IMG/VR virus record: IMGVR_UViG_3300046747_000460
Coordinates: 1 to 40,905 of that record
Reading direction: 5' to 3' (one strand)
Source of the DNA: a virus
DNA: 40,905 nucleotides
Part shown: positions 1 to 40,905 of the stretch, one piece after another
Position numbering within the stretch: the first letter of the stretch is position 1
How the letters are laid out: every line of letters begins with the position of its first letter
The notes under the pieces: generated by a model
What the model saw: the letters and a program-made list of their open reading frames with translations, nothing else
Told to the model about the DNA's origin: nothing
Databases searched by the model: none
Program-made: the position numbers and the translations under genes

Positions 1-27
1 TTTGGAAAATGAAATGCAGCTGCGGTC
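1..27. repeat. Terminal direct repeat, left copy (circular junction)
   Basis: Bases 1-27 are identical to 40879-40905. Together with the open gene that crosses the junction in frame, this shows a circular or circularly permuted molecule of 40,878 bp whose assembly overlaps itself by 27 bases. The repeat lies inside coding sequence, so it is an assembly overlap and not a biological terminal repeat. Confidence 0.93.
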
Positions 28-470
28 AGATTTTTGAAAAAGTTCCAAAAAAGTGTAGAGGAAAATATGCTACATGTGGATGTCATTGGGATAATTATCA
101 TTTAAAAAGAGTAAAAGATAAAGTTGGTAATTCATACTTATTACTTAAAGTGGAGAAAATCTTAAGGAAAGAAAATGGTCATTACATCTTGCAAATGAAA
201 TGTAAATGTGGAAATCGATTTGAACGAAAAAATGGCCATGAATTTAAATCTGGATCTTGTGGATGTTTAATATCTAAAAATAATCCACGGGAAGATAAAA
301 AAGGAAATGCTAGATTTAAGAATTATGAAATCTTAAGTATAAGAGAATTTTATGAAGCAAAAACCTATTCACTTGAAGAGTTAGCTGAAATGTTTAATTG
401 CACTCCTCATTATATTTGGAGAATCGTAAAAGGAAAAATCTGGAAATCTTTACTTCCTGCTTCTGAATAA
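1..470 (+). CDS. Triple zinc-ribbon DNA-binding protein, C-terminal part (begins at 40581)
   Basis: This is the continuation of the gene that starts at 40581, in the same frame; the duplicated 27 bases must be removed. It completes ribbon 2 (KCSCGQIFEKV ... ATCGC) and carries ribbon 3 (NSYLLLKVEKI ... KCKCGNRFERK ... SGSCGC). The last ~40 residues (YSLEELAEMFNCTPHYIWRI) look like a helix-turn-helix. Three tandem ribbons plus an HTH with no nuclease domain suggest a sequence-specific DNA-binding protein, perhaps a regulator, or a homing endonuclease that lost its nuclease. It ends facing the - strand operon that ends at 529. Confidence 0.8.
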   Translation, partial: WKMKCSCGQIFEKVPKKCRGKYATCGCHWDNYHLKRVKDKVGNSYLLLKVEKILRKENGHYILQMKCKCGNRFERKNGHEFKSGSCGCLISKNNPREDKKGNARFKNYEILSIREFYEAKTYSLEELAEMFNCTPHYIWRIVKGKIWKSLLPASE

Positions 471-528
471 TATCAATAGATATACTTTAGAAAAAACCTT
501 CTTAGGAAAAACTTGGAAACATATCTAA

Positions 529-945
529 TCACTCCGGAGGAAAAGCTGGAATCCCACTTGGTGGAGCAGGCGCCGGATTAACAATGCCTAAAGATTGTCC
601 GACGAGCGTGAACTCTCCTCCTTGAACGTAAGGAGTGTAATTCCTACCATCGATAGGAACAGAATTGTTATCACAAAGAATAAAAGTATCATCGGTGCAC
701 TGTTGAACCATGAATTGCTTATTATTGAGCTGGTACATTCCAGTGGCAACAGCGATGGGGAGGTTGTAAAACTTAGTGGCTCTAATAAATTGACCATTGC
801 TTAATCCATGATTTGTAATTGTTACGAGTATTGGAAGAGCATTCGTTATGCTCTCCGGAGTCATCTGCTCAACAATGAAATGAGAAGGCGATGAATCTGG
901 CGTATTCGGCGGGGGAGATTCGGGATTTGCGGGAGGAAGAGTCAT
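529..945 (-). CDS. Proline-rich protein with an FCCH-like beta domain (possible virion protein)
   Basis: A 138-aa protein with Pro-rich ends (PPANPESPPP near the start, PAPAPPSG near the end) around a beta domain at residues ~38-122 (VTITNHGLSNGQFI ... TFILCDNNSVPIDG ... GEFTLVGQSLGIVNP). The domain matches the E1-FCCH-like fold seen in many phage structural proteins and is clearly related to residues ~118-196 of the protein at 32808-33512 (ASHGLVDGD ... STFALYD ... GPELGVVNNPP). The start has a strong SD (AAAGGAG), and its ATG overlaps the upstream gene in an ATGA. Last gene of the - strand operon. Function inferred: a minor virion or tail component. Confidence 0.75.
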   Translation of the reverse strand: MTLPPANPESPPPNTPDSSPSHFIVEQMTPESITNALPILVTITNHGLSNGQFIRATKFYNLPIAVATGMYQLNNKQFMVQQCTDDTFILCDNNSVPIDGRNYTPYVQGGEFTLVGQSLGIVNPAPAPPSGIPAFPPE

Positions 946-1124
946 TTATACTCCTTTGCATGATACATTTCTTCTAAGATATCAATGATATCTGGCAATC
1001 GCATTTGATATGGATCATTCCCGTGTTCCTCTAATTTCTTAAGCTCTTTGATTATTGCTTCACAAGATTTCTTAATGATGATAACAGATTCTACGGGAGG
1101 AATAGACCATCCGGGCCACGGCAT
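942..1124 (-). CDS. Small hypothetical protein (60 aa)
   Basis: A 60-aa protein starting MPWPGWSIPPVES, followed by a charged helix (KELKKLEEHG) and an acidic tail. SD AAAGGAG lies before the ATG, and the stop overlaps the next start by 4 bases, so the two are probably translationally coupled. The Trp/Pro-rich start resembles the short Pro-rich proteins at 529 and 39490 in style only. I do not recognise a family. Confidence 0.72.
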   Translation of the reverse strand: MPWPGWSIPPVESVIIIKKSCEAIIKELKKLEEHGNDPYQMRLPDIIDILEEMYHAKEYK

Positions 1125-1188
1125 TTATAGAACTCCTTTACAAAAATTCATAATTAATACAAAAAGAAAGAAAAAACAAGGATTAAAA

Positions 1189-1332
1189 ATGAAAGCAAAA
1201 TTTGAGAAGCCCCTAAAAAGCAAATCCACTCCTGGTGTTAAGAACTCTATTGAGAATTCTTACGTCCTTGGGACCAAGGCGTCCAAGTCTCCCAAACCAA
1301 AGAGTCTGACCCCTCTAAAGGGCAAACGCTAA
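1189..1332 (+). CDS. Possible small basic protein (47 aa)
   Basis: A short lysine/serine/proline-rich ORF (starts MKAKFEKPLKSKSTPG, ends PLKGKR) with a possible SD (AAGGA) before the ATG. It is the only + strand ORF among - strand genes, and its 3' part runs antisense over the last 86 bases of the gene at 1247-1522. The composition resembles the basic 'KSKxTPGVK' peptides of phages, but at this length chance cannot be excluded. Confidence 0.35.
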   Translation: MKAKFEKPLKSKSTPGVKNSIENSYVLGTKASKSPKPKSLTPLKGKR

Positions 1333-1522
1333 TCTTATAGAAGCCAATCTCGCCGGCTCCCCAAATTAAAGCGAAGCCTTCTTGACGGTTTAGACCCTTG
1401 AGAAGCTTCTTCGCAACTTCCCCGGCTTTCTCTGGATCATCTGCCACCTCCGTGGGGATTCTTTTCCCTTCAGAGACGCTTCCGTCATCAAAAAACAGCT
1501 GTATCCAAACATTAATCTGCAT
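1247..1522 (-). CDS. Hypothetical protein (91 aa)
   Basis: A 91-aa protein of mixed alpha/beta character (MQINVWIQLFFDDGSVSEGK, then a DPEKAGEVAKKLLKGL helix). Its ATG overlaps the end of the upstream gene (1512-1724) by 11 bases, as elsewhere in this operon. The SD is weak (AAGAAG). The last ~28 codons are antisense to the possible + strand peptide at 1189. No family recognised. Confidence 0.68.
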   Translation of the reverse strand: MQINVWIQLFFDDGSVSEGKRIPTEVADDPEKAGEVAKKLLKGLNRQEGFALIWGAGEIGFYKISVCPLEGSDSLVWETWTPWSQGRKNSQ

Positions 1523-1724
1523 TTGGCACTTCTTCTTTGGGAGCTTCTTCTAAAGCTAAAGGCTTCGGCTTTGGATTCACCATCAGGACATAGTCCGGAT
1601 TGTCATTCATATTCATCGCTTCGACTTCCACGAATTGAATTGAAGGCATTAAATTAGATAGAAAAGGGATCGTCTCCTCGCTAATCATTAGCATATAACA
1701 CTTCTTCTTTACAACATCGTTCAT
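1512..1724 (-). CDS. Hypothetical protein (70 aa)
   Basis: A 70-aa protein with an N-terminal half rich in Met and hydrophobic residues (KKKCYMLMISEETIPFLSNL) and an acidic Pro/Glu-rich tail. SD AGGAG sits 6 bases before the ATG. It is the first gene after the terminator at 1809-1838, so transcripts must either read through or start in 1725-1808, where I see no convincing promoter. No family recognised. Confidence 0.7.
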   Translation of the reverse strand: MNDVVKKKCYMLMISEETIPFLSNLMPSIQFVEVEAMNMNDNPDYVLMVNPKPKPLALEEAPKEEVPNAD

Positions 1725-1808
1725 TTCATTCTCCTAGTGATTTGATAAGAAATTCGGATCATGCAAAAATAGGAGATTAAGTTAAAGAATTTTTTTGAAT
1801 ATCTAAAG

Positions 1809-1838
1809 AAATACCCCATTTTTTACGATGGGGTATTT
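1809..1838 (-). terminator. Intrinsic terminator after the collagen-like gene
   Basis: A perfect 11-bp stem (AAATACCCCAT / ATGGGGTATTT) with an 8-base loop begins 8 bases after the stop of the collagen-like gene. It is followed on the - strand by TTTCTTTAG. The right side also carries T residues on the + strand, so it may act in both directions. Confidence 0.8.
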
Positions 1839-1845
1839 GAAGACT

Positions 1846-2514
1846 TTAAGGTAATTTTTTGAGCAAAATTAAGTTAATACGTGCACTGACGACAGGAAAA
1901 ATTGTTCCTGTAGGTACAGATTCGGCTGTGATAGGTAAAAGTGAAGTATTGACTAACTTAATTATATCGCCCGCATCAATTTCTTTGATGAAAGATGCTG
2001 AATCATGGACAACGAGTTCATCCGGACTGAGTGAGAAAGAAGCTGAAGTGGATCCAGGAATTAAAATGCCATTCTTATAGATTCCAAGTGACCAAGCTGG
2101 CACTGGAAAAGGGTATGGTGGTGTTAATCTGCCGTCAAATGACCATTCAATAGCATAAATTCCATGATGAAGGACTTTGATCTCTCCATTTATCGAAGCT
2201 GAAGTAATATCAAAGTCTAAAGGTCCAGAGTTTGCATTCTCAAGATCTAAGAAAGGAGATCCTAGTGATGGAATCACTTGATCATCAATTGTATAAAGGC
2301 TGAGATAAGCTGTTTCACAACCACAATCTTCTCCCGCATTTCCTTGAAGACCTTGAAGTCCTTGGGGACCGGGAGTTCCTTGAATTCCTTGAGGCCCTAC
2401 ATTTCCTGGTTCGCCTTGAGGACCCGGAACACCTTGTAATCCCGGAACTCCTTGAGGACCTTGCGGACCAGTACATCCACATTTACAACATTTTCTTGTA
2501 TGATCATCACACAT
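1846..2514 (-). CDS. Collagen-like protein with C1q/TNF-type head
   Basis: A 222-aa protein. Residues 2-14 hold five Cys; residues 16-61 form 16 uninterrupted Gly-X-Y triplets ([13 protein letters not shown]...), a collagen triple helix; two more Cys (64 and 66) follow; the rest is a beta-rich globular domain like C1q/BclA trimeric heads ([26 protein letters not shown]). The start is the ATG at 2514, which has SD AAGGAG; an upstream in-frame start lacks one. A promoter at 2554 and a terminator at 1809 make it a single-gene unit, typical of a 'moron' or a separately timed surface protein. Likely role: a trimeric virion decoration or adhesion fibre, or a host-surface protein. Confidence 0.88.
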
Positions 2515-2531
2515 AAAAACTCCTTTTTTTG

Positions 2532-2549
2532 AAAGGCACAATTGCCTTT
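2532..2549. promoter_or_regulatory. Inverted repeat upstream of the collagen-like gene
   Basis: AAAGGCA-CAAT-TGCCTTT, a perfect 7-bp dyad between the promoter -10 at 2554 and the SD of the collagen-like gene. It could be an operator or a 5' UTR hairpin. It resembles the dyad at 4088-4108 and 6777-6793 (AGGCAA-AAA-TTGCCT). Confidence 0.5.
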
Positions 2550-2553
2550 ATTC

Positions 2554-2582
2554 ATTTTCAAATAAAAAGGGAGTTCAGTCAA
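2554..2582 (-). promoter_or_regulatory. Promoter for the collagen-like gene
   Basis: On the - strand TTGACT, a 17-base spacer, then GAAAAT. It lies just downstream of the stop at 2604 and directs transcription only into the collagen-like gene. The -35 is close to consensus; the -10 is weaker. Confidence 0.5.
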
Positions 2583-2603
2583 ATTAATAATTTATTGAAG
2601 ATA

Positions 2604-2804
2604 TTAAGTTAAAGGAAGGTCTGGTCTATTGAGACAAAACTGACAATTTGGATCGCCGCACTTCTTTTCAATCCATCGCAAACAGTGTTTACAATAAAAA
2701 ATATCGAAAGAGACGGCATAAAGAATTCTTCTTTTAGATTGAGGACATCTAGGGCATTTGCATTCTAATGTATGTTCCCCGCACTCATCGCATTCACCTG
2801 ACAT
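2604..2804 (-). CDS. Zinc-ribbon protein (66 aa)
   Basis: A 66-aa protein with four Cys pairs: CDEC, CKCPRC, CKHC and CGDPNC-x2-C, so probably two zinc sites. It overlaps the upstream gene by 11 bases; GGAAG before the ATG is a usable SD. It is the last gene of the stretch that begins at TerS before the collagen unit. Likely a small nucleic-acid- or protein-binding zinc protein; no named family. Confidence 0.72.
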   Translation of the reverse strand: MSGECDECGEHTLECKCPRCPQSKRRILYAVSFDIFYCKHCLRWIEKKCGDPNCQFCLNRPDLPLT

Positions 2805-3024
2805 GAGACTTCCAAAGATTTACTATCTTCTCAACATCATCAAGAATAGTATCATCCTCATGTAGAAGAAGCTTATCACCATGAAGTTTATTCCATCGAT
2901 CAAGAAGATCAATAGCTTCCTCCGTTTCGAATCCTTCCCCAAAAGCCCAAAGAGCACAATCATAAGCTTTATCGCCAAGAAAATATTCAAAACAATCCCT
3001 TGTATCAGAAGATAGTTTAAACAT
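2794..3024 (-). CDS. Hypothetical protein (76 aa)
   Basis: A 76-aa acidic, mostly helical protein (DCFEYFLGDKAYDCALWAFG; TEEAIDLLDRWNKLHG). It overlaps the genes on both sides by 8-11 bases, so it is firmly placed in the operon. The SD is not obvious, which suggests coupling to the upstream gene. No family recognised. Confidence 0.7.
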   Translation of the reverse strand: MFKLSSDTRDCFEYFLGDKAYDCALWAFGEGFETEEAIDLLDRWNKLHGDKLLLHEDDTILDDVEKIVNLWKSHVR

Positions 3025-3271
3025 TTTGACTCAATATCTTATGAATTAATTGAATTATTTGTTTTCTGTTATCTTTATCTACTGCGCTATGAAGTAAACA
3101 AATCAAAGATGCGCAAAGACTATTTAAAATAATATCGCAGTTTTCTTGGCATTTTTCTCCATCGATAGGAAATTTATCTTTCAAAGCAAAAAAAATCTCC
3201 TTTCCATTATGCAGATAAATTTCATTATCACTCTGAATCGAAGGCTGAAATGATTTTCTTTCATATGACAT
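3017..3271 (-). CDS. Hypothetical protein (84 aa)
   Basis: An 84-aa, probably helical protein whose second half is hydrophobic and Cys/Leu-rich (NSLCASLICLLHSAVD), followed by a KQIIQLIHKIL helix. The hydrophobic stretch is too short and too charged at its edges to call a membrane span. SD AGGAT precedes the ATG. It follows the RNA ligase gene by 8 bases in the same operon. No family recognised. Confidence 0.7.
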   Translation of the reverse strand: MSYERKSFQPSIQSDNEIYLHNGKEIFFALKDKFPIDGEKCQENCDIILNSLCASLICLLHSAVDKDNRKQIIQLIHKILSQNV

Positions 3272-3279
3272 AAAGCATC

Positions 3280-4245
3280 CTATTTCTCATAATCTAGATT
3301 AATGACCTTAAAACTAATCGGCCCATGGCCATGATTCTCCCGAGATCTCACGACAACGCCCTCGCGCGGCTTCCCATTGGGATAATTACCATCGCCAAGA
3401 GTTTCTACTGAGGATTTATCAAAAGATTCTCCCTTTTCTACAATTCTCACGGTAGGAAATGCTAGCTTTTCACAAAAATCAATGAATTCGCGCCCATCCA
3501 AATATCGATGCTCATGAATATTGTAAACTGAGAAGGCATAGCCCTCAATTCTGGGAAGTCCAAGAGGATTGCTCTGGATCTTCGGGCCGCAGGTCTCCCA
3601 TTGAATGGCATAGCCTTCTGGGAGATAATCCTTCAAATCATATCGATTTGCAACTTCCCAATAGCCAACGTTTAAGTCCTCTTCAAGCTCCCAATTTCTT
3701 GAGCAAACCCCAAACTCATCCTTGTATCGATAAGCCGTAGAAGAGCTTCCATCGACCTTCTCTGTGATGTAAAATGGCTTGCCATGAAGCGAATCGACAA
3801 GCTCAGGATTGCTTTGATAATTCGGCTCATCAGTCTTGGGAATAAAGTCGGGAAATGGCCCTTTTGCTTTGCCTTGAAGATTAGCCGGGACGGGCTTATG
3901 ATATTTGGTAACACCAAATACAAAAGTCATATCGACGCCTACATTCAACTCCAGATTTTTGTATGGATAAGGCATAATCACGACTTCACTCGGCGCCCCG
4001 CGGAATCTCCTCATCTTCACTCGCCAATGAGAGCTTCTCATGAAAGCCATCTCTTCATTCTCGGGAATTTGAGCATCCGGAAGATATACTAGGCAAAAAT
4101 TGCCTAGTTGGAAGTCCCCCTTCTTGACAATCCCCCGCCATTTTCCTCCGGGACCACAAACAACCGTCGCGCTGACGATGAAATCGGCATTTTCGATGGG
4201 ATCTAAGGCAATGATCTTGCCGATATAGACTAAACCATTATCCAT
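3280..4245 (-). CDS. RNA ligase, Rnl5 (DRB0094-like) family
   Basis: A 321-aa ATP-dependent RNA ligase. The N-terminal ~130 residues are beta-rich and OB-like, the module that marks the Deinococcus DraRnl (Rnl5) group. The nucleotidyltransferase core has motif I EKVDG (Lys163, the AMP-accepting residue), a motif Ia/SRN segment (GVCSRNWEL), motif III (IQWETCGPKIQ), motif IV (EGVVVRS) and motif V (SFKVINLDY). All key residues look intact. The family seals 3'-OH/5'-phosphate nicks in RNA. SD GGAGG lies before the ATG, and the gene overlaps the upstream gene by 8 bases. It sits ~400 bases downstream of a tRNA in the same transcription direction, which suggests tRNA repair; that role is inference. 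Confidence 0.9.
   Translation of the reverse strand: MDNGLVYIGKIIALDPIENADFIVSATVVCGPGGKWRGIVKKGDFQLGNFCLVYLPDAQIPENEEMAFMRSSHWRVKMRRFRGAPSEVVIMPYPYKNLELNVGVDMTFVFGVTKYHKPVPANLQGKAKGPFPDFIPKTDEPNYQSNPELVDSLHGKPFYITEKVDGSSSTAYRYKDEFGVCSRNWELEEDLNVGYWEVANRYDLKDYLPEGYAIQWETCGPKIQSNPLGLPRIEGYAFSVYNIHEHRYLDGREFIDFCEKLAFPTVRIVEKGESFDKSSVETLGDGNYPNGKPREGVVVRSRENHGHGPISFKVINLDYEK
4088..4108. repeat. Perfect palindrome inside the RNA ligase gene
   Basis: ACTAGGCAA-AAA-TTGCCTAGT, 9-bp arms. Its right 17 bases (4092-4108) recur exactly at 6777-6793 next to the TerS promoter. Candidate binding site of a dimeric regulator; it lies in coding sequence here. Confidence 0.6.
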
Positions 4246-4480
4246 TCACTCCCTCCAAGAATCGATTCTTCATAATCTTCTCCGTCTTTGGAAAAAGGTT
4301 AGAGCATTGAGTGCATTTCACTTTGAATTCGATATTCTTGATGCTTCCGAGGAAAAGATTGAGAATATTCACAGTGACATGATCAATATCGAGATGCTTG
4401 CATGCTTCTTTCTCTTCTTGAGAGATCCGAATTGCTTCATAAGATAAGAGCAAAGGCTTCTGTCTTCTATACTCATTCAT
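4238..4480 (-). CDS. Hypothetical protein with a CxxC pair (80 aa)
   Basis: An 80-aa protein with a charged N-terminal half (SQEEKEACKHLDID) and a CTQC pair in the second half (KVKCTQCSNLFPKTEK), half of a possible zinc knuckle, with Cys/His further upstream as partners. The ATG overlaps the stop of the 49-aa zinc protein in an ATGA, and the end overlaps the RNA ligase start by 8 bases. Position suggests a link with the tRNA/RNA ligase set; function unknown. Confidence 0.7.
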   Translation of the reverse strand: MNEYRRQKPLLLSYEAIRISQEEKEACKHLDIDHVTVNILNLFLGSIKNIEFKVKCTQCSNLFPKTEKIMKNRFLEGVNG

Positions 4481-4626
4481 TTTCTCGGCTCTTTAAATTC
4501 TTCCCGCATCAATTCACACCATAGGCAATTCCCGGAATGTCCATCATAGACGTAAGGAGCTTTGCAGATCTCGCATTCTTTGAATTCGGTTCCCTTGGGG
4601 GGATGTAATGTGTATCTTTTTTCCAT
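4477..4626 (-). CDS. Zinc-ribbon microprotein (49 aa)
   Basis: A 49-aa protein (MEKRYTLHPPKGTEFKECEI...) with two Cys pairs, CEIC and CLWC, spaced as a classic zinc ribbon. It starts 18 bases downstream of the tRNA 3' end, and its stop overlaps the next start (ATGA). The SD is weak (GGATT). Position between the tRNA and the RNA ligase and the intact zinc motif support a real gene. Confidence 0.7.
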   Translation of the reverse strand: MEKRYTLHPPKGTEFKECEICKAPYVYDGHSGNCLWCELMREEFKEPRK

Positions 4627-4643
4627 GTCAATCCGTTTTACAT

Positions 4644-4716
4644 TGGGACAACCGGGATTTGAACCCGGGACCTAGAGGTTATGAGTCTCTTGCTCTAACC
4701 GCTGAGCTATTATCCC
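4644..4716 (-). tRNA. tRNA with CAU anticodon (elongator Met or lysidine-type Ile2)
   Basis: A 73-nt cloverleaf on the - strand: acceptor GGGATAA/TTGTCCC with one T-G pair, D arm GCTC/GAGC, anticodon loop CTCATAA (anticodon at 4681-4683), T arm CCGGG-TTCAAAT-CCCGG and discriminator A. CCA is not encoded. G1-C72 excludes initiator tRNA. The anticodon stem (AGAGA/CCTCT) has an A-C mismatch at 31-39. The body resembles bacterial tRNA-Ile2 (GACTCATAA context), which reads AUA after TilS modification, but Met cannot be excluded. Its first 7 bases overlap the end of the HTH gene upstream, so RNase P cleavage would cut that mRNA. Confidence 0.93.
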
Positions 4717-4997
4717 TTCATCAAAATTTCAACTTTTCTTTCGAGCTCTTCAACACGGTTTCTCAAATGCTGAATAGGAGAATTTACATTCTTATAACTT
4801 TCTTGCCTAATGGCATCGCTTCTCTCTTGAGCAAGTTCAGCATTATAACTTCTAATGCCGCCATTCTTTCTTATCTCAATGCCAACTGCCACCGCGGATC
4901 TCTCTAGAATCTGGGCGATGTCTTTTATCATCGTTCCGTGATCAAGAAGCTCTTGGATTACTTGTCTATCATGTAGGTCCATTCTAAACTTCTTCAT
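4710..4997 (-). CDS. IS30-type HTH (HTH_38) plus coiled-coil DNA-binding protein
   Basis: A 95-aa protein. Residues ~5-50 form an IS30-transposase-like HTH (DRQVIQELLDHGTMIKDIAQ, then VGIEIRKNGG); residues ~70-95 form a short coiled coil (RVEELERKVEILMKG), probably for dimerisation. It is a paralogue of the protein at 8433-8762: both share the xxKNGG motif and the VEIL-type zipper. It carries no transposase catalytic domain, so a regulator is likely. The ATG overlaps the upstream gene (ATGA), and the stop lies inside the tRNA acceptor stem. Confidence 0.82.
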   Translation of the reverse strand: MKKFRMDLHDRQVIQELLDHGTMIKDIAQILERSAVAVGIEIRKNGGIRSYNAELAQERSDAIRQESYKNVNSPIQHLRNRVEELERKVEILMKG

Positions 4998-5161
4998 TTC
5001 TCTTTCAATTCATCTTTAAAGAAGATATCACCATCAATGAGAACAGCTCCTTCCCATGAGACAACAACTTCTGCCGTGGGATCTCCCTCCCATTTCCGGA
5101 TAGCCTCCATGACATCTGAGAAAACCAGCCTGGCTAAATCTAATTTTTCTTTTCTATCCAT
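4994..5161 (-). CDS. Small hypothetical protein (55 aa)
   Basis: A 55-aa acidic protein (MDRKEKLDLARLVFSDVMEA; later DGDIFFKDELKEK). The stop overlaps the HTH gene start in an ATGA. There is no SD; instead a copy of the dispersed palindrome (TTTACA arm) abuts the ATG, suggesting that a regulator could block initiation. First gene after the terminator at 5231-5265, so its promoter should lie in 5162-5230. Confidence 0.65.
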   Translation of the reverse strand: MDRKEKLDLARLVFSDVMEAIRKWEGDPTAEVVVSWEGAVLIDGDIFFKDELKEK

Positions 5162-5180
5162 TGTAAACCCGCTTTACATA
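5161..5180. repeat. Degenerate copy of the TGTAAAGC palindrome at a start codon
   Basis: TTGTAAACCCGCTTTACATA. The right arm GCTTTACA matches the dispersed palindrome exactly, while the left arm is TGTAAA followed by CCC. It abuts the ATG of the gene at 4994-5161. Confidence 0.5.
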
Positions 5181-5226
5181 AGTTATAGCAAGTTATACCC
5201 GGTTATAGCGATTTCTTGGTATAACT
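5181..5226. repeat. Three 10-bp tandem repeats plus an inverted copy, upstream of gene 4994-5161
   Basis: AGTTATAGCA, AGTTATACCC and GGTTATAGCG follow one another with no gap (5181-5210), that is, one site per DNA turn. GGTATAACT at 5218-5226 is an exact inverted copy of AGTTATACC at 5191-5199. On the - strand the units contain TATAAC boxes, one in an extended -10 context (TGCTATAAC). Likely a promoter with operator sites for the gene at 4994-5161. Confidence 0.6.
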
Positions 5227-5230
5227 GAAA

Positions 5231-5265
5231 ATAAAAAGCCTCAGACCCTACTCGAATCTGAGGCT
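5231..5265 (-). terminator. Intrinsic terminator
   Basis: A 9-bp stem AGCCTCAGA / TCTGAGGCT with an 11-base loop, followed on the - strand by TTTTATTTTC. It closes the unit with genes 5800-5321 and separates it from the HTH/tRNA/RNA ligase unit. Confidence 0.8.
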
Positions 5266-5320
5266 AATAAAAACTGCTATCGACCGCTAAGACGCTCTTA
5301 TCTTAACTTCGCCCATCATC

Positions 5321-5464
5321 TTATTTCGTGGGAGGATTTATGTCAACAAATGGCTTAATCAAATTAAACTCATAGGAAATTAGGTCTTTCCCTTTGCACA
5401 TTTCATCGAATTCATTTTGGGTCATCTTGGTCATGAAATGATTTAATGAAATATCTTGCTTCAT
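5321..5464 (-). CDS. Small hypothetical protein (47 aa)
   Basis: A 47-aa protein (starts MKQDISLNHFMTKM, ends VDINPPTK). The ATG at 5464 overlaps the stop of the upstream 27-aa ORF in an ATGA and has GAGAAG before it. A longer TTG start 39 bases upstream is possible but has no SD. The terminator at 5231-5265 follows. No family recognised. Confidence 0.5.
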   Translation of the reverse strand: MKQDISLNHFMTKMTQNEFDEMCKGKDLISYEFNLIKPFVDINPPTK

Positions 5465-5544
5465 CTTCTCATCCACATGAAAAGTAAAATAGTCACAGCA
5501 CAAAGTTGTATGAGATGTTTATCAAGGAAATCATATAGGTTCAT
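5461..5544 (-). CDS. Possible membrane microprotein (27 aa)
   Basis: A 27-aa ORF starting MNLYDFLDKHLIQL, then a hydrophobic run (CAVTILLFMW) ending in two Arg, the pattern of a tiny single-span membrane protein. It ends in an ATGA overlap with the 47-aa gene, the same coupling used all over this genome. Weak SD (AGAAG). The coupling and the membrane pattern are the support; at this length chance is possible. Confidence 0.4.
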   Translation of the reverse strand: MNLYDFLDKHLIQLCAVTILLFMWMRR

Positions 5545-5615
5545 TCTTCTATCTTCTCATGATTCGATTTTTTTGAGGAGGGTTTTTTGAGATGAGAGGA
5601 AGTCATTTATCTTAT

Positions 5616-5630
5616 GTAAAGCAGCTTTAC
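5616..5630. repeat. Dispersed palindrome, copy A
   Basis: GTAAAGC-A-GCTTTAC, a perfect dyad; it covers the stop codon (5627-5629) of the gene at 5627-5800. Related copies: 5161-5180 (degenerate), 22972-22988 and 24455-24471. Confidence 0.7.
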
Positions 5631-5800
5631 TTCTCTTCCACCTTCTCCAAACACTCTTGGCATTCGCATTCTATTGCATGTAAAACATCATCCATAAATT
5701 GATTGCATTCCTCTTGCTCTCCATGCCTCTTAACAAGCCCGCATCTTCTACAATCCACCACATCACTCAAAGGAATATAACTCCAATCATGCTCTCTCAT
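5627..5800 (-). CDS. Small zinc-ribbon-like protein (57 aa)
   Basis: A 57-aa protein (MREHDWSYIPLSDVVDC...) with CRRC, then ECN, and CECQEC near the end: enough Cys for one zinc site. The ATG is preceded by GGTAAG, a weak SD, and on the - strand by TGTATAAC, a possible extended -10. The stop lies inside palindrome copy A. No family name, but the composition matches the other CxxC microproteins of this genome. Confidence 0.6.
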   Translation of the reverse strand: MREHDWSYIPLSDVVDCRRCGLVKRHGEQEECNQFMDDVLHAIECECQECLEKVEEK

Positions 5801-5830
5801 TCTTACCGTTATACATCATTCGAAAAATTT

Positions 5831-6037
5831 AGGGAGAATTTTTTTCTGAAGTAGGATTGAATGCGAAACAGGTAATCCTTCTTATCTAAGCTGATGATGA
5901 TTCGTAGCGGAGGGGGAAGAATTTTTTTAAGAAAGTGGAGTTAAATGTGAAACAGGGCATCTAACCTAACATCATGTTATTCACATCAGCGGGGGGAAAT
6001 TTTTTTCTGAATTGTTATTTAGAAGTGATCGGGGGCA
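5831..6037. repeat. Imperfect 80-bp tandem repeats next to TerS (candidate pac or regulatory site)
   Basis: Units begin at 5831, 5911 and ~5991, almost exactly 80 bases apart. Each opens with a G-run, then A/GAA and seven T (for example GGGGGAAGAATTTTTTT), followed in units 1 and 2 by related sequence ending in GAAACAGG. Unit 3 keeps the G-run/T-run and a later GGGGGCAT. No ORF of this region is supported. The position beside TerS suggests the TerS-binding (pac) site or an origin; that is inference. Confidence 0.6.
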
Positions 6038-6051
6038 TGAGATACATAAAT
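6035..6051 (+). repeat. 17-base direct repeat with the recombinase gene
   Basis: GCATGAGATACATAAAT occurs here and, identical, at 11635-11651 inside the serine recombinase gene. It could be a recombination remnant or site, or chance. Confidence 0.4.
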
Positions 6052-6055
6052 CTTA

Positions 6056-6172
6056 AGTACCGGTACTGGTTAAGGATGCACCCCCCTCATCTTTTTCCTG
6101 TTTGGATTTGGCTAGGGGTGTCTAGCATCTATCAATACATTACTTGATTCACCATCCGCTCGCTAGGTGAAT
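6056..6172. promoter_or_regulatory. Palindromes in the intergenic region downstream of TerS
   Basis: This gene-free stretch holds a perfect 12-bp palindrome AGTACCGGTACT (6056-6067), a C6 run (6071-6076) able to pair with the G6 run at 5991, and a hairpin ATTCACC-12-GGTGAAT (6147-6172). Another 12-bp palindrome, ACACTATAGTGT, covers the TerS stop (6189-6200). These may be protein sites for packaging, replication or transcription; none has a U-tract typical of a terminator. Confidence 0.5.
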
Positions 6173-6191
6173 AGAGACAAGCACACTCACA

Positions 6192-6626
6192 CTATAGTGT
6201 CGAGGGCTTAGTTGATTCGTTTGCTTTGTTGAGGATGAAGTCAAAGGCAGCTGTTGCTATATCCTTAGCTGCATGTTGAGCCTCTGATTGATCGTAGCCC
6301 CTGTGTCGACCCTGTGTCTTTAGCAGGAAGATTTGAAGCGTTGTATCATTAGATTCTTCAGCACGTTCATAGACGACAGCCTCAAGCTTATCAATTTGCC
6401 TTTCCCTAGCATCTGCTAAAGCTTGACCAAGATCGGAGTCATTATCGCATCTATTTCTAATAGCATACCTTGTAGTACCGAGCCTATCAGCCACCCTACT
6501 AAGGTTACCATTATAGTCTTTGATAAGCTCAAGCATTACAGATTTGTCAAGTGGAATGCCTGGCAAAGGGCGTTTAGCTTTTTCACCTATCTTATTGCCT
6601 TTCTTAACTGAAGGGAAGCCAGCCAT
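6192..6626 (-). CDS. terS: Terminase small subunit
   Basis: A 144-aa protein. Residues ~28-75 contain an HTH (LIKDYNGNLSRVADRLGTTR), the DNA-recognition part; residues ~80-115 (DKLEAVVYERAEE ... LQIFLLKTQGRHRGY) are the helical oligomerisation segment whose 'FLLKTxGxxxGY' ending is characteristic of phage small terminases. The subunit selects phage DNA at the pac/cos site and hands it to TerL. SD AGGTG precedes the ATG, and a promoter lies at 6745. Unusually, it is not beside TerL (37888-39378) but 7.7 kb away on the circle. Confidence 0.88.
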   Translation of the reverse strand: MAGFPSVKKGNKIGEKAKRPLPGIPLDKSVMLELIKDYNGNLSRVADRLGTTRYAIRNRCDNDSDLGQALADARERQIDKLEAVVYERAEESNDTTLQIFLLKTQGRHRGYDQSEAQHAAKDIATAAFDFILNKANESTKPSTL

Positions 6627-6698
6627 TAATCACCTAGATAAAAGATTAGATAAACAGAAGATAATCAATCTTGTATTTAGCAAAGTAAGAAGCTTAAA

Positions 6699-6713
6699 CG
6701 GCATTGCATGCCG
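6699..6713. promoter_or_regulatory. Hairpin in the TerS 5' leader
   Basis: CGGCAT-TGC-ATGCCG, a perfect 6-bp stem between the TerS promoter and the TerS SD. Could be an operator or a leader stem-loop. Confidence 0.45.
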
Positions 6714-6744
6714 ATACGCTATGTTCAAGACTGAGTATAATCAA

Positions 6745-6773
6745 TCGATAACATTAAGCACTTTTCTTGTCAA
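6745..6773 (-). promoter_or_regulatory. Promoter for TerS and the following - strand genes
   Basis: On the - strand TTGACA (consensus -35, 6768-6773), a 17-base spacer, TATCGA. It gives a ~110-base leader before the TerS ATG. Confidence 0.6.
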
Positions 6774-6776
6774 GTG

Positions 6777-6793
6777 GGCAAAAATTGCCTAGT
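6777..6793. promoter_or_regulatory. Candidate operator between divergent promoters
   Basis: GGCAAAAATTGCCTAGT, an exact 17-base copy of part of the perfect palindrome at 4088-4108. It sits 3 bases from the -35 of the TerS promoter and ~40 bases from the + strand promoter, a good place for a regulator of both. Confidence 0.5.
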
Positions 6794-6833
6794 GACTAAG
6801 TCTTAATGATTTACGGAATACTGATTTAAATCC

Positions 6834-6862
6834 TTGTTAAATATTAGGTCATATGATAGAAT
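6834..6862 (+). promoter_or_regulatory. Promoter of the + strand early-type operon
   Basis: TTGTTA, a 17-base spacer, TAGAAT with an extended -10 (TGATAGAAT). It faces the operon that begins at 6970 and leaves a leader of about 100 bases. Confidence 0.7.
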
Positions 6863-6869
6863 ATACGTC

Positions 6870-6961
6870 ATAACAAGTGGAAAGGGGCGGTAACGGGCTT
6901 ACAAGAGTAAGTCGTACAGTGTAAATCCGGAGTACTGGTTATGAGAACACAAAACAAGGAG
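6870..6961 (+). other. Untranslated leader with small hairpins
   Basis: Between the promoter and the SD the leader has a GC-richer stretch with a CTTAC-AAGA-GTAAG hairpin (6899-6912) and short complementary segments (CAGT/ACTG). No known riboswitch class is recognised. It could hold an antitermination or regulatory element. Confidence 0.3.
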
Positions 6962-6969
6962 ATTAAATC

Positions 6970-7251
6970 ATGGGTATGATTTTAACAAAAGATAACAAAG
7001 AATTGATGATTAATCTAGGGACTGGCCAGCTATTCACTAGAGATTTAAAAGCGGAAGAACTTGACGCAATTGAGAAAGCTCGACGCTTTGAAGACTTTAA
7101 GAAAATTGTAAATGCGTATCCCAATGCTGTGGCAAAGCAATTAGATTGCCTCATTGAAGAAGGCTTTGATCTTGAAGAAATTGCAGATTTTGCTTTGAGA
7201 TTAGGAGTAGAAGAAGATTCGATCAATGGATGGCAAGAGGTTGAAGCATGA
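6970..7251 (+). CDS. Hypothetical protein (93 aa), first gene of the early-type operon
   Basis: A 93-aa acidic protein (LTKDNKELMINLGTGQLFTR; later DCLIEEGFDLEEIADFALRL, a likely helix-turn-helix-like or UBA-like pair of helices). SD AAGGAG before the ATG at 6970. Its stop overlaps the next start in an ATGA. First position in the operon suggests early expression against the host or for regulation. No family recognised. Confidence 0.8.
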   Translation: MGMILTKDNKELMINLGTGQLFTRDLKAEELDAIEKARRFEDFKKIVNAYPNAVAKQLDCLIEEGFDLEEIADFALRLGVEEDSINGWQEVEA

Positions 7252-7478
7252 GAATAAGAATTAACACAATATACGATTTAAGAAGATGTGTAAGTGAATG
7301 GTGTCCTCATCTTGAACTTGAGAATTACAAGCTCACTAGAGAGGAATTAGACGAAGAAATTGCATGGGATTTACTCACCATCTTCGTTAAAGAACATAAA
7401 TTCAAGATGGGGGATTATCTTCCTCGCTTTGATGATGAGATGTTTATTAATTTGTACGCAAAATATGAGAAGGAATGA
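7248..7478 (+). CDS. Hypothetical protein (76 aa)
   Basis: A 76-aa acidic, mainly helical protein (RRCVSEWCPHLELENYKLTR ... IAWDLLTIFVKEH). The ATGA overlap with the upstream gene supports the start at 7248. The gap to the next ATG is one base. No family recognised. Confidence 0.75.
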   Translation: MRIRINTIYDLRRCVSEWCPHLELENYKLTREELDEEIAWDLLTIFVKEHKFKMGDYLPRFDDEMFINLYAKYEKE

Positions 7479-7479
7479 A

Positions 7480-7722
7480 ATGACTTTACAAGATCAATGC
7501 CAATACATGGTTTTAGCTTTTGAAACGCCTACAATGCCAAGACTATGCCCAAGAATGTGGCTAGTAAAAGAATCGGCGTTGGATGAACTTAATGCTTTTC
7601 TCTTTATGGGATATGCATTTGCTGATCTTCTCACGATTGATCTAAATACCAAGGCAATCATCGGGCAAGAGAGGTTTGCGGGAGCCGAGGGACTAACTAA
7701 AGCTAAGGCAATAAATGAATAG
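7480..7722 (+). CDS. Hypothetical protein (80 aa)
   Basis: An 80-aa protein (MTLQDQCQYMVLAFETPTMP ... RMWLVKESALDELNAFLFMG). The start at 7480 has SD AAGGA and lies right after the upstream stop; a longer in-frame start at 7360 would run deep inside the previous gene and is rejected. Its end overlaps the next gene by 8 bases. No family recognised. Confidence 0.75.
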   Translation: MTLQDQCQYMVLAFETPTMPRLCPRMWLVKESALDELNAFLFMGYAFADLLTIDLNTKAIIGQERFAGAEGLTKAKAINE

Positions 7723-8212
7723 ACTTAAACAAATGGTCGTAGGACTACATAATTTACACATTAAGAGGACAAGACAAATGAGAAAAGAATATGCGAAACA
7801 CTTTGAGACAAGAACAAGAGTTGACAGCGGTAAAACTTTCATCGCTTGCAAAGACGATGCACCCGAAGAATTGAGGGATCTTATTCAACACATTCACTTT
7901 GATTTATTTGAAAAGGCATTTCCAAGCGACTGGATCTATTTGACGATTTTAGAGGCCTTTGAAGCTCTTGAAGATGATCCATTAGAGAATATCAACATTG
8001 AGCCTGATGTCTACTACCATGAGCTTTATAAGTGGTTCGGTGAGCCTATTGCACATATTCTTTGTATTGAAGCTCAAGAGGAGGGCTTATGCGAAGGGAA
8101 AGGGATCTATGAGATAATTGGCACTGCTCAATTCCTTGCTAAAGAAAAAATCTATCATGCCGTCAATGATTTTATTGATGGTGAAGATGATGAAATCACC
8201 GAGGAGGAATAA
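7715..8212 (+). CDS. Conserved-type phage protein of unknown function (165 aa)
   Basis: A 165-aa protein with a segment 'FIACKDDAPEELRDLIQHIH' near residues 50-70, a pattern I associate with a common phage hypothetical family ('CKDDAPE-LRDL'), and a very acidic tail (DGEDDEITEEE). Function is not known for that family. It overlaps the previous gene by 8 bases, and its stop shares a base with the next ATG. A basic N-terminal helix (KQMVVGLHNLHIKRTRQMRK) may bind nucleic acid. Confidence 0.78.
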   Translation: MNRLKQMVVGLHNLHIKRTRQMRKEYAKHFETRTRVDSGKTFIACKDDAPEELRDLIQHIHFDLFEKAFPSDWIYLTILEAFEALEDDPLENINIEPDVYYHELYKWFGEPIAHILCIEAQEEGLCEGKGIYEIIGTAQFLAKEKIYHAVNDFIDGEDDEITEEE

Positions 8213-8454
8213 TGTTGACATGTAGATATATCATTAAAAAAGAAGGGCAAAACATGGAGGTTCAAATACATGAGTTGCCCTCACTAGAAAGAGGAATACT
8301 GTTCGCGTCTGAAATGTTAGCATTCACGGGCGATAATGACAATAGAATTGAGTGGGTGCATTTACATTGCTTTAAGAAATCGCACTCCTTTTATCTACAT
8401 TTATTTGAAAATTCGAGAATAAAAGAGAAGCCGTGTCTATCAAAACATTTTTAG
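8212..8454 (+). CDS. Hypothetical protein (80 aa)
   Basis: An 80-aa protein (MLTCRYIIKKEGQNMEVQIH ... HCFKKSHSFYLHLFENSRI). The start at 8212 uses the TAATG overlap and the GAGG run at the end of the previous gene; an internal ATG at 8254 is a weaker alternative. Its 3' end overlaps the HTH gene by 22 bases. No family recognised. Confidence 0.65.
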   Translation: MLTCRYIIKKEGQNMEVQIHELPSLERGILFASEMLAFTGDNDNRIEWVHLHCFKKSHSFYLHLFENSRIKEKPCLSKHF

Positions 8455-8762
8455 GCCTTGAGGAGAGAGTCAAGATTAAGAGGTATATTGATAATGGGTA
8501 TTCCCTTTTTCTTATCTCTCAATGCCTCAAGCGTTCAAAAAATACCATTATTGTAGAGGTAAATAAAAACGGGGGGAGGGAAATATATGACCCTGTTGCA
8601 GCTCAAAATAATGCTGATTTAAATAAAAAGATAAGGCTAAAAGCATTGCATAAGGGGAGAAATTCACAGACTCAAGGACGCACTTCCTTTAAGGAGAGAA
8701 TTGCTAATCTTGAAATGCAAGTTGAAATATTAACAGAAACAATTAGGAATTTAAAGAGATGA
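8433..8762 (+). CDS. IS30-type HTH (HTH_38) plus coiled-coil DNA-binding protein
   Basis: A 109-aa protein with GTG start. Residues ~7-50 form the HTH (LEERVKIKRYIDNGYSLFLI ... IIVEVNKNGG); residues ~85-109 form a coiled coil (RIANLEMQVEILTETIRNLK). It is a paralogue of the 95-aa protein at 4710-4997 with the same domain order, and like it has no transposase catalytic core. A dimeric DNA-binding regulator is likely. The stop overlaps the ParB-like gene start (ATGA), so the two are co-translated. Confidence 0.8.
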   Translation: MSIKTFLGLEERVKIKRYIDNGYSLFLISQCLKRSKNTIIVEVNKNGGREIYDPVAAQNNADLNKKIRLKALHKGRNSQTQGRTSFKERIANLEMQVEILTETIRNLKR

Positions 8763-9481
8763 CATTACAGAAAACTAAAGAATATGACAAGTTCATTTTT
8801 AGAGATGATAACCGCCTTAAAATTGATCAAGCCCATGTCAAAAGACTAGTAGAATCCATTCAATCTAGAAATCTTCTTGATCTACGGCCCATCATAGTCA
8901 ATCAAGATTATGAAATCCTTGACGGCCAGCACCGTGTTCTTGCAGCTAAAAAGCTGGGAGTTGACATTTACTATGTGATTGAAGAAAAGCTCCATCATAA
9001 AGATATTATTCTTATGAATGTAGCTAAGAGTTGGACGTTAGCCGATTCTTTCAATTACCATGTAAAAAACCATTACCCCGAATATGTGAAATTAAAGGAA
9101 TTTATGGATAAGGAGAATATCTCTTTATCAATTGCTATCCACATGACAATGGGAAGAAAGAAAGATCAATTCTTTAATTTTAAGAATGGTAAGTATAAAT
9201 TCAATGTTGATTCAATCGGCAAAACAGACATTATTTGGGATACGATTAATTACATTAAGTCAATTAATGGAAAATCCCTATATTGTTTGACAGCACGATT
9301 CTGGAAGGCCTTAAACGCTCTTTTCTCTCATGATGACTTTGATCAAGATCAATGGATGCGCAATCTAAAGAAGTTCATCAATCGAGTAAATGTGCGGGCT
9401 ACTTGTCCCGACTACTTAGAGTTATTTCTTGAAATATACAACCACAGATTGGCCGTTAAACTTGAATTGCCGAAGGAATAA
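8759..9481 (+). CDS. ParB/Srx-like nuclease-domain protein, copy 1
   Basis: A 240-aa protein. Residues ~14-75 are a ParB-type N-terminal domain: IDQAHVKRLVESI, RPIIVNQDYEILDGQHRVLA with the DGQHR core at 55-59. Modern ParB domains of this type bind CTP or, in relatives, act as nucleases. The remaining ~165 residues are helical and lack the standard ParB HTH/parS domain. A paralogue with the same DGQHR position lies at 39848-40591. Coupled to the HTH_38 gene upstream by an ATGA, which suggests the pair act together. Role (partition, regulation or DNA modification) not settled by sequence. Confidence 0.85.
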   Translation: MTLQKTKEYDKFIFRDDNRLKIDQAHVKRLVESIQSRNLLDLRPIIVNQDYEILDGQHRVLAAKKLGVDIYYVIEEKLHHKDIILMNVAKSWTLADSFNYHVKNHYPEYVKLKEFMDKENISLSIAIHMTMGRKKDQFFNFKNGKYKFNVDSIGKTDIIWDTINYIKSINGKSLYCLTARFWKALNALFSHDDFDQDQWMRNLKKFINRVNVRATCPDYLELFLEIYNHRLAVKLELPKE

Positions 9482-9482
9482 C

Positions 9483-9734
9483 ATGAAGAAGTTTATTAAT
9501 ATATCAACATGCAATAATTGGACTGATTACCATGATGAAGATGAGAATCTATGGAGAAGGGAGGAAGTGATCCCCAAGTATCACTTTTACAAAGTCTTCC
9601 CCCATGGATTAGTTTTTCAAGGCTCAATGAGTCAAGCAAAGGGAATCGAAGGGATAGAAAGGACTCATCAAAGATTTTTAAAAGAGGAAAGAAATGTTGT
9701 TATCCATTCCGTTGATGGAAAAGTTAAAAGCTAA
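9483..9734 (+). CDS. Hypothetical protein (83 aa)
   Basis: An 83-aa protein (MKKFINISTCNNWTDYHDED ... YKVFPHGLVFQG). SD AAGGA lies 5 bases before the ATG at 9483, one base after the ParB-like stop; the longer in-frame start inside the ParB-like gene has no support. The 3' end overlaps the next gene by 41 bases. No family recognised. Confidence 0.72.
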   Translation: MKKFINISTCNNWTDYHDEDENLWRREEVIPKYHFYKVFPHGLVFQGSMSQAKGIEGIERTHQRFLKEERNVVIHSVDGKVKS

Positions 9735-10011
9735 TTGGGGAATTCCGGCGGAAACAATGGAATGCTTCGCAGAGGCAAGGCTTCTTGATCCGTCAAATGG
9801 ATGGGAAGCCTATTTGCTGGCCCTTAGCGACGACGAAGATACTTTTGTATGTCTTATCATGGGAAAGCTTGAACAAGTCCCTACAAGCGCTCTAATTGAG
9901 TCTTGTAACAACTGCGGAGAATATCTGCAAATTGATAAATCTTTTCGCCGAAGACAAGCAAAAGAGATTTACAAAAAAATGAATGAGGGAAAATGGATAA
10001 ACGAGATATAA
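9694..10011 (+). CDS. Hypothetical protein with a CxxC knuckle (105 aa)
   Basis: A 105-aa protein with a helical N-terminal half (WGIPAETMECFAEARLLDPS) and a CNNCGEY motif at residues ~70-76 followed by a basic helix (RRRQAKEIYKKM). GAGGAAAGAA precedes the ATG, a fair SD. Overlaps the XRE gene downstream by 19 bases. Possibly nucleic-acid-binding; no family recognised. Confidence 0.68.
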   Translation: MLLSIPLMEKLKANWGIPAETMECFAEARLLDPSNGWEAYLLALSDDEDTFVCLIMGKLEQVPTSALIESCNNCGEYLQIDKSFRRRQAKEIYKKMNEGKWINEI

Positions 10012-10202
10012 AGCTTTTCCGAGCTTATCTGGAACTAGATCAAAAAGGGTTTGCCGAGCGAGTGGGTTGCTCTATTAGTGCTATCATGAGATGGGAAACA
10101 GGGCGATTTGAGCCGATGGAAATTTACAAAAAAAGATTAGAGGAGTTAATGAAAGAAAATGGATTTGACATACATCAATTCAAAAGACCTCAAAAGCCTT
10201 GA
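9993..10202 (+). CDS. Cro/C1 (XRE) family HTH regulator
   Basis: A 69-aa protein formed almost wholly by an XRE HTH: LFRAYLELDQKGFAERVGCS, then SAIMRWETGRFEPM, with the usual 'Q-x2-FA-x2-VG-x-S-x3-I-x2-WE-x-G' pattern (residues ~13-42). SD GAGGG before the ATG. At this size it would act as a Cro-like dimeric repressor. The palindromes near 5616, 6777, 15585-15637 and 16438 are candidate operators. It overlaps the next ORF by 44 bases. Confidence 0.88.
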   Translation: MDKRDIKLFRAYLELDQKGFAERVGCSISAIMRWETGRFEPMEIYKKRLEELMKENGFDIHQFKRPQKP

Positions 10203-10497
10203 AGATTATCTCATCTCTCTTGTGATGGCATTGATATCAATCAAAAGCTTCAATGAATATCATTTGCAAGCCATGAAAGTGGGTATCTTAGATGATGAAC
10301 TTCATACCCGGGCAGCTACAATAATATGGGATTTCCAGCGCATCAGCTCTCATTATAATGAGCAAATTAAATCCATCTGCGATTTACTTCCATCGGATAT
10401 TAACTTAGAAAGCATACTTAAGGAGTTTCAGCAAAAAGAATTGAAGAATGCAAGAAAACTTATAAAAGAATCGAAAACAAAAAAGGAAGACCCCTAA
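10159..10497 (+). CDS. Hypothetical helical protein (112 aa)
   Basis: A 112-aa mostly helical protein (SLEDYLISLVMALISIKSFN ... FQQKELKNARKLIKESKTKK). The start at 10159 has GAGGAG upstream at a long spacing and overlaps the XRE gene by 44 bases; a shorter start at the internal Met 23 (10225) is possible. The stop shares one base with the next ATG. No family recognised. Confidence 0.6.
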   Translation: MDLTYINSKDLKSLEDYLISLVMALISIKSFNEYHLQAMKVGILDDELHTRAATIIWDFQRISSHYNEQIKSICDLLPSDINLESILKEFQQKELKNARKLIKESKTKKEDP

Positions 10498-10721
10498 TGG
10501 ATTGGTTTAAAAAGCATGTTGATGCCATAATGATCATAAGCTCGATTATTATTTCAATGATTTGGATGAATGGGCAATTTAATGCCGTTGAAAAACGCTT
10601 TGCCGAGGTTGATAAAGATTTAGCAGTAATAAGAACCGAAATGGCAGTCATTAAGACTGTGCTTTTAATGAAGAATATCCTCCCTTCGGAGCTATGCAAG
10701 AATTCGGAGGAGAAGAAATGA
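10497..10721 (+). CDS. Membrane-anchored coiled-coil protein (74 aa)
   Basis: A 74-aa protein: residues ~9-26 are a transmembrane span (DAIMIISSIIISMIWMNG), then a heptad-like region (AVEKRFAEVDKDLAVIRTEM). Such 'one span plus coiled coil' proteins in phages serve in lysis (holin or spanin parts), membrane exclusion or replication anchoring. SD AAGGAAG; TAATG overlap with the gene before and ATGA with the gene after. First of four consecutive membrane/exported genes. Confidence 0.75.
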   Translation: MDWFKKHVDAIMIISSIIISMIWMNGQFNAVEKRFAEVDKDLAVIRTEMAVIKTVLLMKNILPSELCKNSEEKK

Positions 10722-10930
10722 AAGAATTTATAATTAAATGTGCTACAGTTACAGCTTGCTTAGTCATTATAATCAAATTCATAAACATTGAAATGAAAAT
10801 ATCTCATGATCACCAAATACGGTTTTCAAGGGATTATAAAGATAAACTTGAAATCGAACATAAGTTTGATTTTGGAGGAAATCTTTATAAACCTATTACC
10901 ATTGATCTTACCCATAAAGGAACAAGATGA
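10718..10930 (+). CDS. Membrane-anchored protein (70 aa)
   Basis: A 70-aa protein with an N-terminal span (IIKCATVTACLVIIIKFI, residues ~4-21) and a polar C-terminal domain (HKFDFGGNLYKPITIDLTHK). A strong SD GGAGGAG precedes the ATG at 10718; ATGA overlaps on both sides. Could be a signal anchor placing the tail in the periplasm. Function unknown; see the cassette note in findings. Confidence 0.72.
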   Translation: MKEFIIKCATVTACLVIIIKFINIEMKISHDHQIRFSRDYKDKLEIEHKFDFGGNLYKPITIDLTHKGTR

Positions 10931-11121
10931 AAGAGCCTTTATTATGGACTTGCTGGGCTATTTTATGCTATGTTTTATGGCAAATTAGATGCCGATTAGA
11001 TGAGATTGAATATTGCCAAAAAGATATTATCAAACATTTGTCGGAAGAAAATTCAAGTCTTAGAGATTTATTGAAGGAGGATTTAAACAAACGAAACTTA
11101 TTTATGAACACGAAACTTTAA
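10927..11121 (+). CDS. Membrane-anchored coiled-coil protein (64 aa)
   Basis: A 64-aa protein with an N-terminal Trp/Cys-rich span (LLWTCWAILCYVLWQI, residues ~5-20) and a charged coiled-coil tail (LDEIEYCQKDIIKHLSEENS). Same plan as the protein at 10497. ATGA overlap with the previous gene. Spanin-like topology is possible but not shown. Confidence 0.72.
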   Translation: MKEPLLWTCWAILCYVLWQIRCRLDEIEYCQKDIIKHLSEENSSLRDLLKEDLNKRNLFMNTKL

Positions 11122-11139
11122 ATTAAAAAGGAAACTTAA

Positions 11140-11349
11140 ATGAAAAGAACTTTTGCATTATTAACATTATCAATTACAACTATTTGTTTTGCATATGACA
11201 GTCAAAGTCAAATGAAAGAATTTTTTAAAGAGCAGGAGCAAAAAGGTCATGATATGACAGATAGAATTAATAGAAAAATAGCTCAAGATGATCAACAGCA
11301 AACAAATGCTGCGATAAGAAGATCATCAACTCCAGTAAGATATTATTAG
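11140..11349 (+). CDS. Small exported protein (69 aa)
   Basis: A 69-aa protein with a clear signal peptide: basic start MKRT, hydrophobic core FALLTLSITTICFA and a likely cleavage after FA; the ~50-residue mature part is polar and Gln-rich (SQMKEFFKEQEQKGHDMTDR). No lipobox Cys at the cleavage site. SD AAGGAAA. Last gene of the operon, just before the terminator at 11355. Confidence 0.78.
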   Translation: MKRTFALLTLSITTICFAYDSQSQMKEFFKEQEQKGHDMTDRINRKIAQDDQQQTNAAIRRSSTPVRYY

Positions 11350-11354
11350 AAAAC

Positions 11355-11380
11355 AAGGGGTAATATTTTTATTGCCCCTT
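11355..11380 (+). terminator. Intrinsic terminator of the 6970-11349 operon
   Basis: AAGGGGTAAT / ATTGCCCCTT, a 10-bp stem with one U-G pair that exists only on the + strand RNA, loop ATTTTT, then CTTAATT. It begins 6 bases after the last stop. The U-tract is weak. Confidence 0.75.
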
Positions 11381-11403
11381 CTTAATTAAACAGGATAAAA
11401 AGA

Positions 11404-11580
11404 ATGACTTTCATAACAATTGCACAGTTTTTACAACTCGGCCGGAAATGCATTTTATGCAACGCAAATGCCCAATGGCTTGATAAGTTTGATGAAAATG
11501 CCCCTGCATATTGTGATCATCATTTCCCCGGCCGAGTTTGTGAATGTGAAATATGTAAGGAGGAATCATGCGATACATAG
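11404..11580 (+). CDS. Zinc-binding microprotein upstream of the recombinase (58 aa)
   Basis: A 58-aa protein (MTFITIAQFLQLGRKCILC...) with CILC, then CDHH and CECEIC-x4-C: enough ligands for two zinc ions. AGGA precedes the ATG. Its last 13 bases overlap the recombinase start, whose SD (AAGGAGG) is inside this gene, so the two are expressed together. It contains both arms of an 11-bp inverted repeat (11435 and 11528). No family recognised. Confidence 0.65.
   Translation: MTFITIAQFLQLGRKCILCNANAQWLDKFDENAPAYCDHHFPGRVCECEICKEESCDT
11435..11538. repeat. Inverted repeat next to the serine recombinase gene
   Basis: AACTCGGCCGG (11435-11445) and its exact inverse CCGGCCGAGTT (11528-11538); the flanks AAATG and CATTT continue the symmetry with a 2-base offset. 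The arms lie 82 bases apart, in GC-rich sequence unlike its surroundings. Candidate recombinase subsite pair or an mRNA stem. Confidence 0.55.
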
Positions 11581-12299
11581 CATATTATCGAGTGTCCACG
11601 GATAAGCAAGTCACTGAGATGCAACAACTTGAATGCATGAGATACATAAATTCCGTGAAGCAAAAGGGTGATAAAATCATTGAGTTTGACGAACCCGATA
11701 CAACTTCGCGCCTTCCTCTCGATGAAAGGCCAGTAATTACCGAAATGCTTGAGGAATTGAGAAGCGGTGACACTTTAGTGATCTATAAACTTAACCGCCT
11801 CGCTCGTAAGGGTACGGAGCTAGCTAATCTTTATGAGCATCTATGCGCTAGAAAAGTTAAAGTTTACTCTCTAAAAGAAAGCTACATCGATAAGAATATA
11901 ATTCATATCTATGCGATGCTTGGAGAGATGGAGAGGGATAACATTAGCATGACAACCACTAGCGGACTTGCTAGAAAACGCTCTAAGATGGAAAGAGTGG
12001 GAGCAATTTGGTATGGGTATCAACTCGATGAGAAAGAGCTATCACCTTACAAGAACGCTAAAAGCGAAGGGAAGCCCTATAAGCTTATACCGCATCCAGA
12101 AGAACAGAGAGTTCTTGAGCTGATGAAAGCTCTAGAAGCTGAGGGGCATAGTTATGATGAGATAACCGCTGAACTTGAGAGGCAAGATTGTAAGAATCGC
12201 AAGGGTAATCCCTTTCAGAAAACATCAGTGTGGAGGATTCTTCAACGGGAAAAAATGGTAAATCCATCTCCCACGGAGAAATTATTTTCGATGTGCTAG
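11568..12299 (+). CDS. Serine recombinase (resolvase/invertase)
   Basis: A 243-aa protein. The N-terminal catalytic domain has YYRVST with the nucleophile Ser10 and Arg8, and the YKLNRLARKGTEL active-site segment with its paired Arg. The C-terminal ~100 residues (HSYDEITAELERQDC ... TSVWRIL) form the short 'recombinase'/HTH-type DNA-binding part. It is far smaller than large serine integrases, so a resolvase or invertase role is more likely than phage integration. Perfect SD AAGGAGG. The last 215 bases run antisense to the RusA ORF. Confidence 0.92.
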   Translation: MRYIAYYRVSTDKQVTEMQQLECMRYINSVKQKGDKIIEFDEPDTTSRLPLDERPVITEMLEELRSGDTLVIYKLNRLARKGTELANLYEHLCARKVKVYSLKESYIDKNIIHIYAMLGEMERDNISMTTTSGLARKRSKMERVGAIWYGYQLDEKELSPYKNAKSEGKPYKLIPHPEEQRVLELMKALEAEGHSYDEITAELERQDCKNRKGNPFQKTSVWRILQREKMVNPSPTEKLFSMC

Positions 12300-12699
12300 T
12301 TAACAAAATGGTTGTCTTAGGCTCTAGGCTGTAGAGCTTAACTGCCATTCCTAGCGAAACTTGCCTATCATCCTCTATGACTATTTCAGTCATGCAATCA
12401 AGATAAAGCTTGATGAGGTTATCCGCATCAGGCTTTTTCTCATGCTTCACGCGCCCCGTTTCCATGAGTTTGCGCAGCTTCTTGGGAGTCGATAGAGGTA
12501 TGGGAAAGTCAAAGATAAAAGAGATCCTAGGGCTAGAAAAAGCTGTTGTAGGCTTATGATTACGCATAAGGTATTTTATGGCATCTTTTTCTTTTGCCTT
12601 CGGATCATACATCCGTACAAAACCCCCGCGGGCCGTTCCTTTCATACGTCCCTGAGAAACTGGACAGCCGGGGATGATAATTTTTAAGGATTCTGCCAA
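12085..12699 (-). CDS. rusA: RusA-like Holliday junction resolvase with an unusual C-terminal extension
   Basis: A 204-aa ORF with TTG start (MAESLKIIIPGCPVSQGRMK). Residues 1-133 are a full RusA domain: the catalytic set is KPDADNLIK (Asp91, Asp93, Lys97) and EDDRQV (Asp110/111). RusA proteins normally end about here (~120 aa). Residues 134-204 are encoded exactly antisense to the end of the serine recombinase gene and look non-homologous (Ser/Leu-rich). RusA cuts four-way junctions during recombination or before packaging. It is the last gene of the replication operon. Confidence 0.88.
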   Translation of the reverse strand: MAESLKIIIPGCPVSQGRMKGTARGGFVRMYDPKAKEKDAIKYLMRNHKPTTAFSSPRISFIFDFPIPLSTPKKLRKLMETGRVKHEKKPDADNLIKLYLDCMTEIVIEDDRQVSLGMAVKLYSLEPKTTILLTSTSKIISPWEMDLPFFPVEESSTLMFSERDYPCDSYNLASQVQRLSHHNYAPQLLELSSAQELSVLLDAV

Positions 12700-12968
12700 C
12701 CGACGTCCACTTGAAAGTTTTGGTTTTTCTCATGGGCCATTCTCATGCCGAGAATATTTCTTACCCACTCATTGACGTTTTTGTCCTTCTTCATCTCATC
12801 ATCGATTTCAACATGATCCATGTACTTATAGATGAAGAATTCGGCAGCTAAAAGAGCTTGCTGGGCGAAGGGGTAGATATCATCAGGGGGTATATTTCTT
12901 TCAAGCCATAGAACACGCGATTCAAACTTCTTGTCAAACTCTTCGATTTCTTCGTAATTTAATGACAT
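12684..12968 (-). CDS. Hypothetical protein (94 aa)
   Basis: A 94-aa acidic helical protein (YEEIEEFDKKFESRVLWLER ... VNEWVRNILGMRMAHEK). SD AAGGAAG before the ATG. Its last 16 bases overlap the RusA start; the coupling may explain how RusA uses a TTG start without a good SD. No family recognised. Confidence 0.72.
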   Translation of the reverse strand: MSLNYEEIEEFDKKFESRVLWLERNIPPDDIYPFAQQALLAAEFFIYKYMDHVEIDDEMKKDKNVNEWVRNILGMRMAHEKNQNFQVDVGWQNP

Positions 12969-12977
12969 AAACTTCCT

Positions 12978-13217
12978 TTAATCTACATATTGTTGTTGTG
13001 TGTGAAAATTAGATTTATGTCTTTTCTTAGGGGGTTTTTTATTGAGCCAAAGATTATTTGAATCAATGATTTTTTTCTTTTCTCTGCACATGTTGGAGCA
13101 TATGATTGTAAGGCTATTGTGGGGTGTAAACTCTTCTTTGCAGACAGGGCAGATTTTTTTAAGCTGTTGAGAATTTGGTATTTTGCACCTCGAAATAAAT
13201 ATGAATTCCCTCAGCAT
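12978..13217 (-). CDS. Zinc-knuckle protein (79 aa)
   Basis: A 79-aa ORF with the pattern CPVCKEEFTPHNS-x5-CSNMC, the small 'CxxC-x14-CxxxC' zinc finger seen near HNH and replication genes of phages, and a basic C-terminal tail (NKKPPKKRHKSN). The ATG at 13217 overlaps the upstream gene by 59 bases and has a weak SD (CAAGAAG); the zinc motif begins ~23 residues in, so the true start could be later at a non-ATG codon. Confidence 0.6.
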   Translation of the reverse strand: MLREFIFISRCKIPNSQQLKKICPVCKEEFTPHNSLTIICSNMCREKKKIIDSNNLWLNKKPPKKRHKSNFHTQQQYVD

Positions 13218-13344
13218 CTTCTTGGGAATAGACTCGCATCAACTGCTTGCCTACTCTGCCGAGCTTATTCGCTTTAGTGGTAATATATTCTATATTTGAA
13301 ACACTTAACCTACTTTTATAAGTCAAAGCATGTTCTACAATCAT
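13159..13344 (-). CDS. Hypothetical protein (61 aa)
   Basis: A 61-aa basic protein (MIVEHALTYKSRLSVSNIEY ... VGKQLMRVYSQED). The start at 13344 has SD AAAGGGG; a longer in-frame start at 13377 lacks an SD and overlaps the SpoVG-like gene. No family recognised; it lies inside the replication operon. Confidence 0.65.
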   Translation of the reverse strand: MIVEHALTYKSRLSVSNIEYITTKANKLGRVGKQLMRVYSQEDAEGIHIYFEVQNTKFSTA

Positions 13345-13357
13345 AAAAACCCCTTTT

Positions 13358-13681
13358 TTAAAAAGGAAGGTTGTCATCTTCCTTAATTACGTCTTCAGTC
13401 TTCATTTCTGGATTTTCTAACAAGAATTTGTCGATCGATCCCATTATCTGATTTCGGAATTTGTTTTTGACGGTGTCATTGTCAAAAAGAATTAGCTCTT
13501 TGTATTTCTTCTCCCCGAAGCTATTTGTCATTTCCTGTGCGGGGAGGCTTATCCACCTATTTGCCCCCTTTTCAAATATTTTTACATCTACAAGTGTTAA
13601 TTTCCACGGAATAATTCTTACATCACACGATGCGAGTAAAGATCCCTTGTTAATTGGATTAATGTTTGTAACTTCGATCAT
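13358..13681 (-). CDS. SpoVG-like DNA-binding protein
   Basis: A 107-aa protein beginning MIEVTNINPINKGSLLASCD, with a core (VRIIPWKLTLVDVKIFEKGA, then RWISLPAQE and GEKKY) that follows the SpoVG pattern 'KVxVFE...WVSLPSR...GEKKY', a family of small DNA/RNA-binding proteins common in phage replication operons. The start at 13681 has a perfect SD (AAAGGAG) and directly follows the DnaC-like stop; a start at 13777 would lie inside that gene. The acidic tail (TEDVIKEDDNLPF) resembles the C-terminus of ssDNA-binding proteins, so an SSB-like role is possible. Confidence 0.72.
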   Translation of the reverse strand: MIEVTNINPINKGSLLASCDVRIIPWKLTLVDVKIFEKGANRWISLPAQEMTNSFGEKKYKELILFDNDTVKNKFRNQIMGSIDKFLLENPEMKTEDVIKEDDNLPF

Positions 13682-13691
13682 AATTTCTCCT

Positions 13692-14537
13692 TTATAAAAC
13701 CATTTTATGTCTTCGACTTGTGGAAGACTCATAATGAAATATTTGTCCTGTTGTAAATCTATCGGATAGAGCTTCACCGCAATATTTTGTGAAATCTTCT
13801 CCTGAAAGATTTGTAGAAACTACCGTTCCCCTATTGCTCCACTGATTCCTGGTATTGATCAAATCCATGAAATAGCTCATGAATCCCGGAGGAACTTCAC
13901 CTATTCCAAAATCATCAATGACAAGCAATTCAATATTTTTCACTTTATCTTGAAAAGTATTAAGTTCCTTATCTGTAATGCTTTGCACCCATTTTTTCAA
14001 CATTTGTTTTTGAGTTAGAAAGATTACAGAAATGCTTTTTCGAGTATAAAATTCGCACATTCCAAGAGAAGAAAAAGTTTTTCCGGTACCTTTATCGCCT
14101 CTCATAAGAATAATTCCTTGAGGTCTTGCAAGAAACTTCTTCATGTATTCGATCTTTCCTTCCGATTGAACGATATCTTCAAATCGGATGTTTAAGCACA
14201 AATCCCCGAGTTCGCTCATTTCGCAGAATTTGGGCCATTCTAGGGCTCGAAAGGTCTTTGGGGTAGGTTGATATTGCCTAGGCATTGTTTTGGCCTCAAA
14301 AGCCAAGCAATCGGGGTTTATGCATAGCCAAACATAGTCGGCACATTTCGATGGCTCCAAAAAGACGGCAATATGATCTTTTCCTTCGCAATATTCGCAA
14401 ATTTTCTCTTTGGACAAGATTGGCTTTTGTAATGGAATAATTCCAAATGGCGAGTTCGTATAAGTACATGAAACATTTTTAGGGTCGTTTTTTAAATAAT
14501 TAATAAAATCTTTGAAGTCATTGCATATATTTTTCAT
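13692..14537 (-). CDS. DnaC-like helicase loader (AAA+ ATPase)
   Basis: A 281-aa protein. A possible zinc site comes first (CEYC at 47-50, CINPDC at 72-77), then the AAA+ core: Walker A GDKGTGKT (147-154), Walker B LLVIDDFG (204-211), sensor region STNLS and a terminal arginine-rich segment (STSRRHK). This is the DnaC/IstB-like fold that loads the host or phage replicative helicase. No helicase or polymerase is encoded here, so it probably recruits host DnaB. The ATG overlaps the initiator gene (ATGA). Confidence 0.88.
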   Translation of the reverse strand: MKNICNDFKDFINYLKNDPKNVSCTYTNSPFGIIPLQKPILSKEKICEYCEGKDHIAVFLEPSKCADYVWLCINPDCLAFEAKTMPRQYQPTPKTFRALEWPKFCEMSELGDLCLNIRFEDIVQSEGKIEYMKKFLARPQGIILMRGDKGTGKTFSSLGMCEFYTRKSISVIFLTQKQMLKKWVQSITDKELNTFQDKVKNIELLVIDDFGIGEVPPGFMSYFMDLINTRNQWSNRGTVVSTNLSGEDFTKYCGEALSDRFTTGQIFHYESSTSRRHKMVL

Positions 14538-15541
14538 AGGGCGGTTTCCATCATCTTGTTAAAACATTTGAGGGCTTCGGCATCATTGGAGGAGGCGGCA
14601 AATCGACGTTCTTTCTTCGGCTTAGGAGCATTCATCTTGTCATAAAGTTGACCAAATTTTTCTTTGAGATATTTTGCAGGATTAGTTTTGTTGAAAAGGG
14701 GTTTCCAGAAATGATCAGTGATTGCGAATAGGAAAACTTCGAAGATTTCTTTAGGGGTTCTTTTTTGTATAGTGATCATTTCCTCAATGACTGTGGCCAT
14801 GGGAGTCAAAGAATTCGGACGCCTCCACGCTTTACTTCCTTTTTCCATTTCCATAGCCATTTCTCTCGCTAGCTCTGTTGCTTCAAAAGAAGGGAGAAAA
14901 GAATTTTTCTTTCTCTTCTCTGAGCTCGCCGGAGGCGGCGAAGCCCCGTCAGGGGCGATGTCCTCATCTGAAACCTTTAAGGAAGAAGAATATGTTTTAG
15001 TATTTGTTATATGATCTGGTATAGGTGTCACCGTTTGAGGATTTCCATTTCCCCTTTTGGCATTTTCGATTTCACCGTTTGGTGAAATGCCTGTATTTCC
15101 CTCTAGCATTTTGCGATTTCGCCAAATGGAAAATCTTTCTTCATCACAAAAGGCATACCAGACAGTTCGATCATAAGCACTTTTATTAAAATTGCCTTTC
15201 ATTAATATTTTATAATCAACTAATTTATTGATAAGTTTTTCTATCTGCCTTTGAGTCCAATAAGGAAAATGAGCAGTAATTTCCTTTAGAGTTTGATATG
15301 TCCAAGTCTTCCCTTCATGGAAATTTCTTCCCAATTCAGCATTATGACGAATCCAAAATTGTAAATGATGGACAAGAACGGCAAGATCAATGCTTTTGAG
15401 TTCTAAAGCAAGATCGGCATCAAAAGAATGATGAACTCCAAATCTTTTTGGAGGGGGAGTTTGGTTCTTTTGAATATTTTCTTCAGAATTTTCGAAATTT
15501 CGATTGCAAGAAATGGATGGATTGCATATAGTATGAACCAT
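14534..15541 (-). CDS. Replication initiator / replisome organiser (winged helix)
   Basis: A 335-aa protein. Residues ~45-135 form a winged-helix domain of the phage replication O/DnaD type (LVHHLQFWIRHNAELGRNFH, TWTYQTLKEITAHFPYWTQR, IEKLINKLVDYKILMKGNFN). A Ser/Pro-rich linker (~170-210) leads to a C-terminal helical domain (PKEIFEVFLFAITDHFWKPL). Together with the downstream DnaC-like gene this is the usual initiator-loader pair of temperate-type phages. Strong SD AAGGAAT. The upstream region carries paired inverted repeats, probably operators or part of the origin. Confidence 0.85.
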   Translation of the reverse strand: MVHTICNPSISCNRNFENSEENIQKNQTPPPKRFGVHHSFDADLALELKSIDLAVLVHHLQFWIRHNAELGRNFHEGKTWTYQTLKEITAHFPYWTQRQIEKLINKLVDYKILMKGNFNKSAYDRTVWYAFCDEERFSIWRNRKMLEGNTGISPNGEIENAKRGNGNPQTVTPIPDHITNTKTYSSSLKVSDEDIAPDGASPPPASSEKRKKNSFLPSFEATELAREMAMEMEKGSKAWRRPNSLTPMATVIEEMITIQKRTPKEIFEVFLFAITDHFWKPLFNKTNPAKYLKEKFGQLYDKMNAPKPKKERRFAASSNDAEALKCFNKMMETAL

Positions 15542-15568
15542 GATAGATTCCTTTTATTAAAGTGTTTG

Positions 15569-15597
15569 ATATTAGGGAGTTAATCATGGAGAATAAA
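15569..15597 (-). promoter_or_regulatory. Probable promoter of the replication operon
   Basis: On the - strand TTTATT, 17-base spacer, TAATAT, ending ~28 bases before the initiator ATG. The -35 is weak; it lies in the loop of the inverted repeat at 15585-15606, which would make that repeat an operator. Confidence 0.4.
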
Positions 15598-15720
15598 ATC
15601 TCCATGTGCTTTTGAATATTCTGTGGTGAGAATATTCAACGGTGGTAGTAAGTAAGAGTTAAAGTTTTCATTATTCTTATCTTTTTCACGAGAGCCCCTT
15701 AATCGGGGCTCTTGCTTTTT
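15585..15720 (+). ncRNA. Three-hairpin intergenic element (candidate small RNA or operator array)
   Basis: Three perfect dyads in a row: CATGGAGA-6-TCTCCATG (15585-15606), GAATATTCT-6-AGAATATTC (15614-15637) and AGAGCCCC-6-GGGGCTCT (15691-15712). The last is followed on the + strand by TTGCTTTTT, a proper intrinsic terminator, although no + strand gene precedes it. Either a short + strand RNA is made here, or the first two dyads are operators of the - strand replication promoter and the third is a separate terminator. No ORF of note. Confidence 0.45.
15691..15720 (+). terminator. Intrinsic terminator on the + strand
   Basis: 8-bp GC-rich stem AGAGCCCC / GGGGCTCT, 6-base loop, then TTGCTTTTT. 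On the - strand the same hairpin lacks a U-tract, so it would not efficiently stop the - strand operon. Confidence 0.75.
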
Positions 15721-16090
15721 AAGATCCATTTTTAGACTTCCTTTTAAGAGCTCTCATTTTCTCGCGATATTTCGCTTGAGCGATCAAAATCTTCGGTCTA
15801 TTTTTTAAATAATTCTCATGACAAAAATTAGGATTATCTTCTCGGAATTTCTTCGACTTAGCTCTGATTTTTTCCTTATTTTTCTCATAGTAAAACTGTA
15901 AATAAGACTTACCACCGTATTTTTTAGAGTTTACTTTCCTCCACCCTTTATTTTCGCTTGAAACTTCATTCACGCATTTTTTACATTTTCTATTTCGATA
16001 AAATCCACCACCGCAAAAATAAAATTCTGTGATTAATTTAACTTTTTGGCATTTTATGCATTCTCTTTCTTCAGGACATTCTTCAAGCAT
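15719..16090 (-). CDS. Zinc-ribbon protein resembling the N-terminus of HNH endonucleases (123 aa)
   Basis: A 123-aa protein with ECIKCQKVKLITEFYFC at residues ~10-26 and RKCKKC after it, then a long basic helix (KNKEKIRAKSKKFREDNPNF). The N-terminal 'C-x2-C...F...C-x2-C' module is the one seen at the start of the HNH gene at 32252 and many phage HNH endonucleases, but no H-N-H motif follows, so it is a truncated relative or a stand-alone DNA-binding module. The ATG at 16090 follows an AAAGG SD and overlaps the upstream gene. Confidence 0.7.
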   Translation of the reverse strand: MLEECPEERECIKCQKVKLITEFYFCGGGFYRNRKCKKCVNEVSSENKGWRKVNSKKYGGKSYLQFYYEKNKEKIRAKSKKFREDNPNFCHENYLKNRPKILIAQAKYREKMRALKRKSKNGS

Positions 16091-16373
16091 CACAATTGCC
16101 TTTACAAAAATAAACACATGGAGAGGCATGATAGCCTTCCATTTTTACTAATAAATTGTGCTCATTCTCATGAGTCACCAGAAAACCAAGATTTTCCAGC
16201 TGCTTCAATTCCGGGTTGGTAAATTTAGCTATGGAAAAAACTCCTTTATAATATTCGTGAAGATCACATAGATCTAACCAAAGCCTTGCAGCTTTAGGCG
16301 ATTTCTTCCCGATTTTCTCAAAACAGAGATCGCAACAAATAACATTAAAATTTTCCTTAAGTCCTTTAGCCAA
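16083..16373 (-). CDS. Zinc-binding protein (96 aa), TTG start
   Basis: A 96-aa protein (KENFNVICCDLCFEKIGKKS) with CCDLC near residue 14, CDLH at ~36 and a C-terminal CVYFCKGNC: enough Cys/His for one or two zinc sites. The start codon is TTG with a strong SD (GAGGAGG) four bases before it. First gene of the - strand block that leads into the replication genes, transcribed from the operator region at 16438. No family recognised. Confidence 0.72.
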   Translation of the reverse strand: MAKGLKENFNVICCDLCFEKIGKKSPKAARLWLDLCDLHEYYKGVFSIAKFTNPELKQLENLGFLVTHENEHNLLVKMEGYHASPCVYFCKGNCDA

Positions 16374-16674
16374 AATGCCTCCTCTGCAAAGAATTTTCTT
16401 GAATTGAATCCCTGAAAATCTTAGTCTGTTTTTTCGTAAGGTGCGTCAACACCTTGATTTAGATACTTTTTTTGAACCTATTCCAAAATTCCCTACCTTA
16501 GTTTTTTTTTCATTTGTTGTAATCTCATTTTTTGGTTTTTCCCAAGAAAATTCTCAAACACTATTTCTTTTGAAAGTTCAAAAAAAATATTGTCAAAATC
16601 TTCTTCGAAATGTTAGCGTCCGGTTAATTATGACTTTCTTTCATTAAATTAAAAACCAAAAACTATCTTCTCAT
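16374..16674. promoter_or_regulatory. Divergent intergenic control region
   Basis: A ~300-base very T/A-rich stretch between the - strand replication block and the + strand recombination genes. It contains TTGACG on the - strand inside the inverted repeat AAGGTG-6-CACCTT (16438-16455) and a second dyad TTTTGAA-AG-TTCAAAA (16568-16583). I see no convincing -10 partner or SD for the gene at 16675. A 68-codon + strand ORF beginning at GTG 16441 is probably chance. Confidence 0.55.
16438..16455. promoter_or_regulatory. Candidate operator AAGGTG-N6-CACCTT
   Basis: A perfect 6-bp dyad with a 6-base centre that includes TTGACG (a -35-like hexamer on the - strand). The half-site spacing fits a small HTH dimer such as the XRE protein at 9993. 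Confidence 0.5.
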
Positions 16675-17217
16675 ATGACCCAAAATAACTCCATGGATGA
16701 TTTTTATCGGGTTACTGAAATTCTTTATCCATTCTCTGGATTAGAGCATATCAACCAAGATATAGTCTCTCATGCAGCTGAGAGGGGCACGAAGGTTCAT
16801 ATCATATGTGAAAGTATAATTTCAGGGCTAGGAGAATTTAATGTTGATGAAGAAACATGGGGATATGTAGAGAGTTTTAAGAAATGGTGGGCTCAAGATC
16901 CGGAAGTCATTTCGATGGAAGAACGCTTCTGGGATGAGGAGAAAGGAATAACTGGCCAAGTAGATCTCATCATCAAAATGGAAGAGGGATTAGCAATCGT
17001 TGACCTCAAAACATCCTCAAGACCATCTAAAACATGGCCCGCTCAAGGTTCAGCTTATGCTTATCTTGCAAAGAAAAGTGGCTATGAGATTAAAAAGATC
17101 TTCTTTCTTCACCTCAATAAGCATGGGAAAGCTCCCAAGCTCTACGAGTATCCCGTCAATGATAACTTCTTCTTAGAGATTTTAAATGTTTTTAACCACT
17201 TTTACGCGAGGAAATAA
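16675..17217 (+). CDS. PD-(D/E)XK exonuclease (RecB/Cas4-like fold)
   Basis: A 180-aa nuclease. It has the ordered motifs of the family: GTKVHIICE (motif with Glu) at ~39-47, GITGQVDLIIKME (catalytic Asp) at ~95-107, GLAIVDLKTSS (D-x-K) at ~109-119 and the QGSAYAYLA helix after it. Paired directly with a RecT-like gene, it should be the 5'-3' exonuclease of a two-component phage recombination system. No SD before ATG 16675; an alternative ATG lies at 16693. Confidence 0.87.
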   Translation: MTQNNSMDDFYRVTEILYPFSGLEHINQDIVSHAAERGTKVHIICESIISGLGEFNVDEETWGYVESFKKWWAQDPEVISMEERFWDEEKGITGQVDLIIKMEEGLAIVDLKTSSRPSKTWPAQGSAYAYLAKKSGYEIKKIFFLHLNKHGKAPKLYEYPVNDNFFLEILNVFNHFYARK

Positions 17218-17994
17218 ATGGCATGCGATCTAATGATTAGGAGCAATGAGGATACCAATAAAGGCATCCCCTCAGCTCATGAAATGCAAGTTTTTCAAGT
17301 ACTGGCAACTCATGCCTCTAATAGCAAGCTCTACAAGAATTATGGTGATGAGAGCGGCATTATGATCACAATATTGGCAGCAAGGGAATTAGGCATTTCT
17401 CCAATGCTAGCGCTCAATGGAGGCCTTCAGCTTATCAACGGCAAGATGGAGATCTCGGCACGTCTGATGAATGCTCTAATGCGTAGAAATGGCATTAGCA
17501 TCACTATCAAGGAATCCACGGAATTAGCCTGCACTGTCATCGGCAAGAGATCAGATAGCGGAGATTCGATTACTTCTACCTACCGCATAGAAGAAGCTCA
17601 GAAAGCAGGCCTTATCAAAGCCGGAGGAGGATGGATGAAGAATCCAAAAGATATGCTTTTTGCAAGAGCCATCAGCAGACTTGCAAGACAACTTGCCCCG
17701 GATATCATCGGAGGATGTTACATAGAAGGCGAGATTAGAGCTGTAGAGACTGAAATCTTAATGCCTGAAATTCCCCATGAAACAATCGAAGGGGAAGAAT
17801 CAGAGGAAGCGCTTTGCTCTAAAGTTCTCTCCATCATCGATTCAGAAGATCACAAAATCTTCATGAAATATGCTTCTGATGTAAGCAGGCATTTCAAATG
17901 GTCTCCCTCTCAAACTTACAAAGAATTTCTCAGGGACGAAAAGAATTTAATCGAAAAATTCACAGCCTGGAAAAACAAAAAAAACAAGGAGTAA
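17218..17994 (+). CDS. recT: RecT-like single-strand annealing protein
   Basis: A 258-aa protein. The middle carries the RecT/RecT-like pattern: LAARELGISPMLALNGGLQL, IEEAQKAGLIKAGGGWMKNP and DMLFARAISRLARQLAPDII. These proteins bind ssDNA left by the exonuclease and anneal it to complementary strands, for genome circularisation, repair and gene exchange. The start follows the exonuclease stop directly, with SD GAGGA. The C-terminal ~70 residues are acidic and variable, as in the family. Confidence 0.88.
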   Translation: MACDLMIRSNEDTNKGIPSAHEMQVFQVLATHASNSKLYKNYGDESGIMITILAARELGISPMLALNGGLQLINGKMEISARLMNALMRRNGISITIKESTELACTVIGKRSDSGDSITSTYRIEEAQKAGLIKAGGGWMKNPKDMLFARAISRLARQLAPDIIGGCYIEGEIRAVETEILMPEIPHETIEGEESEEALCSKVLSIIDSEDHKIFMKYASDVSRHFKWSPSQTYKEFLRDEKNLIEKFTAWKNKKNKE

Positions 17995-17995
17995 A

Positions 17996-18199
17996 ATGAA
18001 AGACGAATATAAATTTGCTGGCGTTGCTCTCACAGCTTTGATCATCGCTATTGTAGCAGTTACTTTTCTTATGCTCTCAGGATGCATCATTAGGAATGAA
18101 AACATTATCCAATATGGATCAAGTGATTCTTTGGATCAAAAAGAACAAGCCGAGGGATCTCTTCAAGCAACAGTTGAAGGGCCTTTAAAACCACTATAA
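17996..18199 (+). CDS. Small lipoprotein (67 aa)
   Basis: A 67-aa protein with an N-terminal hydrophobic span ([19 protein letters not shown]) ending in a lipobox LSGC (Cys ~31), then a polar mature part of ~37 residues. This is the size and plan of Rz1-type o-spanins and of phage exclusion lipoproteins. SD AAGGAG. It sits after RecT rather than beside other lysis genes, and the mature part lacks the Pro-rich tract usual in Rz1, so the role stays open. Confidence 0.78.
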
Positions 18200-18207
18200 G
18201 GAAAAAT

Positions 18208-18342
18208 ATGCCACTAAAAGCAGGAAAATCTAAAGAAGTTATCTCTAAGAATATTGCTACTGAGATGAAGGAAGGAAAACCTCAAAAGCAAAGCATTGCG
18301 ATTGCAATGAGTAAAGCTGGAAAGGGAAAGAAAAAGAAGTAA
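18208..18342 (+). CDS. DUF6496-type small basic protein (44 aa)
   Basis: A 44-aa Lys-rich protein starting [20 protein letters not shown]; the 'MPLKxGxSxxxISKNI ... G-PQKQ-x-AIA-x-SKA' pattern is a widespread phage and bacterial microprotein family of unknown function. SD AAGGA. It is the last gene of the + strand recombination unit; the - strand late terminator starts at its stop codon. Confidence 0.8.
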
Positions 18343-18373
18343 AAAAAATACCCTATCACTGAGATAGGGTATT
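18341..18373 (-). terminator. Intrinsic terminator of the late operon
   Basis: AATACCCTATC / GATAGGGTATT, a perfect 11-bp stem with a 5-base loop, followed on the - strand by a run of eight T. It lies ~75 bases after the last late gene (stop at 18450). The stem alone may also stop + strand transcripts, which lack a U-tract here. Confidence 0.85.
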
Positions 18374-18449
18374 CCGCAACCAAGGAGAGGTTGATGTTAA
18401 CTCGACATTTCTCACCTTATTCAAAAGATAAATTTATCGCAAATTCTTT

Positions 18450-19967
18450 TTATCTTGGTGTGGTCAAAGTCTGCATAAAATACATCAAGTCAACATAAAT
18501 ACTATCAGCCGTAATAGGTCCCCCTTGCTCTAATCTTAACATAATAGTCATTGGATTAGCTGTGGGGATATTAGTCACTATTGCTGCGCCTGCGGAAACT
18601 CCATCAACTGTAAAGCTTACTGAGGAAGCAGCTGCATTTATTGTCATTCCAAGATTATGCCATCCTGCGGTGACTGAGATAGCTGAATTCGTAGTGGTTC
18701 TTACACTTGCCGCAGCAGTTTTATAAACCCAATTACCACCGTTAATATTATCAGAGTATTCAAAATAAACACCATTTGCCTGGTCTCCATTTGTGAAAGT
18801 TATTGAATCTCCTAATCCTACTCTAAGTGTGTATCGAGCTCCACCAGTTGAAAGAATTGCTGTTTTAATAACCCAATTTAACTGGATTGTGCCTCCTCCT
18901 AAAAGAATAGGAAGAATTGCTCCTTCTGGATTAACTCCCTGAGGACTAAGGAATAAAGTATCAGAAAAAGCTCCTCCATTATTCACATTACCTAAAATTC
19001 CTGGATGACCAGCTTCTAAAACAGTTCTTTGAGGCCATTGAGAGGCACCCCATGTTAATGAACCAGTTAGGTTAATATTTGTTGATATAGCCCCAGATCC
19101 AATAAAATCATCAACTATATTAATCACAGTGTTTGGAGTCACGTTATTGCCTCCGGAAAGCGAAACGAAACCACTTCCATCAACAGTAAAATCTGAGGAA
19201 TTAAAGTTAGAAAGCCCCACCTTTGTTGAATCAGCGGCAGCAATTGCTTGGGACGTCTGAATCTGCATTTGCACGATGTTTGCGGCTGTTGAAACTGATT
19301 GCAAGGGAATAGTCCCTGCAGCAACTAAAGCGCCTTCTAGATCGATTATACCACTTCCATTGGGCACTACGGGATCAGTCCCTCCTCCGGAAGTTGACTG
19401 GACGCCGATAGATAAGACCGTAGGAGTAACTCCTCCCGCCAAAGTGACGAAGCCAGTTGCATCGACGGCGAATTGAGTTGAACTAAAATGAGATATCCCG
19501 CTTTTTGTTCCATCAGTTGCAGCTGCGGTAGTGGCATATTGAATCTCTGTTTTAAAGGTATAGAGAGCTCTTGATCGAGTTTCTATTGGCACTGAGTGAT
19601 TAGCAACAGCAGCAGCTTCTATGGTCATATTGCTTGCACCATCAATACCGACAGGCTGAACACCGGGAGCGGTAATTGCATCTACAGTGACAGTGAGTAA
19701 TCCCCCTCCCCCTCCTCCAGAATTGAATTGAACCCAATAGGCTATATTGGCAACGATTTTAGAAAGATACCAAAGATCGCCTTGAGTTCCAGAGGTAGGA
19801 TTTACTCCTACGATCCAGAAAGATGCAACTGGGTAATATTTGCCGGTTTCAGGTTGTCTAAAATCAGCTCCGTTAGGAGGTCTATTCCTTAAGACGACAC
19901 TCGGATAGTAGACATAGGGGCCTACATATTTATTGGGATTCTGAGGACTTATTCCGGCATATGTCAT
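18450..19967 (-). CDS. Tail fibre / receptor-binding protein with lectin-like C-terminus
   Basis: A 505-aa protein. The N-terminus (MTYAGISPQNPNKYVGPYVY) is followed by a virion-attachment part, a Gly-rich joint (GGGGGG, residues ~90-95), two related ~75-90-residue fibre modules ('...SQAIAAADSTKVGLSNFNSS' then DFTVDGSGFVSLSGG), and a C-terminal ~220-residue domain of concanavalin/LamG character (WGASQWPQRTVLEAG; GVYFEYSDNINGGNWVYK; GWHNLGMTIN). The fibre modules recur in the protein at 20962. Likely a carbohydrate-binding fibre tip. SD AAGGAT; last gene of the late operon. Confidence 0.78.
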   Translation of the reverse strand: MTYAGISPQNPNKYVGPYVYYPSVVLRNRPPNGADFRQPETGKYYPVASFWIVGVNPTSGTQGDLWYLSKIVANIAYWVQFNSGGGGGGLLTVTVDAITAPGVQPVGIDGASNMTIEAAAVANHSVPIETRSRALYTFKTEIQYATTAAATDGTKSGISHFSSTQFAVDATGFVTLAGGVTPTVLSIGVQSTSGGGTDPVVPNGSGIIDLEGALVAAGTIPLQSVSTAANIVQMQIQTSQAIAAADSTKVGLSNFNSSDFTVDGSGFVSLSGGNNVTPNTVINIVDDFIGSGAISTNINLTGSLTWGASQWPQRTVLEAGHPGILGNVNNGGAFSDTLFLSPQGVNPEGAILPILLGGGTIQLNWVIKTAILSTGGARYTLRVGLGDSITFTNGDQANGVYFEYSDNINGGNWVYKTAAASVRTTTNSAISVTAGWHNLGMTINAAASSVSFTVDGVSAGAAIVTNIPTANPMTIMLRLEQGGPITADSIYVDLMYFMQTLTTPR

Positions 19968-20027
19968 GGAAATCCTTTTTGAATTTTCTCTTGTCTTTTT
20001 TTATCAGCATACTCTATTCTTTATTTT

Positions 20028-20090
20028 GGCATCCGATCCTTTCTCCTTTTTTCATGAAAAACTAAAGTCGAAAACCGGATGCCTTTTTTT
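20028..20090 (+). terminator. Terminator-like dyad between fibre genes (+ strand orientation)
   Basis: GGCATCCG (20028-20035) and CGGATGCC (20076-20083), followed on the + strand by seven T. The 40-base loop is long. On the - strand, where the fibre genes are read, there is no U-tract, so its purpose for the late operon is unclear; it may stop antisense transcription. Confidence 0.45.
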
Positions 20091-20949
20091 AGTTTGTAAA
20101 AATATAGTATAGGATTGAAACTGTCACAGTGTTGTTATTAGCTGCATTCCCGCCTATTTCTGTCACTACTGGATTATATAGAGTAACGTTTTTGTTTTGA
20201 GCGTTTGCTACCGATGAGGCCAGCTCGACGGTTGAGCTAAATGCAATGGCTGATGAAGCACTTCCAACAATTAAAGCATTCGTAACAATAGTTCCAATAG
20301 TTGATGCTGAGTTAAAAGATAATTCTATTGTCTGAGATGCGGCAGCCGTAAAGACGTTTGAACCCCCATAATTGAAAGCTCTCGTAACATGGACAATAGA
20401 GATTGTTTTTCCTACTCCAGGAGCTGCTATTATTTGAATAGGAGTTGCATGTAGGGCTTTTATTTGAGCTGAAGTTAGCGTGAGTGATACCAAAGTTAAA
20501 GTAGGTGTTGATGCTGAAGGTGCTGCACTTGTCCAATTCGTACCGTCTGATGTCATTACATTTCCGGAAGTTCCAGGAGCTGCATATGTTTCGGTACTTG
20601 CCACCCAATTAGTGCCATCGGATTTTATTACCTTCCCGCTCGTTGCGCTAGCATTGGGGAACGTGGGGGTGCTTGCAATATAATTAGATCCATCGGATAC
20701 AATGACCTTCCCTGCCGTTACTGCTGCATCGGGATAGGTGACTGTCGTCGTGACGAAGTTTGTTCCATCGGATTTGATGTGTTTTAGGGATGTAGAAGCT
20801 GCATTGGGATAAGTTGGCGTTGATGATACAATATTTGTTCCATCACTTATCAAGATCTTTCCTGAAGTCCCCGCAGTATCAGGATATGTAGCTGTTGACC
20901 AAGCAGGGCGATCGTTTACATCTGCTCTAAATATCTTTCCTGTAGGCAT
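20089..20949 (-). CDS. Tail fibre protein with SDGTNW repeats
   Basis: A 286-aa protein. Residues ~15-140 contain five ~25-residue repeats with the core 'SGKxIxSDGTNxVxSTxTYP' (for example GKVIKSDGTNWVAS), a motif of phage fibres and host-range proteins. The remaining ~145 residues form a beta-rich head (TLVSLTLTSAQIKALHATPI ... NNNTVTVSILYYIF). SD GAGG. Probably trimeric; a second fibre next to 18450 and 20962. Confidence 0.75.
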   Translation of the reverse strand: MPTGKIFRADVNDRPAWSTATYPDTAGTSGKILISDGTNIVSSTPTYPNAASTSLKHIKSDGTNFVTTTVTYPDAAVTAGKVIVSDGSNYIASTPTFPNASATSGKVIKSDGTNWVASTETYAAPGTSGNVMTSDGTNWTSAAPSASTPTLTLVSLTLTSAQIKALHATPIQIIAAPGVGKTISIVHVTRAFNYGGSNVFTAAASQTIELSFNSASTIGTIVTNALIVGSASSAIAFSSTVELASSVANAQNKNVTLYNPVVTEIGGNAANNNTVTVSILYYIFTN

Positions 20950-20961
20950 TCATGACCTCTT

Positions 20962-21972
20962 TTATGGAATTAAATAGCCACTAAAATTTGTATAGATTCC
21001 AGGAGCGGCTGCTCCAATAATATCAACTACTTTTGTCCCGTTAGCAGCAAAGGCAAAAACTGACATTGTTTGCCCGGCTGTCATAGGAATAATCACTGAC
21101 CCAGAGGCTTGAACAATTCCAGAAGAAGCAATTGCACCAAAGTTGCATCGGAAAAATCTATTCTCATAATTGCTTCCGGATAGAGATAGAATTCCATCTG
21201 TATGAGTAGTCAATAATCCATCTACATTCACAGAGCATGTAAAAAAGTAGTTTCCAGTTGTGGGGGCTGTGAAAATTCCAGTTCCCGTATTATAAGAACC
21301 GCTTAGATTGACTAAGGCCGTGTTGAAAGGAATCGTATAGACCGTCCCATCCCCAGTGACATTCGACTGAGTGGAAGAAAGATAGGCTGAGAAAATACAT
21401 GTCGTGGCAGAAGCTCCGGTAAACGTCACAAATCCATTTGCATCGACTGCAAAGTCTGAGGAGTCAAAATTACATAGACCAATCTTTGTGGCATCTGTAG
21501 CAGCAATCGCTTGAGAGGTTTGAACTTCAAGAGCCATCGTATTAGCGCCCGTTCCATGAGATCTGACGGGGTTAGTTCCTGCTGCGACCACGGCTCCGTT
21601 AATAGTGACTAAGCCTGCTCCATCGGGTACAATAGGATTAGTACCTGTCTGTGTTCCAATGCTATCAATTCCCGAACCTCCACCCAACAAAGAGACAAAG
21701 CCATCGGCATTCACTGAAAAGTCTGCAGAATTAAAAGCAGCTATCCCAGCTTTTGATGCGCTTGTAGTAGCGCTTGCTTGAGCTAATTGAACGCTGATAG
21801 TGACGGTATTTCCAGAGGCAGTAGTGAAAACTGGATCTAATCCAGCCACTGCTGCAGTTCCGAGAATGTTAAGAATATTTAAGACAGGAACGGCCGACCC
21901 AGTATCTGCATCAACTTGAGTTAGAATCTCCGGATGGTTCCCTATGACATCAACTTCCCCTGCTTGGCTCAT
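20962..21972 (-). CDS. Tail fibre protein with C1q-like head
   Basis: A 336-aa protein. Residues ~65-185 carry two fibre modules of the type in the 505-aa protein (SQAIAATDATKIGLCNFDSS, DFAVDANGFVTF). The C-terminal ~145 residues form a C1q/TNF-like jelly roll (FSAYLSSTQSNVTGDGTVYT; GIFTAPTTGNYFFTCSVNVD; ending NFSGYL), a trimeric binding head. Start ATG at 21972 with SD GGGAG and ATGA overlap with the gene before. The shared shaft with a different head points to modular exchange. Confidence 0.8.
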   Translation of the reverse strand: MSQAGEVDVIGNHPEILTQVDADTGSAVPVLNILNILGTAAVAGLDPVFTTASGNTVTISVQLAQASATTSASKAGIAAFNSADFSVNADGFVSLLGGGSGIDSIGTQTGTNPIVPDGAGLVTINGAVVAAGTNPVRSHGTGANTMALEVQTSQAIAATDATKIGLCNFDSSDFAVDANGFVTFTGASATTCIFSAYLSSTQSNVTGDGTVYTIPFNTALVNLSGSYNTGTGIFTAPTTGNYFFTCSVNVDGLLTTHTDGILSLSGSNYENRFFRCNFGAIASSGIVQASGSVIIPMTAGQTMSVFAFAANGTKVVDIIGAAAPGIYTNFSGYLIP

Positions 21973-22640
21973 AGATCTCCCGCCTTTTTCATTCCAATTT
22001 TATCGAAGATTGCTTCTATCTTTTTCTGGGCATATTCCGTAGATTTCTTGAGAAGATTGATCTCTTTATAAAGCCCTTGATGATCTACTTTCATGATCGC
22101 GATCTGCTCATTCAATTTAACTTCAAGAGGATCGATTTGGGGTTTAATGACTGTGAGCTCTTCTCTTAACTTTCTTCCCCATTCACTTAATCCACGATCA
22201 AAGTGATATGCATGGCTTTTCATAAGCTCTATGCATTTATCATACTTTGTCATCAGCTGAAAGGAAGAGTTTTTTAGAGAATCATATTCTTTCTCACGAT
22301 CATTACATGATCCCAGGACGCATTGATAAAGAGTGATTAAGCACTCTATCTCAAGCTTATTCTTCTTCTGAATCAGCGTAATCTCATCAAGATGAGCATC
22401 GAAAGAAGCCATATCCACGACAAAATCTTCTAGGGCTTTTTCGACGTGGATTTGGATTTCTTTGATTTCTCTTCCTCTTTCAGCTCTTTCTTTTTCGATG
22501 AGGCTTCTGAGGCTTTTGATTTCGTCCTTGAGTAGATTAAGAGCGACATTAGTGGCATAGATGAAGTCTTGGTTATTTTTTATCGCTTGCGCCGCTCTTA
22601 TCTCGTCTTCAGACCTTCTAGTAAGCGTAGACCGATTCAA
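21969..22640 (-). CDS. Coiled-coil protein (223 aa)
   Basis: A 223-aa protein that is helical and coiled-coil for most of its length (LKDEIKSLRSLIEKERAERG; KSTEYAQKKIEAIFDKIGMK). TTG is the only start that keeps the N-terminus; it lies 23 bases inside the previous gene. Position among fibre genes suggests a fibre shaft, fibre chaperone or tail-associated structural protein. No family recognised. Confidence 0.65.
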   Translation of the reverse strand: MNRSTLTRRSEDEIRAAQAIKNNQDFIYATNVALNLLKDEIKSLRSLIEKERAERGREIKEIQIHVEKALEDFVVDMASFDAHLDEITLIQKKNKLEIECLITLYQCVLGSCNDREKEYDSLKNSSFQLMTKYDKCIELMKSHAYHFDRGLSEWGRKLREELTVIKPQIDPLEVKLNEQIAIMKVDHQGLYKEINLLKKSTEYAQKKIEAIFDKIGMKKAGDL

Positions 22641-22962
22641 TATATACCGCCCCGCTTGTTGGTGCTGTTGACTGCTTAACGTAAAATTGAGTTCCTACTG
22701 CTATAGTGAAATTATCATCCTTTCCAGGCACGATATTAGCTGTTAAGTCCAACAGCTTAAATGATCCCGCCGGAACAATGATTTGCCCAGTAGCATTAGA
22801 GCTATCCGTAGAAAAAATCATTATTCCTTGAGTCAAATTTGTGAAGCAGATAATACGAGAATTAAAAGCTATTGGAGATCCCACAGCGGCATAAGTCCCT
22901 GAGATGCTTCCGCTAGCTAATGTTCTTAATGTGTCAAAATAAACTTTTTTTGCTGATGACAT
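22618..22962 (-). CDS. Small beta-rich structural protein (114 aa)
   Basis: A 114-aa beta-rich protein (YFDTLRTLASGSISGTYAAV; IIVPAGSFKLLDLTANIVPG; FYVKQSTAPTSGAVYIESVY). The layout resembles small phage decoration or fibre-associated proteins, not a named family. SD AAGGAG. The palindrome copy B (22972-22988) lies between this SD and the stop of the gene before. Confidence 0.7.
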   Translation of the reverse strand: MSSAKKVYFDTLRTLASGSISGTYAAVGSPIAFNSRIICFTNLTQGIMIFSTDSSNATGQIIVPAGSFKLLDLTANIVPGKDDNFTIAVGTQFYVKQSTAPTSGAVYIESVYAY

Positions 22963-22971
22963 AGAGCTCCT

Positions 22972-22988
22972 TGTAAAGCGGCTTTACA
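22972..22988. repeat. Dispersed palindrome, copy B
   Basis: TGTAAAGC-G-GCTTTACA, perfect. It abuts the stop codon of the gene at 22989 and lies next to the SD of the gene starting at 22962, so in RNA it forms an intercistronic hairpin. Confidence 0.75.
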
Positions 22989-23588
22989 TTAGTTGATTAC
23001 TTCCCAAAAGATTGTCGATGTATCTGTGGCTTGAGAAGCTAAGATTGTAAAGCTTGTGCTTACCACTTTTGCAGAAACACATAAGCCTGAAGGAATAACC
23101 ACAGTTCCAAGAGCTTGGCATGTCAATCTAACTTGAGAAGTTGCAGTGACAGCAGTTGTGTTAACAACGATAGTTCCGCCTGAAAGAGCTACCGTTCCAG
23201 CAGATAAAGCTCCAGCAGCGGCTCCGGAAGCAAGAGTTGTATAGTTCTCTTTTCCATGAGTTAAAACTGTGAAAGATCCAGCAGCAGGAGTAGTACCACC
23301 AATCGCACCAGGGGCTGCCAATCGAGCTGTAAGGCCTTGAGGCGTCACAGCCTTAGTAGCATTCGTTCCAGTCACAGTTTCAGCGCTAGTGGCCAGGAAA
23401 ACGATGCCAGCGACGGTTGTAGAAGCAGCTGGTATTGCCAAGACTGCAGTGGCCGGGCTTAAGGCTGAGTTATTGGAAACTCTAGCAGTGGCTTCCGCAA
23501 CCGTTGCAAAGCGAACGATACCGAATTTATGTGTCGTACCCAGCTGACCGTTGTAGCCGTTAGGTGTTCTTAGATTGATAGTAGCCAT
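22989..23588 (-). CDS. Tail fibre repeat protein (199 aa)
   Basis: A 199-aa Ala/Thr/Val-rich beta protein. Residues ~20-80 hold the classic phage fibre pattern 'FGIVRFATVAEATAR...ALSPATA' and 'AGIVFLATSAETVTGTNATK AVTPQGL' (the latter in two pieces), as in P2/T4-type fibres; the rest is a small beta head. SD AAGGGAGG. Probably the proximal fibre, or the adaptor that ties the fibres to the tail hub. Confidence 0.75.
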   Translation of the reverse strand: MATINLRTPNGYNGQLGTTHKFGIVRFATVAEATARVSNNSALSPATAVLAIPAASTTVAGIVFLATSAETVTGTNATKAVTPQGLTARLAAPGAIGGTTPAAGSFTVLTHGKENYTTLASGAAAGALSAGTVALSGGTIVVNTTAVTATSQVRLTCQALGTVVIPSGLCVSAKVVSTSFTILASQATDTSTIFWEVIN

Positions 23589-23714
23589 TGATCCCTCCCT
23601 TGGAATTCAACTTTTTTCTTCACGTTAACACACCGCCCTGTTGGTGTACAGATATGTTTTAGTTGATTTAATGTAGAAATTTAGATAAGCTTTTTGATTT
23701 AAAAGGAGTCTGTT

Positions 23715-23792
23715 ATGTTATGGTTTATAGGAGTAGCTGTTTTGATCTATTGGGGAGCTAGTCTTTTGCATTTTATCATTCATGAAGCATAA
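23715..23792 (+). CDS. Membrane microprotein on the opposite strand (25 aa)
   Basis: A 25-aa ORF (MLWFIGVAVLIYWGASLL..., ending HEA) that is a single hydrophobic span. It has a textbook SD (AAAAGGAG, 6 bases before ATG) and ends 3 bases before the stop of the large ejection-protein gene on the other strand. The region 23589-23714 upstream is free of genes and could hold its promoter (TTGATT, then TAAGCT at 17). Its place in the late block and its shape fit a tiny holin/amurin or exclusion peptide; this is inference. Confidence 0.5.
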   Translation: MLWFIGVAVLIYWGASLLHFIIHEA

Positions 23793-23795
23793 AAA

Positions 23796-25688
23796 CTATT
23801 CATCAACATAGAAATCTATGTCTTCTTGCATAGACTTCATGAAATCATCCATGCTCCCATAATCTTTATAGATTTCTTTTTCGATTTTAGCAAAATCCGC
23901 TTGCATATTCTTAAAAGATCCATTAGCTGCGTTCTTCAAAATATCTTTATAAACTGTACGTGATGCAGGATTAGTTAATAAATATCCGCGAATGTTATTT
24001 GCCATAGGCTTAGCAGCTAATAGAACGCCTGCTGTTTTAGGCATTTTTGCCAACATGAATCCGGCCAAAGGCCCCCATTCCCCAATCTCAAAAGCATATT
24101 TTCCTGACTTGGCTAATTGATTTGTGGCATTAATAGCTCGCTCACCATATTTCGCAATATCTCTAATTTCGTTGACAGCCTGATCACCAAGTTCTCTTCT
24201 TACTATAAGACCTTGTTTGGAATTCAAGAGCTGATTAAGTTTTTTTGGATTATAATCCCCGTTAGCGAAAGCTTTAGAAACCATTCCTTCCACTCTATCA
24301 AGTTTAGCAACTTCTCCAAAAAGAGAATCAGCAGCCTTCATTGAATTTCTCACATCACTTCCAGCATGAGATTCGATTGTATTTCTTATAGAATTATTCA
24401 AAAAAGCATAAGCTCCTCGCACAGCATCTTCTCTTCCGGAGAATTCAGGACGCTTGTAAAGCTGCTTTACATTGGAATTGTAGTTTTTAACTTGCTTAAT
24501 GAGCTCTTCAGCAGATGCTTCCTTAGGAATTCTTTTATCAGAAGGAGGATTAACCGGCTGACCATTTGGGCCAAGAATTGGATTTTTTACTTTTGGAGGA
24601 GCTTTTGAAAGTCGTTGCTTTTCTGTTTGAAGAATGTCGATAGCAGCTCTATCTGCATCGCTTGGTGAAGGAGCATTCTTTTTGATCCTTGCAATCTCAG
24701 AGTCAATATCTCCAATAATATCTTGCGTAGAAGCTTTTGTCTTATTTTGTTTAGCTAGATTTATTGATTTATCATAAGCATCATTATATAAAACTTCTAA
24801 ATCTGCTCCTTGTTGACGAAGTTTTGAAACAGGTAATTTTCCTTCAATCACTTTGTTTATTGCTTCTTCAGAAGACATTCCTAGATTCTTTTGTAAAGCA
24901 GCTCTTCTTCCTTCAGTAATTTTAGGTCCCGCCAATTCTGTTGCCTCTTTAGTCAAATATTCCGGAAAAGGAAGTGCATGTTTTGTTGCAGTTTTTTCTA
25001 ATTCGGCAATTTCTTTTGAAAAGACTTTAGGAGATTTTTTTAGAGCATTAGAAAAACCACTTCCTATATCACCAGTAATTTCAGCTGCTGTTTCATTTGC
25101 GCCTGCTGCCTTTAAAGCTTCAGTTGTTCCCACTCCAACAGCTCCAGCCTTTGCTGCTTTTTTTAGAACTTCTTTACCAAATCCTCTTCCTCTCGCTAAA
25201 GCAGCAAGCCTAAAGAATTTATTAATTCCTTTTCCAAAAGGGCTTTTTGGCTCTAAACTTAGTCCTGTTTTTTCAGTGAAAGTATCTTCTAAAAGTTCTT
25301 GAGTTGGGATAAATTGAGATGTTTTGGCAACTTCTTGAATATATTTAGTTTTATCAAAAGGTTTTCCTTCTTTCTTGAAAGCTTCTTCAAGTTCATCAAT
25401 ATCTGATAAAGCCTCTCCTACCATACCTATCTTTAAGATATCGGCAGGCCATGTATAAGCGCCAGCAGCCCCTAATGCTGGTTGAACTATAAGATCTTTA
25501 GCTAAATCCCACCATTCCCATTCTTGCGCCTCTCCGGAATCTTCATATTGATCCATATCAACGACACCATCAGATTCTTCTTCTTCGGATGAGTCTAAAG
25601 ATTGCTTTGGTTCTTTTTCATCATAGGAATCAAGATCAATCACACCATCATCTTGATCTTCATCTTGGTCAAAAGTAAGCGGTTGCAT
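23796..25688 (-). CDS. DNA ejection / internal virion protein (P22 gp16-like position)
   Basis: A 630-aa protein. The N-terminus is strongly acidic (residues 1-55, many Asp/Glu: DQDEDQDDGVIDLDSYDE), followed by Ala/Gly-rich possible membrane-active helices (KEVLKKAAKAGAVGVGTTEA) and long helices (~200-500). It is the third of three consecutive genes of 220, 438 and 630 aa, paralleling P22 ejection genes 7 (229), 20 (471) and 16 (609) in order and size; sequence identity to gp16 cannot be claimed. The ATG at 25688 has GGAG upstream and overlaps the previous stop (TAATG). Palindrome copy C lies inside this gene. Confidence 0.7.
   Translation of the reverse strand: MQPLTFDQDEDQDDGVIDLDSYDEKEPKQSLDSSEEEESDGVVDMDQYEDSGEAQEWEWWDLAKDLIVQPALGAAGAYTWPADILKIGMVGEALSDIDELEEAFKKEGKPFDKTKYIQEVAKTSQFIPTQELLEDTFTEKTGLSLEPKSPFGKGINKFFRLAALARGRGFGKEVLKKAAKAGAVGVGTTEALKAAGANETAAEITGDIGSGFSNALKKSPKVFSKEIAELEKTATKHALPFPEYLTKEATELAGPKITEGRRAALQKNLGMSSEEAINKVIEGKLPVSKLRQQGADLEVLYNDAYDKSINLAKQNKTKASTQDIIGDIDSEIARIKKNAPSPSDADRAAIDILQTEKQRLSKAPPKVKNPILGPNGQPVNPPSDKRIPKEASAEELIKQVKNYNSNVKQLYKRPEFSGREDAVRGAYAFLNNSIRNTIESHAGSDVRNSMKAADSLFGEVAKLDRVEGMVSKAFANGDYNPKKLNQLLNSKQGLIVRRELGDQAVNEIRDIAKYGERAINATNQLAKSGKYAFEIGEWGPLAGFMLAKMPKTAGVLLAAKPMANNIRGYLLTNPASRTVYKDILKNAANGSFKNMQADFAKIEKEIYKDYGSMDDFMKSMQEDIDFYVDE
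24455..24471. repeat. Dispersed palindrome, copy C (inside a gene)
   Basis: TGTAAAGC-T-GCTTTACA, perfect; with its flanks TT...TT it equals copy B over 20 bases except the central base. It is translated as NVKQLYK within the large ejection-type protein. A 13-base partial copy (TTGTAAAGCAGCT) lies at 24891. Confidence 0.75.
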
Positions 25689-27004
25689 TAATAAACACTC
25701 CAACCTTTAGATTCATATTTTGGAATAAGATCTTTTCTAACAGCTTTGAACTTGCCTTCATCTGTGATCATCAGGGAAGAGTCATGAAACTTTTCTGGGT
25801 TATCAGCCATTCGAGATAATTCTTTTGACGCTTCAACAACTTGATCAATCTTATTTAGAAGTTCTGCTTCTTTTCCTGCTACTTTCTCATCAACTGTTCT
25901 AGAAATGTCAATATAGTTAGCTTTTCTTCCATAATGCTTTAATCCTGAATCTAATTCATTTGCATGTACTGATTCTAGATCATTGACAAGTTCCATTTGT
26001 TTAAGAATAACTCTTCTTCCTTGCTCATCATTCAAAAGGCTAGGCAATTGTTGCATAAAAGAAGAAACGTCGAAGTTAGTAACTCTAGCTCCAAAGAAAT
26101 CCTTAGCACCTTTTAAGAATTGCTTAAGATTTTTAATATAAAGTTGAGTCTCAGGATTAATCTTATCAGCTAATTGTGCTAATGGCCTAATATCTCCAGT
26201 GTTAGGATCAACTATAACCATTTTACCTAATCCGCTTGGCAATTCTTTTGAGTCATTGGCTGTAGTCATACTTCTAATTAAAATTCCGTTATCCCTATAT
26301 GCCTTTTTCTTCTTTTCAACTTCTTTTAGCTCTTTGGTATTTGTCTCTTGATTCTTATTTTCCCATTTAACCATTTCAGCAGGGATCATTTTTTCGGGAG
26401 GAGCAATTTCAGGCCATTCTTCTTTCTTAGCTACAGCTTCAGGAATTATAACTTCTTCTGGAGAAATAGGAGCTTCTTGTGGATTTGTCGTCGAAATATT
26501 TTGCTGATTCTGTAGAGGAATTTGCTTACTTTGTTGTTCGGGATTTTTTCTTATTCCTCTAGCTTTTTCCATTCGATGATTTCTTTCTAAAGATCCTTGG
26601 ACACCTGGAGGTGCATTAATATAGTGTTTGGCTTCTTCAGGAGGCCAACCATCTGCAATTAAATCATTGTATTTTTCTGTTTTTTCTTCTTCTGTCTGAG
26701 CCATCTTATTGACTTTAGAATTCAGAGCTTTCTGCTTTTGAATGAGCACTTTTTCAATATCATCAAGGTTCTTATGAGCTTCTAACAACTTAGAAGGACT
26801 TGCCGTACTTTTCATTAAGTCTATCTTAGCTTCCTTATAAGCAAATTGTTCATTTTTATTGGTTTTATATTGATCTAGAATTGTTCCTATCTCATCACGA
26901 TCATGCTTATCAGTATAATCTTTACCAAGCCTTGTGAAGAACTTCTCAATTCCTCCTGGATCAGGCTGATCATTTTCAAATCGTACTACTTGTGCTTGAG
27001 GCAT
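25688..27004 (-). CDS. DNA ejection / internal virion protein (P22 gp20-like position)
   Basis: A 438-aa protein, mostly charged helices (KNEQFAYKEAKIDLMKSTAS; EEVIIPEAVAKKEEWPEIAP) with a disordered Pro/Gln/Glu-rich middle (~160-225). Coiled-coil parts near 35-100 and 355-420. SD GGAGG and TAATG overlap with the gene before. Size and place match P22 gp20, one of the proteins ejected into the cell with the DNA; I have no motif-level proof. Confidence 0.68.
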   Translation of the reverse strand: MPQAQVVRFENDQPDPGGIEKFFTRLGKDYTDKHDRDEIGTILDQYKTNKNEQFAYKEAKIDLMKSTASPSKLLEAHKNLDDIEKVLIQKQKALNSKVNKMAQTEEEKTEKYNDLIADGWPPEEAKHYINAPPGVQGSLERNHRMEKARGIRKNPEQQSKQIPLQNQQNISTTNPQEAPISPEEVIIPEAVAKKEEWPEIAPPEKMIPAEMVKWENKNQETNTKELKEVEKKKKAYRDNGILIRSMTTANDSKELPSGLGKMVIVDPNTGDIRPLAQLADKINPETQLYIKNLKQFLKGAKDFFGARVTNFDVSSFMQQLPSLLNDEQGRRVILKQMELVNDLESVHANELDSGLKHYGRKANYIDISRTVDEKVAGKEAELLNKIDQVVEASKELSRMADNPEKFHDSSLMITDEGKFKAVRKDLIPKYESKGWSVY

Positions 27005-27666
27005 TAGTGGAATCCTCCGGGAAGATATTTAAGAGCTATATCTGAAGCATCTTCAGTGAACTTGCTTAGACCGCCGGGAGAGATCGAATTAAGAATGTTA
27101 TCCATCCAATTTCCGCCTCCTTGATTTGGAGAGTCATCATAAGCAAAAGTCTGGCGATTCTGGTAGTTTTCTAGAGAATTTATCTTATTCTGCTTGGCTT
27201 GATTTTCTTGGTTATACATATATTCGGATCTCTTAGCATTTAAGTTCTCCTGAACATCTCTTCCGGCTTTGGAAAGGGCATCGCCTGAGTATGAGCTATT
27301 CATCAAGCCTTGGCTTCTATAAGCTCCAGTGATCTTAGGAACGATTTGCTCTGAGAAGTTTCTATAAGCGGGATTGCCAATATTCTGATCGAAGACGGCA
27401 TTGGCTTTTTCTGGATCGTAATTATAGAGATCAGCTAAAGGACCTTCACCATGAAAAGCTTGATATTGCTCATCATGAAGTCCCTGCTGATTCTTATCTA
27501 GAGTGGAAAGTTTCTTCTTTTTCTTCTTCTTATTTCCTCCCCATAGCCCTCCAAACAATCCGGCTACTCCTCCAACAACTGCTCCTGCAGGTCCTCCCAC
27601 TGAAAATCCTGTTGCGGCTCCGCTTGCGGCTCCCGATGCACCGCTCCCCCAATCTGCTTTAGGCAT
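27004..27666 (-). CDS. DNA ejection protein (P22 gp7-like position)
   Basis: A 220-aa protein. The N-terminus is Gly/Ala-rich (SGAASGAATGFSVGGPAGAV, residues ~10-45), a glycine-zipper-like membrane segment typical of phage ejection and pore proteins, followed by a Lys7 run (GGNKKKKKKKLS). The rest is helical (YRNFSEQIVPKITGAYRSQG; RSEYMYNQENQAKQNKINSL). SD GAGGTG. Size and order match P22 gp7 (229 aa). Confidence 0.75.
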   Translation of the reverse strand: MPKADWGSGASGAASGAATGFSVGGPAGAVVGGVAGLFGGLWGGNKKKKKKKLSTLDKNQQGLHDEQYQAFHGEGPLADLYNYDPEKANAVFDQNIGNPAYRNFSEQIVPKITGAYRSQGLMNSSYSGDALSKAGRDVQENLNAKRSEYMYNQENQAKQNKINSLENYQNRQTFAYDDSPNQGGGNWMDNILNSISPGGLSKFTEDASDIALKYLPGGFH

Positions 27667-27678
27667 TTTTCACCTCAA

Positions 27679-27780
27679 TTAGAAAATTTCTTGATTTAAA
27701 GTTTTACTTTTTACATACTTCACTCGGTGTTCATGGAGAAAGAATGTTGTCATTTCACCGAATGAGTTTTTTCCTTCCAT
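27679..27780 (-). CDS. Possible microprotein (33 aa) with a start codon in a hairpin
   Basis: A 33-aa ORF (MEGKNSFGEMTTFFLHEHRV...) in the gap between the 93-aa and 220-aa genes. AAGG lies 4 bases before ATG. On the - strand RNA its start region (GGUGUCAUGGA) can pair with UCCAUGAACACC inside its own codons, in competition with a second stem; see the element at 27720-27786. No family. Confidence 0.42.
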   Translation of the reverse strand: MEGKNSFGEMTTFFLHEHRVKYVKSKTLNQEIF

Positions 27781-27786
27781 GACACC
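27720..27786 (-). promoter_or_regulatory. Two mutually exclusive hairpins around a microprotein start
   Basis: Stem A pairs 27756-27765 with 27720-27729 (UCAUUCGGUG / CACCGAGUGA, complete only on the - strand through one U-G pair). Stem B pairs 27776-27786 with 27726-27737 (GGUGUCAUGGA / UCCAUGAACACC, one bulge) and covers the ATG at 27780. They share the CACC at 27726-27729, so only one can form at a time. Confidence 0.5.
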
Positions 27787-27789
27787 TTT

Positions 27790-28071
27790 TTAAGTGATCA
27801 AAGTCCAAGTCACTGCTTCCGGTGTTGTCCTCGATGTCATTATCCATGCAGCATTAGTATCAGTTCTTACCGCTAAATCCCCTATAGAAAAGAAGCGATT
27901 CCTTTGATCATTGGCTGCTGGATTTGCCCCGCTGAGGATATTCTTTTTCGCTAGAATTCCAATCGATAAAGCGATGTCGGTGTACATCTCATCCAACTGC
28001 CTAAGAAGCGCTTTCTCTTCAGTTTTAGCGGCTTCGCCCCAATTCTTCTTAAGAGGTAGATTAGAACTCAT
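27790..28071 (-). CDS. Small virion-type protein (93 aa)
   Basis: A 93-aa protein: a helical N-terminal half (WGEAAKTEEKALLRQLDEMY) and a C-terminal beta part ending 'GDLAVRTDTNAAWIMTSRTT' and WTLIT. That ending is common in small phage tail proteins placed between the gp10-like stopper and the ejection genes; by position it could correspond to P22 gp26/gp14, but the size differs from gp26 (233 aa). ATGA overlap with the gene before. Confidence 0.68.
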   Translation of the reverse strand: MSSNLPLKKNWGEAAKTEEKALLRQLDEMYTDIALSIGILAKKNILSGANPAANDQRNRFFSIGDLAVRTDTNAAWIMTSRTTPEAVTWTLIT

Positions 28072-30317
28072 ACCAACCTGCCAATTGGAGACATTCCAGG
28101 CATCATCGCATGAACTTTGATCTTAGCCCCTGCTTGAGTATTTCTAACCCTAAACTGAAGGAAACGTGCCGTCTGATTGATCCAGATTTTTACCCATTTT
28201 TTGTTTCCAGTCTCTCCAGGAAGATTAGTGCAATTTATCGAATAAGTGAAATTAGGTATTGAAGTATTTTGAACCGGACTTGAAGGATTATTCACATTAT
28301 CATTGGTGAAGACATCGACTGTCAAGGTAGCAGGAACAGAGACGATTTCTTCCTCTCCTTCGCTATTGATAATAGTTTCAGTTAAGTCAGTTGTTGCTGT
28401 TTCTACATAGAAATAAATCCAGCCGATTCGAATCTTCTTGTCCATCTCCACGAAGGGATTCAATTGCTTTGTGAGGAACTCAAAAGGAATGACTTTTGAG
28501 GCTAATCCACCTTCAGTATAAGCATCAAATCCAAGTGTTTTTATTTGCACGTCAACAACATTATAGTCAGTACTTATAACTTTAATAGCACCCTGTTTTC
28601 CATTAATTTGGGTCATCCCTCCGACATCTTTAAAGGAGATGTAATCACCAACATTGTAATTATTCCAGTCAGTTGTCACTCTTACAATGTCATCACTGAT
28701 GACTTGCATAGCTCTAATTTTAAGAGGATTGTCTTCCCCTTGGGTGTCATTGAGCTTCCAGACTTCACCTTTATGTCCTCCTCCCACACTCATTGGAGTT
28801 CCTTTGGAGTAAGGAAAGCTATTCCAGCTGCCATAAGTGTCGGAAAGAGCATCCCAATCTGGAAAGCCCGCTTCTGCAGTTAAATCTGCCCAAGTAATTC
28901 CGAAGGCGACCTGGAAGTTCCCCATACATGAAAGAGGGATGCGATAAATGCTATAATTATCTTCCTCAAAGTTATTAACGAGAATTCTATCAGATGAGCC
29001 TATTGGCACAAGAGCTGGCCTTACAGTCCCTTGAGAAGGATAGAGGAGATAAACATCTCTATCTTCATCCAAGAAGCCTGAGAAACACGATTCAAATTGA
29101 TCGTTGTTAATGCTATTGAAGGCGAAATTAGGAATCATCTCATCCATTCTTTCTACGCTATAACCATCAACGACTAGAAGACCTCTAGGACTAGCAGCAA
29201 AAGTTCTGTTGAGGTAAGAGATAACTGAGAAGGCTGCCTTCGATCCTCTACTTCCATCAAGCTTCTCTAGAATGAAAGGAGTGACATCATTTCCGGTATA
29301 TTTAAGCATCCATGTAGCTGCTTCTGTAAAGAAGAGAATATCATCACGGTTAAATGCAGCTCCATAGAAGAAGGTGTTATCGGGGATGTCGATGAATCCA
29401 GCTCCAGTAGCTGTATTATCAAAGTTGTCAGAGTTAGCTCCAGTTCCGGAGATTCTTATTCTTCTTGGATAGAAAGTAGCCGCTTCCACAGTTTGAAAAA
29501 GAACTAAGCGGTCCCGAACGTTGAATATCTGCCTTGCATTGAGAGATCCTATTGTAAACGTAGGGGCATAATCTTGAAGAATTGTTCCATCCCATTGTTG
29601 AATTACATCTCCGGCAACTCCATTAGAAAACAAAAGTCTAGGAATTGAGGAAGGGCTAGCATAGTTAACCCAAGAGAAGAAGTCTTGATAATCCCCTGTA
29701 TATGGGTAATGATTAGGAGGCACTGCTACGGCAGCAGCTATATATTCTAGTCTATCTGTTGTAGGGTTGTATTTATTTAGATATTTAGTATCAACCACAA
29801 GCAATTGACGAGTATTATCATTCGGATAGAAGTTCATCACTCCCATCACTGGAAGTCCTTGATGATAACTATAGGTGGCTGTGACTGTTGAGGCTAAAAT
29901 AGGAGCTGCTGTAAAAGTGACTGAGACGGCGCCGGTAGTATAATTGATCGTTCCGGTTCCAGCTCCCGTAAAACCCCCAACCCCATTATCGGTCAAAACT
30001 TGAACAGGATTAGATCCGGTTATAACAAACGTTCCTCGTTGAACATAATCAGTGGCATTAATGGTGAAGGTTTTATTAGCTCCATCAATAGCTCCCGTCA
30101 TCGCAGCCGCTGTAACTTGAACAACCATTCGGCTTTCTGTATAAGTAGATTTTCTTCCATTTGCGAGCCCTGAATAGCCATCTCTTTTTGTAGTGACTCC
30201 TCGATAGACATATCCATCAAACAGCTCAACCATTGCATCATTTGGAAGAAGCCATGGCTGTAGCCTTTGGTCTAGTCCAGTCGCATAGGCTGCAATCAAA
30301 AAGGGTTGGTAGCTCAT
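28068..30317 (-). CDS. Tail hub / packaged-DNA stabilisation protein (P22 gp10-like role)
   Basis: A 749-aa beta-rich protein. The start (YQPFLIAAYATGLDQRLQPW ... YRGVTTKRDGYSGLANGRKS) and the repeating beta-propeller-like segments (FSWVNYASPSSIPRLLFSNG; FFYGAAFNRDDILFFTEAAT; YLNRTFAASPRGLLVVDGYS) are typical of the gp10/stopper family that follows the gp4 adaptor in P22-like phages. Residues ~72-150 look like an inserted Ig-like domain (ANKTFTINATDYVQRGTFVI). It is longer than P22 gp10 (472 aa), mainly through this insert and a C-terminal beta domain. Confidence 0.75.
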   Translation of the reverse strand: MSYQPFLIAAYATGLDQRLQPWLLPNDAMVELFDGYVYRGVTTKRDGYSGLANGRKSTYTESRMVVQVTAAAMTGAIDGANKTFTINATDYVQRGTFVITGSNPVQVLTDNGVGGFTGAGTGTINYTTGAVSVTFTAAPILASTVTATYSYHQGLPVMGVMNFYPNDNTRQLLVVDTKYLNKYNPTTDRLEYIAAAVAVPPNHYPYTGDYQDFFSWVNYASPSSIPRLLFSNGVAGDVIQQWDGTILQDYAPTFTIGSLNARQIFNVRDRLVLFQTVEAATFYPRRIRISGTGANSDNFDNTATGAGFIDIPDNTFFYGAAFNRDDILFFTEAATWMLKYTGNDVTPFILEKLDGSRGSKAAFSVISYLNRTFAASPRGLLVVDGYSVERMDEMIPNFAFNSINNDQFESCFSGFLDEDRDVYLLYPSQGTVRPALVPIGSSDRILVNNFEEDNYSIYRIPLSCMGNFQVAFGITWADLTAEAGFPDWDALSDTYGSWNSFPYSKGTPMSVGGGHKGEVWKLNDTQGEDNPLKIRAMQVISDDIVRVTTDWNNYNVGDYISFKDVGGMTQINGKQGAIKVISTDYNVVDVQIKTLGFDAYTEGGLASKVIPFEFLTKQLNPFVEMDKKIRIGWIYFYVETATTDLTETIINSEGEEEIVSVPATLTVDVFTNDNVNNPSSPVQNTSIPNFTYSINCTNLPGETGNKKWVKIWINQTARFLQFRVRNTQAGAKIKVHAMMPGMSPIGRLV

Positions 30318-30946
30318 TAAACCTGATAAATTAAAACGTTGCCCATGAGAACATCTTGAAAGTCTGCATCCGAACTAGCAGCCTTAAAACCTATATTAAC
30401 TTTATTAATTGTCTGTGACACGCCATAACTATTTGCAGAAATCACAAAACCCGTCACACCTCTATTAGCCGCAGAGTCTTTTCTTTGTCCGGTAGCCACG
30501 ACTATGTAATTAGCATTAGCTGCGGGAGCTGTAAAATTTATTGCATAAGCTCCAGATGAGGAGGCAGCTGCTCTTGTGACACTGGATACATTTGTCTGAC
30601 TTCTTATTGTTAAATCAATACCATTAAAGTTAACCGCAGCAAATATTCCGGCAGCAGAGGCGGCTGGAGTGATTTGATATTCAACGCCTGCGCTCGTCAT
30701 ATAAGTTAGCTGTACAACTCCGGCAACTGTTTTAACGTAAAGTCTTCCAACTCCTGCTAATGCTCCAGTAGGTGCTTGGGGAAGCATATGAATTAAATTG
30801 TGGAATCCATCATCAGCTGTCGCGGTTAGATTGAACTGATGATCAGCACCCAAAAGCGTCTGAAGTCTTGTAAAGTTCGCTTGGCATTGTCCCGGCAGTA
30901 AACTCGGGGAGTCGCTATTCAAAGGAACAGCTGGATTGTAAGTCAT
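30317..30946 (-). CDS. Virion structural protein (209 aa)
   Basis: A 209-aa protein. Residues 1-70 are polar (LNSDSPSLLPGQCQANFTRL) with a 'GRLYVKTVAGVVQLTYMTSA' beta hairpin after them, a pattern I know from phage tail and fibre-associated proteins; the C-terminal ~95 residues are a compact beta domain (ANYIVVATGQRKDSAANRGV). SD AAGGAG. Lies between the gp4-like and gp10-like genes, so probably part of the neck or a tail-attached fibre. Confidence 0.7.
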   Translation of the reverse strand: MTYNPAVPLNSDSPSLLPGQCQANFTRLQTLLGADHQFNLTATADDGFHNLIHMLPQAPTGALAGVGRLYVKTVAGVVQLTYMTSAGVEYQITPAASAAGIFAAVNFNGIDLTIRSQTNVSSVTRAAASSSGAYAINFTAPAANANYIVVATGQRKDSAANRGVTGFVISANSYGVSQTINKVNIGFKAASSDADFQDVLMGNVLIYQV

Positions 30947-30955
30947 ATAATCTCC

Positions 30956-31681
30956 TTAAAAATCTGGATCGGTTCTTTGATTAGAAAGCTGATCCCATGT
31001 TCTTGCTAAAACTTGGCCACGATAGCGGCGATAAACACCCATTACTTCTTGATATTTATCCATCTCCCCATAATCCGAGAGAATGTCTAATGCAGCCCCA
31101 TAGGCGAGATAACGGATAAGATATGCAGGCATGACTTGATCAACGCCTTCTTGTCCTGGAGCATTATTTATCCCTGCGAATTCTCCTCCGAAATAGAGCT
31201 TTATCTTATTCGCAGAGATGCGGATGGTATATTCTTGATCCGGGGGCCCTCTGAAAGTGAGGGAATTGTCATAGTAAAGAACATAAGTCGGCTGCTGAGG
31301 TGTAAAGACATTATTCCATGGCCATCTGTAATAGAAGTCACCTGGATTCTCATACCAAAACATCTTGAAAGTATTTGGATTCTGTCCTGAGTTTGGATAG
31401 CTCACATAGGCCAAAGGGCCTATGGTGCTAAATCCAAGATCATCGAGATTGACAGACATTGGATCATCAGTATCCTCATCGATGGTGAAATCCCACCATG
31501 TCTGATCTTCAAAAAGGCGCAGTTCCGTAGGGTGTTGTGCTTGGAGAAAAACGTTCAGATAATCATACATAATCGCATCAGTGAAAGCAGGATCATTACG
31601 ATCCACTCTTCCTGTGACATTGCGCATGATCTGAAGAACTTGTGTTGCTGGCTGACTAAGAACTGGCCCTGTTTCTGTCAT
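30956..31681 (-). CDS. Head-tail adaptor / tail accessory factor (P22 gp4-like)
   Basis: A 241-aa protein starting with the helical adaptor signature (QIMRNVTGRVDRNDPAFTDA, MYDYLNVFLQAQHPTELRLF) and ending with a helical segment (MPAYLIRYLAYGAALDILSD, YRRYRGQVLARTWDQLSNQR). Between them is a beta insert. This is the usual form of gp4-like proteins that bind below the portal and close the filled head. SD AAGGGG. Position after the capsid genes agrees. Confidence 0.78.
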   Translation of the reverse strand: MTETGPVLSQPATQVLQIMRNVTGRVDRNDPAFTDAIMYDYLNVFLQAQHPTELRLFEDQTWWDFTIDEDTDDPMSVNLDDLGFSTIGPLAYVSYPNSGQNPNTFKMFWYENPGDFYYRWPWNNVFTPQQPTYVLYYDNSLTFRGPPDQEYTIRISANKIKLYFGGEFAGINNAPGQEGVDQVMPAYLIRYLAYGAALDILSDYGEMDKYQEVMGVYRRYRGQVLARTWDQLSNQRTDPDF

Positions 31682-31689
31682 ATAACCCC

Positions 31690-32178
31690 TTAAAAATCAA
31701 TAACTTGGCATGAGAATCTATTCTTCTCGCCGGTTTGTCTCGTCTCGGTGATCATATCTCCACCATCGTTGACTTTGACTTCAGAGAAGATTGGCACTGC
31801 TAACTTGTTAAGATACTTAACAACGGGGATCGGTAGCTCATATTCATGTCCGGGCTTAAGCTGACCTCTCCAATCGATGTCTTTGTTTCTTACAATGGCT
31901 TTAAGAATGTTTTCAGGTTGATCAAATCGTTGGAACTTGATTCTGACCTTCTTATGATAAGACTCATCAGGCACTTTGACCTTCATCTTATTACGCTCAT
32001 GGAGACATGTTCTGTTATGTTTTCTAACATGTGTATTGTAAACATCGAAATCTTCGATCGTTTTTAGTTCGAAAGTATCAAAGTCAAAAGCTTCACGCTT
32101 TTCTTCTTGGACAACAGCTCCATTAATCATTGCTGCTTCCACGTCAATTGCATCTTTTTCTTTCTGAGATTTTCTCAT
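31690..32178 (-). CDS. Hypothetical late protein (162 aa)
   Basis: A 162-aa protein, charged N-terminal third (RKSQKEKDAIDVEAAMINGA) and a beta-rich rest (VRIKFQRFDQPENILKAIVR; PGHEYELPIPVVKYLNKLAV). SD GAGGAA. It follows the HNH gene's terminator, so it must be read through or re-initiated. Structural or assembly role is likely from position; no family recognised. Confidence 0.7.
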   Translation of the reverse strand: MRKSQKEKDAIDVEAAMINGAVVQEEKREAFDFDTFELKTIEDFDVYNTHVRKHNRTCLHERNKMKVKVPDESYHKKVRIKFQRFDQPENILKAIVRNKDIDWRGQLKPGHEYELPIPVVKYLNKLAVPIFSEVKVNDGGDMITETRQTGEKNRFSCQVIDF

Positions 32179-32189
32179 TCTTTCCTCTG

Positions 32190-32227
32190 GTTAAAAAATA
32201 GGAAGGAAGATATTCAGTCCTCCTTCC
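32190..32227 (-). terminator. Intrinsic terminator behind the HNH gene, inside the late operon
   Basis: On the - strand GGAAGGA, 13-base loop, TCCTTCC, then TATTTTTTAAC. It lies 25 bases after the HNH stop. A terminator here would cut the late operon, so it either leaks or was carried in with the HNH gene. Confidence 0.65.
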
Positions 32228-32251
32228 CGGATGACGCCGGAGCATCATCTA

Positions 32252-32746
32252 TTAAATCTTCCTGTGCAACTTCCCATGACAGGTATGGCATACCCAAACC
32301 ACTTCCAGATGCTTTTGGTAATCTGAGTGATGGGCCTGTAAAATAGTTTCTGAATTACATAAACAACAATTTTTTGGCTTAATTAATCGGCCTTTCATTA
32401 TGGCTTTTGATACAGCCTGTCTTGCTCTAGCTTTATGAAGATTATTCTTTCTATAAACTTCAGCTCTTTCATTACTAAACTTTCCATAAGACTCCCTCTT
32501 CCGAGCCTTCTCAAGAAGTTGATCTCTATTTTTCCAATATCTTTCTCTTGCCTTTCTATTGAATTCTTCTTTATCCGAATTCCTAGAACTTTTTCTTTGC
32601 TCAGAAAGCTTCCTGGCTATTTCAGGATATTTTTTTCTAGCCTGAATATTTCTACATTCTTTGCACACTTTCATCGGTGTGCCTCGGTCTTTTCTCAAAT
32701 AAAACCGATCTAGATCTAAATCTTGCTTGCATTTTTCACACATCAT
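32252..32746 (-). CDS. Free-standing HNH endonuclease
   Basis: A 164-aa protein. An N-terminal zinc module (CEKCKQDLDLDRFYL ... CKECRN) is followed by a basic helical linker (KARERYWKNRDQLLEKARKR) and the HNH nuclease: CCLCNS, then LQAHHSDYQKHLEVVWVCHT and CHGKLHR with the paired His, the Asn-equivalent position and the second Cys pair. The start is ATG 32746, with SD AGGAG; the preceding 25 codons lack one. Homing endonucleases of this type lie between essential late genes as here. Its translation start is inside a strong hairpin. Confidence 0.87.
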   Translation of the reverse strand: MMCEKCKQDLDLDRFYLRKDRGTPMKVCKECRNIQARKKYPEIARKLSEQRKSSRNSDKEEFNRKARERYWKNRDQLLEKARKRESYGKFSNERAEVYRKNNLHKARARQAVSKAIMKGRLIKPKNCCLCNSETILQAHHSDYQKHLEVVWVCHTCHGKLHRKI

Positions 32747-32778
32747 GATACACTCCTTTTTATTGGAGCATATCATGA
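32743..32778 (-). promoter_or_regulatory. Hairpin sequestering the HNH ribosome site and start codon
   Basis: On the - strand RNA, UCAUGAUAUGCUCC (32778-32765) pairs over all 14 positions with GGAGUGUAUCAUGA (32756-32743), with loop AAUAAAAA. Two of the pairs are U-G and G-U; on the + strand these would be mismatches, so the structure is specific to the sense mRNA. The 3' arm contains both the SD (GGAG) and the ATG (32746-32744). Confidence 0.8.
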
Positions 32779-32807
32779 CGAGAGTATTAAAATCTAATTG
32801 CAACTCA

Positions 32808-33512
32808 TCAAGCTGTATCACCTAAATTAAAATAAGCATTGAACTTATAAGCGACAAAATAGATCACATCGTTATCAGCACCTACCACAGCTGTACCAAG
32901 GGTATAGATGTAAGAAGGAGGATTGTTAACGACCCCAAGTTCAGGTCCAGTCTTTGTCAACTGCCCGCTTGATGTGTAAGCTCCTACAGTAGTGATTGGA
33001 AGCCCAAAAGTGTCATACAAAGCGAATGTAGAAGATGAAAGAACATCCACTACATAGGTGTTGTTATTGATTTCTGCAGCCATTGTTCCGATCACCTTAG
33101 TGATAACAACGCGATCTCCATCAACTAGACCATGAGAAGCAGCTGTTACAACGGCAGGAGTTGCTGTCGTAATACCTGTGATTGTCACGTGTTGATTGGT
33201 GAATCCACCGGCTGTGCTAGCATTAGTCACGCCGTTAGTTGTCTCAAGGACGGAAGATAGATCTGTAGTGCCTCTTGACACGATAAGAGCATCTCCACCT
33301 GGCATATCTCTAAACCAAACCCCTGAGAGGTTGTTTGTGTTCGTTCCATACTTCGTATAGTTGAACCACTCAATCTTATCTGCTTGCCATGGCAATACGA
33401 GATCGTATGCCGCTGCATCAGATTGGAAATACCCTGCGTAGGTATTCGTCACCTGGCTCAATTCTCTTGTGCCAGTAAAGATATTTGTCGCTGTTGCGAT
33501 AGGTGCTGTCAT
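32808..33512 (-). CDS. Virion structural protein with FCCH-like domain (234 aa)
   Basis: A 234-aa protein read right after the coat protein. Residues ~1-115 form a beta domain (YAGYFQSDAAAYDLVLPWQA; WFRDMPGGDALIVS), residues ~118-196 an E1-FCCH-like domain (PAVVTAASHGLVDGDRVVIT, STFALYD, GPELGVVNNPP), and the tail returns to the first domain (VIYFVAYKFNAYFNL). The inserted FCCH domain is related to the protein at 529-945. Probably a decoration or minor capsid protein; SD AAGGAG. Confidence 0.75.
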   Translation of the reverse strand: MTAPIATATNIFTGTRELSQVTNTYAGYFQSDAAAYDLVLPWQADKIEWFNYTKYGTNTNNLSGVWFRDMPGGDALIVSRGTTDLSSVLETTNGVTNASTAGGFTNQHVTITGITTATPAVVTAASHGLVDGDRVVITKVIGTMAAEINNNTYVVDVLSSSTFALYDTFGLPITTVGAYTSSGQLTKTGPELGVVNNPPSYIYTLGTAVVGADNDVIYFVAYKFNAYFNLGDTA

Positions 33513-33521
33513 AATGTCTCC

Positions 33522-34463
33522 TTATTTCGTTGAACGAAGGTTTACACACCATGAATCGTCAAGGATTACGGAGCCAAGTCTGCCCTTCCATCCCATCGTT
33601 TGGCGCTGGTTAAGTGGATCTTCTCCAGCCCCAAGCGGCTTGATGATCATTTCCATCGATTGATCATCAATCATGATTCGTCCGTAAGCATTAGCTGCGA
33701 ACAACATGTTGGAATAAACAGCAGGGGCAACTGATGTATCTTTATAGGCTTCAGAGGTCATAACAAGGCGAACCTCGTCACATGCACCTAGTTCCGCTTC
33801 AAGCACAGATTGCTGTCTTGGATAATCGGCAGTAGGAAGGAAGTTAGAAAGATTTTTGAAATCTGTTCTAAGATCAGTCGAAATTACCATCCAAAACGCC
33901 GACCAAACGGGTGATGTTCCGAATGCGTTAGTACCTTCCTGATTAGGCGAGAGCTTCTTACCGTTGTTTCCGGTTACATAATCAACAGCCAATTCAAGGT
34001 CAGTCGTTGTGACTTCGGTGATTGCATTTCCGTTAACACCGTTCAAACAGTCGATCTGAGCTGCTGTAGCAACAAGCATGTTTCTTACAATCTTGTCGTA
34101 AGTAGATGCCATGTTCTGCGCAAGCATATCTGCAACTTCATTTGCAGTCTGATCTTGTACAGTGATAATCACGTCGTCAGATAGCTGTACTACCTTTCCA
34201 TATTGTGAAACGGCAGCAGTGATATCAAACTTAGTGACTTGTTCAGCAGCTGGTGTAACGCCTTCAGTAAGAGGTGTAAGAGCGTCTGCAAGGTTGTCGA
34301 ATCTTCGGAAGATAGCGTTCTTGCTATTCTTCTGAGGAATCCTTCTCTCTTGAGCGAAATAGCCGTAAACATAGTATGGCTGATGACGATCGAGGAGAAT
34401 ATTGTCGAAGAACAAGTTAACTTCTGGGTCAACTTGTACAGTCGTGGTTGTTCCTGTGGCCAT
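33522..34463 (-). CDS. Major capsid protein, N4-gp56 family
   Basis: A 313-aa HK97-fold coat protein of the N4-gp56 family. Signature segments: YFAQERRIPQKNSKNAIFRR (residues ~33-52), 'LTEGVTPAAEQVTKFDITAA' and VSQYGKVVQLSDDVI (~78-110), the A-domain part (VWSAFWMVISTDLRTDFKNL), and the ending WKGRLGSVILDDSWCVNL. Start MATGTTTTVQVDPEVNLFFD is typical. SD TAGGAG, with two small hairpins between the scaffold stop and the SD. The P22-like phages use a different coat sequence family. Confidence 0.93.
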   Translation of the reverse strand: MATGTTTTVQVDPEVNLFFDNILLDRHQPYYVYGYFAQERRIPQKNSKNAIFRRFDNLADALTPLTEGVTPAAEQVTKFDITAAVSQYGKVVQLSDDVIITVQDQTANEVADMLAQNMASTYDKIVRNMLVATAAQIDCLNGVNGNAITEVTTTDLELAVDYVTGNNGKKLSPNQEGTNAFGTSPVWSAFWMVISTDLRTDFKNLSNFLPTADYPRQQSVLEAELGACDEVRLVMTSEAYKDTSVAPAVYSNMLFAANAYGRIMIDDQSMEMIIKPLGAGEDPLNQRQTMGWKGRLGSVILDDSWCVNLRSTK

Positions 34464-34475
34464 TTTTAACTCCTA

Positions 34476-34514
34476 GTCAAAAAATGTTTTGACAAGAGGA
34501 GCAATTACTTGCTC
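34476..34514 (-). promoter_or_regulatory. Twin hairpins between scaffold and coat genes
   Basis: GTCAAAA-AATG-TTTTGAC (34476-34493) and GAGCAA-TTAC-TTGCTC (34499-34514) fill the 51-base gap. Such intercistronic stems often protect the abundant coat mRNA or set processing points. Neither has a long U-tract. Confidence 0.55.
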
Positions 34515-35147
34515 TTAGCCTTGGAGCAACTTCTGACGATATTCTCTGAATTCCTTCTTGCCCTGTATGCTCTTTAAATATTCAACACCAGTTGGCTGCG
34601 CAGATTTTGCGAAAGCCACCGGGGAACCCGGTTTCTGAGCGTTTTGAACTATTCGTTTGGCATCATTAGATGATTGATTTGTTTGCACTTTAGCCTTTGG
34701 TTCTACGAGGTGCATATAGTCATCTATAATTTCATTAGCCCGAGCGAGACGATTCAGAGCATTATCGACCGATGCTGCTAGCCAAGGTTTCTTGTCTAGT
34801 ATTGGTTTCAAATACGTATTAATCTTCTGAACAGCCTCAGGATTCATGTCTGTATAGACTTGCTCTAAAATCTCTCGTTTTGTGAGAGCTTTCTCTTCTT
34901 TGAAAGAACCCTTCGTCAATAAAGCTTCTGGGTCTTCCTCTTCTTCAGCAGGCTCTTGCGTCTTCTTCGCCATGAGATCTTCGTAGACTCTCGCCCGCGC
35001 TTCCATCTCTTGTCGTCTTTTCCGTTCGGCCTGTAGAGCAGCAAGAGGAACCATTTTCTGTTCTTCTTGCGGTGATTCCTGAGACTCAACGGTCGTCGGC
35101 TCGGAGACAGCAGGCGCAACGTCTTCTTGTTCTTCTTCTAAGGTCAT
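34515..35147 (-). CDS. Scaffolding protein
   Basis: A 210-aa acidic, helical protein. N-terminal ~35 residues are acidic and disordered, then the scaffold-like coil 'VPLAALQAERKRRQEMEARA' (residues ~33-52), another acidic linker (EPAEEEEDPEALLTKG) and a helical C-terminus ending in a basic segment (KKEFREYRQKLLQG) suited to bind coat protein. Location directly upstream of the coat gene and the composition are those of phage scaffolds. The core helix pattern is shared by N4-gp56-associated scaffolds. Confidence 0.85.
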   Translation of the reverse strand: MTLEEEQEDVAPAVSEPTTVESQESPQEEQKMVPLAALQAERKRRQEMEARARVYEDLMAKKTQEPAEEEEDPEALLTKGSFKEEKALTKREILEQVYTDMNPEAVQKINTYLKPILDKKPWLAASVDNALNRLARANEIIDDYMHLVEPKAKVQTNQSSNDAKRIVQNAQKPGSPVAFAKSAQPTGVEYLKSIQGKKEFREYRQKLLQG

Positions 35148-35167
35148 AAAACTCCCGATTTCTACCT

Positions 35168-35545
35168 TTACTTAGGCAGTAAGATTGATGAGCCCGATTT
35201 TTTATCGCCGGCTACGCGAATGGATTTCCCTAGAGTGGGAAAACTCAACGTATCATCTGGATGTAAAACCCAGAGTAACGTCTTAACGCCGCGTCTATTA
35301 TCCACTTCATAGACGAAGCTTTCTTTCACAACTCCTGGCTTTTCATCACAGGCTTGTAAAAATGGTCTGAGGATATGTTTATCCCCGCGTCGGTGCACTC
35401 TAACCTTTCCTAAAACCCAATACTTGTCCTTGTGAGCATTAGCATTCAGAATCTTTTCCAACTCTGTATTGAAGTGATTTGTCATCCCTTCACGGGCTTG
35501 CATATGCTCATCCATAGGACTTGAGCTTTGAGGAAGAATTAGCAA
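35168..35545 (-). CDS. Conserved-type late protein (125 aa), TTG start
   Basis: A 125-aa protein (YWVLGKVRVHRRGDKHILRP; VDNRRGVKTLLWVLHPDDTL; GKSIRVAGDKKSGSSILLPK). The TTG at 35545 has AGAGG six bases upstream and overlaps the previous gene by 7 bases; ATG 35515 is an alternative. It lies between portal and scaffold, where capsid-assembly helper genes are common. Function unknown. Confidence 0.72.
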   Translation of the reverse strand: MLILPQSSSPMDEHMQAREGMTNHFNTELEKILNANAHKDKYWVLGKVRVHRRGDKHILRPFLQACDEKPGVVKESFVYEVDNRRGVKTLLWVLHPDDTLSFPTLGKSIRVAGDKKSGSSILLPK

Positions 35546-35802
35546 GGCATACCTCTTAGGCTTTCTTTCTTGGCTTGTTCTTCTTTAGCAGACATAGCTT
35601 TCATGCGATCGCTATTGCCATAGCCAGGTCCAATAGAGCTTCCCTTTTTTGGTGTGCTAAGAGGATTGCTTTTAGTAGAATAATCTCCAAAAGCAGCCGC
35701 TCCTGCAGAACCGGAGGGAGCTTGATAACCAGGCTTATTTTGTCCGCCATATGTGTCCATTCGAGGCATCATCTTATTAGATGTTGAAGTACCTTTTGCC
35801 AT
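35539..35802 (-). CDS. Small late protein (87 aa)
   Basis: An 87-aa Gly/Ser/Lys-rich, probably disordered protein (KPGYQAPSGSAGAAAFGDYS ... LSTPKKGSSIGPGYGNSDRM). SD AGGAG before the ATG. Placed 4 bases after the portal gene. Possibly a minor internal or portal-associated protein; no family recognised. Confidence 0.7.
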   Translation of the reverse strand: MAKGTSTSNKMMPRMDTYGGQNKPGYQAPSGSAGAAAFGDYSTKSNPLSTPKKGSSIGPGYGNSDRMKAMSAKEEQAKKESLRGMPC

Positions 35803-35806
35803 GTAC

Positions 35807-37867
35807 TTACTCCTGTGTTTTTAGGCTTTGCGCCCTTTTCATATCTTCAGCAAGCTCGGCTCGTGCCTCTTGCTTTTCCTGTTGCCGAATGTCGGCAGCA
35901 AGCTGGAGAACCTCGATTAGTCGTTTTCGAGGTAAATCTTGTATCTCGCCAATCGTCTTAGCATTATCGAGGAAGGCTTTCGCGTGGTTCTGTATAACTT
36001 CTGATTCCCTTTCCTTAGCCAATCCGATATCTGCAAGAACTCTTGCCCTTCTCTCTTCGGCAAGTGCATTGCTTTGATTGATGGAAGCCATATCAAGAGC
36101 TTTCTGCATCTGAGCGGCTTCGATTTCAACTTGAGCTTGATCAGCTTGTTGTTCTTGCATCTGTTCAAGCATCTGATGAAGTTTAGTATCGCCTTGAAGA
36201 GGAGCAACCTTAAGCACTTCATTCCATGGTATCGGAGCGCCGAGAGATAGAAGCTGAAGGAGTTGATAGTAGTAAGCTTCTCTTTGAGTCGCAGTTTTCA
36301 CCGCCTGAACAATCGCACAATCGTATTCTTCGAAGTTTCCGGAGAAGAATTCCTCTGTAGGCTTTTCGTTGATGATTCTTTGAATCTTCCCGGCTTGGTA
36401 GTTCTTCTGGATACATTCTATGACTAGTTTTCCAAGGAATTTCTTTGTTTGTTCGAGATTGTCGAAAATTCCACGATTACCTTTGAGTCCGTTGGAGGCT
36501 CTAACTTCTGCGAGTTTGCCTGACACTTGGCTATCGCCAACACTAGAAAGACCGAGTAACTCGTCAGAAGCACCAGGGATCTCCATGATATTTTTGTCGA
36601 TAATGTCTTGATACTGAAGATAGCCAGGAGGAATATTAGGAGCAGGTATTTCTCGTATGTCAGTGTTAACATCATATCCCTCATTGATTACGATTTGTTT
36701 ACCTTGTCCAGCCTGCATAAGCATATTCGGATCAAGTACAGCGCCGTTTTTAGTAATGAAACCGGAATTAATGATCGATTCCATGATGTCGATAATTTGA
36801 GAATGTCTTCTGTTATACTGACGTTGAGCATCTACCACAGAGCGTACTAAGCCCTGTATCTTCAATTCATATGTGTCGATTAAAGGCTCATGATAAAGTA
36901 GGCATAAAACGAACGGAAAGTCATCAAGGCCTGTTGGATCAGGTCCGCTATACATAAGCTGCCCAGAGACGATGATATTGAGTTCTACGGTCCTCTTATG
37001 GCTATTGATCATCTGAAGTCTTTGCTCACCATCTTCCGTGAGAATTCCTTCAAGTTCTTTCTTTTTAGCTCTCGCTTCGGCATCAGTGCCTTCAAACTCT
37101 TCTGAAACTCCTGTGACCATATCGACGATGTATCTTTGGAACTTAGTGATTCTTTTCCAATATTGGTCATAAGTGCAGAGATTCTTAGCGATATAAGTGG
37201 AGTTATATTGCCGATAGATACCAAGATATTGATATTTATTATCTCTGATCCCTGTGGGGAGGTTGTCGATGATGGCTGGATCAATCCCCGGGAGAAGTGC
37301 TTTAATTTGATCTTTAGAAAGAAGGTCTCTTGTAGAAGCTTGATCGCAATCGGAAAGATCCCTCTTAGTAAAGTAAGGATCAAGCATTAGTGCATTAAAT
37401 GGCTTCCAGTACATCTTGATATCGCCATGGACTTTATCTTTCTCGTAGTCCATGTAAAGGCCAATAATGGCCAATCCAGTTTTTAAGCTATGCTCAAAAG
37501 CTTCGGATATGATATAGTCGGCATTGCATTGATCGTAGATGTAGTAAAGAACGTTAGACATCTGATCTGCAGTTTGAACATCAGAGTCTTCTACTGGCTT
37601 GCAAACGGTGGCTGTTCGATTCTCTCTTTCATAACCAGAATAGAGATTGACAACGCGTCTGATTTTGTTGAGCTCTAGAACCATTCGATTCTGACGCTCT
37701 AGCTTAACCTTCTCTCGATTTGTCCAGTTGTCTCCGGCATAAGCACGCAAGTCACGATATGCTGCAGCGTACCACACGCCATAGGTGCGAAAGGCATCAT
37801 AGAAAAATTGGTTGAACTGGAAAACCTTCTCATTATTCGCACCAGCTCCGGAAACATAAGATCCCAT
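35807..37867 (-). CDS. Portal protein, P22-like family
   Basis: A 686-aa portal. The N-terminus (FNQFFYDAFRTYGVWYAAAY, DNWTNREKVKLERQNRMVLE, NKIRRVVNLYSGYERENRTA) is characteristic of the P22-like portal family (P22 gp1 is 725 aa). The centre holds the crown/wing part (DIKMYWKPFNALMLDPYFTK), a stem region near NIMEIPGASDELLGLSSVGD, and the C-terminus a long helical barrel-like coil (EQQADQAQVEIEAAQMQKAL ... RQQEKQEARAELAEDMKRAQ). It forms the DNA channel and sets headful sensing. The SD is weak (AAGAG). Confidence 0.92.
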   Translation of the reverse strand: MGSYVSGAGANNEKVFQFNQFFYDAFRTYGVWYAAAYRDLRAYAGDNWTNREKVKLERQNRMVLELNKIRRVVNLYSGYERENRTATVCKPVEDSDVQTADQMSNVLYYIYDQCNADYIISEAFEHSLKTGLAIIGLYMDYEKDKVHGDIKMYWKPFNALMLDPYFTKRDLSDCDQASTRDLLSKDQIKALLPGIDPAIIDNLPTGIRDNKYQYLGIYRQYNSTYIAKNLCTYDQYWKRITKFQRYIVDMVTGVSEEFEGTDAEARAKKKELEGILTEDGEQRLQMINSHKRTVELNIIVSGQLMYSGPDPTGLDDFPFVLCLLYHEPLIDTYELKIQGLVRSVVDAQRQYNRRHSQIIDIMESIINSGFITKNGAVLDPNMLMQAGQGKQIVINEGYDVNTDIREIPAPNIPPGYLQYQDIIDKNIMEIPGASDELLGLSSVGDSQVSGKLAEVRASNGLKGNRGIFDNLEQTKKFLGKLVIECIQKNYQAGKIQRIINEKPTEEFFSGNFEEYDCAIVQAVKTATQREAYYYQLLQLLSLGAPIPWNEVLKVAPLQGDTKLHQMLEQMQEQQADQAQVEIEAAQMQKALDMASINQSNALAEERRARVLADIGLAKERESEVIQNHAKAFLDNAKTIGEIQDLPRKRLIEVLQLAADIRQQEKQEARAELAEDMKRAQSLKTQE

Positions 37868-37887
37868 CTAAACTCTTTTTGAAGGTT

Positions 37888-39378
37888 TTAAAGCCACTCT
37901 TTACGCATTCTGTTCCAATCTTCCGCACTCATTCCCGCTCCGCAGTTTGACTTTTGAACTGCCTCGGCTGCATAGATAAGCGCTTTTGATCCGTGCGACG
38001 CCCAGTCGTGATAACTTTTTTCTCGGTAGCATCCCAGCTTTTCGTTCCATTCTTTCCTGAAGTTTTCAACAGCTTTGATGCCCTTGTCGCACTTAGATTG
38101 ATCAAAGAAAAATCTAGGGAGCATATTTCTGAGGCACTCAATACCGAACATTTCGTTCGTATCGCGCTGAAGTACGTCAATCTTTAACCCCATCCCACGA
38201 GCGATGTCCACCAAGCTTTTACCGCTCTGTAGCGATCTTGAAGCAGCATCATGAGGAAAAAAGTGTTTCTCAAAAATATAGTCTTTTTTCTTAAGCCAAT
38301 TAACGTAATGCGTAAGAGGCTCGTCAGAGTTCTCGTAGTAATCGATGAAATGAACTTCGTTGCCGACAATTTGGAATATCCATATAGCATTCGAATCTCC
38401 GATGCCAATATCCCAAGCTGAGTAGGTTCTTGCTGCGGGATCATGGGGGACGTGGCAGATTCGTCGGTCTTGTCTAGCTTGAGAGATAAGTCTGGCAAAG
38501 TAGAATCCTTCATTAGCCGCTTCAAAAGCCTCTTCAGGTGTCGAGGGATATTCTCGTTTCATATAATCCCCCTGTGTCTGTAGTTTTTTAACGTACCAAG
38601 ATTTTTGTTCGTCTGATAAAATAATCTCTTTACTCTTTAATTCTTCAAAATACTCGTTCATCTCTTTAGAAATCAATACATTTTTTGAATCTATGACATA
38701 GTCGGGATGTTGCCACCAAGAAAAGAACCAAAGCTTCCAATCTAGAGTTCCAAGGGGAGTTTCAGTATCCTGTAATTCCTGAGCAGATTTGCATAAGTTA
38801 TAGAAATGACCTTCCCTTCCCCTTGCAGTTGATTCAATACATACGAATTGCCCGGCTTGTACAGCATTAAGTGCACCGCTGATAATTTCGTTAGCTTTCG
38901 AGGGATTCTCCTGACAAATCTTCGCGAATTCAGTGATATGGAGATATTGCAGCGTTCCGCCCCTGAGTGAAGTAGCCACGCGAAAAACACTACCGTTCGA
39001 AAATCGCATTTCATGAACGTTATCGCGGTATGCACAGCACATATCTCGCACGAATTGAGGCAGGTTGTCATACGCGAACTTGACCTTATCTATAAAGATT
39101 TCCCGCGCAATGGGCTTGCTATCGGCTACAATCGCGGCATTGACGTTCTTGTTGAATAGACACTTATCCAAGAAAAGAAGGGCGTGGAAGGTCGTTACGC
39201 CTAGCTGGCGGGCCTTCAGAACGATATTCAAGTTATGAGAACTATATAGAGCCAACTGAGCCCAATTTGGCTTAAAGTCGACTATGTTTCCTTCTTTATC
39301 TTTGATCTTGTAGAGATTGGAAAGGCGCCATTGCTGATTGTTAAGCAACTTAAAGGCTTCATCTTGCGAAAGTGTCAT
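37888..39378 (-). CDS. terL: Terminase large subunit
   Basis: A 496-aa packaging motor. ATPase: Walker A variant KARQLGVTT (55-63), Walker B LHITE (146-150), coupling motif ESTARG (182-187). Nuclease (RNase H fold): AWDIGIGDS with Asp323, FFPHDAASRS with Asp376, and YHDWASHGSKALIY with Asp458. All key residues are present. It pumps DNA into the procapsid through the portal and cuts it. The ATG has no SD, and a -10-like TAGAAA ends 7 bases upstream, so the mRNA may be leaderless. First gene of the late operon. Confidence 0.95.
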   Translation of the reverse strand: MTLSQDEAFKLLNNQQWRLSNLYKIKDKEGNIVDFKPNWAQLALYSSHNLNIVLKARQLGVTTFHALLFLDKCLFNKNVNAAIVADSKPIAREIFIDKVKFAYDNLPQFVRDMCCAYRDNVHEMRFSNGSVFRVATSLRGGTLQYLHITEFAKICQENPSKANEIISGALNAVQAGQFVCIESTARGREGHFYNLCKSAQELQDTETPLGTLDWKLWFFSWWQHPDYVIDSKNVLISKEMNEYFEELKSKEIILSDEQKSWYVKKLQTQGDYMKREYPSTPEEAFEAANEGFYFARLISQARQDRRICHVPHDPAARTYSAWDIGIGDSNAIWIFQIVGNEVHFIDYYENSDEPLTHYVNWLKKKDYIFEKHFFPHDAASRSLQSGKSLVDIARGMGLKIDVLQRDTNEMFGIECLRNMLPRFFFDQSKCDKGIKAVENFRKEWNEKLGCYREKSYHDWASHGSKALIYAAEAVQKSNCGAGMSAEDWNRMRKEWL

Positions 39379-39385
39379 AAAATTA

Positions 39386-39415
39386 TTTCTATCAACTATG
39401 GGAATTTGATAGCAA
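39386..39415 (-). promoter_or_regulatory. Late operon promoter (leaderless arrangement)
   Basis: On the - strand TTGCTA, 18-base spacer, TAGAAA in an extended -10 context (TGATAGAAA), close in form to the + promoter at 6834 (TGATAGAAT). Expected start site coincides with the TerL ATG. Confidence 0.5.
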
Positions 39416-39434
39416 ATATTTTTATTGATATTTT
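39406..39434 (+). promoter_or_regulatory. Divergent promoter for the + strand genes
   Basis: TTGATA, 17-base spacer, TATTTT (extended TGATATTTT). Its -35 overlaps the -35 of the TerL promoter, so the two should exclude each other. Confidence 0.5.
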
Positions 39435-39489
39435 AGATTTATTTTTGCAGAATATGCTAAATCAATGTTTACACACCGCTAAGGAAACT

Positions 39490-39582
39490 ATGAATCCTAT
39501 TCCCCCGATTGTTATAACTCCTCCGGGAGCGCCGGAAAAACCTCCTTTAGAAATCAATGTACCATTTGGATGGGTAGAATGA
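39490..39582 (+). CDS. Proline-rich microprotein (30 aa)
   Basis: A 30-aa peptide (MNPIPPIVITPPGAPEKPPL..., ending GWVE) with nine Pro. SD AAGG lies 5 bases before the ATG; its stop overlaps the next ATG (ATGA). It is the first gene after the divergent promoter. Pro-rich short starts also mark the proteins at 529 and 942. Function unknown. Confidence 0.55.
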   Translation: MNPIPPIVITPPGAPEKPPLEINVPFGWVE

Positions 39583-39785
39583 ATGACTTTGGAAATATGG
39601 CAACCTCTTCAAGAAGTAGAGAAAACGTCTATAGGCATTCGGATGTGAAAAAAGAAGGCGAGCCCATAAAATATGCCAATAAAACACCTTCGAAAATTAA
39701 GAGTGAAGATCTTAAGACGATTGAGCAATTCTACTTCAACTTCAACAAAGACCATCCTGACAGAACTGAATCTTGGACAAGATAG
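39579..39785 (+). CDS. Hypothetical protein (68 aa)
   Basis: A 68-aa polar protein (MNDFGNMATSSRSRENVYRH ... KTIEQFYFNFNKDHPDRTES). The ATG at 39579 overlaps the previous stop by 4 bases and fits the local style; an in-frame ATG at 39570 is the alternative. No family recognised. Confidence 0.62.
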   Translation: MNDFGNMATSSRSRENVYRHSDVKKEGEPIKYANKTPSKIKSEDLKTIEQFYFNFNKDHPDRTESWTR

Positions 39786-39817
39786 GAGTTCCTCCTAGGA
39801 AATAATCTTCGAAGATT
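39783..39817. promoter_or_regulatory. Hairpin and 14-bp palindrome upstream of the second ParB-like gene
   Basis: TAGGAG-TTC-CTCCTA (39783-39797) and the perfect palindrome AATCTTCGAAGATT (39804-39817), followed by TTAG. Could be an operator, possibly autoregulatory, or a weak terminator ahead of the ParB-like gene. Confidence 0.5.
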
Positions 39818-39847
39818 TTAGACTCGTAGATAAAGAGAAGGAGTTAC

Positions 39848-40591
39848 ATGCAAAACATAGAGAAAACATCTGACTATAGCAAATTTAAGCTCTTAGACGG
39901 AAATCGTCCCATAGAGAAATACCACATTAAGAAGCTCATAAAATCAATTGAGAAAGACAACCGTCTTAATCTACATCCTATCATCGTAAATAAAGACTTC
40001 TTCGTTATCGATGGCCAGCATAGACTTGAGGCTGCTAAACATCTTGGAGTTGAGCTATTCTATATCCAGTCTGATTCGGTTTCCGATTTACATATCATCG
40101 AGTGCAATGTTAATCAGAAGTCTTGGGAAGTTGAGAACTATATTGACTATTTCGCTATCAAAGAGAGGAAGGTCGAATATATCCAATTGAAAGATATGAT
40201 GAAATCCTCTGGTTTGAAGCCTAAAGCTCTTCTAACACTTATCTTGGGTGTAGTTAGCACTAATATCTTAGACTTTCTTAAGACGGGAAAGTTTAAATTT
40301 CCACACAAAGATAATTCATCTGAGATTCTTTGCTTTTACTTTGACTTCTTAGCTTATGCAAAAGACAAACGGTTGAAGCCTTTATCAATGTTCACAAATC
40401 ACAACTTTACAAGATCAATCCGTTGGATATTCATGACTTCAGGATTTGATTCTTCTTTGTTTTTCAAGAAGCTAGATCTTCGATGGTTTGATCTGAAGCC
40501 ACAGAGAAGCGCCGAGGATTGGTATAGTCTTTTGATATCCATTTACAATTTTAAGAATCATAATCGGTTAGAAGAAGAATATGGGAAATAA
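39848..40591 (+). CDS. ParB/Srx-like nuclease-domain protein, copy 2
   Basis: A 247-aa paralogue of the protein at 8759. The N-terminal domain aligns without gaps at the core: PIEKYHIKKLIKSI, HPIIVNKDFFVIDGQHRLEA (DGQHR at 55-59). The C-terminal part keeps the general plan (YIQLKDMMKSSGLKPKALLT and a FLKTGKFKF segment like the FFNFKNGKYKF of copy 1) but is diverged. SD AAGGAG. The next gene (zinc-ribbon protein) begins inside its last codons. A pair of diverged ParB-like genes in one phage suggests two regulatory or partition targets. Confidence 0.85.
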   Translation: MQNIEKTSDYSKFKLLDGNRPIEKYHIKKLIKSIEKDNRLNLHPIIVNKDFFVIDGQHRLEAAKHLGVELFYIQSDSVSDLHIIECNVNQKSWEVENYIDYFAIKERKVEYIQLKDMMKSSGLKPKALLTLILGVVSTNILDFLKTGKFKFPHKDNSSEILCFYFDFLAYAKDKRLKPLSMFTNHNFTRSIRWIFMTSGFDSSLFFKKLDLRWFDLKPQRSAEDWYSLLISIYNFKNHNRLEEEYGK

Positions 40592-40905
40592 ATTATGTAA
40601 ATGCGGTCATATGACTAAATATGGGAGATGTAGGGACTGTGCGGGAAAAGAAAGATCAATAAAATATATTGGAAATAGATTCGGAAAGCTAGTCATTTTA
40701 GATAATCCAAAAATTGATGGAGAAAGAAAGTTACTTGTTAAATGTGATTGCGGTAAAGAATATTATATATCTCCTGCTACATTAAAATACGTTAGGTCTT
40801 GTCGGGAATGTTGTAGAAAATTTTCTGTCGGCATGATCCTTGATGGAATAGAGCTACTTGAAAGAAAAACATCTAGAATTTGGAAAATGAAATGCAGCTG
40901 CGGTC
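40581..40905 (+). CDS. Triple zinc-ribbon DNA-binding protein, N-terminal part (continues at base 28)
   Basis: This is the first 108 codons of a gene completed at 1-470 once the circle is closed; the full protein is 255 aa. It holds a Cys-rich start (CKCGHM...CRDC), then ribbon 1 (GNRFGKLVIL...KCDCGKEY...SCREC) and the start of ribbon 2 (GMILDGIELLERK...KMKCSCG). The pattern 'G-x-RFG-x-L-x-V-L ... C-x-C-G ... C-x-C' is the small DNA-binding module often attached to phage HNH endonucleases; no HNH nuclease follows here. The start ATG overlaps the end of the ParB-like gene by 11 bases, with only AGAAG as a weak SD. Confidence 0.8.
   Translation, partial: MGNKLCKCGHMTKYGRCRDCAGKERSIKYIGNRFGKLVILDNPKIDGERKLLVKCDCGKEYYISPATLKYVRSCRECCRKFSVGMILDGIELLERKTSRIWKMKCSCG
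40879..40905. repeat. Terminal direct repeat, right copy (circular junction)
   Basis: Exact copy of bases 1-27. It should be counted once when the circle is closed. Confidence 0.93.

Follow-up and report, generated by a model that had tools for sequence, protein, structure and literature searches.

A candidate promoter inside an RNA hairpin that covers the start of an HNH endonuclease gene inserted in a phage structural operon

The DNA analyzed here, called the window below, is a 40.9-kb IMG/VR virus record (IMGVR_UViG_3300046747_000460, 40,905 nucleotides) that encodes a portal of the P22 type as well as a terminase and a major head protein. Immediately behind the head protein gene lies the structural protein gene P0002 (32808..33512, minus strand), the product of which weakly matches a major tail protein family. 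The gap between P0002 and the next operon gene, P0003 (31690..32178, minus strand), harbors a gene for an HNH endonuclease of 164 amino acids (32252..32746, minus strand; phrog_2340, E = 7.6e-31), which starts at 32746 or at a second ATG at 32743. P0002 would be the source of read-through into this gene, and an intrinsic terminator of the structural operon is present at 32200..32228 on the minus strand (32190-32227 in the original prediction). Some further features of the window were recorded. An E1_FCCH-like domain match occurs both in P0002 and in the structural protein encoded at 28068-30317 (minus strand). An RNA ligase gene (3280-4245, minus strand; phrog_968) is located close to a tRNA gene (4644-4716, minus strand), possibly forming a tRNA-repair pair. 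The genes at 8759-9481 and 39848-40591 (both plus strand) match the ParB-like family phrog_12305, and at the record edge a gene at 9-470 (plus strand) weakly matches another HNH endonuclease family, phrog_59.

The assignment as an HNH/zinc nuclease follows from the phrog_2340 match and from invariant cysteines and histidines. In the first alignment of the family the N-terminus carried an invariant CxxC...CxxC pattern and the C-terminus a CxxC-HH-DY-W-CxxCH pattern. Pfam and PDB sequence searches with the family gave no useful match, and a direct DNA search of the HNH region against phage records gave none. A protein scan of IMG/VR with the window HNH sequence alone returned 0 relatives; these were obtained by pattern and alignment searches, using three alignments for IMG/VR and adding a few phage and genome loci. 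A scan of the genome collection with alignment A2 yielded 20 loci.

In relatives found via P0002 and P0003 the HNH gene is absent and the gap is usually ca. 40-85 nt long. Among the matches listed, nearly all of these gaps without an HNH gene contain a GC-rich terminator-type hairpin, L016 being one that does not. The slot is thus polymorphic, empty in these relatives and occupied in the window, L125, L282, L229 and others. The original prediction had taken the terminator for the HNH gene's own, which is not borne out since a hairpin of terminator type also occupies this gap in phages that lack the HNH gene. The terminator is therefore part of the structural operon and predates the HNH gene; the inserted cassette, which by comparison with empty sites extends over approximately 32229..32807 (minus strand), landed between P0002 and its terminator. 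When the flanking proteins were compared with all fetched loci, the slot emerged as a hotspot, with HNH genes in at least 11 other phages (L125, L282, L229, L256, L216, L217, L220, L223, L224, L225 and L274). The sequences suggest that the window gene is a free-standing, homing-endonuclease-like insertion, and homing activity is what we infer for its product. A group I intron around the HNH reading frame was considered as well. An Rfam scan of the window region gave no match at E ≤ 1, and the same scan was blank at the split-polymerase locus L118, where an intron is probable; the intron reading is disfavored because the position of the window gene is intergenic.

The start of the HNH gene is embedded in an RNA hairpin (32743..32778, minus strand), which was characterized by folding, opening energy and covariation. 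The hairpin consists of a 5′ arm TCATGATATGCTCC (32778-32765), a loop AATAAAAA (32764-32757) and a 3′ arm GGAGTGTATCATGA (32756-32743), all on the minus strand. The stem has 14 pairs, including the wobbles G32769-U32752 and U32770-G32751, and grows to 16 bp via 32779-32742 (G-U) and 32780-32741 (C-G). The GGAG (32756-32753) of the Shine-Dalgarno (SD) sequence AAGGAG (32753..32758, minus strand) is located in the 3′ arm and is paired in the fold. The ATG at 32746-32744 also lies inside this arm, and the second ATG (32743-32741) is at its base. Folding of the minus strand gave a minimum free energy of −24.0 kcal/mol, compared to −6.5 ± 1.9 kcal/mol for shuffled sequences (z −9.15; 0/200 shuffles equal). 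The plus strand, folding into 8 + 4 bp that flank a 2×2 internal loop, reached only −15.4 kcal/mol because both wobbles turn into mismatches there, a value still well above chance (z −4.6). Opening of positions −14 to +3 of the HNH start would cost 21.6 kcal/mol, against 5.9 ± 2.5 kcal/mol for leader shuffles (maximum 19.1, n = 2000). The earlier claims that the stem is complete only with two wobbles available on the sense strand, and that it hides the SD and the ATG, are thereby confirmed at the level of structure prediction, and a stable RNA structure is predicted to sequester both signals on read-through transcripts. The hairpin begins 27 nt past the P0002 stop codon, a distance at which a ribosome that terminates there should not be able to melt it. 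An in-frame ATG at 32776 in the 5′ arm (MICSNKKECIMMCEKC; in L071 MLCSDKKEHSMLCKKC) was rejected as the true HNH start since it has no SD sequence; it is probably a by-product of the palindromic TCATGA arm.

A scan with a pattern made of the loop and SD identified a distant phage, L071 (the same as L125), with an HNH protein 41% identical to that of the window; its gene occupies the same slot, flanked by a P0002-like gene and the following gene of the operon. Its hairpin is TCATGTTATGCTCC-GATAAAAA-GGAGCATAGCATG. Most of the 60 loop-pattern matches were short stems of 4-8 bp ahead of unrelated genes, so a loop of this sequence is by itself no marker; among them only L071 shows at least 13 consecutive pairs, like the window. 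In L016 and L081 the slot contains a hairpin TCATGGTAGCCTCC-CATAAAAA-GGAGGCTTCCATG with 7 consecutive pairs; downstream of it there is just a reading frame of six codons, and the terminator is absent. In both (L016:820-930; L081 has the same sequence on the reverse strand) the hairpin geometry is kept together with TTGATT-N17-TAGCCT, in which TGG precedes the hexamer. What the slot holds is probably left over from an HNH cassette, or else is a retained promoter of P0003. In L122 (minus strand, ~12504-12537) a hairpin of this geometry, with 13 bp, was also observed; it hides the SD and ATG of a 65-residue membrane-protein reading frame unrelated to HNH.

The original prediction had asked for covariation at homologous loci, and the outcome is favorable. 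Across the window, L125 and L016, which keep the stem, 92.9% of the cells were paired and three pairs were doubly changed; sliding the partner abolished the pairing. A clade of 19 leaders that share TATAATGG before the stem covaries strongly. Pairing in its seven outer pairs reached 94.7%. Doubly changed cells numbered 40, whereas shuffles gave 11.2 (0/500) and slid arms no more than 12. The element TATAATGG is invariant and stands immediately 5′ of the covarying stem in L292, L298, L304, L313, L314, L324, L329, L334, L338, L342, L347 and others. In this clade the putative promoter stays fixed while the stem drifts through compensatory changes.

To place the window in the HNH family we compared non-redundant leaders, leaders with more than 80% identity being merged and IMG/VR sampling being uneven. 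The median opening energy was 11.0 kcal/mol for 117 SD-bearing HNH leaders versus 5.5 kcal/mol for 646 SD-bearing neighboring genes (p = 7e-26), with the HNH starts anchored on the CxxC...CxxC zinc motif and the control starts set by a different, less certain rule. Energies of at least 10 kcal/mol were found for 53% of the HNH relatives and 11% of the neighboring genes, and energies above 14 kcal/mol for 33% and 1.7%, respectively. The difference persisted after collapse to 42 protein clusters (p = 2e-13), and 57% of the HNH leaders were more structured than dinucleotide shuffles of themselves at p ≤ 0.05, versus 4% of the controls. Strong hairpins are missing from about half of the HNH relatives; the design is thus common in the family, not universal. 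Upstream gene orientation does not separate the two groups, as 56/60 hairpin and 46/52 non-hairpin HNH genes were co-directional with the gene upstream. The HNH genes in the P0002-P0003 slot are divergent and reside in phages that are only distantly related, and strong hairpins were found in 12/12, the window included. Their median opening energy was 17.9 kcal/mol, whereas HNH relatives at other sites had 9.9 kcal/mol (p = 6e-6), and no sequence is common to their stems except in the window/L125 pair.

The 5′ arm of the window hairpin contains a candidate sigma70-like extended −10 element, TG-A-TATGCT (TGATATGCT; 32767..32775, minus strand), with a predicted +1 at ~32760 in the loop. This element differs from the T4-type late promoter TATAAATA. 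A degenerate −35 candidate, TAGATT (32791..32796, minus strand), lies 18 nt from TATGCT and is weak, with 3/6 positions matching. Counterparts of the extended −10 element are TG-T-TATGCT in L125 (TGTTATGCT), TG-G-TAGCCT in L016 (TGGTAGCCT) and TG-G-TAATCT in L282 (TGGTAATCT). In these three the −35 is better than that of the window and is placed exactly 17 nt upstream (TTGAAT, TTGATT and TTGATT, respectively). A transcript from the predicted +1 of the window would expose the HNH start at a cost of 1.0 kcal/mol, versus 21.6 for the full leader. The internal promoter that had been inferred earlier has a concrete candidate, recurring across the family, and this element may well serve as the promoter of the HNH gene.

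It may be argued that the hairpin is a translational silencer only and that the HNH gene, having no promoter of its own, depends on low basal expression from read-through or on RNase processing in the loop. The strength of the hairpin, the opening energies in the family and the covariation all fit such a role. The window −35 is weak, and the purine-rich loop with the GGAG could, by analogy with T4 RegB, be a nuclease site. Promoter-like sequences were compared between leader classes. A plain sigma70 scan (9 of 12 positions) gave fewer matches than shuffles, and none at the hairpin. An extended −10 matrix, approximating that of E. coli, was applied in its place and compared with shuffles and control genes; −10-like hexamers are frequent in AT-rich DNA. 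The best −10 score in the 62 hairpin-bearing HNH leaders exceeded dinucleotide shuffles with z = 10.2, or 8.2 without the TATAATGG clade, the largest one. HNH leaders without a strong hairpin showed a smaller excess (z = 4.1), and control genes, including hairpin-bearing ones, showed none. The motif TGnTAnnnT was present in 34% of the hairpin HNH leaders, 4% of the controls and 1% of the hairpin-bearing control genes. The −10 element was also rightly placed in 92% of the hairpin HNH leaders versus 50% at random; with +1 set 7 nt past the hexamer, a transcript from it loses half or more of the 5′ arm and retains the SD. Starting the transcript at the predicted +1 lowered the median opening energy of the 62 leaders from 15.3 to 3.0 kcal/mol, and a modest −35 signal was detected (p = 0.002). 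This enrichment and placement, which hairpin-bearing controls lack, and the TTGA-type −35 elements at exactly 17 nt in L125, L016 and L282 argue against silencing alone, which we consider rather unlikely.

The inverted repeat could also function as DNA, with the pairing in RNA a by-product; it would then be either an operator through which the HNH protein represses its own gene or a portion of the site that this protein recognizes. There is a precedent in I-TevI, which acts as its own repressor through an operator that overlaps its promoter (PMC2988022), and the TCATGA arms are palindromic. The wobbles, however, favor the mRNA strand. Besides the difference between −24.0 and −15.4 kcal/mol in the window, the helices in the 62 leaders with hairpins contain 104 G-U pairs against 3 internal A·C mismatches, an excess that points to the mRNA strand although the ratio is biased because the folding software favors G-U. 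Furthermore, the arms differ completely between relatives while pairing persists, and the repeat is absent from the empty sites. A DNA element is highly improbable on this evidence. Less probable still is a role in attenuating or terminating transcription of the structural operon: the position 27 nt past P0002 would suit it, but no U-run follows the stem and a canonical terminator older than the insertion is already present downstream. Least probable of all is chance or a composition artefact, for although the DNA is AT-rich and some leaders in the set are unstructured, the z of −9.15, the 0/2000 leader shuffles as strong and the p of 7e-26 against neighboring genes speak against it and the covariation already refutes it.

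From the computed hairpin, its strand bias, covariation and recurrence in the family, and the enrichment and geometry of the −10 element, we consider it likely that the HNH gene is an insertion that is silenced in vivo on read-through transcripts and translated only from the embedded promoter. Operon read-through mRNA would carry both arms, so that the SD and ATG are hidden and the HNH gene is nearly silent on an abundant message. The 5′ arm would double as an extended −10 promoter (TGnTATGCT) from which RNA polymerase starts in the loop. Since such a transcript lacks the 5′ arm, its SD and ATG would be exposed, with the ATG ca. 14 nt from the 5′ end. The hairpin would then act as a gate set by the transcript start, which passes for translation only messages from the gene's own promoter. 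The T4-like 'silent until needed' design of the original prediction is supported by the covariation and the recurrent candidate −10, while the timing need not be that of T4. As the slot belongs to a structural operon that is presumably late, the hairpin would guard against late over-expression. Silence on the late transcript fits better than silence until late, as the read-through is presumably late and the promoter looks like one for host sigma70.

The same design with unrelated stem sequences in many HNH relatives indicates that the architecture is what is selected. We lean, with less assurance, to a broader reading, in which the compact promoter-in-hairpin leader would be a general and fast-evolving module of free-standing HNH endonucleases in many phage groups, combining concealment on late read-through with expression only from a promoter of the host-sigma70 type and so allowing them to invade structural operons that are strongly expressed. 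The last bases of the extended −10 would then double as anti-SD. If this is true, a T4 curiosity becomes a widespread rule with reversed timing, late instead of early read-through being hidden. The design would also account for a selfish nuclease gene that resides, without overproduction, within a structural operon which is essential and probably transcribed at a high level. With its extended −10 on the 5′ side of the stem, SD and ATG on the 3′ side and +1 in the loop, the signature is simple and can help to annotate starts and promoters of such genes.

In the open-access literature we found descriptions of a promoter-in-hairpin arrangement only for T4-like phages. Other comparable genes share parts of it. 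The phrog_2340 endonucleases at the polymerase loci of Herelleviridae (Moonbeam, EFDG1, Grass and G1) belong to the same protein family as the window HNH, but they reside in split DNA polymerase genes, have leaders of 165-180 nt that are probably introns, and show weaker start-codon structures. The mobE gene of Aeromonas phage Aeh1 is, according to two reviews, an HNH homing endonuclease gene within an operon with its ribosome binding site in a hairpin reported to lower translation (PMC2988022, PMC3014915). It differs in belonging to the nrd operon of a T4-related myovirus and in having a late promoter. In T4, a strong hairpin covers the SD of gene e, segB and I-TevI/II/III, with a late promoter in its 5′ strand, and for e, segB and I-TevI promoter-proximal transcripts without the 5′ arm are translated (PMC3014915, PMC2988022). 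The window resembles e, segB and I-TevI in the SD-covering hairpin and in the use of its 5′ strand as a promoter, which in the window is a candidate. By the same opening measure, segB (15.8 kcal/mol) and e (16.3) match the HNH hairpin leaders, and T4 ipII and ipIII gave 1.5 and 1.7. SegB and I-TevI are GIY-YIG enzymes, unlike the HNH family. The T4 promoter TATAAATA is a gp55-dependent late one by which late genes are hidden from early read-through, whereas the window, from a phage that is not T4-like, has a sigma70-like extended −10 candidate within a structural and presumably late operon.
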